From IMG/VR virus record IMGVR_UViG_3300032315_000834, positions 1 to 26,232 of that record: a DNA stretch of 26,232 bases, one strand, 5' to 3'. Shown here in pieces: positions 1-26,232 of this stretch; the stretch's first letter is position 1; each line of letters starts with the position of its first letter. Below the pieces are notes generated by a model. That model was not told the DNA's origin. It searched no databases and saw nothing but the letters and a program-made list of their open reading frames with translations. A program made the position numbers and the translations under genes. The DNA is from a virus.

Positions 1-254
1 CTCATAGGTTTTGTATTTTCATAAAATTACAAAACTTTCTGAGATTTCCAAATTTTCTTCTCTATATTTCTATAGAGTTCAGACTATATCATCACCTTAT
101 TTCTAAGGGCCCTGTGCTTCCACTCACTTGAGTGTACGTCTTTCGACTAGTCGTTGAACCTTCCTATTTCTAGGCTCGGCTGCTGATTGTCTTCACCTTT
201 AAGTGGTCAGATTTTCCAGCAATTCTCAGGGTTTTAAATCTCCATGATTAATTT
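1..254 (-). ncRNA. Group I self-splicing intron in the RNR gene (5' part, runs off the window)
   Basis: The minus strand here carries the core elements of a group I intron in order. P (GAATTGCTGGAAAATC) lies at 210-225, Q (GACAATCAGCAGCCGAG) at about 175-191, R (GGTTCAACGACTAGTC) at 145-160 and S (GATGATATAGTC) at 82-93. A P9 hairpin follows at 60-77. P1 can be drawn: exon bases AATCTC at 261-256 pair with GAGATT at 242-237, and U255 wobbles with G243. This puts the 5' splice site after 255, interrupting the codon after C-N-L. A further A/T-rich hairpin (GTTTTGTA/TACAAAAC) occupies about 9-36. No endonuclease ORF is visible. The 3' splice site and exon 2 lie beyond position 1. The assignment as a group I intron is secure; the subtype is not determined. 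Confidence 0.88.
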
Positions 255-1227
255 AGAGATTACAGAATTGAAATGGTCTCAATGCAATCTCACAACAAGG
301 ATTAGTACCCCATTCAATATTGTTAGTCCAATATATTCCAGGTTCCCCACTATTACTAAGTTCTATCCTCTTCCAAAGGGATTTGAATTCCTCCTCAGAA
401 ATACTTCCTCTCAACAGCACAGCAGAATTATTAGCCCTTCCACGCTGCTCATTCAGTTCCCACCAATTACCATACTTACATGTGATCATTTCCTCATCAT
501 CATGGCTGAACAGAGCAATCATCGCACTTCTCCTGATGCCTCCAGAAAGCACTGAATTAGCAATATGGCAGAGTATGTCATGGCATTCCAGTGGTATAAG
601 CTTTTCTCCTTCCTGTTTCCTATCAAGAATAGCTTGTACGTGAGCTAAACATATCTTCAAAGGCTCAGGACCAGGAGCTTTACCACCTGCTGTTACAAGC
701 CTAGCACCCTTATGCCTAATGGCTCTGAAGTCAAACTTAGGCATAAAAGACCCCTCAAGATAGGCTTTCATAAGCACTTTTACAGCATCAGCCCATCCCA
801 TAATACTATCTTCAATGAGGTAGTTTCTGGATTTTCCTGGCTTTTTAATTTCAGGGAGCTGTGCTACGTGGTGCTTTTGAACAGAATATCCCACTCCTGT
901 ACCACCAAGCAACAGGAACATTGTCTCACTGAATCCATGAACACTGTCAATAGGCAAATAACAGCAGTTATATCCCCTTGCATTGTTCACTTCCATAGCT
1001 GGTCCAGCAAATTGAAGAGCTCTCATGGAAGGAAGCACTTTCTTCTGCTTGATCAGTTGTCCATTATGAAGAATAGCTTGTTCTAGCTTAGGATATTTCT
1101 TTATCATCATAGATAAATATCTATTCACTATTTCATTCCAATCTTCCCTGCGTTTTGCTTCTGGAATATACTTTGAGTATTTCGTAAACACAGTGATTTT
1201 ACTTAACGCTTCCAATCCTAAATCCAT
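255..1227 (-). CDS. nrdJ: Class II (adenosylcobalamin-dependent) ribonucleoside-triphosphate reductase, exon 1
   Basis: Reduces ribonucleotides to deoxyribonucleotides for phage DNA synthesis, using a B12-derived thiyl radical. The 324 visible codons match the monomeric Lactobacillus leichmannii-type RTPR. They include SMRALQFAGPA near residue 67, the RGYNCCYLPID segment holding the first redox cysteine, the GGTGVGYSVQ loop, SVLSGGIRRSA, NSGEPGIYW and the active-site N-P-C-C-E-I near the end. The second residue after the radical-site cysteine is Glu, as in the family. The frame then hits a stop at 253-255, but a group I intron begins at 254, so the gene continues outside the window. The exon ends one base into the codon after Leu, predicted to be Ser. 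It is transcribed just after a terminator (1249-1288) with an A/T-rich leader. Class II enzymes need no separate small subunit, which fits the absence of nrdB here. Confidence 0.9.
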
Positions 1228-1248
1228 AAATTTTTGAGTTTTTTGATT

Positions 1249-1288
1249 AAAAAAAGAGGGATGTAAATATACATCCCCCCTCTTTCTA
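1249..1288 (-). terminator. Rho-independent terminator between the 1310-1738 gene and nrdJ
   Basis: On the minus strand GGGATGTA and TACATCCC form a stem with a four-base loop. It can be extended by AAAGA/TCTTT around a small G bulge and is followed by seven T at about 1249-1255. It lies 22 bp after the stop of the upstream gene. Confidence 0.85.
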
Positions 1289-1309
1289 ATCCAAGAGATT
1301 TTGAAAATT

Positions 1310-1738
1310 CTATCTAACCATGTTCCTTATTTTCTCTCCAAGCTCCATATCATTAGGAGTGGTGTTAACCAAATGGATTATTTTCTCAAGATAGAGAGAA
1401 AGATCCATTGCCTCCTGTTGAGCATGTAAAAGGTAGTTGTCAGAATTGTTTCCTTCTAATGTGGTTCCATACTTCTTAATGCCTACATCACTCCTCTGTT
1501 GGTATTTGTCCACCACTTGCTGCACTATCTTGTCCTTCATTTTTGTTATGTTAAATGTTGAATTAGCATAAATTTTTATTTGATCAGATCTATAGTGTCT
1601 TACATGTCCTCCATCACAGAGGACAACGCACCATAGATCGTTCTCAAATGTACCACTATTAGTGACATAGATGGCATAACCATCTTTGTTATTCTCCACT
1701 ACTAGAGGAATTGGACTCCGAAACTCCAACATTATCAT
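1310..1738 (-). CDS. Phage protein with a possible MazG/dNTP-pyrophosphohydrolase-like C-terminal half
   Basis: This 142-residue protein seems to have two parts. Residues 1-65 look like a small beta-rich domain (EFRSPIPLVVEN, then alternating hydrophobic strands). Residues 66-130 are helical and contain R-S-D-V-G-I-K-K-Y-G-T-T-L and H-A-Q-Q-E-A-M-D-L-S-L-Y-L. This spacing, KYG-T-L then HA-xEE-xxD-xxxYL, is common in small phage proteins related to the all-alpha NTP pyrophosphohydrolase (MazG-like) superfamily. Here the usual EE pair reads QE. If the resemblance is real, it would clean up nucleotide pools beside the RNR and ThyX. That function is an inference from motif spacing only. The first Met lies inside the upstream gene (50-bp overlap); Met3 at 1732 is an alternative start. 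Confidence 0.5.
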   Translation of the reverse strand: MIMLEFRSPIPLVVENNKDGYAIYVTNSGTFENDLWCVVLCDGGHVRHYRSDQIKIYANSTFNITKMKDKIVQQVVDKYQQRSDVGIKKYGTTLEGNNSDNYLLHAQQEAMDLSLYLEKIIHLVNTTPNDMELGEKIRNMVR

Positions 1739-2090
1739 TATTGTTTAATCTTCCTTCCATAATTTGGAGCAATTCTTCAACACATATTAGCTCTGCATCT
1801 CTTCTTGTAGGAAAAGATGCAGTTTTAATACTAGTGTGATTCATTCCATATCCCCATCCATCATTCCAGAAGACATAGCCATGAAGAGAATGTTTATCAA
1901 AGAAATCAAACAATGCTCTTGGTTGATTATCAATCATAATGACAATCTTCTCTTCAGTGAAAGCTGCTTTTGCAAGCTCTCTGAAGCCTTCAGGAATGTC
2001 TTCTTTTTCAAGAGAATTAAAGAATATTTCTGTGAAATGTTCCTTAATAAGCTCTAAAGTCTTTGGATGTTTTTTCAATAGTTCTACCAT
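1689..2090 (-). CDS. Hypothetical phage protein, 133 aa
   Basis: No function recognised. The N-terminus (MVELLKKHPKTLELIKEHF) is predicted helical. A central segment contains F-W-N-D-G-W-G-Y-G, followed by a charged helix, and the tail is Asn/Ser-rich (after residue 115), likely disordered. The start overlaps the end of the upstream gene by 47 bp and the stop overlaps the next gene by 50 bp, so it sits tightly inside an operon. The long overlaps on both sides are unusual for this window. No other in-frame ATG removes the upstream overlap without deleting the helical N-terminus. Confidence 0.7.
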   Translation of the reverse strand: MVELLKKHPKTLELIKEHFTEIFFNSLEKEDIPEGFRELAKAAFTEEKIVIMIDNQPRALFDFFDKHSLHGYVFWNDGWGYGMNHTSIKTASFPTRRDAELICVEELLQIMEGRLNNNDNVGVSESNSSSSGE

Positions 2091-2301
2091 GATATTCTAT
2101 TTGTCTAAGTTCGTGCATTTTATCATTCCACCAAAGTCTTTCATATCCAAAGTCCATATATTCTTCATAAGGAAGTCTTGCCTCTTTATGACATTCTTCA
2201 TATATGAGCTGACACTCTTTAGACTTCATTTCGCAATAGCTAATGGTACGCTCAATGCCAAATTTACCCAATAATTCATTAACTAACAATTCATTGTACA
2301 T
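2044..2301 (-). CDS. Hypothetical small phage protein, 85 aa
   Basis: No function recognised. It is a compact, charged, mainly helical protein beginning M-Y-N-E-L-L-V-N-E-L-L-G-K-F-G, with Y-C-E-M-K-S and a Trp-rich segment (E-R-L-W-W-N-D-K) near residue 58. There is no signal peptide or membrane segment. The ATG lies 11 bases inside the upstream gene and the 3' end overlaps the next gene by 47 bp. This indicates translational coupling within the PD-(D/E)XK nuclease operon. Confidence 0.7.
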   Translation of the reverse strand: MYNELLVNELLGKFGIERTISYCEMKSKECQLIYEECHKEARLPYEEYMDFGYERLWWNDKMHELRQIEYHGRTIEKTSKDFRAY

Positions 2302-2848
2302 GTTTGCCGATTAATTTGTTAACATTCAGTGTCTCTCTTTCTTCTGACCAACCTTCCCAAACTTCAAGGTCATCATCCAGAATTACACCAAGCTCTCTTT
2401 CCCAATAATCTAACATGTCCTTGGTCTTTTTGAATATGCGAACCTGCAAACTCACTTCATCTCTATGCAGTCCATTGTGCATAATCTTCACCACCTTAGG
2501 AAACACTTCTTGGAACTCCTTTGATGTTTTGGAATACATGCCTTGCTTGACAAGATTGAAATCATCGGACCATTTAGCATCTAATTCATAAACCACCACT
2601 ACAAGGCCATCCTCATAGTCATAGTCATCTATCAAGTTTTTCGTTCTTTCATACTCACTATCCAGGAATTCTTTGAATTTCTCTATATTCTTTGGACGAA
2701 ACACAAGATAGACAGCATTATCATACTGCTCTTCTCTGTGTCCATCCTTGGAATAGCCATCAACGAATCCATTCTCTAAAAGCTTTTCCCTCCCAATTTT
2801 CAGAGTGGGAACCATGAATATAGTAGTAATAGTCCTTTCTAACTTCAT
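2291..2848 (-). CDS. Hypothetical phage protein, 185 aa
   Basis: No function recognised. The protein is acidic and soluble, with an N-terminal strand-rich part (T-T-I-F-M-V-P-T-L then N-A-V-Y-L-V-F). A charged helix covers residues 55-75 and the C-terminal half is helical, with W-E-R-E-L-G-V and W-E-G-W. The ATG shares one base with the TGA of the nuclease gene upstream (TGATG junction at 2846-2850), so the two are almost certainly translated together. Its fixed position behind the nuclease suggests an accessory role in DNA processing, but no motif supports this. Confidence 0.72.
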   Translation of the reverse strand: MKLERTITTIFMVPTLKIGREKLLENGFVDGYSKDGHREEQYDNAVYLVFRPKNIEKFKEFLDSEYERTKNLIDDYDYEDGLVVVVYELDAKWSDDFNLVKQGMYSKTSKEFQEVFPKVVKIMHNGLHRDEVSLQVRIFKKTKDMLDYWERELGVILDDDLEVWEGWSEERETLNVNKLIGKHVQ

Positions 2849-3882
2849 CAGTCCTTAATGTTTAAAATTCCGTTTTTAGAAAAATTCTCTCTGCTTATAC
2901 CCCATTTGTCATTTTCAACAGCCCATTTCAAATCTGAAATGATGCTTTTGACGCCTCTGTAGGTACGTCCCTTATGTTCAAATCCATTATAACACTCATC
3001 AAGATCATTGACACTCAATGTATAAACAAGAGGGTTATAATAATTGGTGCTGTCACACACTATGAATCTGGTGGGCATCACCTCATAATCCTGAAACTCT
3101 GTTGTAGAAATCACTGCTCTGTGATAGAGAAATGCTTGGATGTAAGCTCTTCTGTAAAGATAGTATTCCTCATAGAAGTTCTCCACTGCCCATACACACT
3201 TAAGGTCGTAGATGTACACTTTCTTCTCCTGGTGATCTATAATCACCTTATCCAGCATGCTCTTCAGCTTCAGCCCATCTATCTCATATCCCTCTATCTG
3301 AAACTGATTAAACACTTCATACCTTGCACTATTGACAATATTGACAATATTACAAGTGACATCATTTGTCCTCAGCTCATCAATGATTTTCTCAGCATTA
3401 TTCACATCATCAGCTGTCACCACAGTGAGACCTTTTGATTTCACTTGGCTGAGTTCATTGAAATATATCTCAGCATCAGAGCCACTGAACTTGGAGAGTA
3501 CGGTTTCAAACTTTATTTTGAACCCACTCTCTGCATATGCATCTTTGGCAATGTCTTCAAAAGACCTTGTAAGAATACCATCTTCTGTAGCCAGCTCTGT
3601 GAATTTATACAAAGATTCAACAAACGAAAGCATAAGACCTGTAGGAGCATTTGCCAAGCTTGACATATAAAACCTCTCATCAAACAGTTCAGCCTCCATC
3701 AAAAGTGTCTCCACCAGCCTACCCATAGTGGCTGCTTGGGTGTCCTTTTCCTCAACTTTTTCTCCCTTGATATACTTCTTGTAATACTTTTTCCTATCCA
3801 GGGAAAAGTCTTTAAGACTAGAGCTGCTGTCCATATCTACAGCTCTATACTGTGCTTCTGTCTTTTTAATTCCTGTTATCAT
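2848..3882 (-). CDS. PD-(D/E)XK superfamily exonuclease (RecE/Cas4-like fold)
   Basis: Predicted DNA exonuclease for recombination or end processing. An N-terminal M-G-R-L-V-E-T-L-L sits near residue 53, where RecE-like nucleases carry a conserved G-R-L-x-H/E helix. The catalytic core is around residues 205-230: L-K-S-M-L-D-K, then K-K-V-Y-I-Y-D-L-K-C, giving the metal-binding D followed by D-x-K. A downstream Y-R-R-A-Y-I-Q-A-F-L-Y helix provides the usual Q-x3-Y-type motif IV. Length (344 aa) suits a single-domain phage nuclease. Such enzymes often partner an annealing protein and SSB; here the Sak4-like ATPase and SSB lie about 10 kb upstream in the same transcriptional direction. The exact subfamily is not resolved. 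Confidence 0.8.
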   Translation of the reverse strand: MITGIKKTEAQYRAVDMDSSSSLKDFSLDRKKYYKKYIKGEKVEEKDTQAATMGRLVETLLMEAELFDERFYMSSLANAPTGLMLSFVESLYKFTELATEDGILTRSFEDIAKDAYAESGFKIKFETVLSKFSGSDAEIYFNELSQVKSKGLTVVTADDVNNAEKIIDELRTNDVTCNIVNIVNSARYEVFNQFQIEGYEIDGLKLKSMLDKVIIDHQEKKVYIYDLKCVWAVENFYEEYYLYRRAYIQAFLYHRAVISTTEFQDYEVMPTRFIVCDSTNYYNPLVYTLSVNDLDECYNGFEHKGRTYRGVKSIISDLKWAVENDKWGISRENFSKNGILNIKD

Positions 3883-3897
3883 GCAGTTTTGTTTAAA

Positions 3898-4131
3898 TTA
3901 TTCATCTGAAATCCATTCGTAAGAAAGCAAGTGGTAGTCACTCAACCCCACTTTACTCTTCATAAGCCCTGATGTAGAAACCACTCTTTCCTTAAGATCT
4001 TTAGGAGACAGGGTCATTTGTTCCCCATTCCATCTCACCTTAATCTGTTCATTCTTTTTAATGGCTTCTTTCACTTCATAGTCACGAAGATCTACACATC
4101 CTTTGTACACCTTTGTTACATTCTTAACCAT
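3898..4131 (-). CDS. Hypothetical small phage protein, 77 aa
   Basis: No function recognised. It is a basic, soluble protein of mixed strand and helix character, containing K-V-Y-K-G-C-V-D-L-R-D-Y near the start and I-K-V-R-W-N-G-E-Q in the middle. It lies 15 bp before the nuclease start and 13 bp after the preceding gene, within the same operon. The ATG follows an A-rich stretch without a Shine-Dalgarno, like other genes here. Confidence 0.7.
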   Translation of the reverse strand: MVKNVTKVYKGCVDLRDYEVKEAIKKNEQIKVRWNGEQMTLSPKDLKERVVSTSGLMKSKVGLSDYHLLSYEWISDE

Positions 4132-4144
4132 ATCCTCATAGTTT

Positions 4145-4528
4145 TTATTTTTTTATTACCTCGTCAAATATCCCCAATGAAATAGCTTTCTGGAAAAGCT
4201 TACGGAGCCCTTTGAGATGGCTTTGTTCAAAACCATCAATTTTTGATAGATGACGAAATTCTTTCATATTACATTTCAATCCAGCTTGCAAAGGCATCAA
4301 CACCTTGAGAAACAATTTGTTATACAAATATTCATCATTGTCCCAAACTTCTATCACCTTTTCTGATTTCATTCCTTTGTCCTTCCAGAATGTAAGTGAA
4401 GCAAAACCATATTGTCCAAACTTTTTTTCAGAAACATTCATCATTGCATTAATCTCATACTGTATTTCATCTTCCTCATAAAGCAAATCAGTGCTTCCAA
4501 AAATCTTATTTTTCAATTTGTTCCCCAT
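4145..4528 (-). CDS. Hypothetical phage protein, 127 aa
   Basis: No function recognised. The protein is basic and mostly helical. It has an F-G-Q-Y-G-F-A-S-L-T-F-W segment around residue 37 and a C-terminal L-K-G-L-R-K-L-F-Q-K-A helix. The ATG lies 16 bases inside the 3' end of thyX, so its translation is probably coupled to thyX. No membrane segment or cysteine cluster is seen. Confidence 0.7.
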   Translation of the reverse strand: MGNKLKNKIFGSTDLLYEEDEIQYEINAMMNVSEKKFGQYGFASLTFWKDKGMKSEKVIEVWDNDEYLYNKLFLKVLMPLQAGLKCNMKEFRHLSKIDGFEQSHLKGLRKLFQKAISLGIFDEVIKK

Positions 4529-5196
4529 GACTTTAATGTGTGTTTAAATGGTTCACCTTCAATGTTTTGCACAAGATGTAACATCTGTTGTGCTATCTCC
4601 CGTATTTCCAACTGAGCTTCTTCACTATTCCTCAATTTAAGGAAATTTGCAAAACTCCTCATGTTAAACATTACATCTGCCTGTATTTGGGAGTTGTATG
4701 TTTTAAAGAACCTTGCACTTTCCTTTGCCCTTTTTCTGCCAAGAACTGGTGTTAATTGTTCTAATGATTTGTGATACAATTTATTACCCAATTCAGTGTA
4801 TAGCTCAAGAGCATGATGCAAATCCATATATTCTTCTTGTGGATAATTTAATAGATTTTTTACTCCACAATCATTTCCGATTCTAACTTCCCACCAATCT
4901 TTAGGTAGATAGAATTTATCCTCTTTCAGTTCCTTATATCTGGCACTCTCAGCATTCAATGATGAAATCCTGTGCTTCAGGAGATGAATATGAGAGGCAA
5001 TATCGCAGTTCACTAGGAAATGTACGCTACCCTTTTCAAAAGGAGTTTCATGTCCTTCTTTCCAAAGCCTGTCAATCAGAGCAGGAATCCTGTTCCTTTT
5101 CTCTTCTGTCAATTCTCTGGATGTGGAAGTCCATGCACTACATGCTATGGTTTCATCATTTCCATAATGTCCTAATAAGATGACACTATTTTCCAT
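4513..5196 (-). CDS. thyX: Flavin-dependent thymidylate synthase ThyX
   Basis: Makes dTMP from dUMP with methylenetetrahydrofolate, FAD and NADPH. From the chosen start, MENSVILLGHYGND, the protein is 227 aa, normal for ThyX. The signature R-H-R-x-x-S-x-N-x-x-S-x-R-Y appears as K-H-R-I-S-S-L-N-A-E-S-A-R-Y around residue 75, with only the first Arg replaced by Lys. H-E-T-P-F-E upstream and the C-terminal Q-A-D-V-M-F-N-M-R-S-F segment with the substrate-binding Arg are intact. An in-frame ATG at 5256 would add 20 residues lying within the HNH gene and lacking family similarity, so 5196 is preferred; it overlaps the HNH stop by 11 bp. Together with the RNR it supplies DNA precursors. No dUTPase is seen in the window. 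Confidence 0.93.
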   Translation of the reverse strand: MENSVILLGHYGNDETIACSAWTSTSRELTEEKRNRIPALIDRLWKEGHETPFEKGSVHFLVNCDIASHIHLLKHRISSLNAESARYKELKEDKFYLPKDWWEVRIGNDCGVKNLLNYPQEEYMDLHHALELYTELGNKLYHKSLEQLTPVLGRKRAKESARFFKTYNSQIQADVMFNMRSFANFLKLRNSEEAQLEIREIAQQMLHLVQNIEGEPFKHTLKSWGTN

Positions 5197-5557
5197 TCTT
5201 CTCTTTTTGTGTTTTAACATTGTGACAGCATGAACAAAGCACTTGCAAGCCATCAATTTCTATAAACAATCTCTCAACAAATCCTGGAAGATCTTTAGCT
5301 GAATTCAAAGAACCTGCAGGAATTATATGATCAACGTTTACAGCCTTATCAGGAAACCATTTCTTGCAATGATTGCATTGGTATTCCCATTTCTGACGCT
5401 TGAGAGCACCCTTGTATGGTCTTCTTGCTTTCATTTTACATTGTGTAATAGGTTTCCAAAACCTACTCTTCTGTCGTAAAGCACTTCTTATAAAAGACCA
5501 AAAGGCTGATTCACTCATTGTGCCAGCGTTCCTTGTCTTAACTATTTTCTTTGGCAT
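5186..5557 (-). CDS. HNH endonuclease
   Basis: Predicted metal-dependent DNA nuclease of 123 aa. The C-terminal half holds the HNH fold: a zinc knuckle C-N-H-C near residue 80, the catalytic V-D-H-I-I-P, and L-Q-V-L-C-S-C-C-H-N-V-K-T-Q near the end, giving the second cysteine pair and the final His. The N-terminal half is basic and probably binds DNA. The start is placed at MPKKIVKTRN (5557). The longer frame back to 5644 would cross a perfect terminator hairpin and the end of rIIB, and adds an implausible N-terminus. No duplicated flanks or intron elements surround it, so it looks like a resident phage nuclease rather than a recent homing insertion, though homing cannot be excluded. Confidence 0.85.
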   Translation of the reverse strand: MPKKIVKTRNAGTMSESAFWSFIRSALRQKSRFWKPITQCKMKARRPYKGALKRQKWEYQCNHCKKWFPDKAVNVDHIIPAGSLNSAKDLPGFVERLFIEIDGLQVLCSCCHNVKTQKEKNGK

Positions 5558-5571
5558 AAATGTAAAATTAT

Positions 5572-5602
5572 GCAGAAGGTAGCAATATTCACTACCTTCT
5601 GC
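5572..5602 (-). terminator. Inverted repeat, probable terminator after rIIB
   Basis: A perfect 11-bp inverted repeat, GCAGAAGGTAG/CTACCTTCTGC, encloses a nine-base loop. On the minus strand it is followed by ATAATTTTACATTT. It begins 11 bp after the rIIB stop and 15 bp before the HNH start. The T-tract is imperfect, so it may be leaky or act as an RNA-processing signal. Confidence 0.7.
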
Positions 5603-5612
5603 AAATAATTTA

Positions 5613-6923
5613 TTACACCAGAGTGATCCTGTTTGAAATAACATCCTTCATGCTTTCCAAAGAACTCACAATGTTGTCAATTTCAACACTGGAGATTTTG
5701 GGAAGATTGAATTCGTATTTCTTGGCTTCCACTGCAAATCCTTCTTTCACCCTTTCAGAAAGATCATTCAACTCATTGACAGCATATTCTTCATCCAATT
5801 GAAGAAAGTCGAAGTCTTGAGAATTCATAATCTCATCAGCTTCTGAAACAGTGGTGGTCATGAAAGGAAGATACTCATAACACCTACCCTTTTCAGCACC
5901 AATACCCACAACCTTCATAGGATTGTGAAGAGTGAATACAGTGGTGTTTCCACAAAGAACATAGGGAGCTGTATGTCCTGCAAAATGCAACCCCTTCTCT
6001 GCACAATCAGCTGTAGACCAGCTGCAATCCTCAGGACGCATACTCACCACTTTACCAATCCTAATGTCAAATGTCTTGGTATAATCATCTGTGTAACGAT
6101 TGCCTTCCATATTAGGCAAATCATTGTACAAAGATGCAAGATTACCAATAACCACTCCTTTGCAAATCAAATTAGTCACCTTCTCAATGGAATACTCTCC
6201 ATCATTTTGCACTACACGGAAATTCTCAGGATTCTTCTTCCACACAGCTTTCACCTTATTGTAGGCATTACTTATGGCATCCACCAGAGCTTTATCTGTT
6301 GCACTGGTTGCCACTACATTCCTAAGACCAACGAAGAATCCCTGCTTGGTGATTTTCATTCCATTCTTAAAAAGGAAACCATACAGCTTATCAACCACTT
6401 CAGCTCTTGGATTGAGGCAGCACCACAGGAAAAACCTCTTGTGAGCTATATATTCCTCATCATCTTGCACTGCGTTGAATGGTTCATTTTCATAATGTGA
6501 AAGAATTTCACAAAACTTCTCCACCAACAGAGGAGGAAGGCTTCTGCTTATGCCTTTGAGATACACTATATTGTCATTGACAACTTCAAAGTCATCAGTG
6601 AGAGAGTTAAGCAGACCAAATCCTTTTTTCACTGATTGAACTTTTTCAATAGCATAGTCTTCTTTCATCTTTTCAACCAGTGTCTCTTGATTTGTGAGAA
6701 TGCTAATAACCTGATCTTCCGTGTAAGCATTTCTCACATCCATAAATTCCTGTTCTGAAGCATTTGATTTGCTCAGAATACTACCATCCTTAAGAATAAC
6801 AGTGATGACATCATTCACCAGCTTTACAAGTGCATAAGGATGTTCTTGTTTTACCAATGGCTCTGGTGCAGGGGCTACCACTGGACTTTCTTTCTTGCTT
6901 CTAAACCAATTAAAACTAAACAT
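5613..6923 (-). CDS. rIIB: RIIB-like protein
   Basis: Homologue of the T4 rIIB family, paired with RIIA in many large phages; its biochemical role is unsettled, with links to superinfection and lysis control. Length is 436 aa, longer than T4 RIIB. Family-like features are V-D-K-L-Y-G-F-L-F-K-N-G-M-K-I-T near residue 180, followed by G-F-F-V-G-L-R-N-V, and the C-terminal A-E-K-G-L-H-F-A-G. These match the T4 pattern RLFDFL-N-IEIT, G-YFYAYK-V and C-SRGLHV in order and spacing. The N-terminus carries a Pro/Ala-rich linker (residues 14-25). It lies downstream of rIIA, separated by a terminator and one small ORF, which preserves the rIIA-rIIB order. Confidence 0.8.
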   Translation of the reverse strand: MFSFNWFRSKKESPVVAPAPEPLVKQEHPYALVKLVNDVITVILKDGSILSKSNASEQEFMDVRNAYTEDQVISILTNQETLVEKMKEDYAIEKVQSVKKGFGLLNSLTDDFEVVNDNIVYLKGISRSLPPLLVEKFCEILSHYENEPFNAVQDDEEYIAHKRFFLWCCLNPRAEVVDKLYGFLFKNGMKITKQGFFVGLRNVVATSATDKALVDAISNAYNKVKAVWKKNPENFRVVQNDGEYSIEKVTNLICKGVVIGNLASLYNDLPNMEGNRYTDDYTKTFDIRIGKVVSMRPEDCSWSTADCAEKGLHFAGHTAPYVLCGNTTVFTLHNPMKVVGIGAEKGRCYEYLPFMTTTVSEADEIMNSQDFDFLQLDEEYAVNELNDLSERVKEGFAVEAKKYEFNLPKISSVEIDNIVSSLESMKDVISNRITLV

Positions 6924-6926
6924 AGA

Positions 6927-7127
6927 TCATTTGTTTTTATTATTCCTGAGTGTTTCTTCGTCATCTTTTCCTAACACCTCTACCACCAATCCTGAAGCAT
7001 CAATTTGCCAATAGATGTCATTCCATTCTTTGTTAGTGCATTTGTTCATTACAATTTCTCTGTTTTCATTCCATTCTTGAATGGTTTTTGATGTCCTCAT
7101 GATCTGAAAGGCTTCTTCCTTTGTCAT
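6927..7127 (-). CDS. Hypothetical small phage protein, 66 aa
   Basis: No function recognised. Soluble, helical, Trp- and acid-rich, with Q-E-W-N-E-N-R-E and K-E-W-N-D-I-Y-W-Q. It occupies the space between the rIIA terminator and rIIB, ending 3 bp before the rIIB start, so it is probably the first gene of the rIIB transcript. Its ATG follows an A-rich leader. Confidence 0.65.
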   Translation of the reverse strand: MTKEEAFQIMRTSKTIQEWNENREIVMNKCTNKEWNDIYWQIDASGLVVEVLGKDDEETLRNNKNK

Positions 7128-7144
7128 TTGCTTTGTTTTTAAAT

Positions 7145-7178
7145 TAAAAAATGAGAGGGAGGCAATCCACCTCCCTCT
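7145..7178 (-). terminator. Rho-independent terminator after rIIA
   Basis: A perfect 9-bp stem, AGAGGGAGG/CCTCCCTCT, with a seven-base loop, is followed on the minus strand by CATTTTTTAATTT. It lies 6 bp after the rIIA stop. Confidence 0.9.
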
Positions 7179-7184
7179 GTTTGA

Positions 7185-9056
7185 TTAACCTTGTGAAATT
7201 TTGTAATGCGATAAATTCAGTCTGTATTTGTGATATTTGAAAAGATCACAAATTAGACGCTCTGTAGGTTTGTCTACACGGTAATGATGTTGAAACACAG
7301 CATTCAAGAAATACAGCTTTTCCAACGTCTTCTTTACATAAACATAGGTTTCTACAATACTACTATCAATCATATCAAAGGTTGTGTTATCCATTATCCT
7401 TTGTTTTGTAGCACTGGATGAATTGTTATTCAAAAACCTATCATGGTAAATAGACAATTGAATGACTTTCTCACCAAGAGATGTAGAAAAATCCCTAAGA
7501 TTATATGATCTTGAAAAAACATAGGTGTACTGGTTCATGAGCTTGTTGATGTACAATGATGTAACCATCCTTTTGTACACCTTGTTCTTCCCCTTTACAA
7601 ACTCTTCAACGTTCATAAGATTGTGAACTTTGATGCCATTGAGAACTTCGTATTGTTTTTCAGAAACTATACCAAACACTACATGTTTCTTATGGAACAG
7701 TCCATACAACTCATCCAATTGCTGCCTGTGTTCATCTTTTCCATAAACTGTTAAAAATGAACGTCTGTGGAAGTTATTCATCTGAACAACAGTGGGAACA
7801 AACTTACATGAATTATTCCCCACTGTCCTTTCAAGATCTTGAGCCATTTTAATAGTTACCTCACCATCCAGTTTTACCCTTTTGGTTTTAGCTCCACCAC
7901 CTACAACTTTTGAAACAGGCATCCTTTTCTTACTACTCACCCAAGTGGAAGGCACTGTGTTATCATCAATCACCTCAAAATCCTTAACAAACATCTTTAT
8001 CAAATTCTGCAAATCAACTATCCTTTGCCTCCACTCACTTTTTGGATATTTTTTCAATTCCAAAATGTTATAGTAAGAACTGTAAGCACCATTGTTATTT
8101 TGACTTTTAAGAGGAATCTTTGTGTCTTTTTTAATGATGTAGTAGTCAGTTCGTTGCCATTTTTCCCTCAGATAGTCTTTCTGTCTTACAGTGAGAGCAG
8201 ATGAACATATAGCCACCTTTTTATCTTTTATTACATAATAGGGAGTTATATTAGCTCTTCTTTCCTCGCTGTGAAACCTTGAATTGTAATATCTGTAAAG
8301 TCTTGAATACTCACGGAATATGAAGTCTTTAGCAAGAACTATTCTTTTAATATCTATCAGTTTCAAACCCTTTATTTTGGGTTGTGCCATTGATATGCTT
8401 GAATAGTTGTTTATTTTACTAACATCCAGTTTCAGATTATGAAAATTCACATATCTGTGATCATCTGAATAATATTCAAATACAGAACGAACATCATCTG
8501 TTTCTGTTACTGAGGCATTATACAAAGACACAAAGAAATCACTCACTTTAGCGAGCTTGTCCATAATTATCTTCTGAGTGTCCCTTGTATAACGAATGGA
8601 TTCCCTGTTTGGAGTGGGAAATATTCCATCAGAAAGATTAAACCTCAAAGCAACAGGAAAATGTACTGGACCAGAAAGTCCCACTTTTGAATAGTCTAGT
8701 TGATAATAGACATTATCCAAACATATGTGAATATAATTATTCTGTGACAATTGACTCCATTGAAAATCATCATGTCGTATGATTTTGAAGTCATTTGGTA
8801 TGCCATCAACGTCAAAGTAGACACTTTCAAAATAAGCAAGTTGCTCTTTTGTCTTTGACTTGAAAGTGTTGACATCATATGTCTTTACAGGAATAATCAT
8901 CTTCACACCATTCCTTTCAGTGGTGGGAGAGTCATGAATGAGATCTATGGTATTGCCACTTTCTCCTTCATACATGGCATATTTCCTTTCCATTCCATTC
9001 TTCCTACATACAAAATAGAAAGTGGAAGAATAAGCAAGACCTGCCTTGAATCCTAG
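7185..9056 (-). CDS. rIIA: RIIA-like GHKL ATPase, exon 2
   Basis: Second exon of the RIIA homologue, 623 codons plus stop. It begins within the GHKL G2 box: after splicing the protein reads G-M-F-G-L-G-F-K-A-G-L-A-Y-S-S-T-F, matching the RIIA pattern FGLGxKSxxAY. The open frame extends upstream of 9056 to an ATG at 9131, but that part is intron sequence (it reads through the S element and P9) and should not be counted. A central basic patch (K-R-M-P-V-S-K then K-T-K-R-V-K) and many Tyr residues mark the rest, which has no other recognised domain. The complete protein would be 744 aa. RIIA proteins are peripheral to the cell envelope in T4; the role in this phage is unknown. Confidence 0.85.
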   Translation of the reverse strand, partial: LGFKAGLAYSSTFYFVCRKNGMERKYAMYEGESGNTIDLIHDSPTTERNGVKMIIPVKTYDVNTFKSKTKEQLAYFESVYFDVDGIPNDFKIIRHDDFQWSQLSQNNYIHICLDNVYYQLDYSKVGLSGPVHFPVALRFNLSDGIFPTPNRESIRYTRDTQKIIMDKLAKVSDFFVSLYNASVTETDDVRSVFEYYSDDHRYVNFHNLKLDVSKINNYSSISMAQPKIKGLKLIDIKRIVLAKDFIFREYSRLYRYYNSRFHSEERRANITPYYVIKDKKVAICSSALTVRQKDYLREKWQRTDYYIIKKDTKIPLKSQNNNGAYSSYYNILELKKYPKSEWRQRIVDLQNLIKMFVKDFEVIDDNTVPSTWVSSKKRMPVSKVVGGGAKTKRVKLDGEVTIKMAQDLERTVGNNSCKFVPTVVQMNNFHRRSFLTVYGKDEHRQQLDELYGLFHKKHVVFGIVSEKQYEVLNGIKVHNLMNVEEFVKGKNKVYKRMVTSLYINKLMNQYTYVFSRSYNLRDFSTSLGEKVIQLSIYHDRFLNNNSSSATKQRIMDNTTFDMIDSSIVETYVYVKKTLEKLYFLNAVFQHHYRVDKPTERLICDLFKYHKYRLNLSHYKISQG

Positions 9057-10046
9057 CGATTCTGTTATCTCCAGTTTCTTGGAGTGTCGGACTATATCAT
9101 CACCCATTTCTGGGGCTGGACGCTTTTTCACTAATACACTACTATTAGTTACTTCCTGTTATTAAGCAGACTATACTGCTCAGGTAGTCTCTAAACCTTC
9201 TACAAATGTATCTGTAGCTTGGCTTTTGATTATCTTGTTAAATTCCTCAAGTTTATCATGCTTTCTTTTTAAAAAATAGTTAGCATCATTATATAAGTAG
9301 GTTAAACAATTTTTTACATCCTCAGAATTTTCAATCCATAGAATGTAGACAATCATTTTTCTCTTTCTTTCCGCTATGTAAGATTTTTTTGTAGGAAGAT
9401 GTTCAGCAATTTTTTCAAGAAATGCTTTGTCTGTAGAACAAAAAGCAAGTTTTAGTTTATATCGCTGAATATGAGGCTTTGGAATAATATAATCTCTTTT
9501 CCTCTTGTATTTATACGCAAGAGATTTTATTATTATACTACCATCACCATCCATAAATCCTCTGATAAAATGAGGAATTAAATCTTTATTTAGCTTAGGA
9601 AAGGTCATTCCTACTCTACTTTTATTTATATTGCATCCTTTTTCTAATAAAGACTGACAGAGATTATTAGATGATATTGTTATTTGAGCTTTCTTTTTCC
9701 AGTTTTTTAATATACTGGAAGGACGATGAATAGTAGAAACATTCCTTCCACCTGCTTCATTAGCAAGTCTGTCAAGAATATAACCATCTTCTTCCTGAAT
9801 TTCAATTCTCAAATACATTTGTCTGTTGTTTGGAGGACAAACAATTCCTCCATCTGCATATATAAATCCTAGTATGTACGCTTTATATTCACTATCTATT
9901 TTCTCAAAATATTCATGATTAACTTTATATTTGTATCCCATAAGTATAGTTTGTTTAGGATACAAAGATAAGAATTTAATTTAGACTTCCAAAAATTCAT
10001 CCAGTTTTCTTATAAAATTTCTTCTATAAGCGGCCTAGTTTATTTG
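9057..10046 (-). ncRNA. Group I intron (990 nt) inside rIIA
   Basis: Core elements on the minus strand are a probable P element (AATTTTTGGAAGTC, about 9984-9997), Q (AATCAAAAGCCAAGC, 9217-9231), R (GGTTTAGAGACTACC, 9183-9197) and S (GATGATATAGTCC, 9089-9101). A P9 hairpin CTCC-AAGAAACT-GGAG follows. The 5' splice site after T10047 lies in a P1 of CGGT with GCCG, with the usual U-G wobble. The last intron base is G9057, and exon 2 CTAG pairs with CTAG beside the guide sequence as P10. Splicing GGT to CTAGGATTC restores G-L-G-F. The endonuclease ORF is inserted between P and Q and its last codons form Q and R. Confidence 0.92.
9180..9965 (-). CDS. LAGLIDADG homing endonuclease encoded in the rIIA intron
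   Basis: A two-motif, single-chain LAGLIDADG enzyme of 261 aa. The first motif is Y-I-L-G-F-I-Y-A-D-G-G near residue 31 and the second is F-I-R-G-F-M-D-G-D-G-S near residue 137. Each gives a dimer-interface helix ending in the catalytic acidic residue. The protein would cut intronless rIIA alleles at or near the GHKL G2 codons and so spread the intron. It is AT-rich and Lys-rich compared with the phage genes around it, a sign of transfer. Its final 17 or so codons coincide with intron elements Q and R, so coding and ribozyme function share bases. Met9 at 9941 is an alternative start. Confidence 0.92.
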   Translation of the reverse strand: MYPKQTILMGYKYKVNHEYFEKIDSEYKAYILGFIYADGGIVCPPNNRQMYLRIEIQEEDGYILDRLANEAGGRNVSTIHRPSSILKNWKKKAQITISSNNLCQSLLEKGCNINKSRVGMTFPKLNKDLIPHFIRGFMDGDGSIIIKSLAYKYKRKRDYIIPKPHIQRYKLKLAFCSTDKAFLEKIAEHLPTKKSYIAERKRKMIVYILWIENSEDVKNCLTYLYNDANYFLKRKHDKLEEFNKIIKSQATDTFVEGLETT

Positions 10047-10409
10047 ACCGAACATTCCTAGTTCAATGTTACTGTTCCTCTTTGTGGATTTACCATATTT
10101 ACTGATGATGTTCCTTACATCATCGTCATCAAGACCAAGACCAAAGTCTTCCACAGAGAATTCATAATTACCCTGACTGTTCATCCTAAGCCTTACGACA
10201 ATAGGATCTTGAACACCTGCTCTCCTATGACTATCAAGAGCATTACTTGCCCATTCCCTGATAGTCGAACCTATAGCATCTGAATATAGGTTTTTACTTA
10301 ACATCTGCATCAGCATCTGAGCAGAATCCAAGTCTAAGGACATGCCAATACTATCATTGGTTTGACCTTCGGAGAGAACTAAAGCTTCCTTTTGTTTTTC
10401 TAAAATCAT
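10047..10409 (-). CDS. rIIA: RIIA-like GHKL ATPase, exon 1
   Basis: The first 121 codons of the RIIA homologue carry most of the GHKL ATP-binding fold. The N box is I-R-E-W-A-S-N-A-L-D (catalytic Glu and Mg-binding Asn) near residue 53. The G1 box is V-E-D-F-G-L-G-L-D near residue 90. The ATP-lid segment is G-K-S-T-K. The exon ends G-M-F-G and the intron begins immediately after the Gly codon GGT; reading on gives only Q-I-N before a stop in the intron. The chosen start, MILEKQKEALV, at 10409 lies just after the upstream stop; an ATG at 10430 would overlap that gene by 11 bp. Exons 1 and 2 join in frame. Confidence 0.88.
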
Positions 10410-10419
10410 AATTTTGCTT

Positions 10420-10704
10420 TTAAATAACACCTTTTGATTTCAATATTTCATGTGCTTCCAATAGTTTCACTGCTTCTTCATGAGCAATGTCATCAAGATT
10501 GATTTTAATTATTTTGTATGGAGTGTGATATGCATAACCTGGACGAGGACGAGATTCATTTTTATACATCATAACAGCAGTTGGATAATAAAAACGAATT
10601 GTTCCTTTTCCATATCCTGCAAATATGCCTGCATACAAACGACCTCCACCTGAAAAAGCAACAAAATCACCAACATTCAGATTTTTTGCAAAATAATTAT
10701 TCAT
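10420..10704 (-). CDS. Hypothetical small phage protein, about 94 aa
   Basis: No function recognised. Residues 1-60 look like a small beta barrel (N-V-G-D-F-V-A-F-S-G-G-G, then Y-A-G-I-F-A-G-Y-G-K-G-T-I-R-F-Y-Y), of the type seen in SH3- or Tudor-like folds. The C-terminus is helical (H-E-E-A-V-K-L-L-E-A-H-E). The start chosen, MNNYFAKNLN, overlaps the end of the UNG-like gene by 8 bp (ATGAATAA). An upstream ATG at 10728 is possible but would overlap by 32 bp. Confidence 0.65.
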   Translation of the reverse strand: MNNYFAKNLNVGDFVAFSGGGRLYAGIFAGYGKGTIRFYYPTAVMMYKNESRPRPGYAYHTPYKIIKINLDDIAHEEAVKLLEAHEILKSKGVI

Positions 10705-11410
10705 TTTCTTGTAACCATTTAATTTCAAAATTATTGTTGTCCTTAAGAATTTTGTTCACCTTTGTGAACACGCCTTCTGAACTCCATTGTGTGCCTTTGT
10801 ATGCAGCAGCAGCTGGATGACTTAACGTGAATGTCCATGTGAACGGAGGAAGGTATTTCTCAAACTTTGCAGCGTCCTTTCCAAGAAAGATGATGGGCAC
10901 TCCCAAATAACCTATTATGTTCTCAAACACATATTTTGTAAAAGGATGCCACACTTCCAGATGACTTCCAGGTTTATTCACCTCAGTGGTGAGAGATGCA
11001 TTATACATGAAAACTCCCTGTTTTGCCAAATGCAATACATCAGGGTTTTTCCAATGATTCAGTGTCAGTCCATCATAAAGCTCATTCTCAATGCCAGTGT
11101 AAAACTGCTCTAAGCTGGGCTGTAGATAGTCTGTGACACTGCAGCCCATTAGCAAGCCATCAGCTACATATTCACCATGTTTCATAGTGTGATAGGGAGC
11201 CATACCCATCATCACCACTTTGATTTCATCCAATGGTGTTTCACGAAAGCATCTATAGGTGAGAGAAGAAGAAGGGGCAATTTTATGCCCCTTCCTACTC
11301 CTCTGCTTCAAATGTTCATAGATGAGATCACATTCCTGTGATTCTATGAATGGTTTGATTTTTTGATGATAGCTTTCATGAAACTGGTCTTTAAAGTTGA
11401 TCCACTTCAT
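10697..11410 (-). CDS. Family 1 uracil-DNA glycosylase homologue with altered active site
   Basis: The fold and motif order are those of UNG: a motif A region (V-V-M-M-G-M-A-P-Y-H near residue 67), Y-V-A-D-G-L-L-M-G, the Asn-bearing strand G-V-F-M-Y-N-A-S-L-T, a Ser-His segment (P-G-S-H), I-I-F-L-G-K-D-A, and the terminal L-S-H-P loop. Two departures matter. The water-activating Asp of GQDPYH is Ala here (GMAPYH). The HPSPLS intercalation loop reads HPAAAA. By family knowledge, loss of that Asp cripples base excision, so the protein may bind uracil or DNA without cutting, or use another residue. The start MKWINFKDQF is preferred to an ATG 27 bases upstream. It overlaps the DUF932-like gene by 20 bp. 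Confidence 0.82.
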   Translation of the reverse strand: MKWINFKDQFHESYHQKIKPFIESQECDLIYEHLKQRSRKGHKIAPSSSLTYRCFRETPLDEIKVVMMGMAPYHTMKHGEYVADGLLMGCSVTDYLQPSLEQFYTGIENELYDGLTLNHWKNPDVLHLAKQGVFMYNASLTTEVNKPGSHLEVWHPFTKYVFENIIGYLGVPIIFLGKDAAKFEKYLPPFTWTFTLSHPAAAAYKGTQWSSEGVFTKVNKILKDNNNFEIKWLQENE

Positions 11411-12200
11411 TATTATCAAATATTTCAAGTTGAACAAAAGGACTCGGTGGTTCCAAAGAGGGCACTACAATCGTTGATGTTGATTGAAGAATGCCTGATT
11501 CACCTACAAAAAAGCTGTGAGCTTTCATGTGGTCATTCATCCAACTCCTTGGATGTGTTTCCTTCATGGTTTGTGTTGTAAACTGATAGAGTTCCCACAT
11601 GCTGTTTGGAGCACCATAATCATATGTAGGAGAGGTGAGTTCTTTGGCAATTTGATTCACCTGCATGGTGCTGATCAATTTCTCCTCCAAAAGAAGCCTA
11701 CCAACAAGTTCAGCTTGTGTACGCTTACTCACTTCCACCTGCTTCATTGATTCACGCTCCTTCTGCATAGTGGTGAATGTGTCACCAGCTTGCTTGATGT
11801 ATTCTGTGATAGCTGCAGGTGTAAACTCCTGAACAGTGCCCATGTGCTTCTTCTTAAAAGAGCCCATGTCACCATGCACACAGCCATTAGAACAAATGAA
11901 TATACGTGCACCAATAGCAAACTTCAAGCTCAAAGACCTGTTATAACTGTTCTGCCAACCAATCTGCAGCTGCATTTCTTTGTCTGCTACATTGGAAATG
12001 GTGAAATTACCATTAGCCACTTGTCCGTCTGGAGAAGCTGAATAAAGCTCTTTGTCCAATGTAAATCCTGATTGGTAGATGGATTCCAATGTAAGATTTA
12101 TAAGCCGTTGATGTGTAACTGGCTTATATGTCCTTGTTTGTGCAGGAAGTTCTGCATTCAGCAATACAGCTTTTGTCGTTGTGTACGTTGCCACTTTCAT
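11391..12200 (-). CDS. DUF932-like phage/plasmid protein
   Basis: A 269-aa protein resembling the DUF932 (phage/plasmid-like) family. The diagnostic stretch is I-G-W-Q-N-S-Y-N-R-S-L-S-L-K-F-A-I-G near residue 82, followed by F-I-C-S-N-G-C-V-H-G, the equivalent of the family's N-S-x-D/N-G/R-S and V-x-x-C-x-N-G. The C-terminal half is helical, with a W-E-L-Y-Q-F-T-T segment, and the tail after residue 235 is Ser/Pro-rich. Function is unknown; members travel with phage replication and recombination genes. Its ATG overlaps the stop of the 54-codon gene upstream (ATGA), so translation is coupled. Confidence 0.75.
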   Translation of the reverse strand: MKVATYTTTKAVLLNAELPAQTRTYKPVTHQRLINLTLESIYQSGFTLDKELYSASPDGQVANGNFTISNVADKEMQLQIGWQNSYNRSLSLKFAIGARIFICSNGCVHGDMGSFKKKHMGTVQEFTPAAITEYIKQAGDTFTTMQKERESMKQVEVSKRTQAELVGRLLLEEKLISTMQVNQIAKELTSPTYDYGAPNSMWELYQFTTQTMKETHPRSWMNDHMKAHSFFVGESGILQSTSTIVVPSLEPPSPFVQLEIFDNNEVDQL

Positions 12201-12361
12201 TGTTGTGAAATTTTAATTTGTGTTTGTAAAAAAGCACTCAATATGCCTTCCAGATTTTCAATACCTATACATTCCACCTCATCTCCTTCAGCGGTGGATA
12301 GCCATTCTGTATTCTCTTCAATGGCTTCAATAAGATGTTTTACATTTTCAGGTTGATTCAT
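12197..12361 (-). CDS. Small acidic protein, 54 aa
   Basis: A short gene filling the space between the primase and the DUF932-like gene. It begins MNQPENVKHL 14 bases inside the primase end and stops with TGA sharing bases with the next ATG (ATGA at 12197-12200). The product is acidic and helical (E-A-I-E-E-N-T-E-W, then E-G-D-E-V-E), with a hydrophobic C-terminal helix (I-L-S-A-F-L-Q). Snug overlaps on both sides are the main evidence that it is real. No function is recognised. A small acidic protein here could be a replication or host-modulating factor, but that is a guess. Confidence 0.65.
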   Translation of the reverse strand: MNQPENVKHLIEAIEENTEWLSTAEGDEVECIGIENLEGILSAFLQTQIKISQQ

Positions 12362-13349
12362 AATACACCTTTTTCTCTAAATAATCTTTCACTGTGTCAA
12401 GTCCATAATTTTTTGCCCAATCTGCAAAATCCTTTATCCCTTCAGACAGGAGTTTTCTTGGGACATTACAATATCCAAAATCAAAAAGCTTAGTGATCTG
12501 CTGAGAGCTTGACACTCCTGTAACATCACTGTCAAATCCCAAAATCTGTCTTTTGGAATTTGTTTTTATACGTTCAACATTTTCAGGGGTGAAACAACCA
12601 GTGCTTTCATTCTGAACAGCACACACACAAGGAATAATTTTGCTTAATACGAGAAAGTCTTTCTTGCTTTTTGTGATGAAAAGTGTGTCACACTTCTTTA
12701 TTTCACCATCCATGGCACTTATAGGTACATTGTTAGGAACCCATTTGCTCTTTTTATCAGCAAAAGGACGATATATCTTCCAATGTCCATCATAGAAATA
12801 GCCAAACACCATCTCTCTTTCAGCCATTGGATGAAGCTGTCTGTTAAGAAAAACCTTCTTTATTGCATAAACATTGTTCTTCTTGAGGTCATCTAACGAC
12901 TGGTGATAATCACTCCAGTATTTCAATTCAGCCTCAGTGAACTTTCTTGTAACCACCTGAATGAAGGAAATCCTCTTCACTTCAGTTGGTTGTTTATACT
13001 GTCCCACTATTGCTTTGTAGTCTTTCACTTCGCTTGTAGATATGCCAAGACCAAAGTCACAGTCTATCTTCTTCAGCACATCTTCCATCTTTGGAATGTT
13101 GAACATTTTCTGTACAAAGTCAAAACAATCTCCACGATAGTTTATATTACCAAAATCTATAAAAGACAGATGTCCTGATCTGTTGCTTATGAGAAAAGAA
13201 GGATTTCTATCTTTACGAAATGGTGAATTAGTGACAGCATTCAGCTTCCAATTCCTTGAAGGCATGTAATAACGGAATATGTCATATGGAGTGATCTTAT
13301 CAAGTATTGTATCTACCAAAAGAGGAATCTTCCGTTTACCTTTTACCAT
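12348..13349 (-). CDS. DnaG-like DNA primase (TOPRIM)
   Basis: Makes RNA primers for phage replication. From MVKGKRKIP at 13349 the protein is 333 aa. The N-terminal region resembles the DnaG zinc-binding fold without its cysteines (S-P-F-R-K-D-R-N-P-S-F, then G-D-C-F-D-F-V-Q). The TOPRIM core follows: L-F-I-T-K-S-K-K-D-F near residue 230, where the classical acidic residue appears replaced by Lys, and the I-L-G-F-D-S-D-V-T-G strand with the metal-binding D-x-D near residue 280. The ATG at 13376 lies within the upstream terminator stem and is rejected. No helicase domain is fused; the DnaB-like helicase is separate, about 4 kb upstream. The zinc-region loss and Lys substitution are notable. 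Confidence 0.85.
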   Translation of the reverse strand: MVKGKRKIPLLVDTILDKITPYDIFRYYMPSRNWKLNAVTNSPFRKDRNPSFLISNRSGHLSFIDFGNINYRGDCFDFVQKMFNIPKMEDVLKKIDCDFGLGISTSEVKDYKAIVGQYKQPTEVKRISFIQVVTRKFTEAELKYWSDYHQSLDDLKKNNVYAIKKVFLNRQLHPMAEREMVFGYFYDGHWKIYRPFADKKSKWVPNNVPISAMDGEIKKCDTLFITKSKKDFLVLSKIIPCVCAVQNESTGCFTPENVERIKTNSKRQILGFDSDVTGVSSSQQITKLFDFGYCNVPRKLLSEGIKDFADWAKNYGLDTVKDYLEKKVYYEST

Positions 13350-13360
13350 ACTATAAAAAT

Positions 13361-13391
13361 AATAAAAAGCCCCCATATTTCTATGAGGGCT
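13361..13391 (-). terminator. Rho-independent terminator after ssb
   Basis: A 10-bp stem, AGCCCTCATA/TATGGGGGCT (one G-U pair), is closed by a GAAA tetraloop and followed on the minus strand by TTTTTATTATTTTT. It starts 23 bp after the ssb stop and runs into the primase leader. Confidence 0.92.
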
Positions 13392-13413
13392 TCTATCTTT
13401 TTAACAAACCTTA

Positions 13414-14280
13414 TTAATAATCAGGACCATCCTGGCTGATGACAGCATCAGATGCAGTGATATTATCGTCTGAATTATAATCACGCAGGTCTGCAAATGT
13501 GTAGAAATCACGGCATCCGTATTCACCAGTGACAGTTACAACAAACCTTTCATGAGGCTTCAGTTCTTTGGACTGCTTGCTCCTAAGACTCTGCTGCTTA
13601 TCAGATTTGTTATAATCCACAAGCCTGAACTGCTTCAGAGTGTAGCTAGGAAGGAAACCTTTGTTATATACATTCTGATATTCCTTCACTTCACCGTCCC
13701 TCTCTACAGTTTTTACAGTGGCCATTGCAACAACAGATGTGGAATACTCACCATTTATCTGAGATTTCAGGTCTTTCACATTTCCTTTCATGAGAGACTT
13801 CCAATCAATCTCAAGGACAGTGTCTGAATCCCTATAGTCAAGATTACCAAGCCATGTCCTGAGGAAATTGTAAAGCTCCTCTTCGCCTACATAAGCCACC
13901 CTATAATCCCTTTTCTTAAACCAATCAGGAAGGAGATTTTCATCAGATGCCCATGAGCATGTACCAACATTATTGATATACTGCTTCTTTGTACCATCCT
14001 TGTTCTCTTTTTCCTTGTTCTCAAGGAAGAAAGTCACCTTGAACTTCTCTTTGTTCTTCACTTCCTCAAGCCAGAAATCCAGCCTGAGAGTGGTGTTACC
14101 ATCTTGAGAAGTGCCAAGATACTCAACTGCCTTGCTGTCTTCTTTCAGCTCAATGTTAAGAACAGTTTTGAACTCTTCCATAGAAGGATTCACTGCAATT
14201 ACATTAGCTTCAAACAATCCCACTTTCTTTGTAAAATCTGTGCTTGTTTGTTCTTTACGCTTGCCTCCAATTGTGCTCAT
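13414..14280 (-). CDS. Phage single-stranded DNA-binding protein
   Basis: Coats single-stranded DNA during replication and recombination. The 288-aa protein has a basic N-terminus (G-G-K-R-K-E-Q), an oligonucleotide-binding-like strand pattern over residues 20-130 (K-F-K-V-T-F-F-L-E-N, Y-I-N-N-V-G-T-C-S-W-A-S) and an acidic C-terminal tail (S-D-D-N-I-T-A-S-D, ending D-G-P-D-Y). Such a tail usually recruits partner proteins in SSBs. Position directly behind the Sak4-like ATPase is typical of phage recombination modules. There is no close sequence match to E. coli SSB, so the call rests on architecture, tail and context. It ends just before a strong terminator. Confidence 0.7.
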   Translation of the reverse strand: MSTIGGKRKEQTSTDFTKKVGLFEANVIAVNPSMEEFKTVLNIELKEDSKAVEYLGTSQDGNTTLRLDFWLEEVKNKEKFKVTFFLENKEKENKDGTKKQYINNVGTCSWASDENLLPDWFKKRDYRVAYVGEEELYNFLRTWLGNLDYRDSDTVLEIDWKSLMKGNVKDLKSQINGEYSTSVVAMATVKTVERDGEVKEYQNVYNKGFLPSYTLKQFRLVDYNKSDKQQSLRSKQSKELKPHERFVVTVTGEYGCRDFYTFADLRDYNSDDNITASDAVISQDGPDY

Positions 14281-14299
14281 TGTTTTCTAGTTTTTGTTA

Positions 14300-14971
14300 T
14301 TAATTATAATACTCATCAATCTTATCCACTACAATCTGAAGATTGTTAGGGATTTTAATTTCATCGAACATACCATCTGGACTCTTTGCAGGATATTTCT
14401 TATACCTGTTGGTGACAAAGTTATAACTTGCTGATCCATCCTTATTTTCTTCCACGAGAGTGTAAAGACATATTGTGAACAATCCTTCCAATGTTATCTG
14501 ATTGTCCAACATCTTGCCAGATGTCTTCATCTTATATCCCACTATCTCTCCTGCATCTTCAATAGTCTCAGGGTGAGTGAAATAGAAAACCTTCAAATCA
14601 TCCCTGAGCTTACGAGCTTCCCTGAATAGATCCACCATATCCTTTGCAAGAATGGTGAACTTTGTGAATCCCACTTCTGTTGCTTTTTCAGCCATACGAA
14701 AAGCCATCATGTAATTACTGTCTTCAATGATTACATTTTTGATGTGTTCAGCTTTTTCTGAAATGGTCTTAAGCAAACGAGTGATTTCTGTAATTTCATC
14801 CACCTCTTTGTAATTCCTGCTCTCCTGATTGTACATCTTCTCTGAGCCCTTGAAAGGAAGTTCTTTCTTGGCTACATTGATGATGTAGGTTTCTTTAGGA
14901 TCCAGGGATTTGATGGATGTTGACTTTCCAGTGCCTGTATTTCCTACAATGCCTATTAGTTTTGAACTCAT
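14300..14971 (-). CDS. Sak4-like AAA_24 recombination ATPase
   Basis: RecA-core ATPase of 223 aa, of the type that promotes single-strand annealing with SSB in phages. Walker A is G-N-T-G-T-G-K-S-T at residues 10-18, and Walker B is N-V-I-I-E-D-S near residue 79. A Q- or H-bearing strand (V-F-Y-F-T-H-P-E-T) lies near residue 128, followed by Y-K-M-K-T-S-G-K. It stands 19 bp before ssb. The 5' end is unusual: 13 codons of a second, diverged copy of this same start lie at 15932-15973 on the other side of a GIY-YIG gene. The present start appears to be a replacement that arrived with that gene. The rest of the ATPase looks complete. Confidence 0.8.
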   Translation of the reverse strand: MSSKLIGIVGNTGTGKSTSIKSLDPKETYIINVAKKELPFKGSEKMYNQESRNYKEVDEITEITRLLKTISEKAEHIKNVIIEDSNYMMAFRMAEKATEVGFTKFTILAKDMVDLFREARKLRDDLKVFYFTHPETIEDAGEIVGYKMKTSGKMLDNQITLEGLFTICLYTLVEENKDGSASYNFVTNRYKKYPAKSPDGMFDEIKIPNNLQIVVDKIDEYYN

Positions 14972-14975
14972 TTTT

Positions 14976-15875
14976 TTATTTTGTTTTATAACCGTAAACA
15001 GAGTTAGTTCTTCCTTTTAGTAAATCATAAACTGCATATATTACGCATCCTATATGAGCAGCTGCACTTTTTACACAATCAAAACTATAAACATTACCGT
15101 CTTTGTATAAAACTATATTTTGTTTTTCTAAATTAGGATTTTTAGAATTAACTATCCACTCATTTTTTATTTTTTTAGTTTTATTCAAACCTGTATAAAT
15201 AAAATCTGAAATTTTTAAAAAATCAAGTATTTCTAATTTAGTATCAAATAACATTACTTGTTTTGAAATATAATTATAAATATAAAGATGATTCTCTAAA
15301 CATAAATTAGAAGTTTTTGACACAAAAATCTTATTTATACTTTTACCAGTTTTAATTTTACTTATTATAACTTTTTTTGAAACTTGCAAATCTTCTGCTG
15401 CTAGCGTAATACTTTCGTACTTCTTAATAAAATTCCCTAATTTATCAAATGTATATATAGGAACTACTTTTTTTCTTATTTCATTATTCTTATATTTTTC
15501 TTTTAAAGTTTTACTTATTAGTTCTTTTGTAAACACTGAAACAATCTTGCTGTTAGATCCTTGTCCCCTATCTTGTAAATTAACTAAATTGAGTTTGGTT
15601 TTATATTTATCAATCAACATTTTTTCAAATAAATGTGATTCTTTCCAACCTTTTATTTCAGTTAGTTTTTTAATTTTTGGTTCAATTCCTTTTTGCAAAA
15701 GAGAATTTATCCAATTTACTTTATAAGGGGGATTTTTACCAGGAAAATATTTGTTATAATAACGAGATTTAGTAATATGTTCTATTAATCTAATATGTAA
15801 AGGTTTTCTCGTTCTTCCTATATATCTTATTTTACAAGATACAGGGTCATACAAACAATATATATTAATATTCAT
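14976..15875 (-). CDS. Free-standing GIY-YIG homing endonuclease (in the Sak4-like gene)
   Basis: GIY-YIG nuclease of 299 aa. The N-terminal catalytic domain has I-Y-C-L-Y-D-P near residue 5, I-R-Y-I-G-R-T-R near residue 16, a catalytic-type Arg/His helix (R-L-I-E-H-I) and the metal-binding Glu in H-L-F-E-K-M. The rest holds DNA-binding repeats of NUMOD1 type: one near residues 139-180 (Y-T-F-D-K-L-G-N-F-I-K-K-Y with a following helix-turn-helix) and one at the C-terminus ending V-Y-G-Y-K-T-K. The gene is far richer in A/T and Lys than its neighbours. No group I core elements flank it, so it is not in an intron. It stops 4 bp before the ATPase start, and its own ATG lies in a hairpin. Confidence 0.9.
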   Translation of the reverse strand: MNINIYCLYDPVSCKIRYIGRTRKPLHIRLIEHITKSRYYNKYFPGKNPPYKVNWINSLLQKGIEPKIKKLTEIKGWKESHLFEKMLIDKYKTKLNLVNLQDRGQGSNSKIVSVFTKELISKTLKEKYKNNEIRKKVVPIYTFDKLGNFIKKYESITLAAEDLQVSKKVIISKIKTGKSINKIFVSKTSNLCLENHLYIYNYISKQVMLFDTKLEILDFLKISDFIYTGLNKTKKIKNEWIVNSKNPNLEKQNIVLYKDGNVYSFDCVKSAAAHIGCVIYAVYDLLKGRTNSVYGYKTK

Positions 15876-15917
15876 ATAGTAAAATTATTAATTTTTTTAA
15901 TAAAATTACTATATGAA
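15871..15917 (-). promoter_or_regulatory. Hairpin covering the start codon of the GIY-YIG gene
   Basis: A perfect 12-bp inverted repeat, TTCATATAGTAA (15906-15917) with TTACTATATGAA (15871-15882), is extendable through an internal loop by TTATTAA/TTAATAA. The ATG of the endonuclease (15873-15875) is in the 3' arm, so the transcript would hide the initiation site. This resembles translational repression of T4 intron endonucleases by RNA hairpins; that role is inferred. Confidence 0.65.
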
Positions 15918-15931
15918 AAGTTAAAATATTG

Positions 15932-15973
15932 TTAATCAGTGCTTCCTACGATTCCAATTAATTTACTTGCCAT
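15932..15973 (-). pseudogene. Truncated 5' end of the original Sak4-like gene
   Basis: Thirteen codons read M-A-S-K-L-I-G-I-V-G-S-T-D then TAA. Residues 3-10 are identical to residues 3-10 of the intact ATPase at 14971 (S-K-L-I-G-I-V-G), but the codons differ at many third positions (TTA/CTA, ATT/ATA, GGA/GGC, ATC/ATT). The stump breaks inside the P-loop. It begins 5 bp after the stop of the 69-codon gene, the spacing expected for the original operon. It shares the leader AAAAACTAGAAA with ssb. Confidence 0.85.
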
Positions 15974-15978
15974 GCTTT

Positions 15979-16188
15979 CTAGTTTTTATCATCCGAAGGT
16001 ACGATGATTTCCTCTCTTTTCAAAACTTCTCTGGGTTTTTGGTTTTGCTTTTTATCGTTTGTGGCTTTCTCGTAATAGTGTTCTGCTTTTTCTTTATCAA
16101 AACTTCCTATTACATATTTACCATCTACATAAACACCATACCAAAAATCTCCAAGATTGTTTCGTTCTTTTATAAGTTCTACTATCAT
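15979..16188 (-). CDS. Hypothetical small phage protein, 69 aa
   Basis: No function recognised. The first half is strand-rich (F-W-Y-G-V-Y-V-D-G-K-Y-V-I-G-S-F) and the second half is a charged helix and tail (K-A-E-H-Y-Y-E-K, then S-D-D-K-N). The ATG overlaps the SF2 helicase stop by 4 bp. In the ancestral order it would have been followed directly by the Sak4-like ATPase. It may therefore belong functionally to the helicase-recombination module. Confidence 0.7.
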   Translation of the reverse strand: MIVELIKERNNLGDFWYGVYVDGKYVIGSFDKEKAEHYYEKATNDKKQNQKPREVLKREEIIVPSDDKN

Positions 16189-17264
16189 CTTACATATTTT
16201 ATTTTTTCTTCATCAAAAAACTCTAATGCCTTGGAAAGCCATTTGAGTTCTACAGCTTCATTGGTGGATACAATATGAATATAAGCCTTCTTGTCAGGGT
16301 TGTTGTATTCAAATCCCATACACCTGTTGATCTTTTGGGCAAGGTTTTCAGCATTGCTGTCAAAATAATTGATAATCAGTCTATTGAGTGGTTTGTATGT
16401 CACTCCTGAATTACCAATCTTTACGACAGCCAGATGATTACCATGACCACTTGCAAAATCTTGAAATAATTGTTTCTCTGAAGACTTGCTGTGATAGGAA
16501 GGAATACCAAGATCATCTGATATCTTCGTCAATCCACAAAACACCAACACTCTCTCATCCTTAAATTTATCCAACAGCTTCTTTGTCAATTCCACTTTAG
16601 CTATTGAATTCTGTATAAGCCTCATCCTTGCAAGCCTGAGAAACATTGTGGATTTATTTTCTCTTATGCATTGTTCAATTGCCCATGACAATGCATCAAA
16701 TTGTTTTTTCTCTGTTCTTTTCTTTTGCTTATAGGCATTCAATTTAATATTATCCAAAGGGGTGGTGTGAACTATTATTTCATAATCCACTATCACCTTT
16801 TCCTCAATAGCCTGAGCAATGGAATACTCTGCCAGTACACCAAGTCCTAACTCTCTGAGCAGTGTCTCCTGTGTATCACTTGCAAGAGTGCCTGTGAGCC
16901 CCATTACATCCATCTGTGCATTCATGATTTCCTTGCACACTTCTATCTGAGCTTCACTCAATAAATGAATCTCATCAAGAATCAACAAATCATAATCTTC
17001 ATCAACATGTTTCTTCAATGAGAGATGTGTGGTGAAGGTGACATTGTCTGCATTGTAGTTTGTGGCATTGAATTCATCAACCCAGGCTTGTTTAATCTTA
17101 AGATCTGGATAGGCTAAGAGAATTTTTGTCTCTTTAGGCATCTGCTTCAGAGCATGAATAGCTGTCCTGCATTTTCCAAACCTTGGACATAGATTGAGTA
17201 TTCCATCAGGATTCTCAAGCCACATTTTAGCAAACTCCACTTGCCTTTTGTCTCTTAACGTCAT
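16185..17264 (-). CDS. Superfamily 2 DNA/RNA helicase
   Basis: ATP-dependent helicase or translocase of 359 aa with two RecA-like lobes. Motif I appears as L-C-P-R-F-G-K-C-R-T-A near residue 25 and motif II as L-L-I-L-D-E-I-H near residue 93 (DEIH box). Motif III-like G-L-T-G-T-L is near residue 122. Lobe two has V-L-V-F-C-G-L near residue 243, V-V-K-I-G-N-S-G-V-T, and the arginine-finger motif Q-K-I-N-R-C-M-G-F near residue 311. The pattern is that of the RecG/UvsW/restriction-type SF2 group found in phages, suggesting a role in branch migration or origin melting. It overlaps both neighbours by 4 bp and precedes the Sak4-like/SSB block. Confidence 0.88.
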   Translation of the reverse strand: MTLRDKRQVEFAKMWLENPDGILNLCPRFGKCRTAIHALKQMPKETKILLAYPDLKIKQAWVDEFNATNYNADNVTFTTHLSLKKHVDEDYDLLILDEIHLLSEAQIEVCKEIMNAQMDVMGLTGTLASDTQETLLRELGLGVLAEYSIAQAIEEKVIVDYEIIVHTTPLDNIKLNAYKQKKRTEKKQFDALSWAIEQCIRENKSTMFLRLARMRLIQNSIAKVELTKKLLDKFKDERVLVFCGLTKISDDLGIPSYHSKSSEKQLFQDFASGHGNHLAVVKIGNSGVTYKPLNRLIINYFDSNAENLAQKINRCMGFEYNNPDKKAYIHIVSTNEAVELKWLSKALEFFDEEKIKYVR

Positions 17265-17440
17265 TGATCATTTGTTAGTATGATGGTGGTAAATGTCCAA
17301 AACAACCACTCCACATTTATAGAATAATGCTTCTCTACAGCATAACTGGAATATACACTCACTGTTGGAAATAACACTATCTGCCAAAACTTATCTCTCT
17401 TGTTAGGTAGAGTGGTCATCCTTAAAAAGTTTATTTTCAT
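17261..17440 (-). CDS. Small hydrophobic protein, 59 aa
   Basis: A short gene between the DnaB-like helicase and the SF2 helicase. The ATG follows the DnaB-like stop by 9 bp, and the TGA overlaps the SF2 helicase ATG (ATGA at 17261-17264). The sequence begins MKINFLRMTTLPNKRDKFW and has two hydrophobic stretches, I-V-L-F-P-T-V-S-V around residues 21-29 and V-E-W-L-F-W-T-F-T-T-I-I-L around 43-55. It could be a small membrane-associated protein or have a compact Trp-rich fold. Placement and overlap support it; function is unknown. Confidence 0.7.
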   Translation of the reverse strand: MKINFLRMTTLPNKRDKFWQIVLFPTVSVYSSYAVEKHYSINVEWLFWTFTTIILTNDQ

Positions 17441-17449
17441 GATTTTATA

Positions 17450-18508
17450 TTATACAAAAAATTGTCCCGTGAATAATGATTCATAATTGAATGTCTCCAT
17501 GTTCTTCGGTTTAGGTAGCTCCTTAAATATGCCTGTAGCACCATGAAAACCCATACCTATTCTTAGGTCTGACTCTCCATATGTATTCTTAAGCACTTTT
17601 ATACTCCTGAAATAATCACCTCCTTCAGGGGATATGAATTTATTCACTGTATAGCTGACATCATTCGTCTTATATCTGGAAGGCTGGAAAAGAGACACCA
17701 CTACATCGGAATCCTCTGCAGGTCTACCACTTTCTTTCACCTGATCCAAATTAGGCTCAAAGCTCTCCATCTTTTGATAGATGGGATTACTGATGTCCCT
17801 ATTAATCTGAGAAACACCAATAGGCGTATATCCTAAGAAATCCCTCATCCATTGAAAATACTCACTTGTCTTGTCAATAGCTTCCTTTTTACTCATGGAT
17901 TTTTCAGGCTTAACAAGACCAAAGTGATCTACAATAGGAATAACTATCTCATTTTCATGGTTTGGAACATACACCTTGCTGAACTCACCTGTTTCTTCTA
18001 TCCTACCAGTTTTTTCAGCATAGTTTTTCACATACTTGTAAACACCTGTAGGATTTTGACCGCCTTCCACAATGTCACAGATTTCACAAAGCTCATTGAT
18101 ATAATCCTCATACATGAGAAATAAGTCATGTTCATCCTTTGTAAGCTTTGTGTCCCACCAGCCAAGAAGCTTAGGAATAGGAATCAAAATCCCCTCATCA
18201 AGGAATATCTTCCTGCTAGTCCATTTTGCAAGAGTGTATATCTTACTCCTCTCCATAGAAAACAGGATGAATTTCAGCTTGATGCTTGTGTTATGCCTGT
18301 TTGCATACCACCAATCAAAAGGATTGAGGATGTAAGCACTATGACAGAAAGCTGATTTACCGCTGCCAGTAGCACCAAAAATCAACGTATAAATACGTTT
18401 TCTGATGCCTACATACTTATTCAGCCTGTCAAAGCCCATAGGTATGCCACTATTCTTTCCCTCTATACCTCTTATCACCTCATCTTTCAAAGGTTCAAAA
18501 TGACTCAT
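17450..18508 (-). CDS. DnaB-like replicative helicase
   Basis: Unwinds the phage replication fork. The 352-aa protein is essentially the RecA-type C-terminal domain of DnaB, without the usual N-terminal primase-binding domain. The entry segment is G-I-P-M-G-F-D-R-L-N-K-Y near residue 21. Walker A is F-G-A-T-G-S-G-K-S-A near residue 44. F-I-L-F-S-M-E-R-S corresponds to motif H1a. Walker B is I-P-I-V-D-H-F-G-L near residue 188. G-V-S-Q-I-N-R-D near residue 232 is the sensor/DNA-loop motif, followed by E-S-G-R-P-A-E-D-S-D. It overlaps the preceding likely loader gene by 4 bp, a classic loader-helicase pairing. The missing N-terminal domain suggests that the separate primase is recruited another way. 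Confidence 0.88.
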   Translation of the reverse strand: MSHFEPLKDEVIRGIEGKNSGIPMGFDRLNKYVGIRKRIYTLIFGATGSGKSAFCHSAYILNPFDWWYANRHNTSIKLKFILFSMERSKIYTLAKWTSRKIFLDEGILIPIPKLLGWWDTKLTKDEHDLFLMYEDYINELCEICDIVEGGQNPTGVYKYVKNYAEKTGRIEETGEFSKVYVPNHENEIVIPIVDHFGLVKPEKSMSKKEAIDKTSEYFQWMRDFLGYTPIGVSQINRDISNPIYQKMESFEPNLDQVKESGRPAEDSDVVVSLFQPSRYKTNDVSYTVNKFISPEGGDYFRSIKVLKNTYGESDLRIGMGFHGATGIFKELPKPKNMETFNYESLFTGQFFV

Positions 18509-19107
18509 ATGTCCACTCCTCCTAAAGTTTCTTCTTGGGGTTTATGTTCTTTTGCAAGCTCAATGAATGGCTCAAAGGTTCTTTGATTGAGATAGGTGAG
18601 ACTATTCTGCATATAACTGAGCTTGTTAGACCCTGTTTTAATGGAATTGTCTTTCTTTTGCATCACTTCAATTTCCAAAGCCTTTATGAGATCATCTGCT
18701 GTATAATCTCCTTCAGACAGGATTTTGTTGAACTTCACCTTACAATCATCTTTCTTAACTCTCATACTCCTGCTACCACTGAAAGACTTTCCCTTGTGTG
18801 TGAAAGTATCAGTGCCAGGAAATGCCTTCCACCATCTATCAAAATCTTCATTCTTAGGCTTAAACTTCACGATTGTCGTAGTGATGGGTGAAGAGAGGAA
18901 GTCTATTAAAGACATCCCCTCTTTTGACACTTTGTAATCATCCGTAATAAGACCTTTCCTTTTTCCCATTTGAATCAGAAGATCAATCTTAGCTCCGTCT
19001 GGAATAGTTTCTTCTTCAACTATGAGCTTCAGAAGAAATATCAAATCCAGGGAATAGCCTTTTCTCATTATCTCCTGAAAATGTCCTGATGTCAATTGTA
19101 GTATCAT
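18505..19107 (-). CDS. Probable replication-initiation or helicase-loader protein
   Basis: A 200-aa protein directly upstream of, and overlapping, the DnaB-like helicase. Residues 17-75 look like a small helical or winged-helix domain (S-L-D-L-I-F-L-L-K-L, then L-I-T-D-D-Y-K-V-S-K-E-G). Residues 85-185 contain F-D-R-W-W-K-A-F-P-G, S-G-S-R-S-M-R and a helical C-terminus with N-K-L-S-Y-M-Q-N-S-L-T-Y-L-N. The last segment resembles the C-terminal part of phage replisome organisers that load DnaB. There is no ATPase motif. The call is an inference from position and domain look. The annotated start overlaps the upstream gene by 92 bp; an ATG at 19068 would shorten this overlap. Confidence 0.6.
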   Translation of the reverse strand: MILQLTSGHFQEIMRKGYSLDLIFLLKLIVEEETIPDGAKIDLLIQMGKRKGLITDDYKVSKEGMSLIDFLSSPITTTIVKFKPKNEDFDRWWKAFPGTDTFTHKGKSFSGSRSMRVKKDDCKVKFNKILSEGDYTADDLIKALEIEVMQKKDNSIKTGSNKLSYMQNSLTYLNQRTFEPFIELAKEHKPQEETLGGVDI

Positions 19108-19243
19108 TGTTTAAAATATTATCCTCGTCAATCACTCTGATGCCACTTTCCTCTTGCATCAACTCCTCCATTAACAACTTCTCTTCTTCCATAAGATAGA
19201 TGGTGTCCAACACGTGTGCTCTTTCCCAATCTTCTATAAACAT
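19016..19243 (-). CDS. Hypothetical acidic phage protein, 75 aa
   Basis: No function recognised. It is strongly acidic with a long helix (D-T-I-Y-L-M-E-E-E-K-L-L-M-E-E-L) and a polar C-terminus. The start MFIEDWERAH at 19243 lies just after the upstream stop; an ATG at 19285 would overlap the upstream gene by 31 bp. The last 92 bp are also read in another frame as the N-terminus of the following replication gene, an unusually long overlap for this window. Confidence 0.6.
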   Translation of the reverse strand: MFIEDWERAHVLDTIYLMEEEKLLMEELMQEESGIRVIDEDNILNNDTTIDIRTFSGDNEKRLFPGFDISSEAHS

Positions 19244-19254
19244 AAAGATAGAAT

Positions 19255-19809
19255 TTATTCTGCTGCTATTCCAAATAAAACCCATTTTCCCAACCTTTCA
19301 TCGGTGGATTTTTTATACATTACGACAGCCACTTTAGTGTCACCTTTCTCCAAAACCTTTTGCATTTCTACAACAGTCATGATTTGGTTCTTCTCTGTGT
19401 ACTCCCTTGCATAATTAACAGCCTCACCTTTTGTAGAAAAACCCCTTAAAGTATTTCCTAGTGTAGATCCTTCTTTTACAAAATACGTCAACACCCATTT
19501 CTTAGTGCCTTTCTCAACATGATGCACCACCTTACTTTTCACCTTATCGGTGTTTGTCTTAGGCTCTTCTATACATATGCCACAACATTCACGTTTACTC
19601 ATCTTACTCATCGTATTAGAAATAAAAGCATCCAAAGACTTCCCACTTTTTTTGTATTCATTAGTGAGATCCATAACTCCTGTTGTAGTGCATATTGTTC
19701 CATTGTAAGAATCATTACCATACTCTTCTATAGCGTCCTCTACAGCACTATCGTATGCATCATGTAATGATTTACCCCTGTACGAAATTCTAAAATCACA
19801 AGCTCCCAT
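19255..19809 (-). CDS. Conserved hypothetical phage protein, 184 aa
   Basis: No biochemical function known. The N-terminus (MGACDFRISYRGKSLHDAYD, then E-Y-G-N-D-S-Y-N-G-T-I-C-T) matches a pattern I know from hypothetical proteins widespread in phages: a start of the MGA-x-x-F type and an EYG-x-x-x-YNGTI core. A Cys cluster (E-C-C-G-I-C) lies near residue 75, and the C-terminal half is strand-rich with K-W-V-L-T-Y-F and K-W-V-L-F-G-I repeats. The ATG is 2 bp after the stop of the 40-codon membrane protein gene, so the two are probably co-translated. Confidence 0.7.
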   Translation of the reverse strand: MGACDFRISYRGKSLHDAYDSAVEDAIEEYGNDSYNGTICTTTGVMDLTNEYKKSGKSLDAFISNTMSKMSKRECCGICIEEPKTNTDKVKSKVVHHVEKGTKKWVLTYFVKEGSTLGNTLRGFSTKGEAVNYAREYTEKNQIMTVVEMQKVLEKGDTKVAVVMYKKSTDERLGKWVLFGIAAE

Positions 19810-19811
19810 AG

Positions 19812-19934
19812 TTATATGTTTTTTATTATGTGATAGAGTAGATAAAAAATTGATATTGCTGCCATCAGAAGCAACGATATCGCCGTAAATTGTTCAGAAT
19901 CTCTTATTTGATTTTCTCTTTTTCCTTGTCCCAT
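19812..19934 (-). CDS. Small single-pass membrane protein, 40 aa
   Basis: A short gene beginning MGQGKRENQIRDSEQF, with a hydrophobic helix at residues 18-37 (A-I-S-L-L-L-M-A-A-I-S-I-F-Y-L-L-Y) and a short basic tail. A basic, soluble N-terminus followed by one transmembrane segment is the usual look of small phage envelope proteins. It follows a terminator and ends 2 bp before the next ATG, which supports it as the first gene of a new transcript. Function is unknown. It could be holin- or spanin-like by size, but no lysis genes are nearby. Confidence 0.65.
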   Translation of the reverse strand: MGQGKRENQIRDSEQFTAISLLLMAAISIFYLLYHIIKNI

Positions 19935-19941
19935 AATTCAT

Positions 19942-19976
19942 AAATTAAAGAAGCCCCGATGTAAAAACATCAGGGC
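19942..19976 (-). terminator. Rho-independent terminator after the 20004-20294 gene
   Basis: A 10-bp stem, GCCCTGATGT/ACATCGGGGC (one G-U pair), has a TTTT loop and is followed on the minus strand by TTCTTTAATTT. It lies 27 bp after the stop and closes the polymerase transcript. Confidence 0.88.
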
Positions 19977-20003
19977 GTACAATCAATCACTATAAAACCC
20001 TTG

Positions 20004-20294
20004 CTATCCTAAATCTTTCAATATCTCATTATGATCTTTCTTTGTCAAAACCACCCTCAGCCCAAATTCAAGATCAAACCATGCAAATGTCTTTTTGGCT
20101 TTTGATGTATTGCATTTCAACACCTTCTTTATCAAGGGAATAGCATATTTCATGTATTCCTCATGCTGGGCTTTTGTAATAGTGATATTGTGAAACCATT
20201 GAGTGTCTTTCTTGGCATCTTCCATGGTTTTACCCACCATACCTAGTTGGTATTCAATCAAATGTTCTCCAAGATTTTCTCTGGTGATTTTCAT
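20004..20294 (-). CDS. Hypothetical phage protein, 96 aa
   Basis: No function recognised. Soluble and basic, with a helical N-terminus (E-H-L-I-E-Y-Q-L-G-M-V-G-K-T) and, near residue 66, K-K-T-F-A-W-F-D-L-E-F-G-L-R-V. It overlaps the preceding gene by 4 bp (ATGA) and is the last gene before a terminator, making it the tail of the polymerase operon. Confidence 0.7.
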   Translation of the reverse strand: MKITRENLGEHLIEYQLGMVGKTMEDAKKDTQWFHNITITKAQHEEYMKYAIPLIKKVLKCNTSKAKKTFAWFDLEFGLRVVLTKKDHNEILKDLG

Positions 20295-20773
20295 AGCTGA
20301 CGAATTATTATCTCCATGTCATGAGGAGCTGTCTGATTTCCTCCAAAATAAGGATGCAACAGATAGCCCAATGGCTTAGAAGGAACATCTACAAAAACCA
20401 AGGATTTATCAGTGATGAGAACATGATTTTGTTCACTCATAACCATTGAAAAGTCATTTGATTCTCCTATTTCCACTGATTTTATATACTTGCTCATTCT
20501 TTTACCTTTCTCATACCAATAGGCAAATATACGCATGTTTTTATTTTCCAAATCGTAATTCCAGCCAAAACGCACACTGTTGTAGTGATGCATTGTAAGT
20601 TTCCTTAATGTGAAATATCCTATCCCAAAGAGCTTGTTTATATCTCCCTGATCTTCGGGCCCTATGTCATACCTACAGAGTTCTGTGAATGTCACCCTGT
20701 ATGTCAAAATACTATTGCCTTTCAAGAGCTTGGGAAAGCTGAATGGGGCATGTGTTCCTTTTTTGATCACCAT
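20291..20773 (-). CDS. Conserved hypothetical protein, 160 aa (beta-rich)
   Basis: No established function. The protein has a strongly beta-sandwich-like pattern. Recognisable conserved pieces are D-Q-G-D-I-N-K-L-F-G-I near residue 41, H-H-Y-N-S-V-R-F-G-W near residue 61, I-F-A-Y-W-Y-E-K-G-K-R near residue 82, and the terminal L-H-P-Y-F-G-G-N-Q-T-A-P-H-D. I recall similar D-x-x-D-x-N-K-L and YFGG-x-x-x-APHD signatures in uncharacterised proteins of Bacteroidota and their phages. The start overlaps the polB stop by 7 bp, so it is translationally coupled to the polymerase. Confidence 0.7.
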   Translation of the reverse strand: MVIKKGTHAPFSFPKLLKGNSILTYRVTFTELCRYDIGPEDQGDINKLFGIGYFTLRKLTMHHYNSVRFGWNYDLENKNMRIFAYWYEKGKRMSKYIKSVEIGESNDFSMVMSEQNHVLITDKSLVFVDVPSKPLGYLLHPYFGGNQTAPHDMEIIIRQL

Positions 20774-21740
20774 AACGAAAGTTGATTGGGGTTTGTAATT
20801 ACATTTGTCTTCTTGCCTCCTGTTTCAATCTTTCTTATTATCTTCTCACATCTTTCTATGTAATAAGAATAATTGATGTTATTCATTGGATGGTCTTTTG
20901 GTAGATGATTGCACACTGTGCACATCCATTCACCAGCTTCCACTTGGCTTACAGAAGCAGCATTTGTAGTGCATTCAGGATTTTTCACCTTCAACAGCTT
21001 TTCTCCTGTGTTGGATACATAATACCTGATGAGCTTGTTATAGACAGTGGTCTCACCTGTTGTTCTATCCACTCCTTCATAATGAAAGTCTTTAGTGGAT
21101 TTCTGCCTGATTGCAAAGTCATAGATGTTTGAATGATTCTTAATAGTATCACTCACAGGCACACCATGGACATAATAGGCTTCAAGAGCCAATGGGACAA
21201 TCCTTGCAGATTTGTTCTTGTGAAGTTCAAAGTCTGTGAGGAAATCACCTTTCTTCTTGATTTCTCCATCTGTCTTTATTGCAAGATAGTCATTCACTGT
21301 TGAGAATATAATCTTCTGATAATCAGCTCTTTCAAGCTCATAACCAGTTGATTTACACCACCAGTCATTCACCTCATGCATCTTTCCAATAAGCTCTTTT
21401 CTTATTTTGATAGTGACACCATCTGTATTGGCACTTATCACCCTGATACCATTCAGTTCATATTGCTCAATAAGCATCATCAGGCTCAATTCACCTGTAA
21501 TAGTGGTGAACATGGTGAGCTGTCTGTCATATATCCAGCTTTGTACATCAGAGCTTTTACCATAAACACTGTTAACAGCAAGCTTCAAAGCACCTACAAT
21601 ACCCTTTATCTTCTTATCTTTCTTGGCTAAAGGCTTGAGTTCCAATCTCTTCTCAAACATCTTCTTATATCCAGATAGAAACTCCTTTCCCAAATGTGCA
21701 GGATAACGCTTGTTATTGATGATGGTGGCAGGATAATATG
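20767..21740 (-). CDS. polB: Family B DNA polymerase, exon 2 (polymerase domain)
   Basis: Second exon of the replicative polymerase. After splicing it completes motif A as D-V-S-S-Y-Y-P-A. Motif B is K-L-A-V-N-S-V-Y-G-K. Motif C is A-N-T-D-G-V-T, where the first carboxylate of the usual DTDS is Asn but the catalytic second Asp remains. K-D-F-H-Y-E-G-V-D-R belongs to the thumb region. A cysteine pair C-T-V-C lies near the C-terminus. The last residues are P-N-Q-L-S-L-W, which resembles the bacterial sliding-clamp-binding motif Q-L-x-L-F. The frame runs open back to 21765, but bases 21741-21765 are intron. The joined gene encodes 652 aa. A neighbouring 160-aa gene overlaps its stop. Confidence 0.9.
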
Positions 21741-22701
21741 CATTCCAGCCTCTGTAACCTTTCAATTACAGCTGGACTATATCATCATTTAACTTTAATT
21801 CTTTTTTCCAAACAAACCCATAAATTGAAGGTTTGTGACCTGAACAAACTGAATATATTTGCTGCCATTTATAAGAAGGGTTTTGTTCTGTTATTTCTTT
21901 TACAGAATTCCATCTTCTTATAAATTTACCATCTTTACTATACTGATTAATATAATATTTAGTTGTAGCTTCTGAAACTTTCTTTGCCATTTCCTTAGTA
22001 GCCTCTGGATTATCTTTCCAATAAGTGTGACTTACTTTTTGTCTCTCTTTTGGATCAGAAAATCTTTTAATTTGAGCTTCGCTAAGCTTTTTTCTTGTTT
22101 CTTGAGAAACAATACAACCTGTTTCAGAATCTTCTCTAAAATTATATCCTTTATCTCTATCAGTACATTTAAAGATCTTTTGCCAATATAGCTCTCTGTT
22201 TGCTAATTGATCAAGTGTTGTATATTCTAAAACAAAATAGTGAAAATTGTCTCTTCCATATTTGTGCCAAGCATTTATAAGATGATCGTTTTCTTCATCT
22301 CTTCTTTTTTTATTCAACTGAGTTATATGTTGTTTAACTCTTGAATAAATGCATTTGGCTTTTCCAATATAGACTTTACCATTCACTTTATTTGCTATAC
22401 AATATATTCCACTTTGGTTTAAGTGTTCTTTTCTATTCAATTTCATGTTACAAACATATGTAATTACATGGATAGAACCAAGACACTTATGTTAATTAAT
22501 TGTTAAATGTTCCCTGTTTAGTCTCTGAACCTTGATCTATTTCACTATAGACCCTTGGCTGCGGATTGTCCAATCTTAACCTTTTTTACCATACCTGAGT
22601 AGTTACTTCAGCCACTATATGTATTTCTACTATAGCTTGGTAGATTAATCTCTAAGGAGGTTCCCGTCAATTTAAGGAATTTTAGTTTCGCCATATTGTT
22701 A
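21741..22701 (-). ncRNA. Group I intron (961 nt) inside polB motif A
   Basis: Core elements on the minus strand are P (AAATTGACGGGAACCTCC, 22656-22673), Q (GGACAATCCGCAGCCAAGG, about 22554-22572), R (GGTTCAGAGACTAAAC, 22516-22531) and S (GATGATATAGTCC, 21774-21786). A stem of CCAGC and GCTGG follows as P9. P1 pairs exon GTTTCG with CGAAAC, and U22702 wobbles with G. P10 pairs exon 2 CATATT with AATATG next to the guide sequence. The terminal G is 21741. The joined exons keep the frame, one base of a Ser codon from exon 1 and two from exon 2. The endonuclease ORF lies between R and S. Confidence 0.95.
21766..22446 (-). CDS. GIY-YIG homing endonuclease encoded in the polB intron
   Basis: A 226-aa intron-encoded endonuclease. 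The GIY-YIG motif is S-G-I-Y-C-I-A-N near residue 12 with K-V-Y-I-G-K-A near residue 24. The catalytic helix Arg (C-I-Y-S-R-V-K-Q-H) and the Glu of N-R-E-L-Y-W-Q-K follow. A NUMOD3-type segment (S-Q-E-T-R-K-K-L-S-E-A-Q) is near residue 114, and a NUMOD1-type DNA-binding module (Q-Y-S-K-D-G-K-F-I-R-R-W) is near residue 166, ending G-F-V-W-K. Its final codons (K-L-N-D-D-I-V-Q-L) read through the S element of the ribozyme, so coding and RNA structure share bases. It would cut intronless polB at motif A. It is AT-rich compared with polB. Confidence 0.93.
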   Translation of the reverse strand: MKLNRKEHLNQSGIYCIANKVNGKVYIGKAKCIYSRVKQHITQLNKKRRDEENDHLINAWHKYGRDNFHYFVLEYTTLDQLANRELYWQKIFKCTDRDKGYNFREDSETGCIVSQETRKKLSEAQIKRFSDPKERQKVSHTYWKDNPEATKEMAKKVSEATTKYYINQYSKDGKFIRRWNSVKEITEQNPSYKWQQIYSVCSGHKPSIYGFVWKKELKLNDDIVQL

Positions 22702-23686
22702 ACGAAACATCCCAATCAATTATCAGCTCATCTTCATCAGCTTCAAATATCTTAGGCTTGTTCTCTGTATGCAATCCACCCTTCATGAAAGAATATACAT
22801 TATCATAGAAATGCAGTTCTTTCTTGAAGTCATCATTCATCCCAAGCTTTTCTTTCCTTATTTCATTAAGAAATTCCTGGAGTTCTTTTGTCTGGAATTT
22901 GACATAAGGGGCTATACAGTTGCTTACATTCACTGTCTTCCTGAAGAATCCTTTCTTAGGAAGCTTGGAATACTCCATGTTCTTCTCCTCACAATAGTAT
23001 TTCTTGATCATTTCATCACCAATCTTACTATCTGAATAGTTCAAGCATGGAATACCAAACTCAGCTTCTATGTCCTCCCTAAGCTCAATTTGATTGTTTC
23101 CTTTATATAAAGGATGGTCTGTTTCACCTATTGTCACTAAATAAAACTGATAAGTGGCACTTACATCATTTATACAATACTGAAGAGTTGTTTGTATTTC
23201 CTCCTGTGTCAGATTTTCTTTCAGGAAGTGAATGGGCATTTCTTCAATGTTCTCAAGATCCATTTCAAATTCAAGCCTTTTGAGACTCACCATTCTGTTT
23301 TTATTTGAAAAATGATGTACTTCAAATAAATCTATAATTTTAAAACTTAATTGGAAATCTCTATATTTAGGAAGAATACCATAATTAGAATCATGAATAG
23401 TATCACTTGCACAAATTTGTATTATTTTACATATTTCAAGTCTTGATAGTTCATTCCAATTATCATGTTCATTTATTATAAATTGAAGAACTTGGCTATC
23501 AAACCTTAATCCATTATAAAAAACAAAATAGTGATCATTTTTTTCCTCAAAATATCTTACCATTTCATCTATGGTATTTTCCCAAGCACTGCATTGAAAA
23601 TATTTCCATTCTTTAAGTTGAGGATCATAGCACACACACAAAAAATATTCTTGCATTGTTTCTATGTCTGCAATAATCACTTGCAT
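22702..23686 (-). CDS. polB: Family B DNA polymerase, exon 1 (3'-5' exonuclease domain)
   Basis: The first 328 codons plus one base of the replicative polymerase. All three proofreading motifs are present: Exo I A-D-I-E-T near residue 6, Exo II F-Y-N-G-L-R-F-D near residue 56, and Exo III Y-C-I-N-D near residue 170. The enzyme should therefore proofread. The exon ends I-I-D-W-D-V-S within polymerase motif A; reading on gives L-T-I-W-R-N and a stop in the intron. The ATG overlaps the end of a free-standing GIY-YIG gene by 10 bp. Roughly the first 130 codons (23290-23686) are visibly richer in A/T than the rest, which suggests that this end was replaced along with the homing gene. Confidence 0.92.
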
Positions 23687-24435
23687 TTTGTAATTTTTAA
23701 TGTTCTCAAATAAGTGCCTCTAGAAGCAGATCCTGATATTGAGCTTATGCTAACTTTTAATATTTCACATAGTTCTCTAGAACTAGCTTTTCCTATATAT
23801 TTTCCAAAACAATCATGTATTTGGTAATTAGCACCTTTACATTCTTTTATTTTAGAAAAAATATCTTCCCAATAAGCTTTAACTGAAGCAACTGATACAT
23901 TGACATCTACTAAAATATACTTAGTCAATAAAGAGTCTATTAAATTTTTCTTATTGAATAGTATATTCATTTTTCTATGAATGTTAGGAGCTTCTGTATT
24001 AAAATGTTTTCCACATTTATAAAAATCTGTAAAATCTTTATAAAAGTCACCATAAATAGTGTAGCATTTAATTGCTCGTTTTTCTGCTCCAGCTGACATT
24101 TTTATTTTTGTTTCTTTACTTACAGCCTGCTTTCCATAAGGAGAGGTGGGATCTATGTTATATCCATACTCTCTATCGTGTGAATTTAATAAATTACACC
24201 AATAGTTTTCTTGTGAAAAAATAAATTTTTCTTCACATTCCTCTAAAATGTCAAATAAAAACCCATCTCTATTATAGAAATTATATGCAGACTGTAAGTG
24301 ATTGTTGCAATGATTTCCTTTTTTCAACATTAATTTGTGCATGTTTAATCTAGCAACAATATTTCTAGAAGCTCCTATATAAACTTTGCCATTAATTATG
24401 TTTTCAATAATATAAACTCCTGATAACTTTTTCAT
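23677..24435 (-). CDS. Free-standing GIY-YIG homing endonuclease upstream of polB
   Basis: A 252-aa GIY-YIG nuclease. The catalytic domain starts at the N-terminus (S-G-V-Y-I-I-E-N near residue 5, K-V-Y-I-G-A-S near residue 17, then the Arg helix I-V-A-R-L-N-M-H) and has the metal-binding Glu in F-S-Q-E-N-Y-W. A conserved G-Y-N-I-D-P turn closes it. A NUMOD3-like T-K-I-K-M-S-A-G-A segment follows. The C-terminal region is helical and Lys-rich and ends in a helix-turn-helix-like S-S-R-E-L-C-E-I-L-K-V-S-I-S-S-I-S-G-S. No group I elements flank it, so it is free-standing. Its stop lies inside the polB start region, so it has moved in exactly at the polymerase gene boundary. Confidence 0.9.
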   Translation of the reverse strand: MKKLSGVYIIENIINGKVYIGASRNIVARLNMHKLMLKKGNHCNNHLQSAYNFYNRDGFLFDILEECEEKFIFSQENYWCNLLNSHDREYGYNIDPTSPYGKQAVSKETKIKMSAGAEKRAIKCYTIYGDFYKDFTDFYKCGKHFNTEAPNIHRKMNILFNKKNLIDSLLTKYILVDVNVSVASVKAYWEDIFSKIKECKGANYQIHDCFGKYIGKASSRELCEILKVSISSISGSASRGTYLRTLKITKCK

Positions 24436-24499
24436 CTTGATATTATCTTAATGAGTAAAGTTATGTAAGAAATTTCAAATTACCAAATAATTTAACAAT

Positions 24500-24766
24500 T
24501 TAATTTTCGCAGCTTTCTAAAAGATTATCAATTTTTTCTGTGTTATTGCCAATCCATTCATCAATTGCGTCATTCTGTTCATCTGTAAACAGGGTTTTAT
24601 CCCAACTGATGTCATCCACTTCATATCCATATCTGTTATCTGATTCCTTTATTCCCCAGAATTCATAACTCCCTATGCCCAGATTGCCATAAGATGCTTC
24701 TACAGTGATGTCTACATAAATATAGTCATCTTTGAATGGTATTTCAAATTCTTCTGTAACTGTCAT
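24500..24766 (-). CDS. Hypothetical small acidic phage protein, 88 aa
   Basis: No function recognised. The first half is strand-rich (E-F-E-I-P-F-K-D-D-Y-I-Y-V-D-I-T-V-E-A-S-Y-G) and the C-terminal half is an acidic helix (D-A-I-D-E-W-I-G-N-N-T-E-K). The ATG overlaps the preceding stop by 4 bp. Between its stop and the GIY-YIG start lie 64 bp of A/T-rich DNA without a recognisable remnant of polB. Confidence 0.7.
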   Translation of the reverse strand: MTVTEEFEIPFKDDYIYVDITVEASYGNLGIGSYEFWGIKESDNRYGYEVDDISWDKTLFTDEQNDAIDEWIGNNTEKIDNLLESCEN

Positions 24767-24954
24767 TTCAGTGATTTTATGAAGTTTTCACCTTTACCAA
24801 TAAGTTCAACCAACACATTGATGTCTTTGCTCTTGAGCACACCTTTTGAGGATTGTCCATTGCTCCAAAGCATATATTCACTCTTTGGAATAGCATACCA
24901 CAAGTCTTCGTAAGGGTTTGCAAAGAAAATGTAGTCATAAAGTTTTGGATCCAT
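24763..24954 (-). CDS. Hypothetical small phage protein, 63 aa
   Basis: No function recognised. It contains F-F-A-N-P-Y-E-D-L-W-Y-A-I-P-K-S-E-Y and, toward the end, K-S-K-D-I-N-V-L-V-E-L-I, a strand-loop-helix arrangement. It overlaps the next gene by 4 bp and begins 11 bp after the stop that ends the DnaA-like region, so it belongs to the same operon. Confidence 0.68.
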   Translation of the reverse strand: MDPKLYDYIFFANPYEDLWYAIPKSEYMLWSNGQSSKGVLKSKDINVLVELIGKGENFIKSLK

Positions 24955-24965
24955 ATTTTATATTT

Positions 24966-25160
24966 TTATTCAAATTCATAAGACAAAGCCTCAAAGTTTT
25001 TATTCAGAAGCTTGACAATGTCATGGACAACTGCCTCATTTGCATAATAAACAATGATTCTTGGCCCTTTTTCCTTTGGAAAATCCTCATCAGATTCCAA
25101 TACACTGATCACCTTGTTATACAAAGGTAGTATTATTGGATCATTGGTATCCAGCAGATT
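24966..25160 (-). pseudogene. Downstream half of the interrupted DnaA-domain-like gene
   Basis: Sixty-four sense codons follow the TAA at 25161-25163 in the same frame and end in TAA at 24966-24968. They read N-L-L-D-T-N-D-P-I-I-L-P, then I-I-V-Y-Y-A-N-E-A-V-V-H-D-I-V-K-L-L, which looks like normal coding sequence with a helical end. There is no ATG near the beginning. The first part continues naturally from the DNA-binding helix of the upstream half. Either one protein is interrupted by a nonsense codon, or a second cistron starts at a non-ATG codon (TTG at about 25130 or GTG at 25112). Confidence 0.6.
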
Positions 25161-25388
25161 TTAAAAAGTGTTAACGTTGCTTATGACAGTGGTATGATTA
25201 AAGGGTTTTTTGTTCCTCGTCATCACTTTTGCTATTTGAGTGTATGGAAGACTCATCTTCTTCTTAAGCAAATACATGCTCATCTGTCTGGCAATCATTA
25301 TATTTCCTTTCCTGGATGCAGTGTAAAGATCTGTAATTCTTACATTTGTGTGCTTGCACACCACCTTAATGACATTAAACGGATTCAT
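25161..25388 (-). CDS. DnaA domain IV-like DNA-binding protein (interrupted)
   Basis: The 75 residues match the C-terminal DNA-binding domain of the initiator DnaA (Bac_DnaA_C). The pattern is N-V-I-K-V-V-C-K-H-T-N-V, I-T-D-L-Y-T-A-S-R-K-G, I-M-I-A-R-Q-M-S-M-Y-L-L-K, L-P-Y-T-Q-I-A-K-V-M, and the signature F-N-H-T-T-V-I. No AAA+ domain is attached, so it is a stand-alone domain that could bind DnaA-box-like sites, perhaps at the phage origin or host promoters. The frame is closed by TAA right after N-V-N-T-F, yet coding-like sequence continues in the same frame for 64 codons, so the gene may be broken. It begins 4 bp after the nuclease-like gene. Confidence 0.75.
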   Translation of the reverse strand: MNPFNVIKVVCKHTNVRITDLYTASRKGNIMIARQMSMYLLKKKMSLPYTQIAKVMTRNKKPFNHTTVISNVNTF

Positions 25389-25392
25389 TTTT

Positions 25393-25722
25393 TTAATATT
25401 TTACAGCGTGTCCTTTTGATATGATGTATTCACTTAACAGAGATATTTGATTTCCAGCAAGACGAAGAACACTGTCAATGATAGGTCTACCATATTTATC
25501 CAACTGCTTGCTTTCTATTTCAAGCACCCTACCTACAGGAAGTAGTTCTTTGAGAAACTCTTTTGCCGTCTCACCCTTCTCACTTCCCATTTCAGGAGCA
25601 TTCACTCCTGCTATCCTGCAATTGGATGTCCAATGCATCCTAAATCCAAGATCAATATCCAGCTTAACAGTGTCTCCATCCACCACTCTCACAACAGTGG
25701 CTTTGTAATTGTACAGTTCCAT
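25393..25722 (-). CDS. Staphylococcal-nuclease-like (TNase) protein
   Basis: A 109-aa SNase-fold protein, shorter than secreted staphylococcal nuclease and without a signal peptide, so presumably acting in the cytoplasm. Landmarks are V-V-D-G-D-T-V near residue 12 (calcium-binding Asp), C-R-I-A-G-V-N-A-P-E-M near residue 35 (catalytic Arg and Glu), K-G-E-T-A-K-E-F and D-K-Y-G-R-P near residue 74 (second catalytic Arg). The Asp that normally follows the first Arg strand (VDxPE) is Asn here (VNAPE), a substitution that may affect metal binding. It may degrade host or damaged nucleic acid. It lies 4 bp before the DnaA-like gene. Confidence 0.85.
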   Translation of the reverse strand: MELYNYKATVVRVVDGDTVKLDIDLGFRMHWTSNCRIAGVNAPEMGSEKGETAKEFLKELLPVGRVLEIESKQLDKYGRPIIDSVLRLAGNQISLLSEYIISKGHAVKY

Positions 25723-25779
25723 AACTAGAATTTTTTATTTAAAGAGTGTTTGCACCCATTTTTAAGAAAATGCACCTAT

Positions 25780-26226
25780 TTATTCTTTTCCGTATGTAAT
25801 ATCGTAATAATTTGTTGGACATTGCTCACCTCCCCATCCCTCACGGAATGAAAAGTCTTGTGCTTTCATAGTTTGCTCCCTCTCCATTGCTTTGGCTTCA
25901 TGATATTCGGCTATGGGCAATTTCTGAAAATACCCTTGTTCAATCAATTTATCAAAAAACCATTCAACAGCTGATTTGGCCCTTTTCACATCATTAGGCA
26001 TTGCATTGTATGGTAATATTTGTTCTGATGCGAGCAAATAACCGCCTACCTTTTCGGGCTCTCTTGATAAATGTACGTTTTTTACGGTATCAAATCCTAC
26101 ATAGGTTCCTAATGACCAATTACTAAATACTTTCATCCAAACCTGTTCTCCGTTTTGAGGTGTCCAATTGGTTTGTGTTTGCTCTTTATTCTCCATGTGT
26201 TTCTTTGTAGTATTTATTATACTCAT
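25780..26226 (-). CDS. Hypothetical phage protein, 148 aa (138 aa from the second Met)
   Basis: No function recognised. The N-terminal half looks like a small beta domain (G-E-Q-V-W-M-K-V-F then G-T-Y-V-G-F-D). The C-terminal half has A-V-E-W-F-F-D-K-L-I-E-Q-G and A-M-E-R-E-Q-T-M-K-A-Q. That AVEW-x-x-x-x-L and MEREQ-x-x-x-A arrangement is familiar from C-termini of many uncharacterised phage proteins of Bacteroidota. It ends with Y-Y-D-I-T-Y-G-K-E. The second Met, MENKEQTQTN at 26196, may be the true start. The gene starts 6 bases from the window edge, so its context is unseen. Confidence 0.68.
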   Translation of the reverse strand: MSIINTTKKHMENKEQTQTNWTPQNGEQVWMKVFSNWSLGTYVGFDTVKNVHLSREPEKVGGYLLASEQILPYNAMPNDVKRAKSAVEWFFDKLIEQGYFQKLPIAEYHEAKAMEREQTMKAQDFSFREGWGGEQCPTNYYDITYGKE

Positions 26227-26232
26227 CTTCTA

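What the first reader, a model, noticed from the sequence alone, without database searches (positions are those of the whole stretch)
14930..15981. Homing gene has replaced the 5' end of a Sak4-like ATPase and left a 13-codon stump
Upstream of the GIY-YIG gene lies ATG plus 12 codons, M-A-S-K-L-I-G-I-V-G-S-T-D-stop. Downstream lies the intact ATPase starting M-S-S-K-L-I-G-I-V-G-N-T-G. Protein residues 3-10 are identical, but the DNA is synonymously recoded at many codons, so the new start is not a simple duplication; it comes from a diverged homologue. The stump sits 5 bp after the neighbouring stop, where the original start belonged, and breaks in the Walker A codons. The simplest reading is that the endonuclease arrived with a foreign, cleavage-resistant 5' end that restored the essential gene, so the inserted gene and its resistance allele form one cassette.
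Basis: partly seen in the sequence, partly recalled or inferred. Interest (0 to 1): 0.85.

Follow-up and report, generated by a model that had tools for sequence, protein, structure and literature searches.

The report
Selfish nuclease carrying a recoded gene start
In at least three lineages of bacterial viruses, a DNA-cutting selfish gene has inserted into the start of an essential-looking ATPase gene and brought along a reworded copy of that start that encodes the same protein, which probably protects its own host from being cut: a natural counterpart of an engineered 'home-and-rescue' gene drive.

Summary
In the window a GIY-YIG-type endonuclease gene interrupts the Walker A codons of a Sak4-like ATPase. 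It leaves a 13-codon stump, and a complete ATPase with a synonymously different start follows. The same layout occurs in two other phage lineages (L055, L084), with homologous endonucleases (62% and 58% identical) and within a few nucleotides of the same insertion point.

L084 has near-identical relatives without the insert (L099, L136). Their ATPase start equals the L084 stump exactly. The L084 ATPase differs from L099 at 14 of codons 2-21, all synonymous, but at only 12 of the remaining 215 codons. Between the window and L002 (98.4% identical), the longest perfect run (1,147 nt) covers stump, endonuclease and recoded start, a footprint of recent transfer as one unit.

More distant relatives lie in group I introns in Walker A codons of DnaB and MoxR-like genes. 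The Sak4 insert shares their left end but lacks a ribozyme. It is best read as an intron-derived homing cassette that replaced splicing with a recoded, probably cleavage-resistant, gene start. Cleavage resistance and donor are inferred, not shown. Similar gene hybrids are known from fungal mitochondria; I found none described in phages.

The parts
15979..16188 (-). Upstream neighbour ORF (69 aa, unknown); stop 5 nt before the stump ATG
15932..15973 (-). Stump: original 5' end of the Sak4-like ATPase (13 codons + stop), resident-type sequence for its first 37 nt
   Evidence: equivalent stump in L084 is identical to the uninserted L099/L136 alleles over 38 nt
15876..15936 (-). Left end of the insert, ATTAACAATATTTTAAC..., similar to the 5' ends of P-loop group I introns (L094 GGATTAACAATTATTTAA) and to the inserts in L084 and L055
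   Evidence: similarity to the introns reached by 2 of 5000 shuffles
15871..15917 (-). AT-rich hairpin that takes in the endonuclease start codon (possible translation control); seen in the window lineage
   Evidence: -17.4 kcal/mol, z = -5.75
14976..15875 (-). GIY-YIG-type homing endonuclease, 299 aa, with NUMOD1 and I-HmuI-NUMOD-like DNA-binding repeats
14909..14971 (-). Recoded 5' end of the ATPase (codons 1-21 by analogy with L084) that restores the reading frame; probable cleavage-resistant allele
   Evidence: in the window itself the boundary is approximate (perfect block with L002 ends at nt 56 of the ATPase)
14300..14908 (-). Body of the Sak4-like ATPase (PHROG 2872)

Best explanation
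The insert is a homing cassette made of a GIY-YIG endonuclease gene plus a synonymously recoded 5' end of the gene it targets. The enzyme, descended from endonucleases that ride in group I introns at Walker A codons of other phage genes, cuts the P-loop DNA of sak4 in a co-infecting phage. Repair copies the endonuclease and the recoded start into the break. The recipient's own first ~37 nt stay upstream as a dead stump (and could serve as the left homology arm in the next round). The recoded start keeps the ATPase protein nearly or wholly unchanged but no longer matches the enzyme's recognition sequence, so the cassette neither kills the gene nor cuts itself. It thus does with DNA recoding what the intron relatives do with RNA splicing. 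Shown here: the layout, its recurrence in three lineages, the empty-site comparison, the purely synonymous recoding confined to ~63 nt in L084, the transfer-like perfect block, and the intron relatives. Inferred: enzyme activity, its target, cleavage resistance, and the source of the recoded start.
For: (1) L084 against its empty-site relatives L099/L136: upstream 729 nt 98% identical, stump identical to the empty allele; ATPase codons 2-21 differ at 14/20 (L099) or 16/20 (L136) codons, all synonymous, against 10 synonymous and 2 nonsynonymous differences in the other 215 codons of L099 (Fisher p = 5e-12). Uninserted pairs with similarly close gene bodies (<5%) differ at 4% of those codons on average, maximum 15%. 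(2) Three lineages with homologous endonucleases inserted within 1-3 nt of the same P-loop position, sharing the left end TTAACAA..TTTAAC. (3) Window against L002: 141 mismatches/gaps in 8.6 kb, but none from -1091 to +55 around the ATPase ATG, the longest perfect run, exactly stump + endonuclease + recoded start. (4) Relatives of the endonuclease (about 48-53% identical over the N-terminal ~170 residues) sit in group I introns whose splicing restores Walker A of DnaB (L094, L095, L086) or of a MoxR-like ATPase (L088, L096); Rfam finds the ribozyme in L087, L088 and L096 but none in the sak4 inserts. (5) In L084 the recoding continues 25 nt beyond the stump/copy repeat, as expected for a recognition site that spans the insertion point.
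Against: No cleavage data. The window lineage has no close uninserted relative (nearest gene body 18.7% different), so for the window itself the excess of synonymous change at the 5' end is only modest (13/18 against 27/77, p = 0.005; 0.02 to 0.15 with other relatives). For L055 it is weaker still: 7/20 against L053 (p = 0.006), 9/20 against L079 (p = 0.11). The donor of the recoded start was not found. Only three lineages among 127 distinct ATPase alleles carry the insert. The intron ancestry rests on a short left end, insertion position and protein similarity.
Confidence: 0.72

Rival explanations
1. The 5' end was duplicated when the endonuclease inserted, and the downstream copy then diverged in place, driven by self-cleavage or by selection against deletion between direct repeats. 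Nothing foreign was brought in.
For: The encoded protein matches the lineage: L084 keeps SKLIAIVGPSG with Ala and Pro-Ser, and L055 keeps SKLIGIVGQTG. No uninserted allele matches a recoded start closely; the nearest differ at 5-6 of 37 nt.
Against: An exact copy would be a full target at the moment of insertion. In L084 the recoding runs 25 nt past the duplicated part. Everything else in that gene is nearly identical to L099, so there was little time for 18 synonymous changes. Alleles of the recoded type (AGY-TCN-AAR-CTN) exist naturally elsewhere in the family.
Confidence: 0.18
2. The stump is a 5' exon and the insert is a self-splicing intron (or trans-splices), so the ATPase is made from a spliced message and the second start is irrelevant.
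For: Relatives of the endonuclease are in group I introns at P-loops, and the left ends resemble each other.
Against: No group I or II match in any of the three inserts. Only 4 nt, or a 4-nt overlap, separate the endonuclease stop from the second ATG, so there is no room for a ribozyme. The second ATPase is complete with its own Walker A.
Confidence: 0.03
3. An ordinary free-standing homing gene whose recoded 5' end is just hitch-hiking co-converted DNA from a diverged donor, with no role in protection.
For: Co-conversion of flanks is normal for homing (PMC2988022). In L127 a group-I-like intron elsewhere in sak4 also has a few synonymous changes beside it.
Against: Without a replacement start the gene would be destroyed, so this tract is not optional. 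Its extent on both sides of the insertion point fits a recognition site. Three cassettes all carry a start far from the resident one (8, 12 and 13 of 37 nt).
Confidence: 0.15

Closest known systems
Fungal mitochondrial mobile ORFs with gene hybrids (Allomyces atp6; Glomus atp6, atp9, cox2, nad3; PMC3630166)
   Same: An endonuclease gene inserted inside a gene carries a foreign, diverged piece of that gene, makes a hybrid gene and leaves the displaced native piece behind as a remnant
   Different: There the carried piece is the 3' (carboxy-terminal) end and mostly LAGLIDADG enzymes in mitochondria; here it is the 5' end, GIY-YIG, in phages, with a Walker A target and intron-borne relatives
Tremella mitochondrial introns with N-terminal duplications (PMC7315562)
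   Same: A mobile element carries a homologue of a host-gene segment towards its N-terminal side, leading to partial gene replacement
   Different: Described as introns, most of which no longer splice; larger segments; divergence at protein level; mitochondrial
Phage T4 free-standing homing endonucleases such as SegF, SegG and MobE (intronless homing; PMC2988022)
   Same: Phage GIY-YIG or HNH endonuclease genes without an intron that spread by cutting a co-infecting phage, with co-conversion of flanks
   Different: Those sit between genes near their target; here the enzyme sits inside the target gene and brings a new gene start, leaving a stump
Mobile group I introns with I-TevI-like endonucleases
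   Same: Related GIY-YIG enzyme, conserved-codon insertion site, similar left end (L094, L095, L096)
   Different: No ribozyme in the sak4 inserts; the reading frame is restored by recoded DNA, not by splicing
Engineered home-and-rescue gene drives (HomeR, PMC7968924)
   Same: Nuclease targets an essential gene and carries a recoded rescue piece that is immune to it
   Different: Human-made, CRISPR-based, in insects; here natural and in phages. Analogy of logic only

Membership tests
GIY-YIG homing endonuclease | GIY-YIG catalytic fold with conserved Arg and Glu | tested here: met
   Foldseek best match I-TevI catalytic domain (1mk0), probability 1.00, TM 0.70 by target, E = 0.015; Y18-I-G, R29 and E84 invariant in six relatives; Pfam GIY-YIG itself not hit at E <= 0.01
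GIY-YIG homing endonuclease | Site-specific cleavage of the uninserted allele and mobility | not testable with these tools
   Indirect: same insertion point in three lineages, perfect 1,147-nt block between divergent phages
Mobile group I intron | Group I ribozyme core in the insert | tested here: not met
   No RF00028 match in the window insert, L055 or L084, while L087, L088 and L096 match
Mobile ORF gene hybrid (fungal mitochondrial type) | Endonuclease inserted in a gene together with a diverged replacement of one end of that gene | tested here: met
Mobile ORF gene hybrid (fungal mitochondrial type) | Displaced native end left as a remnant matching uninserted relatives | tested here: met
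   L084 stump identical to L099/L136; window stump nearest L009, 4/37
Mobile ORF gene hybrid (fungal mitochondrial type) | Carried piece is the carboxy-terminal end, in mitochondrial DNA | tested here: not met
   5' end, in a viral record of a phage
T4-type intronless homing | Carrier genome resistant to its own enzyme through sequence change at the target | not testable with these tools
   Sequence change shown; resistance needs a cleavage assay
Sak4-like ssDNA annealing ATPase | Match to the family profile with intact Walker A | tested here: met
   PHROG 2872, E = 1e-54; GNTGTGKS in the downstream copy

The most novel reading that the evidence does not exclude
A family of phage endonucleases that recognises Walker A (P-loop) DNA has two ways of living inside essential genes: in group I introns that splice out (DnaB, MoxR-like genes), and, at sak4, as an intronless cassette with a synonymously recoded, cleavage-resistant gene start. 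The second would be a natural home-and-rescue drive, and a route by which a mobile intron loses its ribozyme.
Probability: 0.55. Interest if true: 0.78.

Novelty: new variant of a known kind. Interest (0 to 1): 0.66.

Why it matters
It shows, with an occupied/empty allele pair, that a selfish nuclease can carry a recoded piece of its target gene, probably as its own antidote, in phages and at DNA level. If cleavage resistance is confirmed, it is a natural precedent for home-and-rescue drives, explains how an endonuclease can live inside an essential-looking gene without splicing, and gives a path from mobile intron to intronless element. It also tells annotators that short N-terminal 'stumps' beside homing genes mark invaded target sites, and that the ~60 recoded nucleotides may outline the enzyme's recognition site.

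Tried and rejected
Group I intron in the insert: rejected, no Rfam match even at relaxed E-values, and no room for a core. Simple duplication: rejected for L084, because the changes are confined to 63 nt and run past the repeat. Assembly artefact: rejected. A DNA-level relative in the annotated phage collection: none, and no endonuclease homologue there or in genome contigs. More cassettes with a three-member profile: none beyond those found. I tested whether the phage L095, which carries the P-loop intron endonuclease in DnaB, has a specially recoded sak4 start: its start is the nearest uninserted match to the window's and L084's recoded starts (3 of the first 30 nt), but its close relatives share that start, so it is a candidate donor type, not proof of self-protection. 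L053 (no insert, gene body 3% from L055) shares much of L055's recoded start; a possible donor-type or post-loss allele, not resolved. A link between AGY-TCN starts and family endonucleases elsewhere in the contig was not clear.

Full report
Check of the observation. The window is a 26,232-base viral record. All genes of interest are on the minus strand. The ORF 16188..15979 ends 5 nt before ATG 15973, which begins MASKLIGIVGSTD-stop (15973..15932). After 56 nt comes a 299-aa ORF (15875..14976), then 4 nt, then a complete 223-aa ATPase (14971..14300) beginning MSSKLIGIVGNTGTGKS. The ATPase is Sak4-like (PHROG 2872, E = 1e-54). The two starts differ at 13 of 37 nt although residues 3-10 are the same.

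The endonuclease. Pfam finds NUMOD1 and, below the cut-off, an I-HmuI NUMOD-like domain, but not GIY-YIG. An AlphaFold2 model from six relatives (mean pLDDT 72) matches the I-TevI catalytic domain best (probability 1.00, TM 0.70 by target length, E = 0.015), and I-HmuI is also among the top matches. The motif residues YIG, R29 and E84 are invariant among the relatives. In the window lineage a strong hairpin takes in its start codon (z = -5.75), which recalls the translational control known for T4 endonucleases (PMC2988022). This is not shown for L055 or L084.

The same thing in other phages. Of about 320 fetched sak4 loci (127 distinct alleles, before the last scan), the insert occurs in the window lineage (window, L002, L003), in L055 and in L084. 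The endonucleases are 62% and 58% identical to the window's. In each, a stump of the ATPase is cut at the fourth codon of the P-loop (ACT-G|, ACA-GG|, TCG-GG|), the insert begins with TTAACAA..TTTAAC within a few nucleotides, and the endonuclease ends 4 nt before, or overlaps by 4 nt (ATGA), a new ATPase start that encodes nearly or exactly the same residues with other codons. The stump and copy are MSSKLIAIVGPSG in L084 and MSSKLIGIVGQTG in L055.

The occupied/empty pair. L099, L136, L137 and L127 are near-identical to L084 but lack the insert at this site. Upstream, L084 and L099 agree at 717 of 729 nt. The L099 start equals the L084 stump for 38 nt and continues into a normal P-loop. The L084 ATPase after the endonuclease differs from L099 at 14 of codons 2-21, every change synonymous (18 nt), including two serine codons switched between the AGY and TCN sets. 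From codon 22 to 236 there are 10 synonymous and 2 nonsynonymous differences, and only one between codons 22 and 120 (Fisher p = 5e-12). Among uninserted pairs with gene bodies less than 5% apart, on average 4% of those first codons differ, at most 15%. The recoded tract is therefore sharply bounded. It covers both sides of the insertion point (nt 38) and leaves the protein untouched.

The window itself. No close uninserted relative is held (nearest body L004, 18.7%), so its recoded tract cannot be bounded as cleanly. Synonymous change is 13/18 in codons 2-21 against 27/77 in codons 22-110 (p = 0.005 against L004; weaker against others). The stump is closest to the uninserted L009 (4/37). The downstream copy is closest to L095, L181, L195 and L246 (5-6/37), which have AGT-TCA starts, with a median distance of 13/37 to uninserted alleles. 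Mobility has its own sign: window and L002 are 98.4% identical over 8.6 kb with 141 differences, but share a 1,147-nt stretch without any difference, the longest in the alignment. It runs from 1,091 nt before to 55 nt after the ATPase ATG, that is stump, endonuclease and recoded start, with 20 differences in the 111 nt just upstream of it. This is what a recent transfer of the cassette with short co-converted flanks would leave.

Relatives in introns. More distant relatives of the endonuclease (about 48-53% identical over the N-terminal ~170 residues) lie in inserts in the Walker A codons of DnaB (L086, L094, L095) and of a MoxR-like ATPase (L088, L096), and, at 42%, at another site of DnaB (L087). 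Rfam's group I intron model matches L087, L088 and L096; the 3' parts of L094 and L095 read alike by eye, though Rfam did not call them, nor L086. Splicing at the obvious junctions restores Walker A, for example ACT GGG T|...G|CA GGT AAA ACT in L095. The left ends of these introns (L094 GGATTAACAATTATTTAA) resemble those of the sak4 inserts (GATTAACAATATTTTAA, GGTTAACAATAATTTAA); 2 of 5000 shuffles reach the observed similarity, most of which comes from L094. The sak4 inserts have no ribozyme. In its place the endonuclease runs on into a longer C-terminal part and directly into the new ATPase start. The simplest history (inference) is that an intron-borne, P-loop-cutting endonuclease gave rise to an intronless cassette at sak4, where a recoded start took over the job of splicing.

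How it works, most likely. The enzyme cuts resident sak4 P-loop DNA in a co-infecting phage. Repair from the cassette-bearing genome inserts the endonuclease and the recoded start. Recombination on the right falls just inside the gene (codon ~21 in L084, nt 55 in the window/L002 pair), and on the left near the cut, so the recipient's own first ~37 nt remain as the stump. The recoded start restores the protein and should not be recognised. The layout and the allele comparison are shown. The enzyme's activity, its target and the resistance are inferred. Whether the recoded start came from a diverged phage or diverged under selection is open; I favour a foreign source, because similar codon choices occur naturally in parts of the family (L095, L181, L195, L246) and because an exact copy would be cut at once.

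Comparison with what is known. Fungal mitochondria have the closest parallel: endonuclease ORFs that carry a diverged end of the host gene and leave the native end as a remnant. In Glomus atp6 the two copies share 63.5% nucleotide identity, and the C-terminal compared with a close relative differs only synonymously (PMC3630166). Tremella has introns with N-terminal duplications (PMC7315562). Those reports treat the carried piece as horizontally acquired. In phages, T4 endonucleases home without introns from positions beside their targets (PMC2988022). Nine searches of the held open-access library found no phage case with a gene start carried by the endonuclease; this is not a full literature search. 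The logic equals that of engineered home-and-rescue drives (PMC7968924), as an analogy only. I therefore rate it a new variant of a known kind, with fairly high interest because an occupied/empty pair and a clear biochemical test exist.

Noticed in passing
window 60-295 (-): Group I intron (Rfam RF00028, 79.7 bits) at the end of the ribonucleotide reductase-like ORF 1227..253.
   Followed up: no
window 21766-22741 (-): Second GIY-YIG gene (22446..21766) beside a group I intron match (44.8 bits, below the curated score) that splits what reads like a DNA polymerase gene (23686..22682 and 21765..20767).
   Followed up: no
window 9131-10035 (-): LAGLIDADG gene (9965..9180) between two halves of a large GHKL-type ATPase gene (10430..10035 and 9131..7185), with intron-like sequence GATGATATAGTCCGACA downstream; Rfam made no call, so a diverged group I intron is likely.
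   Followed up: partly
window 23677-24435 (-) and 5186-5644 (-): Further free-standing homing-type genes (GIY-YIG, Pfam E=2e-11; HNH, sub-threshold): the window holds at least five homing endonuclease genes.
   Followed up: no
L127:1400-2390: In a close relative of L084 without the P-loop insert, sak4 is interrupted near codon 151 by another group-I-like insert with a GIY-YIG gene, with a few synonymous changes just downstream (co-conversion).
   Followed up: partly
L257/L259 (same contig as L087): sak4 of the L087 phage is also split, between about codons 86 and 92; a further group I intron match (70.7 bits) lies nearby at L087:8864-9096.
   Followed up: no
L094:5025-6834: Two endonucleases of the same family in one dnaB gene: one after the first codons (also in L045), one in the Walker A intron.
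   Followed up: partly
L095: Phage with the P-loop intron endonuclease in DnaB; its sak4 start is the nearest uninserted match to the recoded starts of the window and L084 (3/30 nt each). Candidate donor type.
   Followed up: partly
L021 and L040, about 230-790 nt upstream of sak4: A 184-185 aa GIY-YIG-like ORF lies where the 3' part of the helicase gene stands in relatives.
   Followed up: no
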